Shown here: one piece after another, positions 1-64,000 of the stretch
Layout: every line of letters begins with the position of its first letter
How positions within the stretch are numbered: the first letter of the stretch is position 1
NCBI GenBank assembly: GCA_020723285.1
Contig: DYJE01000002.1
Coordinates: 62,001 to 126,000, forward strand
Direction: 5' to 3'
Length of the DNA: 64,000 nt
From: Desulforapulum autotrophicum
Lineage (GTDB): Bacteria > Desulfobacterota > Desulfobacteria > Desulfobacterales > Desulfolunaceae
Position numbers and translations under genes: made by a program
The notes under the pieces: generated by a model
The model's database searches: none
The model's input: the letters and a program-made list of their open reading frames with translations, nothing else
What the model was told of the DNA's origin: nothing

Positions 1-1091
1 CCATGAAGAGCGGGGCGTATCATTATATTGCCAAGCCTTACAAACTCGACATGGTGAGAAAAGTGGTGACTGAGGCGCTTGAAAAAAGAAGTCTGAAAAA
101 AGAGAATGTTCGGCTTAAAGAGCATCTTAAGGCTGTACGCGGTGAAAGCGAAATCGTCACGGCCAACGCAAAAATGAAAAAGCTGCTTACCATGGCGGCC
201 CAGGTGGCGGACACGGACAGCAATGTGATCATTAACGGGGAATCAGGGACCGGCAAAGAACTCCTCACCCGTTTCCTTCACATGTGCAGTAAGCGAAAAA
301 AAGGGCCGCTCATGTCGGTGAACTGTGGTGTCTTCAACGAAGAACTTCTGACCAATGAACTTTTCGGTCATGAAAAAGGAGCGTTCACCGGAGCCGGAGA
401 GACGAAAAAAGGTCTGGTTGAACTGGCCGACGGAGGAACCCTTTTTCTTGATGAAATCACGGAGATGTCTCCTTCCATGCAGGTCAAGCTTCTTCGGGTC
501 ATCCAGGAAAAAGAGGTGATGCGTGTGGGGGGCATAAAGGCCATGAAAGTCGATGTCCGTTTCATCGCGGCCACCAACAGAAATCTTCAGGAGGAGGTGA
601 AAAATGGCCGATTCCGACAGGATCTGTTTTTCAGAGTCAATGTGGTGGCCCTGACCTTGCCGCCTCTTTCGGAGCGCAAGGATGATATACCGCTTCTCGT
701 TCATCATTTTATCAAGAAATTTTCAACGCTCATGCAAAAAGACATCCGTTCTGTCAGTCCCAACTATATGGAGACTCTGATGCACTATGATTTTCCCGGA
801 AACATACGGGAACTTGAGAACATCATTGAAAGAGGGGTCGCGCTTTCGACAGGTGATTCACTGGAACCCAGCCTGCTGCCTGAAGATTTGAGAGGAATGC
901 TGCCCACCACATTCAGGCGCAAGGAAGACAGGATGCCCACACTCGCGGAACAGGAGAAGGCTTACATTGAATGGGTTCTTTCAGAAACGGGTGATAACAA
1001 GACTCTTGCGGCACAGATTCTTTCCATTGACAGGGTTTCTTTGTGGAGAAAGCTCAAGAAATACGACCTTGAAACCGGTGATGATATTTAA
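1..1091 (+). CDS. sigma54-dependent response regulator (NtrC family), 5' end outside window
   Basis: The visible part is about 362 residues. The first ~25 are the end of a receiver domain, with the conserved Lys-Pro of 'AKPYKL'. The AAA+ domain that remodels sigma54 RNA polymerase follows: Walker A GESGTGKE at about residues 79-86, the sigma54-contact loop GAFTGA at 126-131, and Walker B with FLDE at 148-151. A Fis-type helix-turn-helix lies at about 320-355. It should activate sigma54 promoters when phosphorylated by a partner kinase, which must lie upstream of the window or elsewhere. The first in-frame ATG at position 3 is not the true start, because the receiver phospho-acceptor half is missing. 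The family call is secure; the target genes are unknown. Confidence 0.93.
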   Translation, partial: MKSGAYHYIAKPYKLDMVRKVVTEALEKRSLKKENVRLKEHLKAVRGESEIVTANAKMKKLLTMAAQVADTDSNVIINGESGTGKELLTRFLHMCSKRKKGPLMSVNCGVFNEELLTNELFGHEKGAFTGAGETKKGLVELADGGTLFLDEITEMSPSMQVKLLRVIQEKEVMRVGGIKAMKVDVRFIAATNRNLQEEVKNGRFRQDLFFRVNVVALTLPPLSERKDDIPLLVHHFIKKFSTLMQKDIRSVSPNYMETLMHYDFPGNIRELENIIERGVALSTGDSLEPSLLPEDLRGMLPTTFRRKEDRMPTLAEQEKAYIEWVLSETGDNKTLAAQILSIDRVSLWRKLKKYDLETGDDI

Positions 1092-1152
1092 ATTTAACGG
1101 CTTCATTTTAAATGAAAAATTTTTTATAATGCAAGAGGCCTGAAACTGTTTC

Positions 1153-1182
1153 TTGTCAACAAGATCTAAACTGTGATATTTT
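1153..1182 (+). promoter_or_regulatory. possible sigma70 promoter for the beta-propeller gene
   Basis: TTGTCA at 1153-1158 and TATTTT at 1177-1182 are separated by 18 bp, about 80 bp upstream of the start at 1264. A weak AT-rich inverted repeat at 1102-1116 (TTCAT/ATGAA) after the regulator gene could end upstream transcription. Neither was tested. Confidence 0.35.
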
Positions 1183-1263
1183 TTGAGGAAAATTTTAAAG
1201 ATCGTGAAAAAAATTTCCATATAGCCCGTAAGCTTTCAACCTGTTCTGATTCAAGGAGACATC

Positions 1264-2154
1264 ATGAAAATATTCAATCACAAGAGCCTCTTTCTTTCTC
1301 TTGCCACGCTCGCGATGCTGATCGCCAACCAGAGTGTGTTCGCCGAGGATAAACCTTCGTCGGGGAAGCCCTCGCTGACCAAAGCCTGGGAGAGCCGGAA
1401 AGAGTTTATGGTTCCTGAATCTGTTCTTTACCATGAAGGCGACCAGACGCTCTATGTTTCCAATATTGACGGAAACCCCACCGATAAAGACGGAAAGGGA
1501 TTCATTTCCAAAATGTCCCTTGACGGAAAAATCATCAAACTGAAATGGGCCGATGGTCTGAACGCGCCCAAAGGTTCGGCGATATATAAAAACAGTTTTT
1601 ATGTGAGCGACATCGACCGGCTGGTTGAAATCGACATGAAAACAGGAAAAATCCGGAAAACATACCCTGCAAAAGGTGCCTTGTTTTTGAATGACGTGGC
1701 TGTGGATACTGAAGGGCGGGTTTATGTGACAGATATGGATGAAAAGAACAGTGCGATATACAGGCTGGCCGATGCAAAGCTGGAAATCTGGATGAAAGGA
1801 CGGGAAATCCAGAGTCCAAACGGTCTTTATATGGAACAGAAAAAATTGATGGTGGGGAATTCAGGGGATCGAACAATCAAGTCCGTCAGACTGTCGGATA
1901 AAACGGTCACTGTTTTTGCGGAGGTCAGGGAAACCATGATCGATGGTCTTCGGCCGGACGCAAAGGGCAATTATATCATTACAGACTGGAACGGCAGGGT
2001 TACTCTGGTCCTTGCCACAGGAGAAAGCAGCCTTCTTTTAGACACCACATCATCCAAGATCAACGCGGCGGATATTGAATACATCCCTGAGAAGCATCTG
2101 CTTCTTGTACCTACGTTTTTTGATAACAGAGTGGTTGCCTACAAACTTCATTGA
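1264..2154 (+). CDS. secreted SMP-30/NHL-type beta-propeller protein
   Basis: 296 residues. A signal peptide covers residues 1-27 (basic start, hydrophobic core, 'VFA' before the likely cleavage site), so the protein should be periplasmic. The rest has repeated propeller-blade patterns such as 'LYVSNIDG', 'FYVSDIDRLVEID', 'VYVTDMDE' and 'PNGLYME', resembling SMP-30/gluconolactonase and NHL-repeat folds. It may bind a ligand or hydrolyse a lactone; I cannot assign a substrate. A ribosome-binding site (caaggaga) lies just before the ATG at 1264. It is followed at 2209 by a solute-binding protein on the same strand, and the two may be cotranscribed. Confidence 0.8.
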   Translation: MKIFNHKSLFLSLATLAMLIANQSVFAEDKPSSGKPSLTKAWESRKEFMVPESVLYHEGDQTLYVSNIDGNPTDKDGKGFISKMSLDGKIIKLKWADGLNAPKGSAIYKNSFYVSDIDRLVEIDMKTGKIRKTYPAKGALFLNDVAVDTEGRVYVTDMDEKNSAIYRLADAKLEIWMKGREIQSPNGLYMEQKKLMVGNSGDRTIKSVRLSDKTVTVFAEVRETMIDGLRPDAKGNYIITDWNGRVTLVLATGESSLLLDTTSSKINAADIEYIPEKHLLLVPTFFDNRVVAYKLH

Positions 2155-2208
2155 GCTGTTGTCATGGGCTTGCCGACACATTTTTTTATTCGTTTGCCTG
2201 GGGGTGAT

Positions 2209-2946
2209 ATGAAAAAAAAACGGGTTTCATTATGGACACTGGGGCTTGTCGCGGTTTTTTTATTCGTGTGCATTCCCGGGGATAGTTTTTCTGAACTGCT
2301 GAAAGTCGGTGTCCTTGATTTTCCTCCGTATTACGTGGTGAAAAGTGAATCCAATGTCACCGGATCTCTGACCGCCGTTATCCGCAAAACCCTCGAAAGA
2401 GCAGGAATCCCATACGAACTGAACGGTTTCCCTCCCAAACGATTATACAAGAATCTTGGAGAGGGGGTGACCCATGTTTTTCTCGGAACACGGGGTGTCC
2501 CGGAATACGATGGGCAAGTCCTGTACAGCAGTATCAAGGTGGAGGAAATCGAAGTCCGGCTTTATACACTCAGGGATAAACCCCTTCTTAAAACGCTTCA
2601 GGAATTGAAAGGGAAACAGGTGATCACTCAGCGGGGTTACGGTTACGGAGGGATGGTTACATTCTTAGACGATCCGGCAAACGGCATTACCGTCGACCCG
2701 ACGGACGGCCACGAACTGGCGTTTAAAAAACTGATCAAGGGCAGGGCGGATTACCTGCTGGATTACATGCAGCCTGCTGAAGCTGTGATCAAGAACGGGA
2801 GGCTGACGGGACTGAAGTTCAGTCGATTGAAGAGTCTCAGCGTTCAGTTTATTGTTTCAAAAAAGGTACCCGATGCTGAAAATCTCCTGAAAAAAATTGA
2901 TGCCGCGTATCTTGCCCTTAAAAAAGAAGGAGCGTTCAAGTATTAA
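2209..2946 (+). CDS. periplasmic solute-binding protein, family 3 (amino-acid type)
   Basis: 245 residues from the ATG at 2209. I prefer this start to the upstream ATG at 2164 because GGGGGTGAT sits directly before it and it begins a standard signal peptide (MKKKR..., hydrophobic to about residue 28, 'GDSFSE'). The mature part starts 'LLKVGVLDFPPYY' and continues with the two-lobed pattern of family 3 binding proteins ('TGSLTAVIRKTLERAGI', 'LKGKQVITQRGYGYGGM', 'ADYLLDY'). No permease or ATPase gene is adjacent, so it may serve a distant ABC transporter or a sensor. Its last 4 bp overlap the convergent gene that ends at 2943. Confidence 0.8.
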   Translation: MKKKRVSLWTLGLVAVFLFVCIPGDSFSELLKVGVLDFPPYYVVKSESNVTGSLTAVIRKTLERAGIPYELNGFPPKRLYKNLGEGVTHVFLGTRGVPEYDGQVLYSSIKVEEIEVRLYTLRDKPLLKTLQELKGKQVITQRGYGYGGMVTFLDDPANGITVDPTDGHELAFKKLIKGRADYLLDYMQPAEAVIKNGRLTGLKFSRLKSLSVQFIVSKKVPDAENLLKKIDAAYLALKKEGAFKY

Positions 2947-3455
2947 AGTCGTGTCTGTCTGATGCGTTCAGTCATCCTGATGATGTTTTCCTTGAAATCG
3001 GTGTAATCTTTTTCTGAAAAATCACCGGTAAGAATCCATTCCAGTGCGTAATTCATCCCGAGATAATCATAGGAGAAAATACCGTAGTTTTCGCGAAGGG
3101 CGTCGATGCTTTCGCGGCACATGAAGGCCAGGCATATGGGGCTTTTATGTGTGGCAAGACGGCAACCCGAAGAACCGTGATATTCGCAGGGTGAAACAGG
3201 ATTCGGGTTAACCTGGTCTTCCGGTTTCCCATAGAGCGTTTCTCTTTCTGAACGTAGAATTCCAAAAGCCGGGTCATCAAGATCATACAGGCAGTGATAA
3301 CGGTTTTTGCAGCATGCCGAAACAGGCATACCGCCGTTCTTTTCGATTTCAACACGGATGCACCGGTCAAAGCAGTAACCGAAAGCATCAAAAAAATCGT
3401 TCAGCATTTTTTCTGTTTCAAGATAACGGAGGACTCTTTTTTCAGCCACGTTCAT
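2943..3455 (-). CDS. conserved hypothetical Cys-rich protein
   Basis: 170 residues with no signal peptide or membrane segment. I do not recognise the family. Cysteines occur as 'GYCFDRC' (about 27-31), 'SACCKNRYHC' (about 47-55), 'SPCEYHGSSGC' (about 88-97), 'SPIC' and 'FMC'. This layout is compatible with binding a metal or an Fe-S cluster, loosely like YkgJ-type Cys-cluster proteins. It is convergent with the solute-binding protein gene and shares 4 bp with it. It is divergent from citrate synthase across a 214-bp gap that carries the citrate synthase promoter. Function unknown; metal binding is inference only. Confidence 0.6.
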   Translation of the reverse strand: MNVAEKRVLRYLETEKMLNDFFDAFGYCFDRCIRVEIEKNGGMPVSACCKNRYHCLYDLDDPAFGILRSERETLYGKPEDQVNPNPVSPCEYHGSSGCRLATHKSPICLAFMCRESIDALRENYGIFSYDYLGMNYALEWILTGDFSEKDYTDFKENIIRMTERIRQTRL

Positions 3456-3608
3456 ACCTTTCCTGATGGCATAAAACCATCATGAATTCAATAATATTGT
3501 TCGAAAATCAGATGTTATTTTTATTCTGCGACCGATCATAAAAAACATCTATATCGCACATTTATCCTGAAAACCGCAATGCCCAAAACAATGGAAAAAA
3601 CTATGGTA

Positions 3609-3637
3609 TTGACCCGGAATATGGCATGGACTATAAT
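3609..3637 (+). promoter_or_regulatory. sigma70-type promoter of citrate synthase
   Basis: TTGACC at 3609-3614 and a perfect TATAAT at 3632-3637 are separated by exactly 17 bp. This puts the transcript start near 3644, about 26 bp before the ATG at 3670. A strong ribosome-binding site (aaggaggga) lies between. Confidence 0.75.
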
Positions 3638-3669
3638 TGTAAACTCACATCGAAAACCAAGGAGGGACT

Positions 3670-4953
3670 ATGGAAGAAACAGCGACACTCATTCTTGAAG
3701 GTAAATCATACGAACTGCCTGTGGTCGTGGGTACAGAAGGCGAAAAAGGCATTGATATCACAACGCTGAGACAGAAAACCGGTTATATCACCCTTGATCC
3801 GGGTTACGGGAACACCGGGAGCTGCATTTCCGAAATCACTTTCATGGATGGCGAAAAAGGCATCCTCCGGTACAGAGGCATCCCCGTTGAACAACTCGCT
3901 GAAAAATCAACCTTTGTTGAAACGGCATTCCTTCTGATCAACGGAAGGCTTCCGTCACAGAAGGAATTTATCAGTACAAGCGTGGCCTTAAACGATTATT
4001 CTCTTGTCCATGAAGACATGCAGATTTTTTTCCAGAATTTTCCGCGCAGGGCTCACCCCATGGGGATTCTTTCGTCCATGATGAACGCCCTTCGGAGCTT
4101 CTATCCTGAGCTGGACAACACACTTGAAGAGGCCAACAAAACGTATCTGCGCCTTCTTTCAAAAATCCGGACCATGGCCGCCATGAGTTACAAGATATCC
4201 AATGGCCAGAAAGTGGTGTATCCGAGACCTGATTTTTCATATTGCGCCAACTTTCTGAACATGATGTTCGATTCTCCGGTAAAACCCTACAATGTGGATC
4301 CCGATCTGGTTCAGGCGCTGAACGTGTTCTGGATTCTCCATGCGGATCACGAACAGAACTGTTCCACGGCTGCCGTGCGTGTGGTTGGAAGCGGGCGGGT
4401 GAATATTTACGCAGCCCTTTCCGCCGGAGTGGCGGCTCTGTGGGGGCCCTTGCACGGCGGGGCGAACCAGGCGGTCATCGAAATGCTCATGGAAATCGAA
4501 AAAAGCGGCGTCACCGTTGACGAAGTGGTAAAACGGGCCAAAGCAAAAGATGATTCCTTCAGGCTCATGGGTTTCGGTCACAGGGTTTACAAGACCTATG
4601 ATCCCCGGGCCAAGATCATGAAAAAGATGTGCGACACCGTTCTTTCGAAGCTCAAGACTTACGATCCACTGTTGGATATCGCCAAACGGCTGGAAGAGGT
4701 GGCCCTGACGGACAGTTACTTTATCGACAAGAACCTGTACCCCAACGTCGATTTTTACAGCGGCATCGTCCTTCGGGCCATGGGCATTCCCATCAATATG
4801 TTCACGGTGATGTTCGCCATCGGAAGACTTCCCGGCTGGCTGGCTCAGTGGAAGGAAGGAGCAGAAGACCCTGACTGGAAAATCAGCCGTCCGCGCCAGA
4901 TATACATGGGTGAAAACGTCAGGGACTACATCCCCTTGAGCGAACGCAAATAG
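3670..4953 (+). CDS. gltA: citrate synthase, hexameric bacterial type
   Basis: 427 residues, the same length as the Escherichia coli enzyme. It condenses acetyl-CoA with oxaloacetate to form citrate. The catalytic residues can be placed: His262 in 'GPLHGGANQAV', His304 in 'GFGHRVYKTYDPRA' and Asp361 in 'NVDFYSGIVL', close to the E. coli positions 264, 305 and 362. The N-terminal small domain ('GKSYELPVVVGTEGEKGIDI') is typical of the NADH-sensitive type I enzymes. The ATG is preceded by AAGGAGGGA. The gene has its own promoter at 3609-3637 and a terminator at 4975-5009, so it is probably monocistronic. Confidence 0.95.
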   Translation: MEETATLILEGKSYELPVVVGTEGEKGIDITTLRQKTGYITLDPGYGNTGSCISEITFMDGEKGILRYRGIPVEQLAEKSTFVETAFLLINGRLPSQKEFISTSVALNDYSLVHEDMQIFFQNFPRRAHPMGILSSMMNALRSFYPELDNTLEEANKTYLRLLSKIRTMAAMSYKISNGQKVVYPRPDFSYCANFLNMMFDSPVKPYNVDPDLVQALNVFWILHADHEQNCSTAAVRVVGSGRVNIYAALSAGVAALWGPLHGGANQAVIEMLMEIEKSGVTVDEVVKRAKAKDDSFRLMGFGHRVYKTYDPRAKIMKKMCDTVLSKLKTYDPLLDIAKRLEEVALTDSYFIDKNLYPNVDFYSGIVLRAMGIPINMFTVMFAIGRLPGWLAQWKEGAEDPDWKISRPRQIYMGENVRDYIPLSERK

Positions 4954-4974
4954 TTTTTTTAAAACGCAGCTTGC

Positions 4975-5009
4975 AAAAACCCGGATGGCCTTGATGTCTC
5001 CGGGTTTTT
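4975..5009 (+). terminator. intrinsic terminator after citrate synthase
   Basis: AAAAACCCGG (4975-4984) pairs perfectly with CCGGGTTTTT (5000-5009) around a 15-nt loop, ending in a T run, 22 bp after the gltA stop. Confidence 0.8.
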
Positions 5010-5023
5010 CTATTTGACGGATT

Positions 5024-7471
5024 ATGGATAACAGCGAAACAACCATCGAAACAGCCGTCGGCCTTCCGATGTGGAATACCTTCACATATAAGGTCCCTCC
5101 TGAACTTCAGGAACAGGTAATGCCGGGAATGCGAGTTCTTGTTCCGTTCAATTCCCGGACTGTCACCGCGTTTATCCTGTCCGTCAATTCCGGAAGGAGA
5201 GATCTGGATTTCGAGCCCAAGCCCATTCTGGATGTCCTTGACCCCACACCTCTATTCCATATGTCCCATATTCCTTTTTTCAAGTGGATTTCCTTGTATT
5301 ACCTTTGCCCGCTTGGCGATGTGATCAAAACAGCCCTTCCCGGAGGCATTACGGTTCAGGATCTCACTCTGGTCCGTATCACCGAAAAAGGACTTGCTGC
5401 CATAGGATCAACTGAACTGTCACAACAGGAACGCCGGGTTCTTTCGGGTGTCATTGATGGCCCTAAAGCCTCATCTGTCCTTGTTCGATCGGTTGAACCT
5501 CCGGTCAAAACTTCTTTCCTGAACACATTGGAGCGAAAAGGTTTTGTCCGTTTGACAAGAGATTTGAAAAAAAGCAGCACCAACCGCAAGTTTGAAACCT
5601 GGGTCAAACCCGTTGAAACGGCCCTTGACGTGTCCGCCCTGACAGATACCCAGTCAGGACTGCTTGAACATATCCGGGAAACAGGTGAAAGTCCGCTGAG
5701 CCGAATTAAAAAAACGCCTTGTTATTCTCCGTCCCGGATGGCCGCCTTGGAAATTCGTGGCTTTGTCACCCGTTTTGACCGGCAGGTATACCGGGACCCG
5801 TTGGGAGATTCCGTGATTCCGGACATCCCGCCTGACCTGACCGACGAGCAGGCTGCCGTGGTCTCTGAAGTGTCCGGCGTACTTGAGCGAGGTTTTTCCT
5901 CCTGGCTTCTTGTGGGGGTTACCGGCAGTGGAAAAACAGAAGTCTACATGCGGCTCGTTCAAGACGCCCTTGAAAAAAATCTAAGCGCCCTGGTCCTTGT
6001 TCCGGAGATCTCCCTGATTTCCCAGACGGAAAAACGTTTCAGGATGCGTTTTGGGGACACCATCGCCGTGCTCCACAGCGGCCTCACCAAAGGGGAAAAA
6101 TTTGACCAGTGGTTGCGCATTGCGGAAAAACAAGTGAGGATCGTCATTGGGGCTCGTTCCGCCATTTTCGCACCTCTTGAAAACCTGGGTCTCGTCATTG
6201 TGGATGAAGAGCACGACGCATCTTACAAACAGGAAAACGGACTCAGGTACAATGCCAGGGATCTTGCCGTGGTCAGGGCCAAACTTGAAAATGCCGTGTG
6301 TCTTTTGGGTTCTGCCACACCCTCGGTTCAGTCCTATCGCAACACGGAAAACGGAAAATTCAGAGAACTTGTCCTGACCCGGCGGGTCAGCGACCGTCAA
6401 ATGCCGCGCATTGAACGGGTGGATCTGAAAACATACAGGGATTATCCAGGAATCCGGAGTTTTATCACGCCACCTCTTGAGGAAGCCATGGCCCGGACCC
6501 TTCGGGAAAAGGAACAGGTGCTGTTGTTTCTGAACAGACGGGGTTACGCCAATTACCCGGTCTGTGCCACCTGCGGCGAGACCATGAAATGCGTCAGCTG
6601 CGATGTGTCGTTGACGTATCACCAGAGCAGGAACGCCTACCGTTGTCACATGTGCGGGTACATGATTCCTTCGGTTTCCAAGTGCCGGGTCTGCAATTCG
6701 TCCAACATCAAGAACCTGGGTTTTGGTACGGAAAGGATCGAGGCGGCAGTAAAAGCCTTGTTTCCCGATGCGTCCGTGGCCAGACTCGACCAGGACACCA
6801 CAGTAAGGCAAGGTTCCATGCTGAAAATTCTCAAGGATGTCAAGGAAAGGCGCACCGACATTCTGGTGGGAACGCAGATGATCGCCAAAGGACACGATTT
6901 CCCAGGCATCACTCTGGTCGGTGTGATCTGTGCGGACCAGGGGCTTAACTTTCCGGATTTCAGATCCTGTGAACGGACATTCCAGCTTCTGGCCCAGGTT
7001 GCGGGCCGCGCAGGACGTGGTGATACACCGGGCCGGGTAATCATGCAGACTTACAATCCAGATCACTTCAGCATTCTTGCCGCTGAAAAACAGGACTTTC
7101 GTGAATTCTACGCCCAGGAAATACAGTTCAGACACAGCCTGGGTTACCCTCCGTTTTCCCGGATGATTCAGATTCGCATCTCCGGAAAAAACAAAACCGC
7201 AGCCCAGGAAACGGCAGAACTGGCCGGTGCGTGGATCACGAACCATATCACCGCTCATCAGCCTCTGTTTGACGCTGTGGGCATCATGGGCCCTATCGAA
7301 GCGCCGATATTTAAAATGGCTGACCAGTACCGATGGCAGATCCTTTTGAAATCCGCGGCCCAAAATCCGCTTCATACCCTGACCAGGCGCTTTGTCCACG
7401 AGATTTCAGGCTCTCTGAAAAAAGACGGAGTCCGCATTTCCACGGACATTGATCCATATTATCTGATGTAA
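5024..7471 (+). CDS. priA: primosomal protein N' (replication restart helicase PriA)
   Basis: 815 residues. PriA recognises stalled forks and D-loops and reloads the replisome. An N-terminal DNA-binding region ('VGLPMWNTFTYKVP') is followed by the helicase core: Walker A GVTGSGKTE near residue 300, and DEEH near 394-397. A four-pair Cys zinc region lies at about 512-556 ('CATCGETMKCVSC', 'CHMCGY', 'CRVC'). The C-terminal motifs 'GTQMIAKGHDFPG' and 'QVAGRAGRGDTPGRV' complete the helicase. Length and motif order match full-length PriA. The next gene starts 10 bp downstream on the same strand. Confidence 0.95.
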   Translation: MDNSETTIETAVGLPMWNTFTYKVPPELQEQVMPGMRVLVPFNSRTVTAFILSVNSGRRDLDFEPKPILDVLDPTPLFHMSHIPFFKWISLYYLCPLGDVIKTALPGGITVQDLTLVRITEKGLAAIGSTELSQQERRVLSGVIDGPKASSVLVRSVEPPVKTSFLNTLERKGFVRLTRDLKKSSTNRKFETWVKPVETALDVSALTDTQSGLLEHIRETGESPLSRIKKTPCYSPSRMAALEIRGFVTRFDRQVYRDPLGDSVIPDIPPDLTDEQAAVVSEVSGVLERGFSSWLLVGVTGSGKTEVYMRLVQDALEKNLSALVLVPEISLISQTEKRFRMRFGDTIAVLHSGLTKGEKFDQWLRIAEKQVRIVIGARSAIFAPLENLGLVIVDEEHDASYKQENGLRYNARDLAVVRAKLENAVCLLGSATPSVQSYRNTENGKFRELVLTRRVSDRQMPRIERVDLKTYRDYPGIRSFITPPLEEAMARTLREKEQVLLFLNRRGYANYPVCATCGETMKCVSCDVSLTYHQSRNAYRCHMCGYMIPSVSKCRVCNSSNIKNLGFGTERIEAAVKALFPDASVARLDQDTTVRQGSMLKILKDVKERRTDILVGTQMIAKGHDFPGITLVGVICADQGLNFPDFRSCERTFQLLAQVAGRAGRGDTPGRVIMQTYNPDHFSILAAEKQDFREFYAQEIQFRHSLGYPPFSRMIQIRISGKNKTAAQETAELAGAWITNHITAHQPLFDAVGIMGPIEAPIFKMADQYRWQILLKSAAQNPLHTLTRRFVHEISGSLKKDGVRISTDIDPYYLM

Positions 7472-7481
7472 AGGAAAATAT

Positions 7482-7988
7482 ATGAAAATTGCTGTGATGA
7501 GCGACACCCACGACAACCTGTGGAACCTCCGCCGCGCCCTTCAGATTGTCCAGAAAGAACAGGCCGGGCTGATCATCCACTGCGGAGATTTTGTCGCCCC
7601 GTTTATGCTCAAGGAACTGGAAAAGGCCGGACTGCCGGTTTACGGCGTCCTCGGAAACAATGACGGAAGCGGATTTCTTCTTGCCAAAACAGCCCTTACC
7701 GAACTGACTCGCATATCTTTGAGCGAGATCGTGGGGTTTGTGGATGCCGACGGCTTTTCCGTCAGTATCACCCATCAGCGAGTGGTTGCCGAAGCGCTTG
7801 CACTGACAGGGAAATACGATTTGGTGTGTTACGGTCATTCTCATGTTTACCGTCTTGAAACCCTTGAAAATACACTGTTGCTCAATCCTGGAGAAATTAT
7901 GGGAAAAGAAGGAAAACCCGGCTTCTGCACTGTCGATACGGCAACACGCCGGGTGGTTCGGCATGAGATAGAAAACGTCTATCACTAG
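7482..7988 (+). CDS. YfcE/MJ0936-family metallophosphodiesterase
   Basis: 168 residues. It shows the calcineurin-like metallophosphoesterase signature: 'MSDTHDN' at 6-12, 'HCGDF' near 35, 'GNND' near 60, and 'YGHSH' near 113, giving a two-metal site. Such proteins hydrolyse phosphodiesters in the cytoplasm; the physiological substrate is usually unknown. AAGGAAAATAT precedes the ATG, and priA ends only 10 bp upstream, so the two genes are likely cotranscribed. Confidence 0.88.
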   Translation: MKIAVMSDTHDNLWNLRRALQIVQKEQAGLIIHCGDFVAPFMLKELEKAGLPVYGVLGNNDGSGFLLAKTALTELTRISLSEIVGFVDADGFSVSITHQRVVAEALALTGKYDLVCYGHSHVYRLETLENTLLLNPGEIMGKEGKPGFCTVDTATRRVVRHEIENVYH

Positions 7989-8077
7989 ATCCTTGACTTT
8001 CTTCATTCTCAAGCCTAAGGTATGGGTTGCGTGAAATCTGAAACACGCGATGATTTTCTTGATGCGGGACAATAATC

Positions 8078-9199
8078 ATGAACAAAGTCAAAATGTTATT
8101 TTTTATGCTGATGGTGTTATCCTGTGCCTTGCCATGCTTGGCGGATGACGCCCCGGCGCGGGCATCGTTTGTTATCTATTTCGACGCCCAGGCATCCACT
8201 CCACGGTTCGATGCCACGAAAACCCTTGATGCAATCAAAAACAAACTTGCTGAAAACAAGGAACTTGTGGCGGTGATCGAAGGTCATACGGATACCGGTG
8301 AAGTAAAAAAAGGTGGCTTCAATGTTGGTGGGTCTGCTAAAGACCTGTCGCTTCAACGGGCGGAATACGTGTCAAACTGGATTGCTTCAGCCCTGGGATC
8401 ATCGGTGACCCGGGAAGTGAAATATTTCAGGGATACCCTGCCAGCGGTAAAAAAAGGCCCCTTTTCAGGTTTATTCAAAAACACATCGGACAACCGGCGC
8501 GTGGAGGTGAAACTTTACACCCGTGGAACACAACCCAGCGGAAATTCCAATCCCATGGCTGCGGGTGGAGAAGGTTCCCAGGTTTTTCTCCCTGAAACGG
8601 AATTTTCATTCAAGGAAGTTTATGAAGGTCAGGCCGTTGTCCACGATTTCATCGTCAGGAACAAAGGCAAGGCCCCCCTTGAAATTCTTGACGTCAAACC
8701 CGGCTGAGGCTGTTCGACTGTTTCGTTTACGAAACTCATCTCTCCAGGTGGAGAAGGAAAAATAACGATCAAGGTCAATACCAAGGGTTACGGCGGCCGT
8801 AAGATGTCCAAGTCCATCCAGGTCACCACCAACGATCCCATGAACAGCCAGTTCAAACTCGGAATCAAGGGTGATGTCCGGAAGGTGGCGGATATCATGC
8901 CTGATTATGTCAGGATGTCCGGGCGTCTCGGGACCACTATGGAACGAAAAGTCACGGTAAGTCCATCGGATGATTTCCCGTTCAGAATCAAGGCTGTTAA
9001 AACAAGGGAAAAAGGAAATATCCGTATCGCTTACAGAGCGACTGGACGTGGTTATGAACTTACAGTCACCAACACCTACTCCAAGGAAGGCGGCTACGAT
9101 GACGATATCATCATCACCACGGACAATCCGAAAGTTTCGGAGTTACGGATTCCAGTGAACGCCTACATTCTTGCACCCGATCCCAGTGTAAAACAGTGA
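8078..9199 (+). CDS. OmpA-domain/DUF1573 protein with in-frame UGA, candidate selenoprotein (Sec210)
   Basis: The frame runs 8078-9199 with one UGA at 8705-8707; read through, it gives 373 residues. Residues 1-22 are a signal peptide. An OmpA-like peptidoglycan-binding domain covers about 30-150 ('VIEGHTDTGE', 'LSLQRAEYVSNWI', 'DNRRVEVKLY'). DUF1573 begins near 185 ('EGQAVVHDFIVRNKGKAPLEI'). This family normally continues V-K-P-S-C-G-C-T; here the sequence is V-K-P-G-UGA-G-C-S, so the UGA replaces the first Cys. The second half of the domain continues without any frame change ('SPGGEGKITIKVNTKG', 'TTNDPMNSQFKLGIKGDV'). The stop at 9197-9199 overlaps the next gene's GTG by 4 bp. A hairpin of SECIS type lies at 8720-8735. 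The alternative is a recent nonsense mutation of a Cys codon; the hairpin position and intact downstream frame favour selenocysteine. Confidence 0.82.
8705..8735 (+). promoter_or_regulatory. UGA codon with candidate bacterial SECIS hairpin
   Basis: UGA is at 8705-8707. GTTTCG (8720-8725) pairs perfectly with CGAAAC (8730-8735) around the loop TTTA, which lies +19 to +22 from the UGA. GA (8716-8717) can also pair with TC (8736-8737), leaving CT bulged on the 5' side. In E. coli fdhF the SECIS loop lies at the same distance, with a bulged U and a GU at the loop's 5' side. SelB binding here is inferred. Confidence 0.7.
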
Positions 9200-9843
9200 T
9201 ACAGAAAAAATTAAAAAAAATCAAGGTGTTGGCCTTTGACTGTGACGGTGTGATGTTCGACACGGAAAAAGCGAACCGCATGTACTACAACCGTATTCTC
9301 GAACATTTCGGACAACCAGTTTTAAGCCGTGAACAGTTCGAATACGTGCACATGAGCACCGTTAAGCAGGCACTGAACTTTCTGTTCAAAGACCGGGAAT
9401 GCCTGAACGAAGTTTTCGATTACACCCGGAATATGAGTTACGAGCCGCTGATTCCCCATATGGAAATGGAGCCCTATCTGAAACCGCTTCTTCACTGGGT
9501 GAAACCGGCTTTGAAAACGGCCATAGCCACGAACCGTTCCAATACCATGAACGGGGTCATGACATTTCACGGGCTTTCAGAACTGTTTGATCTGGTTGTG
9601 ACATCCCTTGATGTGGAACATCCCAAACCCCATCCGGACCAGTTGCTGAAAATCCGTGATCATTTCGGGGTTGCGGCGGACAACATCTTATATATCGGGG
9701 ATTCGAAAACAGATGAACAGGCCGCCATCATGTCCGGCGTACCGTTTGTTGCATATAAAAACCCCTCACTCCAGGCTTCGTACCATATCTCGGACCTGAA
9801 GGAGGTAAAGGCCATCCTCAAAGGCGATGGTGATACGTTATAA
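9196..9843 (+). CDS. HAD-superfamily phosphatase (phosphoglycolate phosphatase-like)
   Basis: 215 residues, starting at a GTG inside the GTGA overlap with the preceding selenoprotein candidate, which suggests translational coupling. HAD motif I is 'FDCDGVMFDT' near residues 14-23, with the nucleophile and acid-base aspartates. Motif II is 'TNRS' near 115. Motif IV is 'YIGDSKTDEQAA' near 172-183. A helical cap lies between. It should hydrolyse a small phosphorylated metabolite in the cytoplasm; the substrate cannot be told from sequence. Confidence 0.87.
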   Translation: MIQKKLKKIKVLAFDCDGVMFDTEKANRMYYNRILEHFGQPVLSREQFEYVHMSTVKQALNFLFKDRECLNEVFDYTRNMSYEPLIPHMEMEPYLKPLLHWVKPALKTAIATNRSNTMNGVMTFHGLSELFDLVVTSLDVEHPKPHPDQLLKIRDHFGVAADNILYIGDSKTDEQAAIMSGVPFVAYKNPSLQASYHISDLKEVKAILKGDGDTL

Positions 9844-9894
9844 ACAAGGGTTATCCATCAATATCAATTACAAAAAATCCACAAGGAGCTTTAA

Positions 9895-10728
9895 ATGAAA
9901 AAACACCTGTTAGCCGCCGTTCTTGTCATACCCTTCATGTTTACCATCGGATGCAGCAAGGGGCAGGACGTCGAGAAAGTATCCGAGCTGAAAACTCCCG
10001 CTGAAAAACTGGGTTATTCCCTGGGATCGGATATTGGAAAGTCATTCAAGAAAAACGAGATGGATATCGATAAAAACGCATTTGTCCAGGGTTTCCTTGA
10101 TGGTCTCGCTGACTCCAAACCCCTCCTGACTCCCGAAGAAACGCGCTCCATTCAGCAAACCGCCATTATGGACATGAGAAAAAAACTGTCTGAAAAACGT
10201 CAGGTTGCATCGGCCCAGAATAAAAAAGAAGGCGACACGTTCCTTGTTGAAAACGCCAAGAAAGAAGGCGTGACCAAAACTCCTTCAGGACTTCAGTACG
10301 AAATTCTGACCAAAGGGTCCGGCCCCATTCCCAAAGATACGGATCGTGTGCAGGTGAACTACAGCGGCAAGCTTCTTGACGGAACGGAATTCGACAGCTC
10401 GTATCAGAGAGGAAAACCCTCCACCTTTGCTGTCAAAGGCGTGATTCCCGGATGGACCGAAGCTCTTCTCATGATGCCCGTGGGCAGTAAATGGCGTATC
10501 GTCGTTCCCAGCGAACTGGCTTACAAGGAACATGGTGCCGGCCAGAAAATCGGACCCAACGCCACACTCGTTTTTGAAATCGAACTTGTGGCCATTGGTG
10601 ACAGCCCCACGGAAAGTGGCGTCGGCCCCACAGGACCCGCGGCCCCCATGGATCCCAACGCTGTGAAACCCGCTCCTGCACCGGCCCCAGCAGCGGCACC
10701 CGCGCCCGCACCGGCACCCAAGCATTGA
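9895..10728 (+). CDS. FKBP-type peptidyl-prolyl cis-trans isomerase lipoprotein
   Basis: 277 residues. The start MKKHLLAAVLVIPFMFTIGC is a lipoprotein signal with the lipidated Cys at 20. An FKBP N-terminal dimerisation domain lies at about 35-115 ('EKLGYSLGSDIGKSF', 'FVQGFLDGL'). The catalytic FKBP domain lies at about 125-232 ('VNYSGKLLDGTEFDSSY', 'VIPGWTEALLMMPVGSKW', 'IVVPSELAYKEHGAG', 'LVFEIELV'). It resembles FkpA/Mip-type folding helpers, presumably at the outer membrane. The last ~30 residues are a low-complexity Pro-Ala tail made of a repeated GCACCGGCAC-like DNA unit; its role is unknown. AAGGAG lies upstream of the ATG. A terminator follows at 10782-10811. Confidence 0.93.
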   Translation: MKKHLLAAVLVIPFMFTIGCSKGQDVEKVSELKTPAEKLGYSLGSDIGKSFKKNEMDIDKNAFVQGFLDGLADSKPLLTPEETRSIQQTAIMDMRKKLSEKRQVASAQNKKEGDTFLVENAKKEGVTKTPSGLQYEILTKGSGPIPKDTDRVQVNYSGKLLDGTEFDSSYQRGKPSTFAVKGVIPGWTEALLMMPVGSKWRIVVPSELAYKEHGAGQKIGPNATLVFEIELVAIGDSPTESGVGPTGPAAPMDPNAVKPAPAPAPAAAPAPAPAPKH

Positions 10729-10781
10729 TCACAATGTCAGGGACGTGACGCGGTTGTGTGAACCGCTCCACGGATTGAATA

Positions 10782-10811
10782 AAAAAACCGGGCTTCTGGC
10801 CCGGTTTTTTT
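10782..10811 (+). terminator. intrinsic terminator after FKBP gene
   Basis: AAACCGGGC and GCCCGGTTT form a 9-bp stem with a TTCT loop, followed by a run of T (seven in all). A smaller stem GCGGTT/AACCGC at 10750-10766 lies just upstream. Confidence 0.88.
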
Positions 10812-10894
10812 GTTGGTTTCATTCAAAGCTATGAACATGTTTAAGCTTCGGATTCATTAACCCGACTACCACCGTTTTCAAAGGAATTTCCTGC

Positions 10895-12118
10895 ATGAAA
10901 CCAGAATTCATCGGATACCTTGAAGCTCTTGATCTTACAATCGCCAACATTAACTCCCTGGATACGGAATCCGTGAACCTTGCGGAAGGTCTTGACCGGA
11001 TCGCGGCATGTGATCTCCTCGCAAAGGTGGATTCTCCATCGGTGGACGCATCGCTGAAGGACGGCTATGCCGTGCGGTCCGAACAGATTGAGCACGCCAC
11101 GGAAACGTCACCCGTGGTTTTGAATTTGATGGGCACTTCGGCCGCCGGAATTCCCTTTGAAGGCCGTATGGATGACCGCTGTGCCGTAAGAATTTTAACC
11201 GGTGGAAAAATTCCTGAAGGGGCCGATGCTGTGGTGTCCGAGGAGTACACCGAGGTTTCAGGGGGTCAGGTTAAAGTTAAGATACACGCTCATCAAGGCC
11301 GGAATATATTCCGAAAAGGAAAAGATGTCACAAAAGATGAGAGTGTCGTCAAAAAAGGAACCCGACTGTCTCCCGGAATCATCGGTCTTCTGGCGGCGGC
11401 GGGCCACAGTGACATTCCGGTTTATAAACGGCCTTTCGTAACTTTGATTGCCACAGGCGATGAGGTGGTCATGCCCGGCAAGCCTCTTCCCGAAGGAAAA
11501 CTTTACGCGAGTAACCTTGCGACACTGAACGCCTGGTGCCGTCGATACGGCATGACGGTGCACATGGAGCAGGCGGCGGATCAGCGGGGCCAAATCACGT
11601 CGAGAATCGAGTATGCCCTTAAAACCAGCGATGCCCTGATCACCAGCGGCGGAGCCTGGACTGGAGACCGTGACCTTGTGGTGTCCATCCTGAACGATTT
11701 GGGGTGGACGCAGTATTTCCACCGCATCCGCATAGGTCCCGGTAAGGCGGCAGGATTCGGGACATGCAAGGGAAAACCCGTTTTCGTTCTTCCCGGAGGA
11801 CCGCCCTCAAACCTTCTGGCCTTTCTGGCCATCGCCCTTCCGGGATTGCTGAAACTTGGCGGACGGACCGGTTCCGTATTGCCTGAAATTTCAGTGATTT
11901 TGGGAAAAACCATCACGGTTAGGGACCGGAACTGGACCCAGTTTATTTTCGGAGCCCTTGAAAGCGGCAGCTTAGAAGGGACTTATCCTTTGTTTGCACC
12001 CCTTGAACTGGACAGCCGACTGCGGTCCATGGCTCTGGCCCAGGCCGTGATTTCTATTCCGGAAGGCGTTGAAACGCTGGAAAAGGGTACGGTTGTCTCC
12101 GCGTGGAATCTGTTATGA
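10895..12118 (+). CDS. moeA: molybdopterin molybdenumtransferase MoeA
   Basis: 407 residues. MoeA inserts molybdate (or tungstate in paralogues) into adenylylated molybdopterin. Visible landmarks are 'SPSVDASLKDGYAVR' (domain I), 'ILTGGKIPEGADAVV' and 'VKKGTRLSPGIIGLLAAAGH', the catalytic-domain motif 'ATGDEV', and 'ITSGGAWTGDRDLV' with 'LPGGPPSNLLAFLAIALPGLLKL' near the end. It heads a tight operon with mobA (ATGA overlap) and mobB, which supplies the guanine-dinucleotide form of the cofactor for enzymes such as formate dehydrogenases. Whether this copy prefers Mo or W cannot be read from sequence. Confidence 0.92.
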   Translation: MKPEFIGYLEALDLTIANINSLDTESVNLAEGLDRIAACDLLAKVDSPSVDASLKDGYAVRSEQIEHATETSPVVLNLMGTSAAGIPFEGRMDDRCAVRILTGGKIPEGADAVVSEEYTEVSGGQVKVKIHAHQGRNIFRKGKDVTKDESVVKKGTRLSPGIIGLLAAAGHSDIPVYKRPFVTLIATGDEVVMPGKPLPEGKLYASNLATLNAWCRRYGMTVHMEQAADQRGQITSRIEYALKTSDALITSGGAWTGDRDLVVSILNDLGWTQYFHRIRIGPGKAAGFGTCKGKPVFVLPGGPPSNLLAFLAIALPGLLKLGGRTGSVLPEISVILGKTITVRDRNWTQFIFGALESGSLEGTYPLFAPLELDSRLRSMALAQAVISIPEGVETLEKGTVVSAWNLL

Positions 12119-12717
12119 TGATGGAAACAGAAGGCAAAACATACCATGATGTCTGCGGAGTTATCCTTGCTGGCGGAAAAAGCAGACGTATGGGCAAAGA
12201 CAAGGCGACCTTGATGTTTCGTGGTATGCGAATGTTCGACCGGACCCTTGGGATGATGAGGGAACTGTTTGACAAAATTATCATCGCCGGTGACCGGCCT
12301 GACCTCTGTCTCCCTACTGTTCCATGTTATCCGGATATATACCCGGGAAGCGCCTTAGGCGGCCTTTACACAGGGCTCAAGGAATCCGGGGCGGAATGGA
12401 TCATGGTTTCGGCCTGCGACATGCCGTTTCCCGATGCCGATGTGGCCCGGAAACTTCTTGAATTGCGTGGGAACAACGATGCTGTGGTTCCTCAAACGCC
12501 CGGAGGTTTCGAGCCACTTTTTTCGGTTTACAGAAAAACATGTCTGCCGCACATGAAAGAACTTCTTGAACGTGGGAATTATAAAATCAATGATTTCTAT
12601 CCCGGCGTCACCGTCCGTTATGCCCATTTCAGCGAACTTCCGGACGGCTGGGATAAATCCCTTCTCAATGTCAACACACCGGAGCAGATTCGCTCGGTCA
12701 TGGAGAACAGCCGATGA
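12115..12717 (+). CDS. mobA: molybdenum cofactor guanylyltransferase MobA
   Basis: 200 residues from the ATG at 12115, which overlaps the moeA stop as ATGA; an in-frame GTG at 12103 is possible but less likely. MobA transfers GMP from GTP to molybdopterin. The nucleotidyltransferase signature 'GVILAGGKSRRMGKDKA' is at residues 12-28, 'GGLYTGLKESGAEWIMVSACDMPF' carries the metal-binding Asp, and 'NVNTPEQ' is near the C-terminus. Its stop overlaps mobB by 4 bp (ATGA). These overlaps indicate coupled translation of the three genes. Confidence 0.92.
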   Translation: MMMETEGKTYHDVCGVILAGGKSRRMGKDKATLMFRGMRMFDRTLGMMRELFDKIIIAGDRPDLCLPTVPCYPDIYPGSALGGLYTGLKESGAEWIMVSACDMPFPDADVARKLLELRGNNDAVVPQTPGGFEPLFSVYRKTCLPHMKELLERGNYKINDFYPGVTVRYAHFSELPDGWDKSLLNVNTPEQIRSVMENSR

Positions 12718-13235
12718 AAAAACGTGTGATCGTTTCCATTGTCGCCAAAAGCGGTACAGGAAAAACAACCCTTCTTGAAAAGATCATCGCCGAACTGAAA
12801 CAAAGAGGATACCGCGTGGGTGCATTGAAGCACGACGCCCACCGTTTTGACATCGATCACAGGAACAAGGACTCCTGGCGCCTGACCCAGGCTGGGGCCG
12901 ATACCATGGTAATCACGTCCAAGGAGAAACTCGCCATGGTCAAAATGAACCCGAACAACGAGGAGCCCGATGTGATAGAGATCGTGGATCGCTATTTCAC
13001 AGATGTCCATCTTGTCCTGACGGAAGGTTTCAAGGGCAACACATTTCCGAAGATCGAAGTGCACAGAAAAGAGCGAAGCCAGAATCTGCTCTGCCGGGGT
13101 GAGACCTATGATCCCACCCTCCTGGCCGTGGCCTCCGACGAGCATCTGGACATGGATGTTCCCATATACGACATCAACGACGCTCAGGGCCTCTGCGATT
13201 TCATCGAGGAACGTTTTTTGCGTCAGGTCAGTTGA
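12714..13235 (+). CDS. mobB: molybdopterin-guanine dinucleotide biosynthesis adaptor MobB
   Basis: 173 residues. It is a P-loop GTPase that assists MobA in cofactor maturation. Walker A is 'SGTGKTTLLEKI' at residues 13-24. 'VGALKHDAHRFDIDH' and 'DSWRLTQAGAD' are typical of the family, and 'HLVLTEGFKGNTFPKIEVHR' is its later conserved block. It closes the moeA-mobA-mobB operon. Its last 8 bp overlap the convergent gene that ends at 13228, leaving no room for a separate terminator. Confidence 0.92.
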   Translation: MKKRVIVSIVAKSGTGKTTLLEKIIAELKQRGYRVGALKHDAHRFDIDHRNKDSWRLTQAGADTMVITSKEKLAMVKMNPNNEEPDVIEIVDRYFTDVHLVLTEGFKGNTFPKIEVHRKERSQNLLCRGETYDPTLLAVASDEHLDMDVPIYDINDAQGLCDFIEERFLRQVS

Positions 13236-15618
13236 CGATGTTTCGCGGGGCCACAAGGGCCGCAAGGATATAACAGGCTCCGGCGCACACCATCACCAGG
13301 GTGAATCCCGAGACAATGGCGAGAAGGATGGCTGTTACAGATCCTATCACGGAAGCGAAGCTGTTGAACGCCCAAGGAAGGCCCAGGGATTGGTCGTTGC
13401 CTCTGGCACAGATCCGTCTTGCGGCTTCCGGAAACGCCGTTCCCATAAGGCAGGACACAGGTCCCAGAAATAATACGGCCACGACGAGTTTCAATCCAAA
13501 AGAATGAAGTCCTCCCAGTTCACGAAGGAAAGGAATGCCGAAAGCAGCCTGGATCAGAAAAATAACGCATACTGTTGACAACACCGCAGGAAAAGAGAAA
13601 CGTGATGTGAGCTGCCGTGAGAAGAACGCCCCGATGCCTGAAAAAAGAAGGATCGAAAAAAGGACCACGGAAAGCGCATAGACCGGGTGGCCGAGGAAAA
13701 GCACCATCTGCTGGGTGAACGACACCTCCGCCAGCATGAACCCCATTCCGATGCATGAAAAATAGATCCATCCCCCGACGTCACGGTTTGAACGCTCAAG
13801 ACGGAACGATCCGACAACAAGCCATAATGATGCCACGATCATTTCGATAAACAGGATACCCAGAATGGTCTGGCCATCGAAGCGGATGTATCCTTCGATG
13901 AAATCTCCGGGATTGAACAGGGTGGTGAACTTTCTGTTTTCAAAATAAAACGGGGAACTGTCCGTGGGAGGTGTGACGTTGAAGGGGTAGGATTGAAGCC
14001 AGGCCTTCTTGTCTGCCGATGTGATGAAACTGTAGAATTTCATGGAACTGAAAATCACCTTGTCCGGCCTATATATCGGAACAAACTGTTTTTCAGTGCA
14101 GAAATTCGAAAGGGACGCGATATCTGCGTGTGAAAGGGGTGTTTTTTTGACGATGAGGACGGCAAACCGTTTGGATTGATAGAAATACATGTGATCGGCG
14201 GGGTTTTGGACGCCGTAGCCTTGCAAGGCCGAATACGCCAGGGAAAACAGGCGCAGGGAATACCTGGGATAGCCGGTGGTGCTGGGGATATACCAGTGGG
14301 TGACGCTCAGGATGCCGTCCGGGTTCAGATGGTTCAGATAATTCTGAAAGGCTTCAAGGGTGTAGAGATAGTTTTCAGTGAGTGCGAATGCTCCGGCCTG
14401 GGTCGCGCTGAAGGTGTCTACCCCGCTCAGCTGGATGATATCGTAAGTCTTGTCCATTGAGGACAGTACGCTGCGGCCTTCCCCAAGGTATGCCGTGACT
14501 TTGGGATTCCGGTAAACGTTTCCGGAATAGGATGCGTAATCCCGGGTCATGGCGTTGTAGATGGACGGGTTGATTTCCACCGCGTCGATGTGGGACGCTC
14601 CGGCACGAAGGGCTGCCCGGATGTCCATGCCTCCGCCGGAGCCGATGACCATCATGTCCGGGTTTGTTTGCGAGATGCGGTACATCCCGTACATGGGAAG
14701 GTTATCCATGAAATCGTAAAAACCCGGTTTGTCGCTGTGTGAAAGAATGGTGGTGTAGGCCCAGTAATCGATGAGGACTCCAAGCCGTTCCGGCAGAGGC
14801 GCGGTGTTGGCTGGAGAAAGACCCCAGAGCCCGAATTCATTCGTCTGGCTGTCTTTTTCTTTATAGAAGTCAACCCGTGAAAGGCTGGTCCAGTCGGTTT
14901 TCAGTTTTTGCGAAGGTTCTATGGTTGCCGCGGGTTTTCCCGTGGGGCTTTTTATTGGAAACAGTGCGTCGCTGAATAACATGAACGATACAATGATCAA
15001 AGCCGTAAGAAGGCTTACACCGGCCGTTTTATGGTTCTTTGTGAAAGCTGTGATAGAGCCGGTAGAGGTAAGAAGAGCCGAGACTGCGATAAGGGATTTT
15101 ACACCACCCAGAATGTTCATCAAAACCAGGGCTAAAAGACATCCGAGGGCCGAACCGATGAGATTCGCTCCGTAAACAGAGCCCATTTTTTTATGTTCAG
15201 TCTGAAGCGTGAAAACGATGACGGCACCCATGAACAGAAAGGGTATCAAAAGGACCAGTGACGACGAAACAAGTTCAAAGGCCATGAAGAGCGTGATGGT
15301 CCCCGGACTCGTGGCGGGATCCGAGACATGAAAGGGGTTGTTCGTAAGCGCGAGAAGGGCGGCGATCAGGGCGCATCCAGCGGATATGCTCCCCGTTGCG
15401 AGTACATTGTGCGAGGCATGGGATTTAAGCTGGCCGGATTTGCGCCTGACAAGGAAGCCCCCGATGCCGAATCCCAGCATGGCTGTAGACAGCACGAGAA
15501 AGCCGAAATGGTACCAGTAAACCACGGAGAAAATCCGGGTCAGAATGATTTCGGAAGAAAGGACTCCTGCTGAAAATAGTCCGATAAATAACGGTGTTCG
15601 ATAAGCTCCGGTGCTCAC
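13228..15618 (-). CDS. polytopic membrane protein with spermidine-synthase-like domain
   Basis: About 796 residues from a GTG at 15618. The open frame extends to 15837, but that would overlap the upstream fkbM-type gene by ~200 bp, so I place the start after that gene; the exact start is uncertain. The N-terminal ~220 residues hold about six membrane helices ('FIGLFSAGVLSSEIILTRIFSVV'). A central Rossmann domain carries a SAM/polyamine-synthase motif, 'MMVIGSGGGMDIRAALRAGA', with 'DAVEINPSIYNAM' and 'IQLSGVDTF'. The C-terminal ~200 residues are again membrane helices. Such fusions are common in bacteria and mostly uncharacterised. Polyamine synthesis is not shown; another SAM-dependent reaction at the membrane is equally possible. 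Confidence 0.78.
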   Translation of the reverse strand: MSTGAYRTPLFIGLFSAGVLSSEIILTRIFSVVYWYHFGFLVLSTAMLGFGIGGFLVRRKSGQLKSHASHNVLATGSISAGCALIAALLALTNNPFHVSDPATSPGTITLFMAFELVSSSLVLLIPFLFMGAVIVFTLQTEHKKMGSVYGANLIGSALGCLLALVLMNILGGVKSLIAVSALLTSTGSITAFTKNHKTAGVSLLTALIIVSFMLFSDALFPIKSPTGKPAATIEPSQKLKTDWTSLSRVDFYKEKDSQTNEFGLWGLSPANTAPLPERLGVLIDYWAYTTILSHSDKPGFYDFMDNLPMYGMYRISQTNPDMMVIGSGGGMDIRAALRAGASHIDAVEINPSIYNAMTRDYASYSGNVYRNPKVTAYLGEGRSVLSSMDKTYDIIQLSGVDTFSATQAGAFALTENYLYTLEAFQNYLNHLNPDGILSVTHWYIPSTTGYPRYSLRLFSLAYSALQGYGVQNPADHMYFYQSKRFAVLIVKKTPLSHADIASLSNFCTEKQFVPIYRPDKVIFSSMKFYSFITSADKKAWLQSYPFNVTPPTDSSPFYFENRKFTTLFNPGDFIEGYIRFDGQTILGILFIEMIVASLWLVVGSFRLERSNRDVGGWIYFSCIGMGFMLAEVSFTQQMVLFLGHPVYALSVVLFSILLFSGIGAFFSRQLTSRFSFPAVLSTVCVIFLIQAAFGIPFLRELGGLHSFGLKLVVAVLFLGPVSCLMGTAFPEAARRICARGNDQSLGLPWAFNSFASVIGSVTAILLAIVSGFTLVMVCAGACYILAALVAPRNIVN

Positions 15619-15640
15619 GATCTGTTCCGTTTCATGGGGT

Positions 15641-16528
15641 TCAATATTCCTTTCCTGCGGTTGGAAGTGCGATGATGTCCACGGTGGAAAGACCGGGAAT
15701 CTGTTGTGTATGGTTGCTTCGCGTGACTTCGCGACCGTTTTGAAGAATGTACAGAGTGTAGCCCATGATTTCAAGAAGATCGATGTAATCATTGAAATCA
15801 ATGCCTTGTTCGGCCATCTGGTAGATACCGGTCTCAAAAATGACCACGGGTCTGTGTTTATCCAGAAGACTGACCGCCCCTTTGAGGACGTCCAGTTCGT
15901 GTCCTTCCGTATCGATTTTGATCATGTCCACACGGAGTATGCTGTTTACCTTGCAGAATTCATGGAGAGTGACGCTGGGTGCAAGGCTGGTGCAACGTTC
16001 GATGCCTCCGTGAACCGGATGCCCCGAAGACGAGAATGAATCCGTTTTCCAGCTGGCCATGGCAAAAGGCCTGGGGGCGGCCATGGACCGGGATGCGGCG
16101 AACTGTTTGACAGGGGTGATACGTTCTTTCAGTTCCGGATTCAGGTCGATGTTTTTAAGGAGCTTCCGGTAAGCGAAGTCCGTGGGTTCAAAGGCGTAAA
16201 CCTGGCCGTTTACCGCTCTTCGGGCAAACTGAAGGGTCATGCATCCCATGTTGGCTCCGATGTCGAATATGACGGCGTCATGGGGAATGGTGTAGAACCT
16301 GTTCTTGAAAATGTGACTCTGGTACGATCCCAGAAGATAAATCGACAGGTCTATGCCTTCGGACAGATCAAGGCTGTAGGTTATCCCGTCACGTTTGACC
16401 GTGGTGTGGTCGGATCTAAGAAAAATCCGGACGGACAGATAGGCGATTCTTGCGAGAAACAGCCTGATTCGGGTTTTTGGAATTCTTGTATGGAAAGTAT
16501 GAAACACGGCCCCTCCAGGCATGGACAA
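15641..16528 (-). CDS. FkbM-family SAM-dependent methyltransferase
   Basis: 295 residues. The SAM-binding motif 'VIFDIGANMGCMTLQFAR' at about 85-102 is followed by 'VYAFEPTDFAYRKL' and 'VDMIKIDTEGHELDVLKGA', the standard FkbM blocks. These enzymes O-methylate sugars or polyketides. The hydrophobic stretch 'IRLFLARIAYLSVRIFL' near the N-terminus may anchor it to the membrane. It sits 3 bp after the methyltransferase/glycosyltransferase fusion on the same strand and before the spermidine-synthase-like membrane protein, so the three form a likely operon acting on a glycan or glycolipid. The substrate is inferred from context only. Confidence 0.85.
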   Translation of the reverse strand: MSMPGGAVFHTFHTRIPKTRIRLFLARIAYLSVRIFLRSDHTTVKRDGITYSLDLSEGIDLSIYLLGSYQSHIFKNRFYTIPHDAVIFDIGANMGCMTLQFARRAVNGQVYAFEPTDFAYRKLLKNIDLNPELKERITPVKQFAASRSMAAPRPFAMASWKTDSFSSSGHPVHGGIERCTSLAPSVTLHEFCKVNSILRVDMIKIDTEGHELDVLKGAVSLLDKHRPVVIFETGIYQMAEQGIDFNDYIDLLEIMGYTLYILQNGREVTRSNHTQQIPGLSTVDIIALPTAGKEY

Positions 16529-16531
16529 ACG

Positions 16532-17968
16532 TCAGATGAATCGGATCCTGAACGCGGCAAATACCACCATTTTTAAAAGAATCCATCCATGCCGCCAGCG
16601 GCGTATATTGGTTTTGCCGTAACGTCTCTGGCGGTAACGGATGGGGAGATCGATAATTTTGAGGTTCAGTCTGGCGGCACCAAAAAGGAGATCAAAATCT
16701 CCGAAGGGGTCAAACTCCCCGAAATAACCTCTGTTCCGGGCGATGATGCTGTAATCGTCCTTATATAGAGCCTTTGTTCCACAAAGGGTGTCCTTCACTC
16801 CCTGGCCCAGCAACCAGCTGAATGCCAGACTGAAAAATTTGTTGCCCACCATGTTGAAAAATCGGATGGCCTGGTTTTCCATGGGATAGACCAGTCTCAC
16901 GCCGTTGATGAATTCTCCTCGCCTTGAAACAAGGGCGTTTATGAACCGAGGGAGATCTTCGGGCGGAACGGTGAGGTCTGCATCAAGAATCATGAGAATG
17001 TCACCAACCGCTTTCTCAAAACCCAGTCGGACGGCATCCCCCTTGCCTCTGCCGGTCTGGCTGAAAAGTTTAGCATCGGTTTTGGGGTAATCACGAATGC
17101 ATCGGGAGATGGTTTCGAAAGTCCTGTCGTTGGAATGGCCTTCAACAAAGATCAGCTCCATGCTTCGACCCATGTTCGGCATTCGCCGGAAGATCTCTTC
17201 AATATTCCCGGCTTCGTTCCGTGCTGGGATGATCACCGATACCGAAGGTGGCTGTGTGAGGGATGCAAGATTGGGGCAGGGACGTGTCCGGGCCACCACG
17301 AACGTGGTCATGGCGAACCAGCTGAGCGGAGCTACGGCGGCAAGAAACCGGTTTGACAGAGTTGAGAGGGGTTCGAACCTGAATGGACACAGAATGTGAT
17401 GACTCTCTTTGATGGTTTCGAAACCCGAAAGTTCCAGAAGGTTTGTAATGTCGTTGGGTGCAAACCAGTTCTGTTCCAGATGCTCGGCGGTCATGTTGAA
17501 ACATCGGGCCAGGGACATGGGGATTCTCCAGAGGTTGTTGGGAAAATTCAAAATCAGCCGTGTGGCGCTGTGGCAGTTTTTTTGAATTCTTTCAAACACG
17601 GTCTGGACATCCCAGAGATGGGTCACAAGATCCGAAAGTATGATGACGTCAAAAGTGGTGTTGAAGCAGAGTTCGTGGGCATCGCAGCGAATGAATAAAA
17701 GCTCGGGATGCTTATCCCTGGCTATTTCAATCATGTTCAGCGAAAAATCGATACCCACACCCAACGAAGGCCGGAGCGAGGAAAGCAGATCTCCGTGACC
17801 GCAACCCAGTTCCAGCACCTTCAGGCCCTGGGGTACTAGAAAACGGTAATGCCGGGCGAGGAGTTCAGAATAATAAGCCCCGGCCCATCGGGATTTTGAT
17901 CTGAAATCCGAGGCTCTGTCCCAGTTCGCCATCCGTGCTTTTCTGTCGATGCGTTGTTCCGGAGTCAT
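16532..17968 (-). CDS. bifunctional SAM methyltransferase / GT2 glycosyltransferase fusion
   Basis: 478 residues in two domains. Residues ~1-230 are a class I methyltransferase ('KVLELGCGHGDLLSSL' near 49-64, 'GIDFSLNMIEIA', 'FDVIILSDLVTHLWD'). From ~243 a family 2 glycosyltransferase follows ('SVIIPARNEAGNIEEI', 'FVEGHSNDRTFETI', 'GRGKGDAVRLGFEKAVGDI', 'LMILDADLTVPPEDLP' with the DxD metal site), of the dolichyl-phosphate mannose synthase type. The C-terminus is basic and ends with a short hydrophobic helix. It likely builds and modifies a lipid-linked sugar. It is the first gene of the minus-strand set running to 13228. Confidence 0.88.
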   Translation of the reverse strand: MTPEQRIDRKARMANWDRASDFRSKSRWAGAYYSELLARHYRFLVPQGLKVLELGCGHGDLLSSLRPSLGVGIDFSLNMIEIARDKHPELLFIRCDAHELCFNTTFDVIILSDLVTHLWDVQTVFERIQKNCHSATRLILNFPNNLWRIPMSLARCFNMTAEHLEQNWFAPNDITNLLELSGFETIKESHHILCPFRFEPLSTLSNRFLAAVAPLSWFAMTTFVVARTRPCPNLASLTQPPSVSVIIPARNEAGNIEEIFRRMPNMGRSMELIFVEGHSNDRTFETISRCIRDYPKTDAKLFSQTGRGKGDAVRLGFEKAVGDILMILDADLTVPPEDLPRFINALVSRRGEFINGVRLVYPMENQAIRFFNMVGNKFFSLAFSWLLGQGVKDTLCGTKALYKDDYSIIARNRGYFGEFDPFGDFDLLFGAARLNLKIIDLPIRYRQRRYGKTNIRRWRHGWILLKMVVFAAFRIRFI

Positions 17969-18312
17969 ACCCCTTCTTTTTCCACCGGCTCTGTTAAAAA
18001 ATTCACGTCCACCCTTCGGTTATCCGTCGAACCGGAAATCATACTCTATGATTTGTATTGGGAACGGTCTATATTTCAACCATTGCCACCGATTATGCAA
18101 CCATTATTTTGTATGTGTATAAAATTATCGATAAATTTGTGACGGTCTTTTGATCGCCTGTAAAAAACCTTGTTGATCATTTGTGCTGCATTTTTTAAAG
18201 TTTACTATCACGCATGACGATTAAATCAAGATAGTTAAACACATAATAAACTCTTACACGAATTAAGTTCAATACATACCCATGGTACATACCCAAAGGG
18301 GGGTTTTACCCA
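17969..18312. other. 344-bp divergent intergenic region
   Basis: This AT-rich gap separates divergent genes, so promoters for both should lie here, but I could not pick a convincing -35/-10 pair. The only clear structure is a 9-bp direct repeat TACATACCC at 18273-18281 and 18286-18294 (13-bp period), just before the AAAGGGGGG ribosome-binding site of the gene at 18313. No RNA gene or small coding frame was seen. Confidence 0.6.
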
Positions 18313-21054
18313 ATGAACAAACCCGACGAAGCGCTGAATAAGCGATGGGCCAATGGCCATCTGATTGAAACCGGCGTTTTCTTACTTGTTATCATGGTCA
18401 TGTTCGGCACAGTTTTCTTTTTTGTGGCCAAATCCTATGTTATCAACCATGCAGAAAAGGAGATCCGGAATCTTTTGCTGGAGCACAAAGGACTGCACAA
18501 ATATGTTCAGGAAATCATGCATCCCGCCTTGTACAAATATCAGGCGAACGGTGAATTTCCGAAGACATTTTATGCCCCGGAACTGTTTTCATCCTCATTC
18601 ATGGTGCGGAACCAGCATAAGCTCTACAACGAAGAACGTGAACGTGCGGGACTGCCCCCACTTTATTATAAAATGGCGGCAAAAAATCCAAGAAACCCTG
18701 TCAATCTGGCCGATTCAAGGGAGACACGACTGATCGGCATGTTCAATGCCGACAGGTCCAAAGTGTCTCATCGTGAAATTATTGATATTGATGGAACCAG
18801 CTATCTTTATGTGGCCATCCCCTTTCTTGCCAACACAAAGGCCTGTCTGAAATGCCATGGGCAGAGGGAGGATTCGCCGGTTCAGCTTCAATCCCGTTAT
18901 CCCGGCCAGGGGGGATTCAATGAAAAATTAGGGGAAATCCGGGCGGTCACATCCATCAGGACCCCGCTTCATAAGGAATTCGCCACCATTTTCATGATTG
19001 TTGCGTCTGTACTTGCCGGTGTGATGGGTGCCAGCGTTCTTTTTCTATTCAATTCCAGATTGCGGCAACGGGTGACGGTCCAGACCCGGTCCCTTATGAT
19101 GGAAATTGACGAGCGGAAACGTGCTGAAGTCCGTATTGCTCAGTCTTTTGAGCGTTTCAAGGCTGTTCTCGACAGCATGGACTCCCTGGTCTACGTGGCC
19201 GACATGGACACTTACGAACTTCTTTTCGTCAATCAATACGGCCGAGATACCTGGGGTGATATCGTGGGGCAGACCTGCTGGAAAGTGCTTCAGAAAAATC
19301 AGCCCGGACCTTGCGTTTTCTGCACAAACCACCGGCTTCTTGATGATAACAAACAATCCACCGGAGTTTACGTCTGGGAGTTTCAGAATACCGTGGACAA
19401 GGAATGGTATGAATGCCATGACCAGGCTATCCAATGGATTGACGGTCACTATGTGCGCATGGAAATCGCCACGAACATCACCCAGAGAAAAAAGATGAAT
19501 CAGGCTCTTTCCGAAGAAAAGGAGCTGCTTGCCGTGACATTGAGAAGCATCGGAGATGGTGTTATCACCACAGACATGGCCGGTTGTGTGGTTCTGATCA
19601 ACAATGTGGCTGAAACGCTTACCGGATGGACCCTTCATGAGTCTGTAGGGCGTCCGTTATCGGAAATATTCAACATCATGGATGAATCAACACATCAGGC
19701 ATGGAACGACCCTGTGGGAAAAATTCTGGGTACTGAAATGATGGTCGAACATTTTTACCATGTGATTCTGATGACCCGGTCAGGCCTCGAAAAACGGGTG
19801 GCTTTCAGCGGGTCACCCATCAGAGACGAAAAGAACCGAGCCATCGGAACGGTTCTGGTGTTCCGGGATATTACCGAACAGATCAGGACAGAACAGGAAC
19901 TGATCAAGGTAAAAAAACTCGAATCCATCGGTGTGCTGGCGGGCGGTATCGCACATGATTTTAATAATATCCTGTCGGTCATTCTTGGAAATATCGATTT
20001 TGCCCTGTCACTTTCCGATTCACATATGAGCAACGAATCTAAAGAACTTCTCGACGAAGCGTTGAAAGCTTCCCGTCGCGCCCAGGGGTTGACCCAGCAG
20101 TTGCTTACCTTTGCCAAAGGGGGGGAGCCGGTCAAAGAAACGGCCTGTCTTGCCGATGTGATCACGGAATCCGCCAACTTCATACTCCATGGAGATAAAG
20201 TGGCCTGCCGTTATAATTTCCCGAATGATCTCTGGCTTGTGGATATCGACAAGGGGCAGATCAGTCAGGTGATTCAGAATATCATCCTCAATGCCAGTCA
20301 GGCCATGCCGGGCGGAGGAATGATTGATGTGTCCTGCGAAAACGTCATGGCGGCTGACATCCGGGATTTCGATGCGCCGGAACACAGCCGATATATCAAG
20401 GTCACCATCATGGACAGGGGCATCGGCATTCCGGGCAATATCCTGGAGCGAATCTTTGATCCCTATTTTTCCACGAAGCAGAAAGGAAGCGGCCTTGGTC
20501 TCGCCATCACCCATTCCATCATCACTAAGCATCGAGGCAATATCTTCGTCAATTCAACGCCTGGAACCGGAACAACCTTTACCCTCTATCTTCCTGTTTC
20601 CGGCAATGGTTCAGTGACTTCAAAAAAAGAGGAGAACACCGACGACTCTGGCCGAAAAGCAAGAATCATGGTGATGGATGATGAGGAACAGATTTTAAAG
20701 CTTACAAACCGAATGCTTGGTAAAATGGGTCACGAAGTCGTTCTGGCGACAGACGGCGCTGAGGCGGTCAGACTTTATAAAGAAGCTTGTGACATAGGGC
20801 AGACCATGGATCTGGTGATCATGGATCTGACCATCCCGGGCGGTATGGGTGGGAAAGATGCTGTGAAAGAAATCCTCAGTGTGAATCCCCATGCGAAAGT
20901 CATTGTGTCAAGCGGCTATTCCACCGATCCTGTGATGGCGTCGTACAGTGAATACGGCTTCTGCGGAGCCCTGGTCAAACCTTTTCAGCTGAATGAGCTA
21001 AAGAAAACACTAAAAATGGTGCTGAAGGACCCCATCACGTTTTGTCAAGAATAG
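18313..21054 (+). CDS. hybrid histidine kinase with Tll0287-like (DUF3365) haem-type sensor
   Basis: 913 residues. TM1 is at about 19-41. A periplasmic Tll0287-like region at ~45-220 carries a haem c attachment motif, Cys178-Leu-Lys-Cys181-His182. TM2 is at ~225-250. A first PAS domain at ~275-390 has a Cys-rich loop ('GQTCWKVLQKNQPGPCVFC'); a second PAS is at ~400-535. HisKA has the phospho-acceptor His548 in 'GGIAHDFNN', the ATPase domain shows 'DRGIGIPGN' and 'GSGLGLAI', and a C-terminal receiver has Asp838 in 'IMDLTIPGG'. The haem suggests sensing of redox state or a small gas (inference). No DNA-binding partner is adjacent. Its 3' end overlaps the convergent kinase gene by 20 bp. Confidence 0.9.
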   Translation: MNKPDEALNKRWANGHLIETGVFLLVIMVMFGTVFFFVAKSYVINHAEKEIRNLLLEHKGLHKYVQEIMHPALYKYQANGEFPKTFYAPELFSSSFMVRNQHKLYNEERERAGLPPLYYKMAAKNPRNPVNLADSRETRLIGMFNADRSKVSHREIIDIDGTSYLYVAIPFLANTKACLKCHGQREDSPVQLQSRYPGQGGFNEKLGEIRAVTSIRTPLHKEFATIFMIVASVLAGVMGASVLFLFNSRLRQRVTVQTRSLMMEIDERKRAEVRIAQSFERFKAVLDSMDSLVYVADMDTYELLFVNQYGRDTWGDIVGQTCWKVLQKNQPGPCVFCTNHRLLDDNKQSTGVYVWEFQNTVDKEWYECHDQAIQWIDGHYVRMEIATNITQRKKMNQALSEEKELLAVTLRSIGDGVITTDMAGCVVLINNVAETLTGWTLHESVGRPLSEIFNIMDESTHQAWNDPVGKILGTEMMVEHFYHVILMTRSGLEKRVAFSGSPIRDEKNRAIGTVLVFRDITEQIRTEQELIKVKKLESIGVLAGGIAHDFNNILSVILGNIDFALSLSDSHMSNESKELLDEALKASRRAQGLTQQLLTFAKGGEPVKETACLADVITESANFILHGDKVACRYNFPNDLWLVDIDKGQISQVIQNIILNASQAMPGGGMIDVSCENVMAADIRDFDAPEHSRYIKVTIMDRGIGIPGNILERIFDPYFSTKQKGSGLGLAITHSIITKHRGNIFVNSTPGTGTTFTLYLPVSGNGSVTSKKEENTDDSGRKARIMVMDDEEQILKLTNRMLGKMGHEVVLATDGAEAVRLYKEACDIGQTMDLVIMDLTIPGGMGGKDAVKEILSVNPHAKVIVSSGYSTDPVMASYSEYGFCGALVKPFQLNELKKTLKMVLKDPITFCQE

Positions 21055-22993
21055 TTCTGAGTGTTGCGGAAAGATCCCGGATGGTCAGTGGTTTGTATAA
21101 AAAGGCGCGGATGCCCAGAGCTCCGGCAATATCTTCGGATATTTTCCGGCTGTAGCCTGTGCAGAGCACCACGGGGATTTCAGGTCTAATTTCCATGATT
21201 TTTGTGGCCAGCACATCTCCGGTCATGCGAGGCATGGTCATATCCGTAATCACGAGATCGAAGCTTTCCGGTGACGAACTGAAGCAGGCCAGGGCGTCAA
21301 CGCTGTCGCTGAATGCGGTGGGTTTATAACCCAGAAATTCAAGGGACTCTGAAAGGACCTTGATGATGGACTCTTCATCGTCAACCACAAGTATCCGCTC
21401 ATGGCCGCGGACCAGAGCTTCAGTTTCAGGACGGGTCGTTTCAATGCGATCATCAGTCGCCGGGAAGAAGACGGTGAACGCTGAACCCCGGCCTGGCTTG
21501 CTTTCGCATGTGATGAGGCCATCCATGGATTTCACAATGCCGTATACGGTGGCAAGCCCCATCCCGGTGCCTTCCGACGGTCCTTTGGTTGTAAAATAGG
21601 GCTCGAAAATCAGTTCCTTGATATCAGGAGAAATGCCACATCCTGTGTCGGATATCCTGATTTTGACAAGACCCCCCGGTGCATCCATACGTTCACCCGC
21701 AAGCGCGGGATCATCTGCATCGGTCTTTGTCACCTGGATTTTAAGGGTTCCGCCTTTTTCCTCCATGGCCTGAGCCGCATTGGTGCATAAATTCATGAAA
21801 ACCTGGTGAATCTGGGTGGGGCTGCCAAGAACCGATAAACCGCTTTGAATGTCCGACCGGATGTCAATGGTGGATGGAATGGTGGAACGGATAAGCTTCA
21901 ACACTTCTTTGACAATGATATCCACCTGGACCGGCAATATTTTGTCTTCAGACTGGCGGGCGAAGGCCAGGATCTGCTTGACCAGATCCTTGGCCCTTTG
22001 ACCGGCTGTGAGGATTTCCTTAAGGTGTGGAAGAGACGGACGATTGAGATCTACAGCCATCATGGACAATTCGGTATAGCCGATGATGGAAGAAAGAATG
22101 TTATTGAAATCATGGGCAATACCACCGGCAAGAGTGCCTATGGATTTCATTTTCTGAATATTTCTGAGTTTCTCTTCAAGGGTTTTTTCTTTTTTTTCAA
22201 GCTCAAGCTGATCGGTGATATCCCTCGAAACACCTAGGATATACTGGGGTACGCCTTCATCATTCATGATGGGAATTTTCTTCGTATGAAATATCCGGTG
22301 TCCACTGTTTTTTGAAACAATCGGATCTTCAGGGATGTCCAGGATTGTTTTTGAACGAAGAACATCATCATCCTGAGCGGCAAAAAGATCAGCAAGAAGG
22401 GAGGGAAAACAGTCATGGGCTTTTTTGCCTTCCACGTCTTTACGATTGAGTCCCAGAATTTTTTCTCCAGCCCGGTTGATTCTGAGATATTTTAAATCCT
22501 TCGCATCTTTCACGAATACAATATCGGGTATGTTTTCGATGATGGCCGTAAGAAAAATTTCATTCTGTCTGATGGATTCCAGGAGTTCCCTGTTTTCATG
22601 CTCCAGATAATAATTTCTAAGCCCTTCTTCAATCCGTGATTTGATGAAATCCCCGTCGATGGGCTTTGAAAAATATCCCTGAAGACGGCCCTGGTTGATG
22701 GCTTCAACAAGGGGAGGGAAATCGCTGAACGCTGTAAGAAGGAAACGTCGTGTTTCAGGAAACTCATTGGCCGCGATTTCAAGGAGATCGGTTCCGTTCA
22801 TTTCAGGCATACGTTGATCTGTAATCAATACCTGTATGTTTGTATTTCTCAGTATTTCTAAACCTTCTGCGGCAGAAGAGGCGAGATGGACATGATAATC
22901 CCGCCTGAAGATGGCTTTGAAGCTTGAAAGATTTTCAAGATCGTCATCCACGTAGAGGATGCTCGCTCGCGGGAAGGATACTGAGTCATTCAT
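21035..22993 (-). CDS. hybrid histidine kinase REC-PAS-HisKA-HATPase-REC
   Basis: 652 residues from the ATG at 22993, chosen because AGGAGAAT precedes it and it forms an ATGA overlap with the upstream kinase gene; the frame is open further upstream to 23044. A receiver domain at ~10-125 ('ILYVDDDLENLSSF', 'LITDQRMPEMNGTDLL') is followed by PAS at ~155-275 ('IIENIPDIVFVKDA'). HisKA comes next ('GGIAHDFNNILSSIIG'), then the ATPase ('ISDTGCGISPDI', 'GTGMGLATVYGI'). A second receiver at ~525-645 has 'DLVITDMTMPRMTGD'. There is no membrane segment, so it is cytoplasmic. It is the last gene of a three-kinase minus-strand operon. Confidence 0.92.
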   Translation of the reverse strand: MNDSVSFPRASILYVDDDLENLSSFKAIFRRDYHVHLASSAAEGLEILRNTNIQVLITDQRMPEMNGTDLLEIAANEFPETRRFLLTAFSDFPPLVEAINQGRLQGYFSKPIDGDFIKSRIEEGLRNYYLEHENRELLESIRQNEIFLTAIIENIPDIVFVKDAKDLKYLRINRAGEKILGLNRKDVEGKKAHDCFPSLLADLFAAQDDDVLRSKTILDIPEDPIVSKNSGHRIFHTKKIPIMNDEGVPQYILGVSRDITDQLELEKKEKTLEEKLRNIQKMKSIGTLAGGIAHDFNNILSSIIGYTELSMMAVDLNRPSLPHLKEILTAGQRAKDLVKQILAFARQSEDKILPVQVDIIVKEVLKLIRSTIPSTIDIRSDIQSGLSVLGSPTQIHQVFMNLCTNAAQAMEEKGGTLKIQVTKTDADDPALAGERMDAPGGLVKIRISDTGCGISPDIKELIFEPYFTTKGPSEGTGMGLATVYGIVKSMDGLITCESKPGRGSAFTVFFPATDDRIETTRPETEALVRGHERILVVDDEESIIKVLSESLEFLGYKPTAFSDSVDALACFSSSPESFDLVITDMTMPRMTGDVLATKIMEIRPEIPVVLCTGYSRKISEDIAGALGIRAFLYKPLTIRDLSATLRTILDKT

Positions 22994-24267
22994 ACATTCT
23001 CCTGATCGGCTGGCAATAGTATGGAAAACAACGCTCCGCCGCATGTCGCGGAGCCTGCTTCAATGAAACCCTTGTGATCTTTGATGATTCCGATGCTGAT
23101 GGACAAACCGAGTCCGGTGCCTTTTCCCACGTCCTTGGTTGTAAAAAAAGGATCAAACACCCGTGAAACAATATCGTGAGGGATGCCCGGCCCGTTGTCT
23201 TCGATTTCAATTTTTACAAAAGGTGAGCCCTCGATCGAGTGAATGCCTGTTCGGATGACAATCATGGAATTCCGTGTCTGATCCATCATTTCAAGGGCGT
23301 CAACGGCATTTCCGACGATATTGATAAACACCTGCATCAGCTTTCCCGGAAGTCCCGAAACAGGGAGTATATCGTGAAACTCCCGGACAATCGTGATTTT
23401 ATCCTTATATCGTGTCTTGAGAATGGACAGGGAGGTGTTGATCATCTCGTGGATGTCTATGGGCTGTCTGCCCGCGCTGTCAAGCCGTGAATAACTTCTC
23501 AGGCTGTCCACGATCTCCTCGGTCCTTCGGACCCCTTCGAGTATGTTCGAAACCATTTCAGGAATTTCGCAGATGAGAATATCGTAATCGATATTTTTTT
23601 TGACCTGGACCAGCCTGGCCGAGCAATCCTTTTCAGGACATGAGCTCTGGCAATCCTCATAGGCACGAAGAAGACGCTGAAGATCGCTGATGTCTTTTTG
23701 AAGACCAACAGTGCTTGATTTGATGAAGTTTACCGGGTTGTTGATTTCATGGGCGATGCCTGCGACAAGAACGCCAAGGGCCGCCATTTTTTCCGATTGA
23801 ACGAGGATCTGCTGGGCTGTTTTCAGTTCATCAAAGGCTTTTTCGAGAATCCGGTTTTTTTCTTCAAGATCGGACTTGATTTTTTTAAGGGTCAGATGGA
23901 TTTCCACGCGGGCATGGACTTCTTCCACCTGAAACGGCTTGGTGATGAAATCAACACCGCCGGATTTGAAAGCCTTGATTTTATCGTCTGTTTCCGAAAG
24001 AGCACTGATAAAAACCACCGGGAGGTCCTTTGTTGTCTGATGCTCTTTCAGAAGCCGGCAGACTTCATAACCATCCATTCCCGGCATGGTGACATCGAGA
24101 AGGATCAAATCCGGCGGATCTGAAACAGCGGACTTCAAAGCCAGGTCGCCTCTTGGAAAAATCCTCACCTGATAGCCTCTCTCACGAAGGATATTCCCGA
24201 GAAGCTTGAGGTTCGAGGGTTTGTCATCCACGACCATGATGGTTCCGGCGTTTTTCGGGACGTTCAT
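22990..24267 (-). CDS. REC-HisKA-HATPase sensor kinase
   Basis: 425 residues. A receiver at ~8-125 ('MVVDDKPSNLKLLGNIL', 'DLILLDVTMPGMDGYEVC') is joined by a coiled coil to a kinase of the 'VAGIAHEINNPVNFIKSS' type, with ATPase motifs 'EDNGPGIPHDIV' and 'GKGTGLGLSIS'. A Cys cluster interrupts the HisKA helices ('CQSSCPEKDC', about 205-215) and could bind a metal or sense redox; this is inference. It overlaps both neighbours by ATGA, so translation is coupled. The receiver is probably phosphorylated by the upstream membrane kinase, making a relay. Confidence 0.92.
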   Translation of the reverse strand: MNVPKNAGTIMVVDDKPSNLKLLGNILRERGYQVRIFPRGDLALKSAVSDPPDLILLDVTMPGMDGYEVCRLLKEHQTTKDLPVVFISALSETDDKIKAFKSGGVDFITKPFQVEEVHARVEIHLTLKKIKSDLEEKNRILEKAFDELKTAQQILVQSEKMAALGVLVAGIAHEINNPVNFIKSSTVGLQKDISDLQRLLRAYEDCQSSCPEKDCSARLVQVKKNIDYDILICEIPEMVSNILEGVRRTEEIVDSLRSYSRLDSAGRQPIDIHEMINTSLSILKTRYKDKITIVREFHDILPVSGLPGKLMQVFINIVGNAVDALEMMDQTRNSMIVIRTGIHSIEGSPFVKIEIEDNGPGIPHDIVSRVFDPFFTTKDVGKGTGLGLSISIGIIKDHKGFIEAGSATCGGALFSILLPADQENV

Positions 24268-27200
24268 GAGGGATCCTTTGGATTGTCTGCGTTTAAAAGT
24301 GAAAGCAGACTGTTGTAATCGTAATCATGGGCCAGTTTCATAAGACGTCGTGCGATGGCCGGGTGGATCTCCTCGATTTTCATGATTCCGGCGATCAGTT
24401 CATCGTGATAACCGCCTTCGATGGCTTTTCTGATGGACTGTCCATAGTCTTCAGGCAGAATGGAAATATCCTTTGAGTCCAGATGTCTTTCAGGATCACC
24501 GAATGACAGGGAATCCCCTTCATAGACATAGGTTATGCCCAGATGGTTTTTTATGGCATCCAGAATCACGTTTTCCTTGAAGGGTTTTCGGATAAAATCA
24601 TCGGCACCGAACTTGAGGACATTGATTCGCTCTTCTTCCATAGCGCTGGCGCTGACAGCGATGATCACGGTTTTCTTATCAAGAGATCGTTCATTTTCAA
24701 GGTTTTTGATGATTCGTGTGGCTTCGACTCCGTCCATGACCGGCATGCGAATGTCCATCATGATGACATGGGGATGCCAGGATTTAAAAATCGTCACAGC
24801 TTCGCTGCCGTCCGATGCTTCGCGGATTTCGAATCCCACGCGTTTGAGCATCCGGGACAATATGATCCTGTTGGTCTCCTTGTCATCCACCACCAGGATG
24901 CGTTTGTGATTATGGCCAGGTGAGAGTGTCATCACACGCCTGACGCTGGGTTTCTCGGGAAGATCCTCGGCCCGGCCCTCGACGAATGGAAACGTGAAGG
25001 AAAAAACGCAGCCGTTATCCGGTTTGTTTCTGGCAGAAATGTCACCCCCCAGGAAATGAAGGTACTGCCGGCAAATGGCAAGGCCAAGTCCAGTGCCTTC
25101 CTTGGTCCTTCCATCAGCGCTTTGCTCGAAACTGTCAAAAATGGTCTTCAGTTCGTTTTCCGGTATGCCGGGCCCAGTATCTTCAATTTCCACGAAAAGA
25201 ATCCTGGAATGATCTGGAAGTCTTTCATTCATCACCGGGGGTTTATCTGACGATACCGAAAGGCAGACCGATCCTTTTTCCGTGAATTTTACCGCGTTAC
25301 CAAGAAGGTTGATCAGGATCTGACGCAATTTGCCTTCATCGGCGGAAATATAACGAGGAACATGATCGATGCCATGGATGATCAATTCAAGATTTTTTGC
25401 ATCTGTACGAACCCTGATCATCATATCCACGTCATGAAGAAGGGCATGGAGATCGAAAAGGGTAGGGCGCGTTTCCAATTTACCGGCTTCGATACGTGAC
25501 ATTTCAAGGATGTCGTTGATGATGTGGAGCAGGTGTTCACCGCTTTTCATGATGGTGTCAATGCTGTCTTTCTGGTTAAGATTCAAACCGGTATCGGCAT
25601 GCAGCAACTGGGCGTAGCCCAGGATGGCATTCATGGGTGTCCTGATTTCATGGCTCATGTTGGCCAGGAAGATGCTTTTGGCCTGGCTCGCTTTTTCAGC
25701 CACGGATTTGGCTTCCATGAGTTCAAGCTCCACCTTCCGTCGAATGGAAATTTCCTTTGAAAGCCTTCTGTTCCAGTAAAAAAAGAACAATAAAATCATG
25801 ATGGATACTGCGATAACAGCTCCGACGATACGGATCACTCTGCGCCAGTCCGTGACATGATCGAACCGGATACTCAGCCATTTTCCTGATATGGCGTTTT
25901 TTTCGTCCGGCGGGATGGCGGCAAGGGCTTTGTTCAGGATAGAGACAAGCAGGGGCATGTCTTTACGGACACCTATGGAAAAAGATGTTGACGCCAGATT
26001 TTCTGCCGGAGCCGCGACTTTGAGGTTTGTGATGTTGTTTTTCTGCATCAGATGGACGGCCACGGCCAGATTTTCGATGCATGCATCCGATAACCCGATG
26101 GAAACCTGTTCCAGACTTGAAAGAGGTGTATCCGTCAGAGAAAGCCGGATAGCGGGGTACTGTTTTGTTAACGTTTCCACGGGTGCGTAATCTTTGACCA
26201 GCGATACGTCGCGTCCGTTCAGGTCGTTGAGACCGCTTATGAACGGGGAATCGTTTCGCGTGATGATGACAATGGGGAATGACAGGTAAGGATCTGTGAA
26301 CAAGAGATATTCTCTGCGAACCGGTGTATCCGACACACAGGCCACGATATCCAGCTTTTTTTCTTTGGCTCCGTCAAGGACCTCGGTCCAGGACAGGTCA
26401 GGAACGATTTCAAAGGCCACACCGATTTTTTTCCCAAGCTGTTTGAGGAAGTCGGCACTTATTCCCTGATGACCGCCTTGGGCGTCTCTCCATTCAAACG
26501 GAGGGTAAGCCGGGTCGATTCCAACACGGAGTGTCCGATGTTTATCAAGAAAACCAATTTCATCCATGTTCAAGGAAACAGACGGGGCTGATGGACCGGA
26601 TGTTGAAATAACGCTGTAGCCCGGAACCCAGTCCTGATAGATCCGGTTTTTATCGCGTTCAGGAATGGCGTCAAGAGCTTTGTTTATCAGGCTGACCAAC
26701 TCAGGCCAGTCATTCCGGACGGCCATGGACAAACTTGACAGTTCCTTTTCGGCATACGCCGCAATCTTGAGATTGGTTAAGTGGTATTTCAGTATGGAGT
26801 CGGTGGTTACGGCCAGATTGCCGATCACGGCGTCGTTATCGCCTTTGGAGACGGAAAGAAGAGCGTCTTTAAATGTGTTGTATAAAACCGGTGTGAGTGA
26901 GGTGTGTTCCTTGACAAAATCGTGATGGGAGCTGTTTATCTGAACAGCCACGGATTTTTTTCTTAAATCGTCAACAGAACGTAAAGGGGAGTCCTGCCGG
27001 GTGACGATCACCCGTGGAAACGCGAGATATGCTTTTGAAAAAAGAAAATGTCGTTTCCGTTTTTCACTGACTCCAACACAGGGAAGGACGTCAATTTCTT
27101 TTTTTTCGGCTTTCTTTACGGCCTGATCCCAGGGGATTCCTTTGACCGGCTCGAACCTGATTCCGATTATTTTAGAAATCCGATCCACGTAATCGGCACC

Positions 27201-28172
27201 CATACCCTGATAATCTCCTGATTCGGAATAAAATTCAAAGGGTGCGAAACCAGGGTCGATGGCGATTTTTACACGGGGGTGATGTACGATAAAGTCTTTT
27301 TCCAAAGGGGTTAAAGAGATGACAGGTGATGACTTAACCTTACCGGGAGTTTCAAGACCGCCGGGTAGACCTGAAAAATAATGATTCATGGCCCGGTGAA
27401 ACACACTGGACGGATCCTGTTTCAGCTCACTTAGTCGGATGTCAATCCTTTGTCTCAAGAAATCAGTGATATCGCCATTTTTTGGAAAGGCGAACTTCAG
27501 GTGCTGTGGATTAAATATGATGGGAGTTCTTGCAATATTGGATGAGGTGCCCGATGACCCGCTTAATTCATTCAATGTACCAAACAGGCGGTTCACCACC
27601 CCGGCATCGGCTTTGCCTTCTGAAATCAGAGTGAAAACGTGATTGTAATCTTCAACTTCAATAAATGTGCAGGGGATGTCGAACTGCTTCATCACGGCCA
27701 GGATTCCCTGTTCTCCCGTGGTGTGTATGCTTCCTTTCATCACTGCGACGCGCTTGTTTTTCAAGTCCGGGAACGACTCCACACGGAGGCCCTTACGGAC
27801 ATATATGGCTCCCCAGTTGACAAAAACGGTTTCGTCATTGAAATCGTATTCTTTAGATCGATCAGGGGAATATGCCACGTCCACCATGACATCCAGTGAA
27901 CGGCCCTTGAGTCGTGAAAGACATTCTTCCCATGTCCCTTTGACGAACGTGAGATTCCATTGTTCTTTTCGTGCAATTTCGTTCAATATATCGGGATAGA
28001 TGCCAATGATTTTTCCTTGTTCACCGCTGAACACCTTGGGAGGATTTTCGTAGATTCCCACCCGGACAGTCAAGCCGTCGCGAAGATCAGCGACATCCGA
28101 CGCGAATGTATCGCAAGGGAATAACAGGCTAATTGCAAGAATGCACAAGATAGTCCGAAGAAGAGGCATCAT
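24264..28172 (-). CDS. BvgS-like hybrid kinase with three periplasmic binding domains
   Basis: 1302 residues. A signal peptide/TM (1-25) leads into three family 3 solute-binding domains in tandem. They cover about 30-265 ('DGLTVRVGIYENPPKVF'), 290-520 ('HPRVKIAIDPGFAPFEF') and 545-775 ('HRTLRVGIDPAYPPFEW'). One TM segment follows ('IRIVGAVIAVSIMILLFFFY'), then HisKA ('ANMSHEIRTPMNAILGYAQL'), HATPase ('EDTGPGIPENEL', 'EGTGLGLAICRQYL') and a receiver ('ILVVDDKETNRIIL', 'VIMMDIRMPVMDGVEATRI'). A ~60-residue helical tail ends the protein; I could not identify an HPt histidine in it. BvgS has two such binding domains; three is at the long end. It heads the three-kinase operon and should sense small molecules such as amino acids. 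Confidence 0.92.
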   Translation of the reverse strand: MMPLLRTILCILAISLLFPCDTFASDVADLRDGLTVRVGIYENPPKVFSGEQGKIIGIYPDILNEIARKEQWNLTFVKGTWEECLSRLKGRSLDVMVDVAYSPDRSKEYDFNDETVFVNWGAIYVRKGLRVESFPDLKNKRVAVMKGSIHTTGEQGILAVMKQFDIPCTFIEVEDYNHVFTLISEGKADAGVVNRLFGTLNELSGSSGTSSNIARTPIIFNPQHLKFAFPKNGDITDFLRQRIDIRLSELKQDPSSVFHRAMNHYFSGLPGGLETPGKVKSSPVISLTPLEKDFIVHHPRVKIAIDPGFAPFEFYSESGDYQGMGADYVDRISKIIGIRFEPVKGIPWDQAVKKAEKKEIDVLPCVGVSEKRKRHFLFSKAYLAFPRVIVTRQDSPLRSVDDLRKKSVAVQINSSHHDFVKEHTSLTPVLYNTFKDALLSVSKGDNDAVIGNLAVTTDSILKYHLTNLKIAAYAEKELSSLSMAVRNDWPELVSLINKALDAIPERDKNRIYQDWVPGYSVISTSGPSAPSVSLNMDEIGFLDKHRTLRVGIDPAYPPFEWRDAQGGHQGISADFLKQLGKKIGVAFEIVPDLSWTEVLDGAKEKKLDIVACVSDTPVRREYLLFTDPYLSFPIVIITRNDSPFISGLNDLNGRDVSLVKDYAPVETLTKQYPAIRLSLTDTPLSSLEQVSIGLSDACIENLAVAVHLMQKNNITNLKVAAPAENLASTSFSIGVRKDMPLLVSILNKALAAIPPDEKNAISGKWLSIRFDHVTDWRRVIRIVGAVIAVSIMILLFFFYWNRRLSKEISIRRKVELELMEAKSVAEKASQAKSIFLANMSHEIRTPMNAILGYAQLLHADTGLNLNQKDSIDTIMKSGEHLLHIINDILEMSRIEAGKLETRPTLFDLHALLHDVDMMIRVRTDAKNLELIIHGIDHVPRYISADEGKLRQILINLLGNAVKFTEKGSVCLSVSSDKPPVMNERLPDHSRILFVEIEDTGPGIPENELKTIFDSFEQSADGRTKEGTGLGLAICRQYLHFLGGDISARNKPDNGCVFSFTFPFVEGRAEDLPEKPSVRRVMTLSPGHNHKRILVVDDKETNRIILSRMLKRVGFEIREASDGSEAVTIFKSWHPHVIMMDIRMPVMDGVEATRIIKNLENERSLDKKTVIIAVSASAMEEERINVLKFGADDFIRKPFKENVILDAIKNHLGITYVYEGDSLSFGDPERHLDSKDISILPEDYGQSIRKAIEGGYHDELIAGIMKIEEIHPAIARRLMKLAHDYDYNSLLSLLNADNPKDPS

Positions 28173-28314
28173 CGCTTGCTTTCCGATATCAGCAATCGTT
28201 CTGGTGTATGGGGGTGGAATGGCTGTTTATTACGTATATCAATTACTGAATGTTGTAGCAGATTAAAAAAATGCGCACAATCTAAATTCTGAATGATCCC
28301 AAAGAGTGCAAAGC

Positions 28315-28340
28315 TCCCGGGCTTTGATAAAAGCCCGGGA
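28315..28340 (-). terminator. stem-loop after RND efflux operon
   Basis: An 11-bp perfect stem (TCCCGGGCTTT / AAAGCCCGGGA) with a 4-nt loop lies 20 bp beyond the RND gene stop and before the kinase operon on the same strand. On the minus strand no strong T run follows, so termination may be partial. Confidence 0.55.
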
Positions 28341-28359
28341 TGCAGTAAAAGAGATGATG

Positions 28360-31300
28360 CTACCGGACGTTGTGTTTGTCTGAATACAGTGCGTAATACG
28401 CCACAGGAATCACGACCAGAGTGAAAAGGGTTGAGGCCAGCAAGCCGAAGATCAGTGACCATGCAAGACCTGAAAACACCGGATCGAGGGTGATGGGAAC
28501 CGCACCGATGGCGGTGGTGATGGCCGTGAGCATGATGGGCCTTAATCGCATGGTGCCGCTGCGAAGCAGGGCTTCGTTTAACGACATGCCCTGTTTTACC
28601 GAATCCTGGATGAACTCGATCAGAATCAGCGAATTTCGGATCACGATCCCGCCCAGGGCGATCATGCCGATCATGCTCGTGGCTGTGAAAAAAATGGGAT
28701 TCTTGAATCCGTTGATGGTTTCACCGGCTATGAGGTTCAAAAGGAAAAAACCCGGCATGATTCCCAGAAGCGTGAGGGGAATGGCCACCATGATAAGAAT
28801 GGGAAGCGTCACGGATCCGGCCTGGATGATGAGAACAAGATATAAACCCACAAGGGCTGCGGCAAAGGCTATGCCCATGTCCCGGAACACACGGATGGTG
28901 ATGTCCCATTCGCCTTCGCCGGCCCAGTTGACCCGGATTCCTTTTTCCAGATTCTTTTCCTTGAGCTTACTCTGCATGGATAAAACAGCTTCAGCCGGTG
29001 CCCGTCCGGCCATTTCGGAGGTAACAAACACCACTTTTTCAAGATTTTTGTGGTATATGGGCTGGTCATCGTTCACAGTTTTAAATGTGGCCAGTTCAGC
29101 CAGGGGAACCATGCTGCCGTCCATGGCTTTAACAGGAATCTGTGAAAGCCTGACAACGCCGGACCGTTCGCTAACCGGTAGAATAACCCGTATGTTCAGG
29201 GGCTGGCGTTCACCGGGCAGATGGACCTGTGCCGGAACAAGGCCGCTTACGGCACCTTTGAGGGTCATGATGATATCCTGGGTTCTCACACCGTGAAGCG
29301 CCGCTTTTTCTCGGTCAACCGTCAGATCAACGCGGGTTCTGTCTTCCATGTCCGTGCTGTCGATATCCGTGACGAAACGTTCATCCTTCATCACATTCTT
29401 TACGATTTTCGCGGCATCGATCAGATCTTTGTTGTTGTGGTGCGGGCTGCCGTAAACTTCGGCCACAATGGTTGAAAGAACTGGAGGGCCTGGTGGTACT
29501 TCCACTATTTTGATGGTTGCCCCTTCGGATTCAGCAATTTTTTCAAGGTCCGACCTTAGACGAAGCACGATGGCGTGGCTTTGCATGTCACGCTGGGATT
29601 TGTGAAGCAGGTTGACCCGGATGTCGGCCAGATTGGCCATGGACCTGAGGTAGTAATGCCGGACCATACCGTTGAAATCCATGGGAGACGAGACGCCGGT
29701 GTATGAAACCATGGAGGTGACTTCAGGCACCGTGCGAAGGTAATCTTCAAACTGCGTAACCACATGTTCCGTCTGCTCCAGGGTGTTGCCATCGGGCATG
29801 TCGACAATCAGCTGAAATTCATTTTTGTTGTCAAAGGGTAGAAGTTTCAGCGGGACGAGACCCACGGCGGCAAGGAGGCATGACACCAGGAGCATGACCA
29901 CGATGGCGACCGCCAGTCCTTTCCGGCGCTTGGATGACACAAGGAAATACCCGAGAAATGACCGGTATGTTCGCGCGATGAACGTTTTCTGCATGGCTTC
30001 TTCCGCAATTTTTTCATCCGCAGCCTCACCGGCCTTTCTGTTTTTCAGAAGAATGTGGGAAAGCCAGGGTACCACCGTGAGGGCCGCGACCATGGAGAAG
30101 AAAATGGTGAGTGGAACGTTCACCGCCATGGGTGCCATGTAAGGTCCCATCATACCGGTGATGAAGAAGAGGGGAACGAAACAGACCACAATGGCGATGG
30201 TGGACATTACCACGGGATTCAAAACTTCTTTAACGGCGAACAGTGTGGCGTCCAGAGGCTTCAGAACCCCTTTGAGAATGTTTCTCTGGATGTTGTCCAC
30301 GTTCATGATGGGGTCGTCCACCACAAGACCCAGGGACAGGATCAGGGCGAAGAGGGTGACACGGTTGATGGTGTAACCGAAAAGGTAGTTGACGAAAAGG
30401 GCCAGGGCGAAACTGATGGGGACCGAAAGGGCCACCACCGTAGATTCCCGCCAGCCCAGGGTGAACACAAGCAGACCCACCACGGAAATAATGGCGAAGA
30501 CCAGGGATTCAAGAAGCTCATTCACTTTTTCCTGGGCTGTTTCACCGTTGTTTCGTGTTACAACGTAATGGATGCCGTCGGGGATCACTGTGCCTTTGAA
30601 ACTTTCAATTTTTTTGAGGATATCTTCTGATACAGCCACGGCGTTGGTCCCTTTTTTCTTGGAAAGGGCAAGGGTGACCGATGGCATCGACAAAGGTGCC
30701 TCAGTAAGGCCGTTGGCTTTGCGGTAGGCGTTTGAAAAAGTGATTTTCGAATACGACGCGGGTTCTTCAGGTCCGTCATGGATGTCGGCGATGTCACGCA
30801 GATAGACTGGACGGTCGCCTGAAACCCCGACAACAAGGGAACCTGTTTCTTCGGCAGACGAGATGAAAGCGTTGCCGATAACCTTGAATTCTTTGTTGAA
30901 CTGGGAAAAGCTTCCTGCGGTGATGGAAGCGTCCGAAGCGGACAAGGCCTGATAAACCTCAAGGAGTGACACGCCCAATCCGGTCATCCGTTCCGGGGAA
31001 AGGGATACGCGGACTTCACGTTTTCGTCCTCCGGTAATGGTGGTGCCGGAGATGTTCTTGACTTCGGAAAGCCGTGCGAGAACCTCTTCACCTACGCGAA
31101 CCAGATCATGGTCGTCGTATTGATCCGAATAAAGGGACAGGGTGACAATTGGGACATCGTCGATCTCTATGGGCTTCACCACCCAACCTTTGATCACCGG
31201 AGACACCTTGTCGATGTTCATTTCAATTTTATTCCGGAGCTTCACCAGAGAGTTTTCCCTGTCCTCGCCCACAAAATAACGGACCGTGACAATGGCCATA

Positions 31301-31593
31301 TCTCTGTACGACATGGAATACACGTATTCCACACCGTCGATCTGCCAGAGAAGCCGTTCAAGCGGGGATGCCGCCAGCTGTTCCACTTCTTCAGGGCTTG
31401 CGCCTGGGACACTGATATAGATGTCCGCCATGGGCACTACGATTTGGGGTTCTTCCTCGCGAGGTGTGATCAGTATGGCCGCCACGCCGAGAATCAGGGA
31501 AGCAGCGATCATCATCACGGAAAGGGAGGATTTGAGAAAATTCCTGACGATACCGATGATAAAACCATCCTGCGGGTTTTCAGACTGATTCAT
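28360..31593 (-). CDS. RND efflux transporter permease (AcrB-like)
   Basis: 1077 residues from the ATG at 31593, which has AGGGAGGA 10 bp upstream; an in-frame TTG at 31617 is less likely. This is the inner-membrane proton-driven pump of a tripartite system. It shows the RND layout: TM1 near 20-40, a large periplasmic loop ('YISVPGASPEEVEQLAASP', 'VYSMSYRDMAIVTVRY'), and a six-helix block with 'GLVVDDPIMNVDNIQRN', where the paired Asp residues of TM4 carry protons. A second periplasmic loop and final helices follow ('GMIALGGIVIRNSLILIEF'). It follows the adaptor by 20 bp and the TolC gene further upstream. Substrate is unknown; the divergent RND branch differs from E. coli AcrB. Confidence 0.92.
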   Translation of the reverse strand: MNQSENPQDGFIIGIVRNFLKSSLSVMMIAASLILGVAAILITPREEEPQIVVPMADIYISVPGASPEEVEQLAASPLERLLWQIDGVEYVYSMSYRDMAIVTVRYFVGEDRENSLVKLRNKIEMNIDKVSPVIKGWVVKPIEIDDVPIVTLSLYSDQYDDHDLVRVGEEVLARLSEVKNISGTTITGGRKREVRVSLSPERMTGLGVSLLEVYQALSASDASITAGSFSQFNKEFKVIGNAFISSAEETGSLVVGVSGDRPVYLRDIADIHDGPEEPASYSKITFSNAYRKANGLTEAPLSMPSVTLALSKKKGTNAVAVSEDILKKIESFKGTVIPDGIHYVVTRNNGETAQEKVNELLESLVFAIISVVGLLVFTLGWRESTVVALSVPISFALALFVNYLFGYTINRVTLFALILSLGLVVDDPIMNVDNIQRNILKGVLKPLDATLFAVKEVLNPVVMSTIAIVVCFVPLFFITGMMGPYMAPMAVNVPLTIFFSMVAALTVVPWLSHILLKNRKAGEAADEKIAEEAMQKTFIARTYRSFLGYFLVSSKRRKGLAVAIVVMLLVSCLLAAVGLVPLKLLPFDNKNEFQLIVDMPDGNTLEQTEHVVTQFEDYLRTVPEVTSMVSYTGVSSPMDFNGMVRHYYLRSMANLADIRVNLLHKSQRDMQSHAIVLRLRSDLEKIAESEGATIKIVEVPPGPPVLSTIVAEVYGSPHHNNKDLIDAAKIVKNVMKDERFVTDIDSTDMEDRTRVDLTVDREKAALHGVRTQDIIMTLKGAVSGLVPAQVHLPGERQPLNIRVILPVSERSGVVRLSQIPVKAMDGSMVPLAELATFKTVNDDQPIYHKNLEKVVFVTSEMAGRAPAEAVLSMQSKLKEKNLEKGIRVNWAGEGEWDITIRVFRDMGIAFAAALVGLYLVLIIQAGSVTLPILIMVAIPLTLLGIMPGFFLLNLIAGETINGFKNPIFFTATSMIGMIALGGIVIRNSLILIEFIQDSVKQGMSLNEALLRSGTMRLRPIMLTAITTAIGAVPITLDPVFSGLAWSLIFGLLASTLFTLVVIPVAYYALYSDKHNVR

Positions 31594-31613
31594 TGATTTG
31601 TTATCCTCCCTGT

Positions 31614-32732
31614 TCAATAACCCACGGTTTCATGGCCTGAAAGACCGGAAAGCACTTCCACCCGGTCGCCCATGGCAAGGCCTGTTTTAATGAAACGGGA
31701 GGTCCAGCGTTCCTTGTCCTTAACCAGAACAGTCTGGATCTGACCCACGGTTTTTACGGCTTTTGCCGGAATGGTGACCACATCGTTTTCCGAAACCGGG
31801 ATGAGGAGTTTTCCGTACATACCCGGGAAGACGCCTTCCATAGGGGGAAGCTGGGCCTTGACCAGAAAGGTGCGGGTCTTGGGGTCGGCGTATGGCACCA
31901 CTTCGTTCACGATGGCTTTGGCCTGGGATCCCAGGGTCTTGATTTCAACATTCAGTTCCATGCCGGGAGACACTTTGGATATCAGGCCTTCACGGACAAA
32001 AACCTCGATGCGCAAAGCACCGCTGGTGCGCATGACAGCCAGGGGTTTGCCCGGCATGGCCATGTCTCCGGGCTCGGCCATACGCCTTAGAATTTCACCG
32101 CTGTCAGGAGCTTTGATCACGGTGTAACCCTGAGCGATGTTGGCCTCATTGATGCCTTCGCCGGCCTGTTTGATTCCGGCTTCAGCGGCGATCAGGGCTT
32201 CCCTGGCCTGCTTGACAGAGGACTGGGCCGTGATGAAGTTGGCTTTGGCCTGCTCAAGTTGCTGACGGGTCGCGGCTTCGGTTTCAAAATATTTTTTAAC
32301 GCGGGCGTATTCCGATTCGGCCTGTGCGAAATTGGCTTTGGCGGCGATCAGTCCCTGATTGGCCTGTTCCCTGGCGGCCTGGGCCGCTTTCAAACCTTCT
32401 TTCGCACTGCCGAGGCGGGCTGAAAACTGACGGCTGTCCAGGACAAAAAGGGTGTCGCCTCGCTTCACTTTAGAACCTGAGGCAATCATCACCTTGATGA
32501 TCTGGGCCGGAACCTGGGATTCGATGCTTGTTTCCGTTCGGGGCCTGATGGTCCCCACAGCATCATACCACTGGGTGGCTTTTTCAATTTTCGCCGTGTC
32601 CGTGTTTTTGACGTCGATGGCCGGACCGTCTGTTTCAACCGTTTTTTTATTGTCCGAACCGCACGAGGAGAGTGCGACGGCAATGAGAGCCGACATCAGC
32701 AGGGTCAAGAATTTTATGGTTTTACAGTTCAT
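31614..32732 (-). CDS. RND efflux periplasmic adaptor (membrane fusion protein)
   Basis: 372 residues from the ATG at 32732, preceded by AAGGAG; the frame is open upstream into the tolC-like gene but has no reason to start there. The N-terminus is a lipoprotein signal ('LIAVALSSC'). A lipoyl-like half ('TSIESQVPAQIIKVMIASGSK', 'GDTLFVLDSRQF') flanks an alpha-helical hairpin rich in Ala and Gln (~110-205), followed by the second lipoyl half ('APDSGEILRRMAEPGDMA') and beta-barrel domains ending 'LSGHETVGY'. It bridges the RND pump and the TolC-type channel encoded next to it. Confidence 0.92.
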   Translation of the reverse strand: MNCKTIKFLTLLMSALIAVALSSCGSDNKKTVETDGPAIDVKNTDTAKIEKATQWYDAVGTIRPRTETSIESQVPAQIIKVMIASGSKVKRGDTLFVLDSRQFSARLGSAKEGLKAAQAAREQANQGLIAAKANFAQAESEYARVKKYFETEAATRQQLEQAKANFITAQSSVKQAREALIAAEAGIKQAGEGINEANIAQGYTVIKAPDSGEILRRMAEPGDMAMPGKPLAVMRTSGALRIEVFVREGLISKVSPGMELNVEIKTLGSQAKAIVNEVVPYADPKTRTFLVKAQLPPMEGVFPGMYGKLLIPVSENDVVTIPAKAVKTVGQIQTVLVKDKERWTSRFIKTGLAMGDRVEVLSGLSGHETVGY

Positions 32733-32736
32733 CGCG

Positions 32737-34218
32737 TCAGTTCTCCTTTTTTTCTTCTGTGACAACGTGGGATACGATCTGTTCCGGATCGGATAACAGG
32801 CCGATGGCCCGTGCGATATCGGCCACAGCTTTCTCATGGTCGTAAAACGCCGACGTGGCCCTGATCTTGGCTGAATTTCGATCCAGTTCCGATTCAAGGT
32901 AACGTGTGATGGTGGCGGAACCGCCTTCGTACTGTTTTTTCACAAGTGCGAGATTCTCCTCAGCCATGAGGATGCTTCTCCGTGAAACATCCATCCGGGC
33001 CAGGGATTCATCTTTCCGAAGGTAGGCGTTTTTCACGTCGAAGCTGATGTTGAGGAGCGCTTTCCGGTCCGATGAAAGCACTTCCCGAAGACCGGCATCA
33101 GCGGCCGCTGTCCCGGCCTGGTCCGAGAAACCGCTGAAGATGTTCCAGTTTACCATGACACCGACAGCCCAGTTGTCACGGTCCGTATCGTAGTCCATGG
33201 ACGGGTCGTCCACATAGTATTTACCCATGAGTCCGGCGGTGGGTAGGTAGGCGCTCTTCGCCATGTCCATGGCCATGCGTGTTTTCCGGACCATGGATTT
33301 GATTTTGGCCAGCTCAGGCCGTCTGATCATGGCCTGTTCCATGCCTCGTTCATAGTTTTCGGGAATCCCTGCCAGAGTGAACGGTGCCGGATCGATGGAC
33401 ACATCCCGGTCCGGAGGAAAACCCAGAATGGTGGCAAGGGCGGCCCCGGCAAGCTTGTGCCGGTTTCTGCTTTTCAGAAGATCCTCTTCGGCCTGGGCAA
33501 GACGGACATTCAGAGAAAGGATGTCCGATTTCAAAGCGCTTCCACCTTTGAAACGGACGGTCATGATGTCCAGCTGACTTTTGACTGTGGTTACGGATTC
33601 TTCGGCGATTTTGACGTATTCCGACGCCGACAGGGTGTCGTACCATGCATTGATGAGTTGTGCCGCCACGCTGTTTCGAACAGCCAGCCTTTCCTGGGTA
33701 TTCAAAGCCAGGTCTTCTTTGGCCATGTTCTTTCCAAGGATGTGGCGGCCACCGTCGAACAGACTGATCTGAGCGCTGATCCCGGTTTCAAAATTTTCGA
33801 TGATGCCGGGGTCGTTAAAATTCGTTCCGTTCACGAACAGTCGCTGATCAATGGTTTTGAACAGAAACCCCGATGGGAAGTCACCGCGCGTGTATTCGGT
33901 GTAGACATTCACCATGGGCATGAACGGGGCGCATGCTTTTTTCAGCATGGCCTCGCTTTGACGGATTCTGGCTTCCGCCACCTGGGAATCCGGGTTGTTT
34001 TTCAAAGCCATCTCAAGTGCCAGCTTCAATGTCAGGGTCTTGTCAAGAATACAGAACGCCTTGTCCTGCGCTGACGGTGCAGAAGATACAGGACAGTAAT
34101 ATGAAGGATATTCGGACCTGATGGCATTGTAATCGTATCGTTCGGAACCGGAAGCCGCTGAAAACGGTCCGCAAAGGAAAAAGAGGATGAAGAAGGAAGA
34201 CAGTCGTCTGAAAGTCAT
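32737..34218 (-). CDS. TolC-family outer membrane efflux protein
   Basis: 493 residues. A signal peptide covers ~1-24 ('FFILFFLCGPFSAASG'). The repeated OEP pattern appears twice: 'LTLKLALEMALKNNPDSQVAEARIRQSEAM' in the first half, and 'RRPELAKIKSMVRKTRMAMDMAKSAYLPTAGLMGKY' in the second, each with long helices. It forms the outer-membrane duct of the pump encoded downstream. It is the first gene of the operon tolC-like / adaptor / RND; the adaptor starts 4 bp after its stop. Confidence 0.92.
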   Translation of the reverse strand: MTFRRLSSFFILFFLCGPFSAASGSERYDYNAIRSEYPSYYCPVSSAPSAQDKAFCILDKTLTLKLALEMALKNNPDSQVAEARIRQSEAMLKKACAPFMPMVNVYTEYTRGDFPSGFLFKTIDQRLFVNGTNFNDPGIIENFETGISAQISLFDGGRHILGKNMAKEDLALNTQERLAVRNSVAAQLINAWYDTLSASEYVKIAEESVTTVKSQLDIMTVRFKGGSALKSDILSLNVRLAQAEEDLLKSRNRHKLAGAALATILGFPPDRDVSIDPAPFTLAGIPENYERGMEQAMIRRPELAKIKSMVRKTRMAMDMAKSAYLPTAGLMGKYYVDDPSMDYDTDRDNWAVGVMVNWNIFSGFSDQAGTAAADAGLREVLSSDRKALLNISFDVKNAYLRKDESLARMDVSRRSILMAEENLALVKKQYEGGSATITRYLESELDRNSAKIRATSAFYDHEKAVADIARAIGLLSDPEQIVSHVVTEEKKEN

Positions 34219-34291
34219 GATTTCACCGTATGCATCGTTGGGAATTATACAGCCTGAACGGTGACTATATCAAACGTTCAGGCACCGAACA

Positions 34292-34480
34292 TCATTCTTT
34301 GGGGATACCGAATCGGGTAAGTATGTTTTCAAGGGGACAAATTCCCGTAAACGCCGATTGCAGAAGGTTTACTCCGACAAATGCGGTCAGGAGGAGAAAC
34401 CAGCCTGAAAAAAGAGAGAGAAACAGGGAAACAAGAATGAATGCTCCCGCGAAAGCCCTGATGTATTGTTCCATTTTCAT
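34292..34480 (-). CDS. small DUF2892 (YgaP-like) membrane protein
   Basis: 62 residues from the ATG at 34480, chosen for the CAGGAG upstream; it lies between the TolC gene and gdhA. The sequence has two hydrophobic segments ('FAGAFILVSLFLSLFSGWFLLL') and ends in the family hallmark 'GVNLLQSAFTGICPLENIL', seen in DUF2892 proteins and in the membrane part of rhodanese YgaP. The role is unknown. It is 41 bp downstream of the glutamate dehydrogenase stop on the same strand. Confidence 0.85.
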   Translation of the reverse strand: MKMEQYIRAFAGAFILVSLFLSLFSGWFLLLTAFVGVNLLQSAFTGICPLENILTRFGIPKE

Positions 34481-34521
34481 GATCGATCTCCTGTTTATGA
34501 TTAGAGTTTGAAAGACTGTGA

Positions 34522-35871
34522 TCAGCAATTCCCGAACGCCACCATGGCGTCAGCCACTTTGATGAAACCGCCGATGTTGGCACCTTTCCGGTAATTGACT
34601 CTTGAATTCTCCATTCCGTATTCAACGCACATGTCGTGAATATGTTTCATTATTTTTTTTAATTTTTCATCAATTTCTTCACGGGTCCACGAAAGACGCA
34701 TGCTGTTCTGGCTCATTTCAAGGCCTGACACGGCAACGCCGCCCGCGTTGGCGGCTTTGGCCGGAGCGAAATAAATTTTCGCCACATCGAAAAGGTCCAC
34801 GCCGTCCTGATGGACCGGCATGTTGGCACCTTCAGCCACAGCCATGCATCCATTGGCGACAAGAGCTTTTGCGTCGGAAAGGAGGATCTCGTTCTGTGTG
34901 GCGCATGGGAAGGCAAGATCCCCTGGAATGATCCAGGGTTTTTTGCCTTCATGGTATTCCACGCCGAATTCTTCCGCATATTCGGCGATACGTCCGCGCC
35001 GATTGTTTTTAAGGTCTTTGATGTACGCCAGTTTCTCGCGGTCTATGCCGTCTTTGTCGTAGATGAATCCTGAACTGTCGGAAGCGGTCAACACCTTGAC
35101 ACCGGAATCGATGAGTTTTTCTATGGTGTACTGGGCCACATTGCCAGAACCTGAAACAAGGGCGGTTTTCCATTCAAGTCCGTTGCCATGGTGGTTTAGA
35201 ATGTGGTCCATCATGTACACGCAACCGTAACCTGTGGCTTCCGTGCGGATCATGCTGCCGCCGTAAGCGATGCCCTTGCCGGTGAGTGTGCCGGTGAACG
35301 TGTTGGACAGCCGTTTGTACTGACCGTACATGTAGCTGACCTCGCGGGACCCCACGCCGATGTCGCCTGCCGGAATGTCCGTGTCAGGGCCGATATGCCG
35401 CCACAGCTCGGTCATGAACGACTGACAGAACCTCATGATTTCACGGTCTGATTTGCCTTTGGGGTTGAAATCCGAGCCACCTTTACCGCCGCCCAGGGGC
35501 AGACCGGTTAATGAATTTTTAAACGTCTGCTCAAACCCCAGGAACTTAAGGATACTGAGGTTAAGGCCCTTGTCAAAGCGCAATCCTCCTTTGTAAGGAC
35601 CGATGGAGTTGTTGAACTGGACACGGTAACCCCGGTTCGCACGGATGTTGCCGTGGTCATCTTCCCAGCTTACCCGGAAAATGATGATTCGGTCCGGTTC
35701 GGTCATGCGTTCCAGGATACGGTTTTCGCAATATACGGGCCTGGTTTGGATAAAAGGAAGGACATCTCTGGCAACCTCGTGAACAGCCTGATGAAATTCG
35801 GTTTCACCGGGGTTCCGCCGGACAAGGCCGTTCATGAAATCATTGAGGTGTAAACTGCAGGTCATTTTCAT
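34522..35871 (-). CDS. gdhA: NADP-type glutamate dehydrogenase
   Basis: 449 residues, the usual length of hexameric bacterial GdhA. It reversibly aminates 2-oxoglutarate to glutamate. Landmarks are 'GPYKGGLRFDKGLNLSILKFLGFEQTFKNSLTGLPLGGGKGGSDF', given here only as its start and end blocks, with the catalytic Lys in 'GGGKGGSDF'. Other blocks are 'PAGDIGVGSREVSYMYGQY', 'RTEATGYG', and the nucleotide fold 'ALVSGSGNVAQYTIEKL'. It provides ammonium assimilation. Coenzyme preference (NADPH) is inferred from similarity to the E. coli type. Confidence 0.94.
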   Translation of the reverse strand: MKMTCSLHLNDFMNGLVRRNPGETEFHQAVHEVARDVLPFIQTRPVYCENRILERMTEPDRIIIFRVSWEDDHGNIRANRGYRVQFNNSIGPYKGGLRFDKGLNLSILKFLGFEQTFKNSLTGLPLGGGKGGSDFNPKGKSDREIMRFCQSFMTELWRHIGPDTDIPAGDIGVGSREVSYMYGQYKRLSNTFTGTLTGKGIAYGGSMIRTEATGYGCVYMMDHILNHHGNGLEWKTALVSGSGNVAQYTIEKLIDSGVKVLTASDSSGFIYDKDGIDREKLAYIKDLKNNRRGRIAEYAEEFGVEYHEGKKPWIIPGDLAFPCATQNEILLSDAKALVANGCMAVAEGANMPVHQDGVDLFDVAKIYFAPAKAANAGGVAVSGLEMSQNSMRLSWTREEIDEKLKKIMKHIHDMCVEYGMENSRVNYRKGANIGGFIKVADAMVAFGNC

Positions 35872-35915
35872 AGCATCCTTTCTCCATTCGGTCGCAGGTT
35901 ATTGAGGTCAAGGAG

Positions 35916-36602
35916 TCAGGAAAGTCTGTTTAAGGCTTTTCCGGCAAGATCGCTGACGGTACAGCGTGAGAATTTTTCCTCTTTATAAAGGTTTATTTCC
36001 GATTTGTCCATAATCAGATGATTCAGTTGAGGCACAGCTTCCCTGATGCATTGATGGCCACAGATAAGACAGGCCAGCCCTCTGTCCATGGGGATATCGG
36101 ATTCGAGATAGGGTTCGACCAGATCAACACACGTTTTAACGAGCTGTGGTTTTATTTCCGATATTCTTTCAATGCCCCACAAAACACCGGTTCGAAGGGG
36201 AGCATGATCAAGGAAATTCCCGTTTTCATCAAGATAGGATACGATAATCCTGTTGTATTCCCGGCCCAGCGTATCGTTTAGGGCTATGATTTCACCCATG
36301 GTTTCGGGAACGCCCCAGCCAATACCGCCGGATTCTTCATTGAGCATCCACATGAAACGGCGCATGATGATCCGGCTTTCTTCAGGCTGTGACTCAAAAA
36401 GACGGGACACCAGGAATCCAAGACCACTGACAGAACGCCACCTGATCCGATCGTCACGGTGGCATAAAAAGGATATCATCGCGTTGATACTTTTTTTGAC
36501 AGGATAATCCGGAAGGCGGAATAACGCCTGTCCGAAATCATCCTGGGATAGAACGGATACAAGCTCACGTTTCAGTGAAGCCCCTGAAATTTCCCCGTTC
36601 AT
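35916..36602 (-). CDS. DVU0298-like HEAT-repeat protein
   Basis: 228 residues, all helical and soluble. It resembles the DVU0298 family found in sulfate reducers: 'KKSINAMISFLCHRDDRIRWRS', 'MRRFMWMLNEESGGIGWGVPETMGEI', 'DENGNFLDHAPLRTGVLWGIERI', and a late Cys pair 'LACLICGHQC'. The helical repeats suggest a protein-interaction scaffold; no function is known to me. Its start overlaps the FprA stop by 4 bp, so it is translated with the oxygen-defence flavoprotein and may assist it. Confidence 0.75.
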   Translation of the reverse strand: MNGEISGASLKRELVSVLSQDDFGQALFRLPDYPVKKSINAMISFLCHRDDRIRWRSVSGLGFLVSRLFESQPEESRIIMRRFMWMLNEESGGIGWGVPETMGEIIALNDTLGREYNRIIVSYLDENGNFLDHAPLRTGVLWGIERISEIKPQLVKTCVDLVEPYLESDIPMDRGLACLICGHQCIREAVPQLNHLIMDKSEINLYKEEKFSRCTVSDLAGKALNRLS

Positions 36603-37777
36603 AGTGTTCCGGCAAGCTGCTTCCCGAATTCAAAACAGGTTTCGATCTGGCTTTCATCGGGTACATATTGCATTTTCAGGCCTTCATGGGCCAGTGGGAT
36701 TCCCATGGACGCGAATTCCGCGTTGATGAGTTTCACCGCTTCGCCACTCCAACCGTAGGAACCGAACGCCGCGCCTTTTTTATTAAGGGGTTTCAGGCCT
36801 TTCACATAGGTCAGAACATCGGAAAGGGTGGGAAACAGGCCGTTGTTCAGCGTGGGAGAGCCCATAACCACGAGGCCCGCGTCCATGATTTCTGTCATGA
36901 TATCACTTCGGTGCCATTTACGAGCGTTCATGGGTATGGCGTAAACACCGGCGTAATTGAGACCGGACGTGATGGCTTCGGCCATTTTTTCCGTGCTGTG
37001 CCACATGGTGTCGTATATGACCACCGCTTTTTTCTCGGGTTTCTGGTCGCTCCATTCGATATACTTGCTGATGATCAGTCCTGGATCCTTCCGCCAGATG
37101 ATGCCGTGGTCAGGACAGATGGTTTTGATGTCCAGATTCATGGCGGCCACGGATTCGATCAGCGTCTTCACTTTGGGGGCGTAAAGGAGAAGGATGTTGG
37201 CGTAATATTTTTTTGCATGATCCAGAATCGACGCACCCACTTCATCGTCAAAGTCTTCGTGGCCAGCGAAATGCTGCCCGAAAGCGTCACTTGAAAACAG
37301 TATCTTGTCTTCTGGGATATACGTGAACATGCTGTCAGGCCAGTGAAGCATCCGGGTTTCCATGAAATGGAGGGTCCGTTTCCCGATGGGAAGCGTGAAG
37401 GAGTTGTCCACCACATGGTAATTCAGCTTTTTGGGAAAATGGGCTTTGAGGTTTTTTTCTCCCATTTTGGAACAATAAACCGGTTTGTCTTCACCCACGA
37501 CGTGCATGATCTGGGGAAGGCATCCGGAATGATCCATTTCCGCGTGGTTGCTGACCACAATGTCAATTTTCTTAGGATCTATGATTTTGGAGATGTTCTT
37601 GAGGAGTTCGTCGCCAAAGCCCTTTTTCACGGTGTCGATGAGGACGACTTTTTCGTCAATGATAAGGAACGAATTGTACGTGGTGCCGTTGTACGTGGAA
37701 TAACCATGGAAATCACGGATGTTCCAGTCTTTTACGCCCACGTCGTAAATACCTTCAGCTATTTGGAGTGGTCTCAT
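36599..37777 (-). CDS. A-type flavoprotein (FprA/Roo, O2 or NO reductase)
   Basis: 392 residues. The N-terminal ~245 residues form a metallo-beta-lactamase domain with a diiron site ('SNHAEMDHSGCLP', 'HWPDSMFTY', 'SSDAFGQHF', 'CPDHGIIW'). The C-terminal ~145 residues are a flavodoxin domain with FMN motifs ('VVIYDTMWHSTEKMA', 'GSPTLNNGLFPTL', 'AFGSYGWSGEAVKLI'). This family reduces O2 to water or NO to N2O using electrons from rubredoxin. Two rubredoxin genes and a reverse rubrerythrin lie directly upstream on the same strand, supporting a shared detoxification pathway. Confidence 0.94.
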   Translation of the reverse strand: MRPLQIAEGIYDVGVKDWNIRDFHGYSTYNGTTYNSFLIIDEKVVLIDTVKKGFGDELLKNISKIIDPKKIDIVVSNHAEMDHSGCLPQIMHVVGEDKPVYCSKMGEKNLKAHFPKKLNYHVVDNSFTLPIGKRTLHFMETRMLHWPDSMFTYIPEDKILFSSDAFGQHFAGHEDFDDEVGASILDHAKKYYANILLLYAPKVKTLIESVAAMNLDIKTICPDHGIIWRKDPGLIISKYIEWSDQKPEKKAVVIYDTMWHSTEKMAEAITSGLNYAGVYAIPMNARKWHRSDIMTEIMDAGLVVMGSPTLNNGLFPTLSDVLTYVKGLKPLNKKGAAFGSYGWSGEAVKLINAEFASMGIPLAHEGLKMQYVPDESQIETCFEFGKQLAGTL

Positions 37778-37793
37778 GGTTTAAACTCTTTCG

Positions 37794-37946
37794 TTACTGT
37801 TTTGAAAATTCTTTTTTATCGACGCCACATATCGGACAATGCCAGTCATCGGAAATGTCTTCAAAGGATGTTCCCGGTTCAATTCCATTGTCGGCGTCAC
37901 CTGTTTCGGGGTCGTACACATAACCGCACACATTGCATTCGTACAT
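37794..37946 (-). CDS. rubredoxin (canonical)
   Basis: 50 residues starting [13 protein letters not shown]. The iron is held by Cys4 and Cys7 ('CNVCGY') and by the pair in 'WHCPICG'. Length and spacing match standard rubredoxin, apart from a short C-terminus. GGAGAAAAAAC precedes the ATG. It lies 17 bp before FprA, for which it is the expected electron donor. It is too short to have been found by a length-filtered gene search. Confidence 0.93.
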
Positions 37947-38082
37947 GTTTTTTCTCCAGATTCAGTTGTAGATTTATTGAAAATCAATGGATAACGAGCA
38001 GGGCAGACCGAGTGTCCGCCCTTTTGTTGAACGGAGGAGCAGGTCCGTCTCCGGCTCCGTCCGTCAACAAACTCAGGAATGA

Positions 38083-38241
38083 TCATTCCACTTTTTCGAA
38101 AAACTCTTTTTCAGCATCGCAAACCGGGCAGACCCAGTCGGCTGGAAGATCAGCAAATTCAGTTCCCGCCGGAACACCGTTGTCGGGGTCACCGATTTCA
38201 GGGTCGTAAACATAACCGCAAGGGCATTCGTAACAATCCAT
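38083..38241 (-). CDS. rubredoxin with altered N-terminal Cys spacing
   Basis: 52 residues starting [14 protein letters not shown]. The second iron knuckle is normal ('WVCPVC'), but the first reads Cys3-x-x-Cys6-x-Cys8-Gly-Tyr. Aligned on Cys-Gly-Tyr, one residue is missing between the usual two ligands. Iron could be bound by Cys6/Cys8 or by Cys3/Cys8; the latter would resemble the widely spaced Rd2-type rubredoxins of Desulfovibrio. The gene lies between reverse rubrerythrin and the canonical rubredoxin, likely in the same operon, so the two may carry electrons to different partners. Confidence 0.9.
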
Positions 38242-38267
38242 GGGATGTCCTCCTTATTTAATGTGGA

Positions 38268-38816
38268 TTAACCGAAATAACGTTTCAAAAGACCGGCGAA
38301 AGCCTGACCGTGCCGTGCTTCATCTTTACACATTTCATGCACCGTATCGTGAATGGCGTCCAAGTTCAACTGTTTGGCGCGTGTGGCCAGATCTTTTTTG
38401 CCCTGGCATGCACCATGTTCAGCATCGACCCGCATCTGAAGATTTGTCCGGGTGTCGGCTTTGAGCACTTCGCCTAAAAGTTCTGCAAATTTTGCGGCAT
38501 GTTCAGCCTCTTCAAAAGCGATACGTTTGTATGCTTCGGCAATCTCAGGAAAACCTTCCCGGTCAGCCTGACGGCTCATGGCGAGGTACATACCCACTTC
38601 GGTACATTCTCCGGTGAAGTTCATCTTGAGGCCTTCGATAATTTCAGGGTCCACTCCGCTGGCCACTCCGATGACATGCTCGTCAGCCCAGGCGAGGGCT
38701 ACAGTGCTGTCCTGTGTTCTGAATTTCGCTTTCGGAGCCTGGCACTGGGGGCATTTTTCGGGAGCTTCCTGACCTTCAATCATGTAACCGCATACTGTGC
38801 AAACGTGTTTTTTCAT
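38268..38816 (-). CDS. reverse rubrerythrin (rubredoxin-like domain first), NADH-peroxidase type
   Basis: 182 residues from the ATG at 38816 (AAAGGA upstream). An N-terminal rubredoxin-like knuckle pair ('[20 protein letters not shown]') is followed by a four-helix ferritin-like diiron domain with Glu/His ligands ('[20 protein letters not shown]', '[10 protein letters not shown]', '[10 protein letters not shown]', '[11 protein letters not shown]'). This order is the reverse of classical rubrerythrin. Such proteins reduce hydrogen peroxide in anaerobes. It is the first gene of the peroxide/oxygen-defence set that continues through two rubredoxins to FprA. Inverted repeats at 38874-38904 lie in its upstream region. 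Confidence 0.93.
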
Positions 38817-38873
38817 TTTTTTTAATCCTTTCTGATTGCATGTTGTTTTTTTATTTTGTGAAATCTTTTTCAT

Positions 38874-38904
38874 TGAATATCATTCACACATGTTTTTTTG
38901 TGTG
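38874..38904. promoter_or_regulatory. paired inverted repeats upstream of reverse rubrerythrin
   Basis: TGAAT-N3-ATTCA (38874-38886) and CACACA-N8-TGTGTG (38885-38904) lie 58-88 bp upstream of the ATG at 38816. They could be binding sites for a redox or metal regulator of the Fur/PerR or Crp/Fnr type, or the second could end the regulator gene transcript. Not distinguishable here. Confidence 0.35.
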
Positions 38905-39075
38905 GGCAACATACAATTAACATGCCAAAAAAGATTTTATCGTCCCATCTATTTGTTATTTATTGTTATATATTATTTAAAATATCTTTCCGTTAAATCA
39001 TGACTGGATGTCTCGTCTTGACAATGAGACATTTTTGACTCGACTGACACGATGGCAAAACAATTTCGAACAAAA

Positions 39076-39765
39076 CTATACATCAAGCTTTCCGGAATCG
39101 GCAAGGTCTTTCAAACCTTCGAAATCATGAATTTCGATCTCTTTTCCGCGGACCCGAATAAGATCCCTGGCAGTCATCTTTGTCAGAATCCGTGACAGGG
39201 TTTCAGGGATGGTGCCGAGAAGACTGGCAAGTTGGCCTTTAGATATATCCAGCCGAACTTTTTCGGCATTGTTTTTTTCCCTGGCAAGCCAGATCAGGTG
39301 TGCGGCCAGTCTTCCCGGGACTTCTTTCAAAGACAGATTTTCGATCTGAACCGTGAACTGACGAAGACGCATGGAAAGAACGGCCAGCATATTGAGGGCC
39401 AATGACGGATCGCCTGAAATGAGCTCAATCACATCATTTCTTGGTAGAAAAAGAAGATTCGAAGTCTTAAGGACCATGGCATTGGCTGGAAATGGCTTCC
39501 CCGTAAAAACAGGGACTTCCCCGAATGGTTCACCGGGACCGAAAATATGGAGAATCTGTTCTTTACCGTCCAGTGAGAGCTTGTAGATTTTAACACTGCC
39601 TGTTTCCACAATGTAAAAACCTTTGCTTTTTTCACCTTCGGAAAAAACCGTGTCACCGCGGTTGTATTGTTCGCGAACCACGATGCGGCAGACTGCTTCG
39701 AGCTGAAGCTCAGGAAGTCCGGCGAAAAGAGGGGACCTTGAAAGGATCCCCCGGATATTGTCCAT
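39076..39765 (-). CDS. Crp/Fnr-family transcriptional regulator
   Basis: 229 residues. A cyclic-nucleotide-type effector domain at ~10-125 ('GDTVFSEGEKSKGFYIVETGSVKIYKL', 'FGPGEPFGEVPVF') is followed by a long dimer helix. A winged helix at ~150-215 comes next ('DISKGQLASLLGTIPETLSRILTKM'), with recognition helix 'IPETLSRIL'. There is only one Cys in the sensor region, so it is not a 4Fe-4S FNR; a haem- or ligand-sensing type such as HcpR/Dnr is possible. It sits between the reverse rubrerythrin operon and a divergent flavodoxin and is the obvious candidate to control both. Confidence 0.9.
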   Translation of the reverse strand: MDNIRGILSRSPLFAGLPELQLEAVCRIVVREQYNRGDTVFSEGEKSKGFYIVETGSVKIYKLSLDGKEQILHIFGPGEPFGEVPVFTGKPFPANAMVLKTSNLLFLPRNDVIELISGDPSLALNMLAVLSMRLRQFTVQIENLSLKEVPGRLAAHLIWLAREKNNAEKVRLDISKGQLASLLGTIPETLSRILTKMTARDLIRVRGKEIEIHDFEGLKDLADSGKLDV

Positions 39766-39891
39766 GGTGTTCTCCTCAAATCTTGAATCATCATTTTAAA
39801 AATATGCATTTGTTGATTAGCTGTATAACAGGATTGAAGGGAATGATCAACGGCGACGGACGTCATGAAATCAGACTTGATAGTGTTGGCA

Positions 39892-39910
39892 TGTTTCTTG
39901 TTTAGAAACA
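39892..39910. promoter_or_regulatory. inverted repeat TGTTTCT-N5-AGAAACA between regulator and flavodoxin
   Basis: A perfect 7-bp dyad with a 5-bp spacer lies in the 237-bp divergent gap, 127 bp before the Crp/Fnr start and 93 bp before the flavodoxin start. Size and symmetry fit an operator for a dimeric regulator. The rest of the gap (39766-40002) shows no other clear feature. Confidence 0.5.
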
Positions 39911-40002
39911 ATTAATGTTTTGACACCATATCAAGTGGAAATGCGTGTACGTTAAAAAAAATTGAAATAAACCCTGAATCATACTATAAAGGAGGATGTG
40001 AC

Positions 40003-40437
40003 ATGCCCAAAGCCCTGATCGTTTATTCATCCCGAACCGGTGAAACCCGGAAAATTGGTGAGCTTATCGCTGAAGGTCTGAGATTTTCCATGGTTGATGT
40101 AACGCTGAAGGATGCCTCTGAAATTAAAAAAGAGGCGGATATATCCGGTTATGACGCTTATGTATTTGGTTCATCGACGTATCACGGAGAGATGATGAAC
40201 AGCATGAAAACCATGTTGTTTCTGGCCGAAAAAGCGGGTCTTTCAGACAAAAAGGGCGGATCATTCGGTTCATACGGCTGGAGTGGCGAAGCGGCTGAAC
40301 GCATTTTTGACACCATGAAAAACATATACAGCATGGACATGGTTGCAGGACCTCTTATGCTGAAAACCGCCGCTGTTGAAGGTGGAATGAAAATGGCACA
40401 GTCTTACGGCAAGGAACTGGCCTCGAAAATTGCATGA
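40003..40437 (+). CDS. flavodoxin
   Basis: 144 residues. FMN phosphate-binding loop 'SSRTGETRKIGELIAEG' near residues 9-25, 'VFGSSTYHGEMM' near 52-63, and 'FGSYGWSGEAAERI' near 88-101. The last motif is shared with the flavodoxin domain of FprA at 36599, so the protein may be a stand-alone relative of that domain. AAAGGAGGATGTGAC precedes the ATG. It is divergent from the Crp/Fnr gene. It is likely an electron carrier in the same oxygen or nitrosative stress response. Confidence 0.92.
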   Translation: MPKALIVYSSRTGETRKIGELIAEGLRFSMVDVTLKDASEIKKEADISGYDAYVFGSSTYHGEMMNSMKTMLFLAEKAGLSDKKGGSFGSYGWSGEAAERIFDTMKNIYSMDMVAGPLMLKTAAVEGGMKMAQSYGKELASKIA

Positions 40438-40485
40438 CAAAGCGATGACGGTTTTCCGGAATCGCCTGATAACAAGGAAGATTTC

Positions 40486-41841
40486 GTGGATATACTTCAT
40501 CGTTTGTTGAATAAAAAGTCCCTCTTTTTCTGGGCTGGCCTGGCTTTATTTTTCCTGGTCAGCCCGTTTTCATTTTCAGATTCCCCTCATCTTACCATTG
40601 ACCGCTTCATCAACCCTGAAACATGCGGAGATTGCCATAGTTCCATATACGGACAGTGGAAAAATTCCATGCATGGGCTTGCTCATGACGACCCGGTTTA
40701 TGTAGCGGTTTCGACATATCTTCTCAAAGGCCTTACAGACAAGGATGAAATTGCAGAAGGCGAGTCCTGTGTGAAATGCCATACGCCGGTGGGGTATGTT
40801 TCCGGTTATCCCGTAAGAACGTCCGACGACAGACAGAAGGTAGCCGATATTGCCACTCGCGGTATTCAATGCGATTATTGCCATTCGGCAACAGGTGCAT
40901 TGAAAATGGAAAACAACGGACTTGTTCTTGCTCCGGGCCATGGTGAAAGTGATCCGGGTGTCAAGAGGGGGCCGTACAAAGATTCAAAGTCAGATTTCCA
41001 TGACAGTGCCTTTTCGGAATTTCACACTGAATCAGGCATCTGCGGAACATGCCATAACGTGTCCCATGTCTCATTTGGAACAAAACTTGAGACAACCTAT
41101 GACGAATGGCTCAAAAGCCCCTACAATTCAAAGGATAAAAATAAACAGATCACCTGCCAGGGCTGTCATATGATCCAGCGTCCCGGTATTCCGGCCACCG
41201 CTTCGACGCGTCGTCCAAAAAATCCGGGTAAAGCATCGGATGACGGTCCGGACCGCGACCATTTGTTCACCCATTATTTTGTTGGAGGCAACTCTGCCGT
41301 ACCCGGGTTGTTCGGCGACAAAGTTAAAGGGAAGATGGCCGTTGAACGGCTTCAGAACAGCGCAACCCTGTCCCTCGACACGTCACGGTTTTCCAAGGGA
41401 CGCATGACGGTGCGGGTCACCAATTCCGGTGCGGGTCACTATCTGCCCACTGGTCTTACCGATGTCCGGCAGATGTGGCTGAATGTCCGGATTTCCGATG
41501 AGAGAAAAAGAGTCGTTTTTGAAACGGGCCATTGCAACTCTGAGGGCGTTCTATCCAGCGACAGCGTCATTTTCAACACGGTATACGGAGACGGGAAAGG
41601 CCATCCTGTTTCAAACATCACCAAAGCCAGGGAAATTTTGAAGGATAAACGTATTCCCCCCTTGAAATCCTCTCATGAAACGTTTTCTTTCAAACCTGTC
41701 AAAGGGAAACGGTACACCGTTTCTGTAAAGCTGCAATACCGAAGTGCGCCACAGGAACTCGTGGACGAGGTTCTGGGTAAAGGAAAGACTGTCATTCCGG
41801 TCATCACCATGGAGCATATCGAAAAAACGGTTCAATTGTAA
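40486..41841 (+). CDS. multihaem c-type cytochrome (five CxxCH motifs)
   Basis: 451 residues from a GTG at 40486 with AAGGAAG upstream. Residues ~1-27 form a signal peptide ('FFWAGLALFFLVSPFSFS'). Five haem attachment motifs are visible: 'CGDCHSS', 'CVKCHTP', 'CDYCHS', 'CGTCHN' and 'CQGCHM', all in the first ~230 residues, with further His residues as possible distal ligands. The C-terminal ~170 residues are beta-rich and haem-free ('FSKGRMTVRVTNSGAGHYLPTGL'). The layout resembles c554-like periplasmic electron-transfer proteins. A small trihaem cytochrome follows 15 bp later. The redox partner is unknown. Confidence 0.9.
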   Translation: MDILHRLLNKKSLFFWAGLALFFLVSPFSFSDSPHLTIDRFINPETCGDCHSSIYGQWKNSMHGLAHDDPVYVAVSTYLLKGLTDKDEIAEGESCVKCHTPVGYVSGYPVRTSDDRQKVADIATRGIQCDYCHSATGALKMENNGLVLAPGHGESDPGVKRGPYKDSKSDFHDSAFSEFHTESGICGTCHNVSHVSFGTKLETTYDEWLKSPYNSKDKNKQITCQGCHMIQRPGIPATASTRRPKNPGKASDDGPDRDHLFTHYFVGGNSAVPGLFGDKVKGKMAVERLQNSATLSLDTSRFSKGRMTVRVTNSGAGHYLPTGLTDVRQMWLNVRISDERKRVVFETGHCNSEGVLSSDSVIFNTVYGDGKGHPVSNITKAREILKDKRIPPLKSSHETFSFKPVKGKRYTVSVKLQYRSAPQELVDEVLGKGKTVIPVITMEHIEKTVQL

Positions 41842-41856
41842 AAGGAGGGTTAGACC

Positions 41857-42204
41857 ATGAAAAAAACGGTGTTGTGTTTTTTTGTTGTGATCTCAGTTCT
41901 TGCGGGCGGTATGGCGTATTCCAGCGATGGAAAAGCCATCAAAGCCATGATCGAACTCAAGGCCGGGAACAAAGGTGACGTCACGTTTCCCCATGAAAAA
42001 CACCGGAAAGCCATTGAAGACTGCATGACCTGTCACAAGATGTATCCCCAGAAAACCGATGCAATTTCAGGCGAAATGAAAACCGGAAAAATTCAAAAAA
42101 AACAGGTGATGGGTCATTGCATGGGCTGTCATCGTGGCATGAAGGCTGAAAACAAGATGACGGGCCCCACGTCCTGCAACGATTGCCACAAAAAGAAATC
42201 GTGA
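41857..42204 (+). CDS. small trihaem cytochrome c (c7/c3-like)
   Basis: 115 residues. Signal peptide ~1-22 ('LCFFVVISVLAGGMAYS'). Three haem motifs, 'CMTCH', 'CMGCH' and 'CNDCH', plus 'FPHEKHRKA', whose His residues are typical axial ligands of cytochrome c3/c7. AAAGGAGGG precedes the ATG. It is placed directly after the five-haem cytochrome and probably exchanges electrons with it in the periplasm. Confidence 0.93.
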   Translation: MKKTVLCFFVVISVLAGGMAYSSDGKAIKAMIELKAGNKGDVTFPHEKHRKAIEDCMTCHKMYPQKTDAISGEMKTGKIQKKQVMGHCMGCHRGMKAENKMTGPTSCNDCHKKKS

Positions 42205-42212
42205 TATCAAAC

Positions 42213-43001
42213 ATGCCGAGTAAAACCCTGCGTCTTGTCTCCTGGAACGTCAACGGATTACGGGTCGTGCTTCAGAAAAATTTTTTTCACAGCGTACGAA
42301 GTCTCGCACCGGATATCCTCTGCCTTCAGGAGACAAAACTTCAGGACCACCAGGTCACATCGGAAATGACGGATTTCGAGGATTACGAAACCCACTGGTC
42401 TTCTTCTGTCGTGAAAAAAGGGTACAGCGGTGTTTCCATCTACACCCGGATTCCAACGCTTTCCGTAAAAAAAGGAATAGGGATATCCGAATTCGATGAT
42501 GAAGGACGGATACTTGAAACGGATTTTGGAAGTTTCATCCTTTTCAATGTGTATTTTCCCAACGGCCAGATGAACGACGAACGCCTCCAATACAAACTCC
42601 GCTTCTTCACGTCTTTTTTCGAGTACACAGACTGCTTGAAAGATATTGGGAAACATATTGTGATCACTGGTGATTTTAACATCGCACACAACGATATCGA
42701 TCTCAGACACCCCAGGGCCAACGAAAACACTTCGGGATTTCTCCGTATCGAGCGTGACATCCTGGATCAACTGACCGAGCGGGGTTACGTGGATACCTTC
42801 CGCCGATTTTACCCGGACGAGGTAAAATACTCCTGGTGGTCCTACCGTGCCGGAGCCCGGCGAAGCAACGCCGGATGGCGCATCGACTATTTTTGGGTGA
42901 GCCGGAACATGATGGATGAAAGACGGGTTCTTGACGCATTTATCGACAACACCATCCAGGGGTCTGACCATTGCCCGGTGGGGATTGTCATAGCTGTCTG
43001 A
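42213..43001 (+). CDS. xth: exodeoxyribonuclease III (AP endonuclease)
   Basis: 262 residues from the ATG at 42213; a TTG/other start at 42183 would overlap the cytochrome gene. It repairs abasic sites and 3' blocks in DNA. Motifs: 'LVSWNVNGLRV' at the start, 'DILCLQETKLQDHQV', 'YSGVSIYTR', 'ITGDFNIAHNDIDL' with the catalytic Asp/Asn, 'YSWWSYRAGARRSNAGWRIDYFWVS' given in parts, and the closing 'QGSDHCPVGIVI' with the catalytic Asp-His. The full set of Exo III residues is present. It is 9 bp from the cytochrome stop but functionally unrelated. Confidence 0.93.
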   Translation: MPSKTLRLVSWNVNGLRVVLQKNFFHSVRSLAPDILCLQETKLQDHQVTSEMTDFEDYETHWSSSVVKKGYSGVSIYTRIPTLSVKKGIGISEFDDEGRILETDFGSFILFNVYFPNGQMNDERLQYKLRFFTSFFEYTDCLKDIGKHIVITGDFNIAHNDIDLRHPRANENTSGFLRIERDILDQLTERGYVDTFRRFYPDEVKYSWWSYRAGARRSNAGWRIDYFWVSRNMMDERRVLDAFIDNTIQGSDHCPVGIVIAV

Positions 43002-43026
43002 TGTTTCAACCTCACGGGCCTGCTGT

Positions 43027-43776
43027 TCATTTAAAACAGTCTTTCTTGAGATTGTTATAGAAAGGTTCAAGTTTGATTTTTTTCAATTCGTCCGAAAAAC
43101 GATTCACCCATGATTCTTTGATTCGTGATTTGCTGAAGATAATGTAAAGCCCATCCTCACGTATGGGTTTGTCTTTCAATGGTATAATGTTTTTAAAACC
43201 CATCGTTCTTACGATGTGATTCCCGTTACCCAGTTCAGCTACCGTGTAATCGATTCTCCCGAAATTTAATTTTTTGAAATTCGTTTCATCGTCGGTCACA
43301 AGTTCAGGCCGGGCGTTATGATTGATATACTCTGAGAATGATGGGGTATAAATGTATCCTCTTACAATTCCAATATGTTTTCCTTTCAGATCGGCCAATC
43401 CGTTATAGGACAATCCGTCATTCTTTCTGACCCACAACACCCAGAGAGTGGAAATCAAGGGCTCTTTGGGATAATAGGCAAAAGAGGTTCGTGCCTGGGA
43501 ATAATTCGCGGAAAAAAGAGCGTCGGCCTTCCCTTGTTCCATCATCGAAAGCGCTCGTTTCCATGGATAGGCCTCCATAACGGCGATGGGAACGTTCATG
43601 CGTTTCAGAACTTCGGTCACCAGTCTGGCAGAAAAACCCTTGATCTTATTATTTTCCTGAATCTGATAGGGCGGCCAGATGTCGCAGATCAGGGTAATGG
43701 GTTTTTCAGCGGCCCATGTACTGGCTGTAACCCACTGTAAAACCAACAAGGCTAAAAGAGTCCTGAAGGAAATCAT
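43027..43776 (-). CDS. periplasmic solute-binding protein, family 3
   Basis: 249 residues. Signal peptide ~1-22 ('LLALLVLQWVTASTWA'). The mature start 'KPITLICDIWPPYQI' and 'KGFSARLVTEVLKRMNVPIAV', 'GKADALFSANYS', 'LKGKHIGIVRGYIYTPSF' match the family 3 binding fold. No transporter genes are adjacent. A perfect 22-bp palindrome lies 38-59 bp upstream of its start (43814-43835). The fold is related to the standalone binding protein at 2209 and the sensor domains of the kinase at 24264. Confidence 0.82.
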   Translation of the reverse strand: MISFRTLLALLVLQWVTASTWAAEKPITLICDIWPPYQIQENNKIKGFSARLVTEVLKRMNVPIAVMEAYPWKRALSMMEQGKADALFSANYSQARTSFAYYPKEPLISTLWVLWVRKNDGLSYNGLADLKGKHIGIVRGYIYTPSFSEYINHNARPELVTDDETNFKKLNFGRIDYTVAELGNGNHIVRTMGFKNIIPLKDKPIREDGLYIIFSKSRIKESWVNRFSDELKKIKLEPFYNNLKKDCFK

Positions 43777-43813
43777 AAAAGCCTCCTAACGCATACGAGT
43801 ATATCCATGGAGA

Positions 43814-43835
43814 AAACACAATCATGATTGTGTTT
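43814..43835. promoter_or_regulatory. perfect 22-bp palindrome upstream of the binding-protein gene
   Basis: The half-site AAACACAATCA is followed immediately by its exact complement TGATTGTGTTT. There is no T tail, so it is more likely an operator than a terminator. It lies in the 276-bp divergent gap before the genes at 43776 (-) and 44053 (+). A second palindrome is at 44031-44046. Confidence 0.6.
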
Positions 43836-44030
43836 GTCTAAGTGATGTGTGTGTTTGTGACATAAATCGATACAAATCGAAGATTTTGATTCATTCGGTA
43901 AATTATCATGGCGGACTGACAAGGTCAACACACCCGTGGCATGGATCGTAACGCAGCTTGATTTTCAAAGAATAATCTGTAAAGTACTTTTTTATTGTAT
44001 GGAGTTAATATTTTCGGATAAAGACATTAA

Positions 44031-44046
44031 CTATTTATATAAATAG
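44031..44046. promoter_or_regulatory. 16-bp AT-rich palindrome next to the permease start
   Basis: CTATTTAT/ATAAATAG is perfectly symmetric and ends 6 bp before the ATG at 44053, where a ribosome-binding site would normally be. It may be an operator or may affect translation; AT richness makes chance more likely. Confidence 0.35.
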
Positions 44047-44052
44047 AATATT

Positions 44053-45279
44053 ATGACCGCTCTAATTATTTTCAGTATCAGCTATCTTGGAATAGCTTTG
44101 GGGGGCGTTCCCGGCCTTGCTCTTGACCGCGTGGGGGTCGCTTTGCTGGGTGCCATCGCCATGGTTGCATTTCATGTTGTTTCACCATCTGAAGCTGTTG
44201 CCTGCATTGATTTCCCGACCCTATGCCTTCTTTATGCCTTGATGATCATATCGGCACAGCTTCGACTGGGCGGATTCTATACATACACTGCCGCAAAAAC
44301 AGCTGATCTGCTGTCACGCCCCGGAGTGTTTCTGGCTGTACTCATGGTTGTGTCCGCTGTACTTTCTGCGCTTCTGGCCAACGACATCATCTGTTTCGCA
44401 ATGACACCCATGTTGGTTTTCGCTTTGAAAAAATCCGGTTTTCACCCTGTACCTTTTCTGGTAGGTCTTGCTGTTTCAAGCAACATCGGCTCGGCGGCCA
44501 CATTGATCGGCAATCCGCAGAACATGCTGATCGGTCAGGTCGGTCAGCTCGATTTCATGGATTTTCTGATATGGGCCACCCCCCCTTCCGTTGCAGCGTT
44601 GTCAGCAAGTTATCTCATCATCTTGTGTGGATACGGTCGGCGTATGAAATCATGTGAGGAAAATAAAGGTGATTTTCTTCATCCGGACTGGCCGGAATTC
44701 GATCTGTGGCAGACGGTCAAAGGACTATCCGCCATTGTATGTCTGGTCGGACTTTTTATGACCTCCATTCCAAGGGAGGTTTCAGCTCTTGTCATCGCTG
44801 CCGTCCTTTTATGCAGCCGGAAGTTGGAAACCCGAGAAATTCTGGGCCTTGTGGACTGGCATCTCATCACTCTCTTCTGTTCCTTGTTTGTCATCATCCA
44901 CGGTATTTCAAAAGAGGGGATGATAGACTCCGTGGTTCGTCATCTTGCTTACGCCGGGTTTGATCTTCCCAATCTTTTGGTTTTGACCGGTGTCTCGACG
45001 ATATTAAGTAATATTTTCAGTAATGTGCCAGCCGTTATGCTTCTATTGAAATTTCTTGATCCATTACGACCTGAACAGTGGTACACGCTGGCTTTGTCCA
45101 GCACGTTCGCGGGAAATTTATTTCTTTTAGGAAGTATCGCCAATCTTATTGTGGTGGAAAAAGCCGGGGAACAAGGTGTAACGCTCGGTTTCAAAGAACA
45201 CGCTTTGATCGGTGTTCCGGTGACTCTCGTCTCCATTGTGATTCTTTTGGGATGGACCCTGATTTCCGGTGGCAGTTGA
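44053..45279 (+). CDS. SLC13/ArsB-type anion permease
   Basis: 408 residues with about ten hydrophobic segments. Family hallmarks: 'SEAVACIDFPTLCLLYALMIISAQLRLGG' in parts, 'ALLANDIICFAMTPML' and 'SSNIGSAATLIGNPQNMLI' in the first half, and the repeat 'LSNIFSNVPAVMLLLKFL' with 'AGNLFLLGSIANLIVVE' in the second half. These are the two Asn-rich re-entrant hairpins of citrate/anion transporters (CitMHS, ArsB, DASS). It should move an anion across the inner membrane. The substrate is unknown; arsenite, citrate, dicarboxylates and sulfate are all possible for this superfamily. No recognisable ribosome-binding site precedes the ATG. Confidence 0.87.
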   Translation: MTALIIFSISYLGIALGGVPGLALDRVGVALLGAIAMVAFHVVSPSEAVACIDFPTLCLLYALMIISAQLRLGGFYTYTAAKTADLLSRPGVFLAVLMVVSAVLSALLANDIICFAMTPMLVFALKKSGFHPVPFLVGLAVSSNIGSAATLIGNPQNMLIGQVGQLDFMDFLIWATPPSVAALSASYLIILCGYGRRMKSCEENKGDFLHPDWPEFDLWQTVKGLSAIVCLVGLFMTSIPREVSALVIAAVLLCSRKLETREILGLVDWHLITLFCSLFVIIHGISKEGMIDSVVRHLAYAGFDLPNLLVLTGVSTILSNIFSNVPAVMLLLKFLDPLRPEQWYTLALSSTFAGNLFLLGSIANLIVVEKAGEQGVTLGFKEHALIGVPVTLVSIVILLGWTLISGGS

Positions 45280-45297
45280 AGTGGTAAAGATTTTAAA

Positions 45298-45663
45298 TCA
45301 TTTACCGCACCGATCTTTCAGCTTTTTCACGTCAAGAGACCTTTTGAATCGTGTGATGGGAAGCTCTGCCTGAATTCCAACGGAATGGCAGATGTCTTCC
45401 AGTTTTCGGCATTCATCGTACAGAACGTTCAGTTTCTGGCCTATAAGGTTTCCGAGGAGGTTCATCCGTTCTTCAAAACTGTTTTCGTGGGCCAGCAGAC
45501 GGTCGATTTCATTCTGAAGATCGTGAAGTTCAGGATTGGTCTTGAGAAGTTGATCCCGTTCCTGCAACGCTTCTTCAAGGGCTGCTTCCGGGTCCCAGGC
45601 TTGATCACGGGCTTGCAGGCTCCGATTATCGTTATAAAGAGTCAATTTGTCTGAAAATGTCAT
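45298..45663 (-). CDS. hypothetical coiled-coil protein
   Basis: 121 residues, acidic and mostly helical, with a heptad-rich region from ~20 to 95 ('EAALEEALQERDQLL', 'LHDLQNEIDRLLAHE', 'SFEERMNLLGNLIG'). Two Cys residues sit near the middle and one near the end. No signal peptide or membrane segment. I do not recognise the family. It is convergent with the permease gene (18-bp gap) and divergent from the 5-oxoprolinase operon. No function is proposed. Confidence 0.55.
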   Translation of the reverse strand: MTFSDKLTLYNDNRSLQARDQAWDPEAALEEALQERDQLLKTNPELHDLQNEIDRLLAHENSFEERMNLLGNLIGQKLNVLYDECRKLEDICHSVGIQAELPITRFKRSLDVKKLKDRCGK

Positions 45664-45825
45664 GAACGCCTTTTTCCGTTATTAAAATAATGTTGCTCCG
45701 GACCATGCCGATGCTTACGCTCCATATCACACTATCGGAATCTTGCCTTGAAAAAATAAATCAATGGGATTAACGTGTTTTTCTTCATGATCGCGGATTA
45801 TATGATCAGATTGAATAAAGTTCGG

Positions 45826-46506
45826 ATGGTATACGTGCAGAACAACGCCAGATATCGGATGTGTCATCTCAGAAAATACCCCATCGGGGATTCATGCCTG
45901 TGCTGGTCCATGGCCAGCGATATAGATCTTCGTGCATCACAAATCATTCTTCGTGTTTACCGGCTTTTGAAAAACGATTTTCGGTTCTCCAGCGTCATCA
46001 GGGATATCGTTCCATCCTACACGGCTCTGGCCGTTCATTTTGATCCGCTTTCAACCAACACGTCTGAAATGACAGAAACCGTCGAACACGCCTTTTTTTC
46101 AGTGATGGACAATGCTGTAGAAACAGAGGATAACACTTCAAAACTGATCCGTTTATTCGTGGACTACCGGGGTGAAGATCTTGAACGTGTGGCGGGGCTG
46201 GCAGGGCTTACTGTCCGTGAAGTGGTGGAGCGGCACAAAGCCCCGTGCTATACCGTGGCTATGATGGGTTTTATCCCTTTTTTTCCGTATCTTATCGGGC
46301 TTGACAAACGGATTGAGACACCGAGGCTGTCATCACCCAGAATCCGGGTTCCTGCCGGGTCGGTGGCAATCGGAGGCGCACAGACAGGGATTTACCCTTC
46401 CCAATCTCCGGGCGGATGGAACATCATTGGATTAACCGACACGGAACCTCTGGCCCGACTCGAACCGGGTGACCGGGTGATATTTTATGAGGACAAAGAT
46501 TCATGA
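45826..46506 (+). CDS. pxpB: 5-oxoprolinase subunit B (PxpB/KipI-like)
   Basis: 226 residues from the ATG at 45826; starts at 45775 or 45856 are possible and none has a clear ribosome-binding site. The family start 'YPIGDS' replaces the common 'P-x-GD' motif. Later blocks match well: 'PSYTALAVHFDPL', 'MMGFIPFFPYLIGLDKRI', 'ETPRLSSPRIRVPAGSVAIGGAQTGIYPSQSPGGW' in parts, ending 'RLEPGDRVIF'. Together with PxpA and PxpC it forms the ATP-dependent enzyme that opens 5-oxoproline to glutamate. It overlaps pxpA by 4 bp (ATGA). Confidence 0.88.
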   Translation: MVYVQNNARYRMCHLRKYPIGDSCLCWSMASDIDLRASQIILRVYRLLKNDFRFSSVIRDIVPSYTALAVHFDPLSTNTSEMTETVEHAFFSVMDNAVETEDNTSKLIRLFVDYRGEDLERVAGLAGLTVREVVERHKAPCYTVAMMGFIPFFPYLIGLDKRIETPRLSSPRIRVPAGSVAIGGAQTGIYPSQSPGGWNIIGLTDTEPLARLEPGDRVIFYEDKDS

Positions 46507-47252
46507 TTAAAATCAATTGCGACATCGGCGAGCGAGGCATAGACCATCCCGTGGACCTTGCTCTGATGGATTACATTCACATCGCCAACATCGCCTGTGG
46601 CGGCCATTCTGGAAACCCGGAGACGGTAAACGCTTTCAGGACCCTTGCAGATAAAAAACGGATCGAAGTTTCTGCCCATCTGTCTTATCCGGATCCAATG
46701 AATTTCGGCCGGGCAAGCATGGAGATGCCCATGGACCAGCTGACGGCTTCTCTTAACGAACAGATGGCTCTTATGCCCGGTGTCCGTGTGGTGAAGTTTC
46801 ACGGAGGTCTTTACCATGACAGCTGTAACCGGCCGAATCTTGCCGATGGGCTATCCAGGTGGTTAAAAAAGATGAATGTGGAAACCCTTATCGCTCCCCA
46901 TGGATCTGAAATTATGAAAGCCTGTGTGAATCGGGGCATGGACGTGCTGTCTGAAGCCTTTGCCGAAAGGCGGTATGTGTATGACCCTAAAGACTTCCGT
47001 CTCAGCCTCATGGAAAGAATTTATCCTGAATCGTCCTTCGACCGTTGCGAGGATGCTCTTCGCCAGTGCCTGACCCTCATTCGTTACGGTTTTGTTGAGG
47101 CTTATGGGGCTCCGGGTGACAAACTCACAGACATACGAAAGATCTCTCTGCCCTGTGACACACTGTGTATCCATTCAGATTCCAAAATCGCCCTGGAACT
47201 TGGGGAAGCCTTATCCAAAACGCTTCGGAACGAACGGCCCGTCCATGATTGA
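46503..47252 (+). CDS. pxpA: 5-oxoprolinase subunit A (PxpA, LamB/YcsF family)
   Basis: 249 residues. It begins 'MIKINCDIGERG' and continues 'ALMDYIHIANIACGGHSGNPETV', the conserved metal-binding start of the family, then 'ISAHLSYPDP'-type and 'VKFHGGLYHDS' blocks and 'EAFAERRYVYD'. The usual 'HPSYPD' segment reads 'HLSYPD'. The family acts in the cytoplasm, cleaving the activated lactam. Its last 8 bp overlap pxpC and its start overlaps pxpB by 4 bp, so the three are translationally linked. Confidence 0.88.
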   Translation: MIKINCDIGERGIDHPVDLALMDYIHIANIACGGHSGNPETVNAFRTLADKKRIEVSAHLSYPDPMNFGRASMEMPMDQLTASLNEQMALMPGVRVVKFHGGLYHDSCNRPNLADGLSRWLKKMNVETLIAPHGSEIMKACVNRGMDVLSEAFAERRYVYDPKDFRLSLMERIYPESSFDRCEDALRQCLTLIRYGFVEAYGAPGDKLTDIRKISLPCDTLCIHSDSKIALELGEALSKTLRNERPVHD

Positions 47253-48084
47253 ATTCCTTGATAAAGGGTTGGTCTTTACAGTCAAAGGGCCAATGTTTGG
47301 AAAACAAGACCGTGGAATCACTCCCGGTGGAGCCATGGACATGTTTTCCTATGAAACCGGGAACAGGCTTCTTGGAAACCGGGGTGGTGAACCTGCGCTT
47401 GAAATCATTCTCCCACCGGTGATCCGATTCAGGAAAGACGGTTGGTTTCTTCTGACTGGCGCTCACTGGAACGGTCTTTCTCTCTTCTCGGGCGAGAACA
47501 GGCGTGTCCTGAATCATGCCGAGGTGTACCGGGCGTCTGCCGGAGATAGCCTGCGATTTGGGGAAAAAATATATGGATTCAGGTCCTATCTCTGCTATAA
47601 GGCCGCCGGGGATGGCAATACGCCTGACCCCGCCGGACGGCAGCGCGGAACGTTTGAAGATTGTGCAACATGGCCGGACAAACTGGGTTTCATTCGTGTT
47701 ATAGACGGCCCGGAATATCATTGGGTGAAAAACCCTGACGATTTCCTGGCTCAGAGTTTCAGAATTGGCGGCGATTCAAATGCCATGGGGCTTCGGCTCA
47801 TACCCACCATGAAACCCCTTGAACCTCTTGTTAATAGAGACATGATCTCAGAACCCGTGGCTGACGGCACCATCCAGCTGACAGCATCTGGACCTGTGAT
47901 TCTTTTGCGTCATCGCCAGACCATCGGCGGATACCCTCGAATTTTTAACGTGATCACACCGGATCTTGATGTGCTCGCTCAGATGGAGCCGCAAAAACTT
48001 GTTCGTTTCAGGAGGGTTTCCATGGAAGAAGCTGTGAACGTTTTACAAAAAAGAAACAATGATCTGACGAGGTATCAATCATGA
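47245..48084 (+). CDS. pxpC: 5-oxoprolinase subunit C (PxpC/KipA-like)
   Basis: 279 residues from the ATG at 47245, which overlaps the end of pxpA by 8 bp. The open frame extends upstream to 47092, but that would lie inside pxpA. Family features are 'GPMFGKQDRGITPGGAMDMFSYETGNRLLGN' in parts, 'PALEIILPPVIRF', 'LFSGENRRVLNHAEVY', 'RSYLCYKAAGD', and late 'SRIGGDSNAMGLRL'-type and 'ILLRHRQTIGGYPRI' blocks. It carries ATP-dependent activation of 5-oxoproline together with PxpB. It overlaps the alanine racemase gene by 4 bp. Confidence 0.88.
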   Translation: MIEFLDKGLVFTVKGPMFGKQDRGITPGGAMDMFSYETGNRLLGNRGGEPALEIILPPVIRFRKDGWFLLTGAHWNGLSLFSGENRRVLNHAEVYRASAGDSLRFGEKIYGFRSYLCYKAAGDGNTPDPAGRQRGTFEDCATWPDKLGFIRVIDGPEYHWVKNPDDFLAQSFRIGGDSNAMGLRLIPTMKPLEPLVNRDMISEPVADGTIQLTASGPVILLRHRQTIGGYPRIFNVITPDLDVLAQMEPQKLVRFRRVSMEEAVNVLQKRNNDLTRYQS

Positions 48085-49235
48085 CAGAACCTTTGGCTAC
48101 AGCTGAAATCGACCTTTCGGCCATCGCACACAACACCCGTGAATTTGCGAGGATCGCGGGGCATGGAGTAAAGATCATGCCGGCTGTGAAGGCTGATGGC
48201 TACGGTCATGGCGCTGTGGAAGTCTCGAAAACAGCCCTTGCAAACGGTGCGTCCGCCCTGGGAGTCGCCAGGGTGGAAGAGGGGGTAGCCTTGCGTGAAG
48301 CGGGAATCGGTGCGCCTGTTCTGGTTTTCGGTTACGTCAGCCCGAAAAATACAAAGGATCTTATCGAATACGGCCTCACCGCCACGGTATCCAGCATTTC
48401 TGTCGCACGTGAACTGTCCGAACTGTCTTTAAAAGCTGGCAAGAAGGTTAAAATCCATCTCAAAGTGGATACGGGCATGGGGAGGATCGGCGTTCTCACC
48501 GGTTCCGGCCATCCGGGTTGTCATGGGTATTATCATCATGCCGTGGAGGATGTCTTAGCCATGGATGGGTTGAAAGGAATTGAACTTGAAGGAATATACA
48601 CCCATTTTGCATCGGCAGACAGCCACGACAAAGCCTACGCAAAAGGCCAGCTGTATTTTTTTATGGACTTTATCGAGCGTCTTGAAAAAAAGGGGCTGCA
48701 TGTTCCGATAAAACACGCAGCCAACAGCGCCGCAGCCATTGAAATACCCGAATCACGGCTTGACATGATCCGTCCCGGCATATCGTTTTACGGACTGAAA
48801 CCTTCTGAGGAGGTGGACATGTCCGCCGTTCATCTCAAACCCGCCATGCAGCTTAAATGCCGGATCATCAGTTTGAAAACAGTGCCTCAAGGGTTTCATG
48901 TCAGCTACTCATCCACTTATGTAACAGAGCGTGAAACCACCATCGCTGTGGTCTCAATAGGCTATGCTGACGGATTCAGCCGGCTTTTTTCATCAAACGG
49001 GTTCATGCTGGTCAAAGGAAAAAGAGCCCCCATCGTCGGCAGGGTCTGCATGGATCTCACCATGCTGGACGTGGGTCATATCGACGGAATTGAACTCGAA
49101 GACGAGGTGGTGGTTTTCGGAAACCAGAACGGTGAAAACCTGCCTGTTGATGAACTGGCAGCCAGAATCAACACCATCAATTATGAAATCATTTCCAACC
49201 TCAGTTCACGGGTGAAACGGGTGTATGGTTGTTGA
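48081..49235 (+). CDS. alr: alanine racemase
   Basis: 384 residues. It makes D-alanine for peptidoglycan with pyridoxal phosphate. The PLP lysine is in 'MPAVKADGYGHGAVEVSK' near residue 36-41. The catalytic Tyr is in 'VSYSSTYVTERETTIAVVSIGYADGF' region around residue 275. 'RVCMDLTMLDVGHI' and 'VVVFGNQNG' are also present. Length is typical. The gene is translationally coupled to pxpC (ATGA), an unusual partner for a wall-synthesis enzyme. The TPP-controlled thi operon follows with its own promoter. Confidence 0.94.
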   Translation: MTEPLATAEIDLSAIAHNTREFARIAGHGVKIMPAVKADGYGHGAVEVSKTALANGASALGVARVEEGVALREAGIGAPVLVFGYVSPKNTKDLIEYGLTATVSSISVARELSELSLKAGKKVKIHLKVDTGMGRIGVLTGSGHPGCHGYYHHAVEDVLAMDGLKGIELEGIYTHFASADSHDKAYAKGQLYFFMDFIERLEKKGLHVPIKHAANSAAAIEIPESRLDMIRPGISFYGLKPSEEVDMSAVHLKPAMQLKCRIISLKTVPQGFHVSYSSTYVTERETTIAVVSIGYADGFSRLFSSNGFMLVKGKRAPIVGRVCMDLTMLDVGHIDGIELEDEVVVFGNQNGENLPVDELAARINTINYEIISNLSSRVKRVYGC

Positions 49236-49247
49236 AAAAATTAATTA

Positions 49248-49276
49248 TTTACATGATGGTATCGATTCTTTATATT
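49248..49276 (+). promoter_or_regulatory. sigma70 promoter of the thiamine operon
   Basis: TTTACA at 49248-49253 and TATATT at 49271-49276 are separated by 17 bp, so transcription should begin near 49283, just before the riboswitch at 49289. Confidence 0.65.
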
Positions 49277-49288
49277 GGCTAAAAAAAC

Positions 49289-49387
49289 GCTGGGGGTGTC
49301 CTGAACGTTATTGATGTGTTCGGGACTGAGACGGAACTGGATTCCAACCCTTTGAACCTGATGCAGCTTGTACTGCCGTAGGGAAGC
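49289..49387 (+). promoter_or_regulatory. TPP riboswitch (THI element)
   Basis: The conserved pieces occur in order: GGGGGTGTCC at 49292-49301, ACTGAGA near 49325, the core AACCCTTTGAACCTGAT at 49346-49362, and GCCGTAGGGAAGC closing the P1 stem (GCT at 49289-49291 with AGC at 49385-49387). It binds thiamine pyrophosphate. With the terminator at 49415-49446 it should stop transcription of thiSGHFEC when TPP is plentiful. Confidence 0.93.
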
Positions 49388-49414
49388 ACTAAAAAAAATT
49401 TCTTCACGCATTTT

Positions 49415-49446
49415 TTAGGCTTGCCAATGGGCAGGCCTATTTTTTT
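49415..49446 (+). terminator. riboswitch-linked intrinsic terminator
   Basis: TAGGCTTGCC pairs with GGCAGGCCTA (one G-U pair) around an AATG loop, followed by a T run. It lies between the TPP riboswitch and thiS, in the place of an expression-platform terminator. It extends over a TTG at 49421 that is not the thiS start. Confidence 0.85.
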
Positions 49447-49465
49447 GGACAAAACGGACGAAGAC

Positions 49466-49666
49466 ATGAATATTCTGGTTAATGGAAAAAACGAAACGGT
49501 TGATGACGGTTTGACGTTGTCCAACTATTTGAAACTAAAGAACCTTGATCCCGATTCCGTGGTTGTTGAATGCAACGGAACCGTCGTGAAAAAGGATGAA
49601 TACATGTTCTGTGTTATCGAGGAACTTGATACTCTTGAAATTGTAAGGTTTGTCGGAGGAGGCTGA
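49466..49666 (+). CDS. thiS: sulfur carrier protein ThiS
   Basis: 66 residues from the ATG at 49466. A longer frame from a TTG at 49421 falls within the terminator and is unlikely. The ubiquitin-like fold is recognisable ('[22 protein letters not shown]', shown in part), ending 'VRFVGGG', with the C-terminal Gly-Gly that carries the thiocarboxylate. It supplies sulfur for the thiazole ring together with ThiF, ThiG and ThiH. Its stop overlaps the thiG start. Confidence 0.93.
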
Positions 49667-50457
49667 TGATGACGGCTGCGATTGAACATAACGACGATCT
49701 GTTCGAAATTGGCGGAATAAAATTGAAAAGCCGCCTGTTTACAGGCACTGGAAAATACTCGTCGGACAGCCTTATACCCGACGTGATCGAGAAATCAGGC
49801 TCCCAGGTGATTACCGTGGCCCTTCGACGGGTTGATTTCGATGCTGATACAGACAATGTGATGCGGCATATTCCCAGACATGTGGTTCTCCTGCCGAACA
49901 CATCGGGTGCACGAAATGCGGAAGAAGCGGTGAGAATTGCGCGACTGGCTAAGGCTTCAGGGTGCGGCAACTGGATCAAGATCGAGGTGATATCGGACAA
50001 TGTGTATCTTTTGCCCGATGGATACGAAACGGCCAAAGCCACGGAAATTTTGGCCAAAGAAGGTTTTGTGGTTCTGCCTTACATCAACCCTGACCTGATG
50101 GTGGCCAGGTCCCTTGTCAATGCCGGAGCCTCCGCCGTCATGCCTCTGGGTTCGCCCATCGGAAGCAACAGGGGATTGAAAACAAAAGAAATGATCCGGA
50201 TTCTGATTGACGAAATCCCCCTCCCTGTGATTGTGGATGCCGGAATCGGACGACCATCCCAGGCTTGCGAAGCCATGGAAATGGGGGCTGCGGCCTGTCT
50301 TGTCAATACAGCCATATCAAGCGCCGGAGATCCGGTGGCCATGGCCATGGCATTTGGCGAAGCAGTGAGAGCCGGCAGGCGGGCTTATCTTTCAGGGCCT
50401 GGCGCGGTGCATGAAAAAGCGTCGGCGTCATCACCGTTAACAGGATTCTTGGATTGA
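49666..50457 (+). CDS. thiG: thiazole synthase ThiG
   Basis: 263 residues; a second ATG follows one codon later. It forms the thiazole phosphate from ThiS-thiocarboxylate, 1-deoxyxylulose 5-phosphate and dehydroglycine. TIM-barrel features are '[13 protein letters not shown]', 'VTVALRRVD' (the Schiff-base Lys follows later in '[11 protein letters not shown]'), '[34 protein letters not shown]' in parts and '[26 protein letters not shown]'. It is followed by thiH after 19 bp. Confidence 0.94.
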
Positions 50458-50476
50458 GCATGACAGGAAAACGGTT

Positions 50477-51652
50477 ATGAGTTTTTACAATGCAATGAAA
50501 TCCTATCCTTCCGGGGATATTGAGGCGTTCATCAGAAATGTCAGACCGGACGATGTTAGTCGTGTTCTCTCCAAGTCAAGGCTTGAGCCGTTGGACTATC
50601 TGACGCTTCTTTCTCCCCAGGCGTCGTCCTTCATCGAGGACATGGCTCAAAAAGCCCATGAAATCACGATACGACAGTTCGGTAAAACCATACTTCTCTA
50701 CACCCCCATGTACCTTTCGGATCATTGCGTGAATCATTGTCTGTACTGTGGATTCAACGCGAACATAGCCATGGACCGTTCCAGGCTCGATTCGGACGCT
50801 GTGGACAGGGAAGCGAGAGTCATATCGAAAACCGGACTCAAACATATTCTTATTCTGACCGGAGAATCAAGACTTCATTCCTCACCGGAATATCTGGCGG
50901 ACTGCGTGGATCGCCTGTCAGCGTATTTCACATCCATCGCTATCGAGGTGTACCCCCTTGACACGGATGAATACACCCTTTTGATACAAAGGGGCGTGGA
51001 TGGACTGACATTGTACCAGGAAACATACAATGACGTTCTGTATGACCGGCTTCATGTCCGGGGTCCCAAAAAAAATTACCGGTACAGACTTGACGCTCCT
51101 GAAAGAGGATGCGCTGCAGGGATAAGATCCGTGAATATCGGGGCGCTTTTAGGTCTTGATACGTTTTACCGGGAAACGTTCCTCACAGGTCTTCACGCCT
51201 TTTATCTTCAGCGGGCTTACCCCCAGGTGGACATCAGCGTATCATTCCCCCGGATGCGGCCTCACGCCGGCTCCTTTTCTCCGGAGTGTCCGGTTTCCGA
51301 CCGTGAGATGGTTCAGGCTGTAACGGCTCTTCGTCTTTTCATGCCTCGGGCCGGAATCACATTGTCTACCAGAGAGACGGCTGAATTCAGGGACAATATC
51401 CTGCCTCTTGGCATTACCCGCATGTCCGCCGGATCATGCACCCAGGTGGGAGGTCGGAGCAATCAGGATGCAGCCACAGGCCAGTTTGAAATTTCCGATG
51501 AACGGTCTGTGGAAGAGATGGCCGATGCCTTGAGACGCCGAGGGTATCAGCCGGTGTACAAGGACTGGGAGCCCATCGTGGGCAGTGCCGATGCCGTTTC
51601 ATCTGTGATGACATTCCGAAATGCCAAGGTTATCGAGAATGTCGCTGTTTGA
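50477..51652 (+). CDS. thiH: radical SAM 2-iminoacetate synthase ThiH
   Basis: 391 residues. It cleaves tyrosine to give dehydroglycine for ThiG. The radical SAM cluster motif is 'CVNHCLYCGFN' (Cys-x3-Cys-x2-Cys) near residue 83-93. Later blocks match the family: 'GLTLYQETYNDVLYDRLHVRGPKKNY' in parts, 'SVSFPRMRPHAGSF', and 'TRETAEFRDNILPLGITRMSAGSCTQVGG'. ThiH, rather than the glycine oxidase ThiO, is what is expected in an anaerobe. It overlaps thiF by 14 bp. Confidence 0.94.
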   Translation: MSFYNAMKSYPSGDIEAFIRNVRPDDVSRVLSKSRLEPLDYLTLLSPQASSFIEDMAQKAHEITIRQFGKTILLYTPMYLSDHCVNHCLYCGFNANIAMDRSRLDSDAVDREARVISKTGLKHILILTGESRLHSSPEYLADCVDRLSAYFTSIAIEVYPLDTDEYTLLIQRGVDGLTLYQETYNDVLYDRLHVRGPKKNYRYRLDAPERGCAAGIRSVNIGALLGLDTFYRETFLTGLHAFYLQRAYPQVDISVSFPRMRPHAGSFSPECPVSDREMVQAVTALRLFMPRAGITLSTRETAEFRDNILPLGITRMSAGSCTQVGGRSNQDAATGQFEISDERSVEEMADALRRRGYQPVYKDWEPIVGSADAVSSVMTFRNAKVIENVAV

Positions 51653-52250
51653 AAACGGGTTGCGTCGTTATCTGTCACAGTATGAACTGGAAACCTTAGG
51701 AAAAGTCCGCGTCGGAATAGCCGGAGCCGGGGGATTGGGGTCCAACTGCGCCCATTTTCTTGCACGATGCGGATTCAGAAATTTTATTCTGGTGGATGAT
51801 GACCGGGTGGATGCATCCAATCTGAACCGGCAGCTTTATTATCGCGATCAGGTTGGATACCCCAAAGTGGATATGCTCCGGCAAAATCTGTTGCTCATCG
51901 ATCCCGGCCTGGATATCCGTTCATGTTTTGAAAGAGTAAACCGGGATAACGTTCTTTCTCTTTTGAATGCCGCGGACGTGATCGTGGAAGCCTTTGATTC
52001 GGTTCAAAGCAAGACCCTTTTGGTGGAAACGTTCATGAACAGCGGAAAACTTCTTGTGACCGCTTCCGGTATCGCAGGCTGGGGGCATCCGGACTCCATA
52101 TGTGTCCGGCAGGTGAAGGAAAACTTCTTTATGGTGGGTGATTTCATGACGGAAGCAGGGAAGGAATCGCCGCCTTTTGCACCCAAAGTCAATCTGGTGG
52201 CAGCCAAACAGGCGGATATTGTATTTCAAGTGGTTTTAGGGAGATGGTAA
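51639..52250 (+). CDS. thiF: ThiS adenylyltransferase ThiF (short form)
   Basis: 203 residues from the ATG at 51639, preceded by AAGG and GAG; an ATG at 51621 is an alternative. It adenylates the C-terminus of ThiS. Rossmann motif 'GIAGAGGLGSNCAHFLARCG' near 27-46, 'LVDDDRVDASNLNRQ' with the ATP-binding residues, and 'VDMLRQNLLLIDP'. I see no zinc Cys pair, as in the short ThiF forms of anaerobes. thiE starts 1 bp after the stop, consistent with one transcript. Confidence 0.9.
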   Translation: MSLFENGLRRYLSQYELETLGKVRVGIAGAGGLGSNCAHFLARCGFRNFILVDDDRVDASNLNRQLYYRDQVGYPKVDMLRQNLLLIDPGLDIRSCFERVNRDNVLSLLNAADVIVEAFDSVQSKTLLVETFMNSGKLLVTASGIAGWGHPDSICVRQVKENFFMVGDFMTEAGKESPPFAPKVNLVAAKQADIVFQVVLGRW

Positions 52251-52251
52251 C

Positions 52252-52887
52252 ATGATACATGTGCTTGACACGGACATCTACGGAATTACAGGAGAAGAAT
52301 TTTCAAGGGGAAGGAGCAACCCGGACATCGCAGCCCTGATGATACAGGCGGGCATCCGGATCATTCAGTACAGAGAAAAAGAAAAACACATGAGCACCAT
52401 GTACAGGGAATGCGTCGCTATCCGTGACATGACCTCAAAAGCCGGGGTGACTTTTATCGTGAACGACCACGTGGACCTGGCCATGGCCGTTTCGGCGGAC
52501 GGCGTTCATGTGGGACAGGACGATCTGCCCATCGGGGTGATCCGTGATCTGACAAAAGGCAGAATGATCATCGGATTGTCCACCCATACACCGGCACAGG
52601 CTGAACAGGCTGTGAAAGACGGCGCGGATTACATCGGAGTCGGGCCCATTTTCAAAACATCGACGAAAAAAGATGTCGTGGATCCTGTGGGTTATGAATA
52701 CCTGGACTATGTGGTTAAAAATGTGAACATTCCCTTTGTGGCCATCGGAGGAATCAAGGAACACAACGCCCTGGATCTTGTCAGGCGCGGTGCGTCATGC
52801 CTCGCCATGATCACGGAAATTGTCGGCGCTCACGACATTGGCGAAAAGGTTTCGGCCATTCGTAACATTATAAAAAAAGGAAACTGA
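52252..52887 (+). CDS. thiE: thiamine-phosphate synthase ThiE
   Basis: 211 residues. It joins the pyrimidine and thiazole halves to form thiamine phosphate. Family motifs: '[10 protein letters not shown]' near 40, '[26 protein letters not shown]' in parts, '[16 protein letters not shown]', '[16 protein letters not shown]', and '[13 protein letters not shown]'. The gene starts 1 bp after thiF and ends 1 bp before thiC. Confidence 0.94.
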
Positions 52888-52888
52888 T

Positions 52889-54193
52889 ATGACCTACACA
52901 ACACAGATGGACGCGGCCAAAAAAGGGATAGTGACCCCTGAAATCAAAACCGTGGCCGAAAAAGAAAATATGGATGTAGCAAAACTCATGGACCTTATGG
53001 CACGAGGCCGGGCGATTATTCCAGCGAACAAAAACCACCGGAACATCAGCCCTGAAGGTGTGGGCGAGGGGATGAAAACCAAGATCAACGTGAATTTAGG
53101 GATTTCGAAAGACTGTGCCAACGTGGATATGGAGATCGAAAAAGCACAGCTGGCCATAGATCTCAAAGCCGAAGCCATTATGGATCTCAGCTGCTATGGG
53201 AAGACGATGGAATTCAGAAAAAAGCTGATCGCCATGTCTCCGGCCATGATCGGAACCGTTCCCATTTATGACGCCGTGGGTTTTTACGAAAAAGACCTCA
53301 AGGACATCACGGTGGACGAGTTTTTCAATGTGGTGGAAACCCATGCGAAAGACGGCGTGGATTTCGTGACCATCCACGCGGGCCTGAACAGGGCCACGGC
53401 GGAAAAGATACGGAAGAACAACCGGCTCATGGGCATCGTTTCACGGGGAGGTTCCCTTCTTTACGCCTGGATGAACCTCAACAACAAAGAAAATCCGTTT
53501 TATGAGCATTTCGACCGTCTGCTGGATATCTGTGAAACATATGATCTCACATTAAGTCTGGGTGACGGTTGCCGGCCCGGAAGCCTCCACGATTCCACGG
53601 ACGCCTGCCAGGTGGAGGAGCTCATCGTTCTTGGAGAACTAACACTCAAAGCATGGGAAAGAAATGTCCAGGTGATGATCGAAGGACCGGGTCACATGGC
53701 CTTGACTGAAATCGCCGGTAACATGATGCTTGAAAAAAGACTGTGCCACGGAGCACCGTTTTATGTGCTTGGGCCTCTTGTTACAGATGTCGCTCCAGGG
53801 TATGACCATATCACCAGTGCCATAGGAGGTGCCATCGCAGCGGCCAGCGGGGCAGATTTTCTGTGCTATGTGACCCCGGCTGAACATTTGCGCCTTCCTA
53901 CGTTGGAAGATATGAAAGAAGGGATCATGGCTTCGCGCATCGCGGCCCATGCAGCGGATATCGCAAAGAATATTCCTGGGGCAAGGGAGTGGGACAATGC
54001 GATGAGCAAGGCCAGGGCCGAACTTGACTGGAATAAAATGATCGAACTTTCTATTGACCCGGATAAGGCAAGACGGTACCGTGATAGCTCGAAACCAGAA
54101 CACGATGACAGCTGCACCATGTGCGGAAAGATGTGTGCGGTTCGAAATATGAACCGTGTGCACGCTGGCAAGGATATTCAACTGAACGATTGA
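52889..54193 (+). CDS. thiC: phosphomethylpyrimidine synthase ThiC
   Basis: 434 residues, the short anaerobe form without the long N-terminal extension of E. coli ThiC. It rearranges AIR to HMP phosphate by radical SAM chemistry. Conserved segments: '[23 protein letters not shown]' in parts, '[12 protein letters not shown]'-type block '[14 protein letters not shown]', '[12 protein letters not shown]', '[20 protein letters not shown]', '[11 protein letters not shown]', and '[19 protein letters not shown]'. The cluster-binding Cys at the C-terminus read 'CTMCGKMC', i.e. C-x2-C-x3-C, one residue shorter than the C-x2-C-x4-C of E. coli. The paralogue BzaF (hydroxybenzimidazole synthase) looks similar, but the TPP riboswitch and thi neighbours support ThiC. 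Confidence 0.92.
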
Positions 54194-54223
54194 TCAACCG
54201 TTTTTCCCGGACATCAGGAACCC

Positions 54224-55081
54224 ATGAACCAGACTCGACGAACGTCCATTCTCTGCCCCGGCTGCAGGAAACTGATCAATGCCGATGAGCCCATCTGCCC
54301 TTACTGCAACACGTTAAGGCCCGGTTCATCGTTCAGAAACAACGCCATTGTCCGGAACATGAACGATCCAAGAACCCTGGCCCTTGTGATCATCTGGATC
54401 AATATCGGAATGTTTGTGATATCCCTCCTGGTCAGCGGACGGTACGTTCATTTTTCGATGAATCCCCTGGATACGCTGTCCCCTTCGAAACTGAGCCTTG
54501 AACTTCTGGGGGGCACAGGAAGAGGCCCCATTGACAGATTCGGTCTCTGGTGGACCCTGATTTCCGCCAACTATCTTCATGGAAGTGTTCTCCATATCCT
54601 GTTCAACATGCTGATGTTCTGGCAACTCGTTCCAATCACGGCAAGGGAATACGGCCCGTACCGGATGTTTTCCATCTATACTCTTGGCGGCGTTTTCGGC
54701 TTTCTGATTTCTTATTACGCGGGTATCGTGTTTACCATCGGAGCCTCTGCCGCGGTGTGCTCTCTCGTGGGATCACTTCTCTATTTCGGAAAATCCCGGG
54801 GCGGAGTTTACGGATACGCGGTGTATAAACAGATCATGGGATGGGTCATCAGTCTGTTCCTGTTTGGTTTCATCGTCCCCGGTATCAACAACTGGGCACA
54901 TGGCGGAGGGATTCTGGGTGGAATCATCTTCGGTTATCTTCTGGGATACAACGACCGTAATCGTGAAAACGCCTTTCATAAAACACTGGCTCTTTTGTGT
55001 ATTGCTTGTACGGTTCTCATTCTCTGCTGGGCCTTGTTTTCCACAGGATTCATTCTGTTAAAATTTCATCCCGTTTCGTGA
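54224..55081 (+). CDS. rhomboid-family intramembrane serine protease with zinc ribbon
   Basis: 285 residues. An N-terminal zinc ribbon ('CPGCRKLINADEPICPYC', about 11-28) precedes about seven hydrophobic segments. The catalytic motif 'GASAAVCSLVG' holds the nucleophile Ser, and 'NNWAHGGGILGG' holds the His. 'YLHGSVLHILFNMLMFWQ' is the typical second-helix block with His-x3-His-x3-Asn. It should cut membrane proteins within the lipid bilayer; substrates are unknown. It follows thiC by 30 bp but is not part of that pathway. Confidence 0.9.
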   Translation: MNQTRRTSILCPGCRKLINADEPICPYCNTLRPGSSFRNNAIVRNMNDPRTLALVIIWINIGMFVISLLVSGRYVHFSMNPLDTLSPSKLSLELLGGTGRGPIDRFGLWWTLISANYLHGSVLHILFNMLMFWQLVPITAREYGPYRMFSIYTLGGVFGFLISYYAGIVFTIGASAAVCSLVGSLLYFGKSRGGVYGYAVYKQIMGWVISLFLFGFIVPGINNWAHGGGILGGIIFGYLLGYNDRNRENAFHKTLALLCIACTVLILCWALFSTGFILLKFHPVS

Positions 55082-55097
55082 ATGGGTGTACGAGATT

Positions 55098-56063
55098 ATG
55101 ATTCTTTATCTTGCGCCGCTCCAGGGCTTTACCGACAGGGTATTCAGAAACAGTTTTTCCCAATTTTTTAAAGGCTTCGATCTCGCCATCGCACCTTTTA
55201 TTTCAGCACTCCATGGCGGCCGTTACAAAGCCAAGGAAATAAGGGATGTATTGCCTGAGCACAACCGGCTGCTACCTGTCATTCCCCAGATCATGGGAAA
55301 CAATCCACAGGATTTTCTGGCTGTGGTTGATGCGCTGGATGACCTTGGCTACACCACCGTCAACTGGAATCTCGGATGCCCCTATAAGATGGTGGCCAAG
55401 AAAATGAAAGGATCCGGTCTTCTGTGCTATCCCGATGTGGTGGACGCCTTTCTTGATCATGTGATGCCCGTGATGAAAACAGGCCTTTCAATCAAGATGA
55501 GGCTTGGCCGTTACGATAAAAAAGAAATCTTCGATTTGATGCCTGTACTGAACCGTTACCCGCTCGATGAAATCACCATTCACCCGAGAACGGGGATACA
55601 AATGTATGACGGCCATCCCGATCTTGACGCTTTTACGGAAGCCTTTGCCCTGTGCAAACATCCGGTGGTTTACAACGGAGATATCAAATGCCTTTCCGAC
55701 TATCAAAGACTGTCGGAAAAAATGCCTTATGTGGAACGCTGGATGATAGGCCGGGGTGTTCTTTCCGATCCGTTTCTGCCCATGGTCATCAAAAACGGCT
55801 CGGACACGGTTGACGACAAGCTGGGGCTCATATTGTCGTATCACCATGCCTATTTCAGCGAACGGCTGGCCACTCTTTCAGGGCCTGTTCATGTGATGGA
55901 TCGTATGAAATCGTTCTGGTCTTATCTTGCACCTTCCCTTGACCGAGGTGATGAGTTGTTCAAGCGGATAAAAAAAATTCGAGACCCCCATATCTACATC
56001 GAGAACCTGGATGATTTTTTCCAAGAAGGGACACAGTGGATTGGACCGATAGTGAATTCTTGA
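55098..56063 (+). CDS. tRNA-dihydrouridine synthase family protein
   Basis: 321 residues from the ATG at 55098; an upstream in-frame GTG at 55086 is possible. This FMN enzyme reduces uridines in tRNA. It starts 'YLAPLQGFTDRVFRN', has 'VPQIMGNNPQDF'-type block 'VIPQIMGNN', the catalytic Cys in 'VNWNLGCPYKMVAKKMKGSGLL' near residue 92-98, 'LSIKMRLG', 'ITIHPRTG', 'VVYNGDI' and 'MIGRGVLSDPF'. These match the Dus fold; I cannot assign DusA, B or C. Confidence 0.9.
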   Translation: MILYLAPLQGFTDRVFRNSFSQFFKGFDLAIAPFISALHGGRYKAKEIRDVLPEHNRLLPVIPQIMGNNPQDFLAVVDALDDLGYTTVNWNLGCPYKMVAKKMKGSGLLCYPDVVDAFLDHVMPVMKTGLSIKMRLGRYDKKEIFDLMPVLNRYPLDEITIHPRTGIQMYDGHPDLDAFTEAFALCKHPVVYNGDIKCLSDYQRLSEKMPYVERWMIGRGVLSDPFLPMVIKNGSDTVDDKLGLILSYHHAYFSERLATLSGPVHVMDRMKSFWSYLAPSLDRGDELFKRIKKIRDPHIYIENLDDFFQEGTQWIGPIVNS

Positions 56064-56107
56064 GGTGAATGTAAAATGATTAACCTGTCAGGGAGGGCAT
56101 GGCACCT

Positions 56108-57235
56108 ATGAAAATCGCGGTTCGCTTTATGTTTTTCGGTCTAATTTTGATTCTGGCGTCGGGTCTCAATTCTTGCACATCCTCCAACGAGCCACGGGTG
56201 ATCGTTCAGACCCAGACCGTCCAGAATCGGTTTCCGGATATTTACGAATACGACATCCCCGATACCTTGACGCTATGCGGTGAAACCATTGATCTCAAAG
56301 ATCAGGGCATACGTGAAATGTTCGATCGTGAATTCACCATCATGGTCTGGGACAGGCCCCAGGTGCTCATGTGGATCAAGCGTTCGGGACGATATTTCCC
56401 CTATTTTGAGAAAGCTTTGTCGGAAAAAGGTCTTCCGGACGACCTTAAATATCTGGCCGTTGCGGAAAGTTCCCTTCACCTCACGGCAAAATCCCATGCC
56501 GGAGCCAACGGGCTCTGGCAGATCATGGAATCCGCTTCGAAACGGTTTGGTCTCCGCGTTGAAAAAGGGGTGATGGATGAGCGTCTGAGTGTTGAGCGTT
56601 CAACAGATGTGGCCCTGAGGTACCTCAAGGAGCATAGAAACCGTCTGGGAAGCTGGATGCTTGCCCTTGCCGCATACAACTGCGGGGAAAACCTTGTCAA
56701 TCAGGCCGTGAAAACACAAAAGACCGAAGATTACTTTTCATTGAATCTGCCTCTTGAAACTGAGCGCTATGTTTTTCGAATCGCAGCAATAAAAATGATT
56801 CTGGAAAAACCCGAGAAATTCGGATATCGGGTCGATCCGGAGCGGATGTACAAACCTGTCAGGATCAGGACCGTCACAGTGGATATTTCCGGACGTTTTT
56901 ACATTGCCGATCTGTGCAGTCTGTCCGGAGTCAGTTTAAAAGATTTTATGGAGCTCAATCCAAAAATTCTCAGTTCCATTCTTCCCCAGGGACAATACAG
57001 TCTGAATCTTCCTCCGGACTATGTTGATGACTTTATTGAAGCGATAGATAAACTGAGCGATCCGGATTTCAGGGTAAGAAACGGATACGACAAACGCTAT
57101 GTGGTGGTCCGTGAAGGGGATGTGCTTTACACCATTTCATGGCGAACAGGCGTTTCTGTGGAAAAGATCATGAAGCTCAACAATCTGAAAACCGCCACCA
57201 TAAACCCTGGACAGCGTTTGCTGATCAGAGAATAG
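56108..57235 (+). CDS. lytic transglycosylase lipoprotein with LysM (MltD-like)
   Basis: 375 residues from the ATG at 56108, 11 bp after GGAGG; an ATG at 56099 is too close to it. Lipoprotein signal with 'ASGLNSC'. The SLT domain at ~75-215 has the catalytic Glu in 'AVAESSLHLTAKSHAGANGLWQIM' in parts and 'ALAAYNCGENLVNQAV'. After a linker comes a LysM domain at ~325-374 ('RYVVVREGDVLYTISWRTGV', 'INPGQRLLI'). It cuts peptidoglycan glycan strands at the outer membrane, like MltD. It converges on the kinase gene ending at 57245. Confidence 0.92.
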   Translation: MKIAVRFMFFGLILILASGLNSCTSSNEPRVIVQTQTVQNRFPDIYEYDIPDTLTLCGETIDLKDQGIREMFDREFTIMVWDRPQVLMWIKRSGRYFPYFEKALSEKGLPDDLKYLAVAESSLHLTAKSHAGANGLWQIMESASKRFGLRVEKGVMDERLSVERSTDVALRYLKEHRNRLGSWMLALAAYNCGENLVNQAVKTQKTEDYFSLNLPLETERYVFRIAAIKMILEKPEKFGYRVDPERMYKPVRIRTVTVDISGRFYIADLCSLSGVSLKDFMELNPKILSSILPQGQYSLNLPPDYVDDFIEAIDKLSDPDFRVRNGYDKRYVVVREGDVLYTISWRTGVSVEKIMKLNNLKTATINPGQRLLIRE

Positions 57236-57244
57236 GTCCAGCTG

Positions 57245-58480
57245 TCAAACAGCAGCGATCAACGACATGATGATGCATGTTCCGTGATCCTGGGGGTGTG
57301 AGACTTCGTCTTTTGAAGAGATTTCGATGTTTCCACCATATTCCGTCACGAATTTTTTGACCAGAGGAAGGCCGAATCCCGTCCCTTTTTCACCCATGGT
57401 GCCAAATCGCGTGTTGCGTCTGTCGATGGCGTATATTTTTTCTTTAAGCTCCTGGGGTATGCCCATCCCATTATCGGTAATGGTTATTTGAACAACGTTG
57501 TTTATTTTACGACTGCTGATCGATATGGCGGAATCAGGATAGGAAAATTTGATGGCGTTGGTCAGAAGGTTATTCAATACGGAATTGATCAGTGACACTC
57601 GTTCGGCAAGAACGGAAATGTTTTCTTCCAAAGAAAGCTCTACGCTGATATTTTTTCGAACCAGCTGGTACTCAAGGGTTTCGATAGATTCCTGGACCGC
57701 AATGGTCACATCGACAGGAATCAGATTAAAAACCGTTTTATCTTCCGCCACAGCCCTCAATTCCCTGACAAGCCCAATAATTTCGTATTGTCTTCTCACA
57801 TAGGAAAGAATCAGGCTTTTATTCTGATTCAAGTATTCCGGGTCGTATTCGGCTAGCTCGAAACTGGAGATGACGGCCCCCAGAGGATTTGAGAGATCAT
57901 GGCAAAGAATCTGGACCATTTCCCTTAATTCATTGCGCTGCTTGATAACGGTTTCCTGGCTGAGTTTGAGTTTAAGATGGATTTCCACTCTGGCCACCAG
58001 TTCATTTGAACTGAAAGGCTTGGTGATGTAATCCACGGCACCCAGCTCAAACCCTTTCATAATATCGTCAATATGGCTTTTGGCCGTAAGAAAGATAATC
58101 GGGATATGGGATGTTTCGTGATTTTCCTTCAACTTGCGGCAGGCTTCGAATCCGTCCATCTCAGGCATCATGATGTCAAGCAGAATAAGATCCGGTAGAT
58201 CGTTCTGAACTGTCTCAAGAGCATGAAGACCGTTTTTTGCCACAAGCACGTCAAAACCCCTCATGGTCATGACAGCTTTGAGCAGTTGAACATTGTTGGG
58301 ATTGTCATCGACGATGAGTATGGTTGCTTTACTGATTTTTCCGTCAACTGATATTATCGGGTTCAATGTGTGCTCTTGTGTTTGATGGGTTGATGTTGCA
58401 AATACAGTATGCACGGATTTATTATTAAAAGCACTTTTGACTACTTTAAAGATGATGGATCGTAACATAAGTGAAATCAT
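57245..58480 (-). CDS. REC-HisKA-HATPase sensor kinase
   Basis: 411 residues as the open frame; starts closer to the receiver are possible. A receiver at ~50-165 ('ATILIVDDNPNNVQLLKAV', 'DLILLDIMMPEMDGFEAC') is followed by a kinase whose HisKA His lies in 'EMVQILCHDLSNPLGAVIS', of the less common 'CHDLSNP' class. The ATPase follows ('ITDNGMGIPQEL', 'KGTGFGLPLVKKF'). No membrane segment, so it is soluble. It is similar in layout to the kinase at 22990-24267. The role is unknown; the neighbouring NifX-like gene is divergent. Confidence 0.9.
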   Translation of the reverse strand: MISLMLRSIIFKVVKSAFNNKSVHTVFATSTHQTQEHTLNPIISVDGKISKATILIVDDNPNNVQLLKAVMTMRGFDVLVAKNGLHALETVQNDLPDLILLDIMMPEMDGFEACRKLKENHETSHIPIIFLTAKSHIDDIMKGFELGAVDYITKPFSSNELVARVEIHLKLKLSQETVIKQRNELREMVQILCHDLSNPLGAVISSFELAEYDPEYLNQNKSLILSYVRRQYEIIGLVRELRAVAEDKTVFNLIPVDVTIAVQESIETLEYQLVRKNISVELSLEENISVLAERVSLINSVLNNLLTNAIKFSYPDSAISISSRKINNVVQITITDNGMGIPQELKEKIYAIDRRNTRFGTMGEKGTGFGLPLVKKFVTEYGGNIEISSKDEVSHPQDHGTCIIMSLIAAV

Positions 58481-58593
58481 GCGGCAAGGACATTCATTTA
58501 CTCTTTTTTGATATAAAAGAAATTTCTTGACAGTTTTTTCATTAATCTTATCATTTTATAAATTATAAATTTTTACGATGAGGAGTCATTTAA

Positions 58594-58977
58594 ATGAAGA
58601 TTGCTTTTCCAACAGAAGTGAATTTGGGTTTGGACAGTCTTGTTTTTGAACATTTCGGTTCAGCCAATTTTTTTGTCATCGTGGACAGTGAATCAGAAAT
58701 CATGGACGTGATACTGAACCAGGATCTCAACCATCAGCATGGCCAGTGCCAGCCCTTGAAGGCGATAGGCGGAAGGGAGATTGACGCCGTGGTGGTCGGA
58801 GGAATCGGTGGTACTGCCATGACAAAACTAAAAAAAAGCGGTAAAACCGTTTTCAAGGCTGTCAAAGGAACGGTCAAAGATAATCTGGTGTTGCTGAAAG
58901 AAGGCAAACTTTCAGAGTTCATGCCGTTTGACATGTGCGGAGGACACGGCGTGGATGGTGAATGCGGTCATCATTGA
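58594..58977 (+). CDS. NifX/NafY-type dinitrogenase-cofactor domain protein
   Basis: 127 residues. It begins 'MKIAFPTEVNLGLDSLVFEHFGSANFFVIVD' (shown in part), the start of the small NifB/NifX/NafY-like domain, and contains 'ALGGREIDAVVVGGIGG'-type 'AIGGREIDAVVVGGIGGTA'. The C-terminus is rich in Gly, Cys and His ('DMCGGHGVDGECGHH'), which could bind metal. Many such proteins occur in anaerobes without nitrogenase and have unknown roles. ATGAGGAG lies upstream. It converges on the CapA gene 15 bp further on. Confidence 0.88.
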   Translation: MKIAFPTEVNLGLDSLVFEHFGSANFFVIVDSESEIMDVILNQDLNHQHGQCQPLKAIGGREIDAVVVGGIGGTAMTKLKKSGKTVFKAVKGTVKDNLVLLKEGKLSEFMPFDMCGGHGVDGECGHH

Positions 58978-58992
58978 CGGCAGATTCGACGC

Positions 58993-60123
58993 TCATCGGG
59001 ACGAATGATTTTTAACGTTTATCTTGCCATCCGGGCTGATGATAAGACCGGATTCGGGAAAGTCATGAGCCGTGAGTTCAATGATTTCAGACACGGCTCT
59101 TTTTTTCCTGTCCACATCGGGACCTTTTCGTGGTTTTTGAAAGACGGGAATGATATCCCCATTGAGAAATTCCCCGTTTCGGCTGAGATTCATTCTAAGA
59201 ATCGGTGCAATACCGTTACGGCCATTCAGGTTGAAACGGCCGTATGTGCAGAAATTCCCAAGACTGTATGCTATCAATCGTCCTTTATAAAGTTCTATGG
59301 CACGAGTTACATGCGGCCCATGCCCTAAAACAAGATCAGCACCTGCATCGATCACGCCATGGGCAAAAGCGTGGACATTCCCTCTGTTTTCTTCATGGAA
59401 AATCTCTGTTTTTCGAGTGACATGCCTGTTTTTTTCTCCTTCCGCACCGGCGTGAACAGAGACAATGACGATGTCACAGAATCCGTTCAAGAATTCCACG
59501 GCCCTTTTTGAAGATTCAATATCCCTCGGATCAGGGCAGGCCTGATTCGGAGAAAAAGCGCAGAATCCGATGCGGAGGGCGGCTGAATCAAAAAAAATAC
59601 TGGCCTGATTATGGACTCCTGCATAGTGAATGCCTGCCTGTTTTAAAACATCGGCTGTTTTTTCAATGCCGGTTTTTCCGAAATCTCCGATATGATTGTT
59701 TGCGACACTCAACAGATTGAAACCTGTGTTGACAAGATGCCGGACGTAAACCTCAGGCATCCTGAACGCGTAGCATGTTTCTGGATTGCTGCATTTTTTG
59801 ATACATTCTCCTTCATCAAGAAATGAACCTTCCAGATTGCCGAACACGATATCCGAATCGGAAAAATAGGGCTTCACGGAATTAAAAAGAAAATCACCGC
59901 TTTCAGGAGGCAGATCTTCCACGGGAAAAAGACTTCCCATCATGATGTCTCCTACGGCCGATATCGTGATTCCACCATGTGAAGTCTGAGAGGGAGAGAT
60001 CTTCGGATCAAGGAAAACAAGTCCAAAGATAAAAAAAACAAAAGAGATTGAAACCCGGTAATGTTTGATTGCTTTGCCTGTCCTCATGTAACGCGTATTC
60101 CCCGCTGTATGCATTATAACCAT
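58993..60123 (-). CDS. CapA/PgsA-type metallophosphoesterase-like protein
   Basis: 376 residues as the open frame; the true start could be one of several ATGs before the hydrophobic segment 'RVSISFVFFIFGLVFL'. The N-terminal anchor is followed by the CapA core: 'ISAVGDIMMGS', 'DIVFGNLEGSF', 'NTGFNLLSVANNHIGDFGKTGIEKT' in parts, 'IVSVHAGAE', and 'GADLVLGHGPHVTRAIELYKGRLIAYSLGNF' in parts. The family includes the capsule poly-gamma-glutamate protein CapA, but most members lack a known substrate and no other capsule genes are here. Confidence 0.87.
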   Translation of the reverse strand: MVIMHTAGNTRYMRTGKAIKHYRVSISFVFFIFGLVFLDPKISPSQTSHGGITISAVGDIMMGSLFPVEDLPPESGDFLFNSVKPYFSDSDIVFGNLEGSFLDEGECIKKCSNPETCYAFRMPEVYVRHLVNTGFNLLSVANNHIGDFGKTGIEKTADVLKQAGIHYAGVHNQASIFFDSAALRIGFCAFSPNQACPDPRDIESSKRAVEFLNGFCDIVIVSVHAGAEGEKNRHVTRKTEIFHEENRGNVHAFAHGVIDAGADLVLGHGPHVTRAIELYKGRLIAYSLGNFCTYGRFNLNGRNGIAPILRMNLSRNGEFLNGDIIPVFQKPRKGPDVDRKKRAVSEIIELTAHDFPESGLIISPDGKINVKNHSSR

Positions 60124-60161
60124 GCAACCGTGCAGGGCAGGATACAGAAATCACCGGGTGA

Positions 60162-60827
60162 TCACAAGGTGATTTTTTCGTTTTCCTTCGTATTTAAAGA
60201 ATTATCTTCCACAAGATAATTCATGTATTCATCGTTTTTAATGGCTTCGTGAAAAGCACGCGCCGTAATGCGTACGATATGGTAAAGATTTTCTCTGCTG
60301 CCGTTTCCGCTGCTGTAGGGATAATTTCTGAACGTGATCACATTGCCGAACAGGGCCGTAAAAAATGCATGAGAATAAAAACCCTTGTTGATGCTGGGTG
60401 CCGATTTTGAAAGAGCCGATTCAAGCATGTTGAGAAACAACTCCTGAATGATGTTGAATTTTTCAAGAGCATCGGGTTTTTTTTCACCTTTGATCATGAA
60501 GTGACTCATCATCAAGAATATATCTTCATTGTCGATCAGAAAATCAACGATACTGATGGAAATTTCCTCAAGAGTTTGTTTGCCCGGCCATAATTTTGTT
60601 TTGATCATCAGCATTTCAGTTTTTAGAATAGCGACAAAAAGATCGTCCTGACTTGGGAAATACTGATAGAGAGACGCGACTGAAATTCCAGCTTCATTGG
60701 CGATATCCCTCATACCAATGTCATGAAACGATGATTTTTTGTATAAGACTTTCGCAGCGTTGACGATCAGCTTCCGGCGGACCTCTCTTTCGTCTTCTTT
60801 GAGTTGTTTGAGTATGGATTTTGCCAT
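60162..60827 (-). CDS. TetR/AcrR-family regulator
   Basis: 221 residues from the ATG at 60827; the frame is open further upstream to 60896. The DNA-binding helices are in 'KLIVNAAKVLYKKSSFHDIGMRDIANEAGISVASLYQYFPSQDDLF' (given in part) at ~15-60, with the recognition helix 'SVASLYQYF'. The C-terminal ligand domain is helical and not recognised. It is divergent from the moxR operon across ~340 bp and might control it or the CapA gene; no operator was identified. Confidence 0.87.
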   Translation of the reverse strand: MAKSILKQLKEDEREVRRKLIVNAAKVLYKKSSFHDIGMRDIANEAGISVASLYQYFPSQDDLFVAILKTEMLMIKTKLWPGKQTLEEISISIVDFLIDNEDIFLMMSHFMIKGEKKPDALEKFNIIQELFLNMLESALSKSAPSINKGFYSHAFFTALFGNVITFRNYPYSSGNGSRENLYHIVRITARAFHEAIKNDEYMNYLVEDNSLNTKENEKITL

Positions 60828-61068
60828 GGTGACGGTTTTCCCTTTGATGGTTTGCATCGACTTTGTGTGGTATAGAGTCTTGAAATTATTAATCATTCAC
60901 AGATTTATCGAATCTTAAAGTTTAACATTTGTAAAAAAGATACAGCCTACAATAAAGCTTGTCAACTCTGTTTATGTTTCAAAACACTGAATCCATCATT
61001 TTTTTTAAAATATCTTATTTATTACTGATGCATACAAAAAATGTGCCGCAGGTGGTTTTGACTTTCTA

Positions 61069-61097
61069 TTGACATTGCCGAGGGTGTTGATTATTTT
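61069..61097 (+). promoter_or_regulatory. sigma70 promoter of the moxR operon
   Basis: A perfect TTGACA (61069-61074) and TATTTT (61092-61097) are separated by 17 bp, with the start of transcription near 61104, about 68 bp before the moxR ATG. The rest of the 60828-61171 gap is AT-rich with no gene. Confidence 0.7.
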
Positions 61098-61171
61098 TTC
61101 GTCGCGATGAATATCATTTGAAGGAATCATGTCAGAGAATCTTTTACACTAAAAATCACAGGAACGGCATC

Positions 61172-62146
61172 ATGGATGAACTTAAAAGCAAGGTTGAAGA
61201 AAAACATGCGCTGATCAATCAAATCCGCAGCGAAATCGGCAAGGTTCTTGTGGGCCAAAGAGATCTTGTGGACGGACTTCTTACCGGATTGTTCACGAAA
61301 GGCCACATTCTGATCGAAGGTGTGCCGGGACTTGCAAAAACAAGCGCGGTTAAGGCGCTTGCGGAAACCATTGAAGCCGATTTCAAACGCATACAGTTCA
61401 CGCCCGACCTTTTGCCGGCTGATCTTGTGGGTACGGAAATCTATAGACCGAAAACCGGTGATTTCGCCATAAAAAAAGGGCCCTTGTTCCACAACATCAT
61501 TCTGGCGGATGAAATCAACAGGGCCCCGTCAAAAGTTCAGTCCGCTCTGCTTGAAGCCATGCAGGAACATCAGGTGACCATTGGAGACAGCACATTTGCC
61601 TTGCCTGAACCTTTTCTCGTCCTGGCCACACAGAACCCTATCGAGCAGGAGGGGACGTATCCACTGCCGGAAGCTCAGGTTGACCGTTTCATGCTTAAAC
61701 TTAAAGTGGATTATCCGGACAGAAACGAAGAAAAGGAAATCCTTAAACGTGTTGGTTTTGAACACGTCAGCACAGTCAGGCCTGTTGTTAAAACAACGGA
61801 TATCGAAGAAATTTCGGATGTGATCAGAAAGATATACGTGGATGACAAACTCAAGGACTATATGGTGGACCTGGTGTTTGCTACACGCAAGCCCGAGGAG
61901 TTCGCGAAAGACGTGGCTCCTTACATTCAATTCGGCGGTTCACCGAGAGCCACCATCTGCCTCAGCCATGCGGCGCGTGTTAGAGCATTCTTAAACGGCA
62001 GACCTTACGTGACACCCCAGGATATCAAAACCGTAGGGCCCGATGTGCTCAGGCACCGGGTCATTTTGACCTATGAGGCAGAGGCCGAGGATATTACAAC
62101 AGATCAGATCATTCATCAGATTTTTGAAACGGTCAGGGTGCCTTAA
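61172..62146 (+). CDS. MoxR-family AAA+ ATPase
   Basis: 324 residues from the ATG at 61172, preceded by AGGAA; in-frame starts further upstream (61118) lack a site. Walker A is 'GVPGLAKTSAVKAL' near residues 49-62, Walker B 'ILADEINRAPSKVQSALLEAM' in parts, and 'LPEAQVDRFMLK' and 'SPRATICL' are typical MoxR blocks. These ATPases act as chaperones for metal or VWA proteins. It is followed by DUF58, an unknown membrane protein and BatA, the usual order of aerotolerance-type operons. Confidence 0.93.
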   Translation: MDELKSKVEEKHALINQIRSEIGKVLVGQRDLVDGLLTGLFTKGHILIEGVPGLAKTSAVKALAETIEADFKRIQFTPDLLPADLVGTEIYRPKTGDFAIKKGPLFHNIILADEINRAPSKVQSALLEAMQEHQVTIGDSTFALPEPFLVLATQNPIEQEGTYPLPEAQVDRFMLKLKVDYPDRNEEKEILKRVGFEHVSTVRPVVKTTDIEEISDVIRKIYVDDKLKDYMVDLVFATRKPEEFAKDVAPYIQFGGSPRATICLSHAARVRAFLNGRPYVTPQDIKTVGPDVLRHRVILTYEAEAEDITTDQIIHQIFETVRVP

Positions 62147-62205
62147 TATTCAAAAGGACCTGCTGATTATCACTTGGGCCAAGGGATCAATAGAAAGAGA
62201 AAATC

Positions 62206-63087
62206 ATGCTTTCTGCGGAAACGATAAAAAAAATCAAGAAAATTCATATTCAGAGCCGTCGGCAGGTGGACACCATGATGGCGGGACAGTACAAATCCGT
62301 GTTTCGAGGCACGGGTATGGAATTTGAGGAGGTTCGTGAATACAGCCCCGGAGATGAGGTCAAAAACATCGACTGGAAAGTTTCGGCAAGGATGGACAAA
62401 CCGTATATCAAGCTGTTCAGGGAAGAGCGTGAAGTGGTGGTCATGCTCCTTGTGGATATGAGCGATTCAGGCCTGTTCGGGACAAAAGGCAGGATGAAGA
62501 GGGAAACAGCCGCTGAAATTGCGTCCATTCTTGCTTTTAACGCGATAAGAAACAACGACAAAGTAGGGGTGATTTTATTTACGGACAGGGTTGAAAAATA
62601 CATTCCCCCGAAAAAGGGTTCAGGCCATATCTGGAGGGTCATCCGTGAGATCTATACGTTCAAACCCGAAAACCCGGGCACCAATCTGAGCGAAGCTGTC
62701 CGTTTTTTGGGACATGTAAGTCGCAAACGAACTGTAAGCTTCGTGATATCGGATTTTCTCGATCATGGTTATGAAAAAAATCTTAAAATCGCATCCAAAA
62801 AAAACGAAATGATTTCAGTTCTTCTTTCAGATCCTGGAGATTTTCAGTTGCCGCAGAAGGGAATCATTCTTGCGAAAGATTTTGAAACAGGTGAAGTTTA
62901 CCATATCGACGGTTCAGACCGGCTGACGAGAAAACGCTTCGAAGAGTCAAAACGCCGAGAATATGCTGAAACACTTCAGAATATGAAAAAATCGGGACTT
63001 GACTGTATTGAACTTGATGCAAAATCTCCTGTCGCAGATGCATTGATCCGATATTTCAAGTTCAGGGAGAAAAAAGCATGCAGGTAA
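62206..63087 (+). CDS. DUF58 domain protein
   Basis: 293 residues. It has the DUF58 core: 'YKSVFRGTGMEFEEVREYSPGDEVKNIDWKVSARM' in parts near residues 27-63, then a VWA-like stretch 'VMLLVDMSDSGLFG' with a MIDAS-like Asp-x-Ser-x-Ser, and 'TVSFVISDFLDHG'. Soluble, cytoplasmic. It is found next to MoxR ATPases in many bacteria and probably forms a complex with it. The gene overlaps the next by 10 bp. Confidence 0.92.
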   Translation: MLSAETIKKIKKIHIQSRRQVDTMMAGQYKSVFRGTGMEFEEVREYSPGDEVKNIDWKVSARMDKPYIKLFREEREVVVMLLVDMSDSGLFGTKGRMKRETAAEIASILAFNAIRNNDKVGVILFTDRVEKYIPPKKGSGHIWRVIREIYTFKPENPGTNLSEAVRFLGHVSRKRTVSFVISDFLDHGYEKNLKIASKKNEMISVLLSDPGDFQLPQKGIILAKDFETGEVYHIDGSDRLTRKRFEESKRREYAETLQNMKKSGLDCIELDAKSPVADALIRYFKFREKKACR

Positions 63088-63779
63088 AAGATCTCAGATT
63101 TTTTTTGATTGTGGTCTGCATGATCGGTATTTCAATTTTTTTCACCGTGTGTGCCAATGCTTTTGAATCAGCTCAAACAGACCGTCCATCGGATACGTCA
63201 TCCTCGAATGTTTCCAGCACGCAAACGTTGGACTCAGTTAATGCCATGAATGATATCATCGATATCAAACCTGTGGAAAAAATCGGTTTTGACACAAGGA
63301 TGTTAAGGTATCTGACCTACGCCCTGGCTTCACTGGCCATCGTAATCATTTTGATGTACTGCATGGACAGGATTATCCGGAAGCGAAAAAAAAATCATAG
63401 GAAAAACGAGGTCAAGCTTCCACCTGATAGGGTTGCCATTCAAAACCTCAACGATCTTGAAGCCCAGACGGACCTTGAAGAGAAAGAATACTATTTCAGG
63501 CTCACCGCAATTGTAAGGCATTACATCAAAGGACGTTTTTCAATGGACGCTCCTGAAATGACCACAGAGGAGCTCCTTCCTAAAATCCATTCACTACCTT
63601 TGGACAAAAACCTGGCAGCACAATTAAAAGACCTGTTGAAAACGACGGACCCGATTAAATTCGCCGGAACATCAGCCGGTTCGGAAAAAATTAAAAACGA
63701 CATGACGTTTGCACGGATGTTTATCGAATCCACACGCAAGGTACAGGAAGAAAACACGCCAAAAGGAAATCCGGTTTAA
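63078..63779 (+). CDS. membrane protein of the moxR/bat operon (DUF4381-like position)
   Basis: 233 residues. A hydrophobic start (~7-27) looks like a signal or first TM, followed by a low-complexity periplasmic Ser/Thr stretch. One TM is at ~75-97 ('YLTYALASLAIVIILMYCM'), then a basic stop-transfer 'RKRKKNHRKNE' and a cytoplasmic helical domain ('YYFRLTAIVRHYIKGRFSMDAPEMTTEELLPKI' in parts). The layout and place match DUF4381-type proteins in these operons; the identification rests largely on context. Confidence 0.75.
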   Translation: MQVKDLRFFLIVVCMIGISIFFTVCANAFESAQTDRPSDTSSSNVSSTQTLDSVNAMNDIIDIKPVEKIGFDTRMLRYLTYALASLAIVIILMYCMDRIIRKRKKNHRKNEVKLPPDRVAIQNLNDLEAQTDLEEKEYYFRLTAIVRHYIKGRFSMDAPEMTTEELLPKIHSLPLDKNLAAQLKDLLKTTDPIKFAGTSAGSEKIKNDMTFARMFIESTRKVQEENTPKGNPV

Positions 63780-63782
63780 TCT

Positions 63783-64000
63783 ATGTTCAGATTCGCGTCA
63801 CCATTGTTTTTTTTATGTCTGTTGTTTGTCCCTATTCTTTTGTTTGTCAGAAGAAAAGGACAATTCAGGCCGGTTTTGTTTCAATCAAGAATCGGACAAG
63901 CTGAACGGATAACCGGTTCATTTTTCATACACACCCGTTATGTGGTTCCTTTTTTAAAGTATTCCGCCCTGTGTGTCATGATCATTGCCCTTGCTCGCCC
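63783..64000 (+). CDS. BatA-type VWA protein, 3' end outside window
   Basis: The first 72 residues are visible. 'MFRFASPLFFLCLLFVPILLF' is a hydrophobic start, and 'KYSALCVMIIALARP' is the second helix with the 'ALARP' signature of BatA/VWA proteins. The von Willebrand domain itself should lie beyond the window. It starts 3 bp after the preceding gene and completes the moxR-DUF58-x-batA order. Confidence 0.8.
   Translation, partial: MFRFASPLFFLCLLFVPILLFVRRKGQFRPVLFQSRIGQAERITGSFFIHTRYVVPFLKYSALCVMIIALAR

Follow-up and report, generated by a model that had tools for sequence, protein, structure and literature searches.

The window, by which we mean the whole 64-kb stretch of DNA analysed, carries a gene predicted to join an OmpA-like domain to a DUF1573 domain (Table 1). 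The frame 8078-9199 on the forward strand is open throughout save for one TGA at 8705-8707, which is codon 210; a standard reading ends there and yields a 209-residue open reading frame (ORF). The Pfam DUF1573 match (74.6 bits) spans codon 210, in agreement with a sequence-only reading of this locus that had described a single UGA splitting continuous DUF1573 sequence, and the next ORF, from GTG at 9196, overlaps the stop codon by 4 bases as that reading had also described. The UGA stands where the family's C-G-C motif has its first Cys, so that the motif of the window protein reads V-K-P-G-U-G-C-S. Because reading the UGA as a stop cuts the gene to 209 residues, such genes are easily misannotated without a selenocysteine (Sec)-aware model.

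Table 1. Features at the locus, in window coordinates.
Feature	Position	Strand	Basis
PriA-like helicase gene, upstream	5024..7471	+	ORF, named by recognition
Calcineurin-like phosphoesterase, upstream	7482..7988	+	Pfam Metallophos_2
Predicted OmpA-DUF1573 selenoprotein, whole gene	8078..9199	+	373 codons, Sec at 210, stop TGA 9197-9199
Probable signal peptide, residues 1-23	8078..8146	+	inferred from sequence MNKVKMLFFMLMVLSCALPCLAD
OmpA-like domain, peptidoglycan-binding kind, about residues 29-148	8162..8521	+	Pfam and VIA-align
DUF1573 Ig-like domain with Sec-Gly-Cys motif, residues 173-267	8594..8878	+	Pfam and NCBIfam NF041425
UGA-Gly-Cys: UGA codon 210, Gly 211, Cys 212	8705..8713	+	conservation in relatives
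SECIS-like hairpin, 6-bp stem and 4-base loop 8726-8729	8720..8735	+	sequence, covariation
Second Ig-like beta-sandwich domain, about residues 270-365	8885..9172	+	AlphaFold2 strands, fold matches
HAD-family hydrolase, downstream, 4-base overlap	9196..9843	+	Pfam HAD_2

Relatives were collected by whole-genome search, with a match in 340 of the 389 genomes of the class draw. Scanning the genome contigs with the whole window protein as query gave no match; a second scan, queried with the aligned C-terminal halves of 30 UGA-type and 2 Cys-type rows, returned 158 relatives, the best 80 of which form a set of 80 named loci. All 80 have TGA at codon 210, as counted with a query that favours the UGA type. 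The loci that were read codon by codon were chosen rather than random, comprising top-ranked rows and every listed row without an internal TGA, and the following fractions are not population frequencies: a first reading covered 119 entries, the window itself accounting for two, and gave TGA in 101 of the 117 other loci and TGC or TGT in 16, and the aligned codon across 143 distinct sequences, the window included, was TGA in 127, TGC in 12 and TGT in four. Position 210, which the sequence-only reading had proposed to compare among homologues, is thus occupied by UGA or Cys only (126 and 16 of the 142 distinct relatives, respectively), and the frame downstream is open in nearly all UGA sequences. 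This lends strong support to the placement of Sec at the first Cys of the C-G-C motif.

Two further readings of the codon have to be weighed against these counts. If the UGA were a real stop, in a decayed gene or through a sequencing error, a 209-residue OmpA protein would be left, which is how a standard translation ends; the recurrence of UGA at the same codon in relatives, the open frame behind it, and the covarying hairpin and whole Sec machinery described below leave this reading a vanishingly small probability. Read-through by a near-cognate tRNA or a reassigned code, with UGA read as Trp or another residue, would likewise leave the frame open. However, the alternative codons in the 143 sequences specify Cys only, UGA also terminates the same gene, and the genome holds two tRNA-Sec (UCA) genes, so this reading, too, is extremely improbable. 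Sequencing error, pseudogene and UGA-as-Trp were all rejected in view of conservation and the sel genes.

The UGA and Cys forms share the DUF1573 domain and differ around the site. Cys 212 is kept in 127/127 UGA rows, and both Cys of C-G-C are present in 14/16 Cys rows; the remaining two Cys rows read C-C-G, among them L022, a second DUF1573 protein from the window's own genome. In the Cys form, Cys takes the place of Sec and the preceding residue is less often Gly (3/16, with Ser in 7/16, compared with Gly in 113/127 and Ser in 4/127 UGA rows). His 189 is present in 124/127 UGA rows. Both forms can occur in one genome: among the 14 genomes in which a Cys copy was listed, 11 also carry a TGA copy, the exceptions being G118, G165 and G182. 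On a quick tree built with the Sec column masked, in which support is weak for 51 of 140 inner branches and three rows sit on long branches, switches between U and C require at least seven changes, three of which are forced by well supported branches. Two sequences deserve separate mention: L024 (G005:C133) is a DUF1573 copy with UGA-Ser-Cys, a shifted and longer hairpin and a very long branch in the tree, and L065 (G328:C92), a Cys copy interrupted by a TAA, may be a paralogue in decay; its genome has a UGA copy as well.

For a wider view, 148 genomes were drawn from the phylum; NF041425, the NCBIfam model discussed below, matches 53 of them at E 1e-15. TGA lies inside 27 of the 68 listed matches, counted at any position within the match, and inside 13 of the 16 matches over the model's cut-off. 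Outside the window's order the count is 22 of 61, and rows without TGA, counted whatever residue they carry, are commoner there.

Just downstream of the UGA, 8720-8725 (GTTTCG) pairs with 8730-8735 (CGAAAC) in a perfect 6-bp stem. The loop lies at +19 to +22 from the last UGA base, as noted earlier, and covariation strongly supports a SECIS-like hairpin. The first fetch, together with the window, supplied 101 distinct UGA stretches. We aligned 96 of these for this analysis, having set aside the outlier L024 and four that carry a 3-base insertion. Over the 96 sequences, the lower five pairs were formed in 92.1% of cells, with double changes in 62 cells and in all five pairs. None of 500 shuffles reached the observed paired percentage, the number of double-change cells or the covariation score, while the number of pairs was matched by 1/500 and the number of pair types by 12/500. 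Stem versions slid from this register were paired at 32-50%, and an eight-pair version at 73.8% with 79 double changes, its outermost and innermost pairs being present in about half of the rows or fewer. The window's sixth pair, 8725-8730, is present in just 28 of the 96. The Cys sequences (n = 14, with the two C-C-G rows left out) formed the five-pair stem in 54.3% of cells, matched by 364/500 shuffles, and thus show no excess.

Because the stem lies within coding sequence, we also ran a control in which codons were swapped for synonyms from the same family pool. UGA rows formed 4.50 of the five pairs against 3.40 (sd 0.07) in this control, and Cys rows 2.44 against 2.56 (sd 0.19). The stem was perfect in 92/126 UGA rows and 2/16 Cys rows, and the other 34/126 UGA rows do not form the complete set of five pairs in the window's register. 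The loops have a peculiarity. Of the 92 five-pair hairpins, 32 begin the loop with GT and 60 with TT, CT, AT or CA, so that 60/92 have no G at the first two loop positions; in the window, G 8725 either pairs with C 8730 or opens a six-base loop, GTTTAC. Elsewhere in the same genome, the selD UGA folds with a loop GGT and one formate dehydrogenase UGA with a loop GGTCT. We read the missing G at these positions in most of the hairpins as a departure from the guanosine conserved in the apical loop of bacterial SECIS elements, not as a refutation.

The window assembly (5.44 Mb, 97% complete) contains the genes for Sec insertion, selA, selB, selC and selD, which had been named earlier as a check on the proposal: there are two tRNA-Sec genes (UCA), two selB over the cut-off, one selA and one selD, the last with an in-frame TGA of its own. 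Among the 80 genomes that carry the UGA form, selB over the cut-off was found in 66; the search returned none in 14, including G219 (98% complete) and G098 (97%), for which assembly gaps may account. The 35 other genomes comprise 14 with a Cys copy and 21 without a match, and 29 of them also have selB over the cut-off. Carriers and non-carriers thus both commonly have the gene, and its presence discriminates little. Considering codon, hairpin and machinery, UGA 8705-8707 almost certainly specifies Sec, by far the best reading of these sequence data.

Some features of the second selB are recorded here in their own right. It lies at L218:7972-9906 and adjoins the second tRNA-Sec (UCA) gene (G000:C16:67935-68022, L002) within 60 bases on the same strand. 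The pair adjoins in turn a formate dehydrogenase gene with Cys, not Sec, in R-V-C-H, whose match ends at position 648 of 672; short repeated words just beyond the end of its frame (L218 5150-5320, reverse strand) may have removed its C-terminus. Two selB matches (E 1e-60) also occur in 9/80 and 4/35 other genomes. A second SelB dedicated to decoding this family is not needed, as a single match was found in 57 of the 66 UGA genomes that have selB.

The family itself is a known one. The window protein scores 138.5 bits over residues 171-267 against NCBIfam NF041425, 'OS_HP2 family (seleno)protein', whose cut-off is 100, and at the motif of that family it has the in-frame UGA 8705-8707 followed by G211 and C212, i.e., UGC. 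In the accessible parts of the literature, OS_HP2 appears as pfam07610 with the motif UxC and the row figures 2, 2 and 354 (PLoS Genet 2008, PMC2398784), and a DUF1573 selenoprotein with the motif UGC is given in the reviews PMC9312934 and PMC13188914, the latter crediting Zhang and Gladyshev's 2007 work on the Olavius algarvensis symbiont. Within those parts, each of the three papers devotes one table row to the protein, without a function. The earlier claim of a candidate new selenoprotein consequently falls: DUF1573 selenoproteins are known as OS_HP2, and the window protein, on its sequence, is a member of this known family, not of a new one. The protein shares the DUF1573 domain and the UGC motif with the OS_HP2 protein of the Olavius algarvensis symbiont, and a UGA form also occurs in Olavius sp. 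associated proteobacterium Delta 1 (L182). It differs from OS_HP2 by an extra N-terminal OmpA domain. We found no description of an OmpA fusion of an OS_HP2/DUF1573 selenoprotein in the literature searched, most subscription papers lying outside it, and the fusion looks undescribed as far as that search reaches.

An AlphaFold2 model computed with 62 sequences (mean pLDDT 84.6, pTM 0.60) shows two beta-sandwich domains and an OmpA fold, with an uncertain relative placement of the domains. Residues 1-4 and 6-23 of the putative signal peptide have pLDDT < 50. The second Ig-like domain contains a block with pLDDT >= 95 and matches Ig-like chains in fold, and Sec 210 is modelled between strands 201-208 and 212-217. 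For the DUF1573 part, VIA-align returned VesC (Z 10.7) and a HYDIN domain (Z 9.9); the best-ranking folds belong to Ig-like domains, ciliary ones among them, that are mostly structural and give no hint of function. Searching solved structures with a 62-member profile yielded 2qsv, a Porphyromonas protein of unknown function (E 0.036), in which the aligned stretch does not contain the motif.

Pfam OmpA (PF00691) matches residues 34-107 with 29.0 bits, just over the gathering cut-off of 27.2. In fold, this part aligns with 3td5, an A. baumannii OmpA-like domain complexed with a peptidoglycan pentapeptide (Z 12.8, rmsd 2.8, 110 aligned). It thus shares the fold of Pal/OmpA-like peptidoglycan-binding domains, from which it differs in its weak sequence score and in a longer loop between Asp 72 and Arg 94. 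These two residues align by eye with what we take to be the diaminopimelate-binding residues of A. baumannii OmpA.

OmpA domains recur in the family, although most members have none that we detected. Two carriers of the UGA form, Desulfosarcina widdelii (L138) and Desulfamplus magnetovallimortis (L178), are among the members without a detected one. Among the 143 sequences, eight have the domain fused N-terminally (two of them weakly supported) and two C-terminally. The N-terminal domains of L141, L166 and L187 are clearly over the Pfam cut-off (68.5, 69.4 and 80.6 bits); like that of the window, those of L134 (27.9) and L136 (27.6) are just over it, that of L164 (26.3) is just under, and L067 was grouped by a weak phmmer match (E 0.0014) and its sequence. 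The C-terminal domains, in L149 and L171, score 57.0 and 73.0 bits. Other N-termini were screened by phmmer with the window's OmpA stretch, and more fusions may exist because this screen is insensitive: L041, a twin of L141, gave E 0.85. The eight N-terminal fusions require at least five changes on the quick tree. In 6 of the 80 loci, moreover, the selenoprotein gene has a small OmpA-like gene as its neighbour (one, L151, Pfam-checked). This repeated association, at both ends and as a neighbouring gene, supports action at the peptidoglycan, and the envelope location suggested by the sequence-only reading gains support from the predicted domain content.

To characterize the neighbourhood, we clustered 396 flanking ORFs of the 80 named loci, leaving out contig ends and ORFs < 110 codons, and read the 25 commonest clusters by eye. 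Matched in this way, a HAD-like ORF follows on the same strand in 51/80 loci, and a PriA-like ORF (median 815 aa) and a phosphoesterase-like ORF similar to that of the window lie upstream in 40/80 and 11/80, respectively. The recurring arrangement of PriA-like, phosphoesterase, selenoprotein and HAD genes speaks for orthology, not function. No gene for a redox partner or electron donor stood out in the 25 commonest clusters of these loci.

We consider it highly probable that the gene product is a Sec-containing OS_HP2 protein of the envelope, a judgement that excludes its chemistry. SelB and tRNA-Sec would decode UGA 8705 as Sec at the hairpin just downstream, and the protein would be exported, its OmpA-like domain holding the mature form to peptidoglycan. 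The Ig-like domain would present the Sec-Gly-Cys pair on a turn. There, we guess, the selenol of Sec 210 could attack an oxidised or electrophilic envelope substrate and Cys 212 could act as the resolving thiol by way of a selenenylsulfide intermediate, perhaps assisted by the nearly invariant His 189. The most likely function is that of an exported, wall-anchored selenol/thiol redox protein; the redox chemistry of the Sec-Gly-Cys pair is a guess to which we give about an even chance. The pair might instead serve in the envelope as a trap or chaperone that binds an ion of a metal or metalloid, without redox turnover. The U-x-C pair together with His 189 could form a metal site and wall anchoring fits sequestration, but no metal-resistance gene stood out by eye in the 25 commonest neighbour clusters of the 80 loci, and we regard this reading as unlikely.

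Going beyond a wall-anchored redox protein as such, we tentatively put forward a fuller picture, with the balance somewhat against it: a wall-anchored selenoenzyme in which OS_HP2 works at the peptidoglycan through repeated, independent gains of OmpA domains, Sec-Gly-Cys, carried by an Ig-like rather than a thioredoxin-like fold, forms a new type of envelope redox centre, and the SECIS mostly lacks the apical guanosine. More than a hundred genomes have the UGA form, and the recurrence of OmpA fusions gives a hint of the protein's site of action. The switches between Sec and Cys, matched by the presence or absence of the hairpin, offer a ready comparative set.

Elsewhere in the window, seven other same-frame ORF pairs are split by TGA, and a TPP riboswitch lies at 49282-49401 on the forward strand (69.5 bits, cut-off 54.3).
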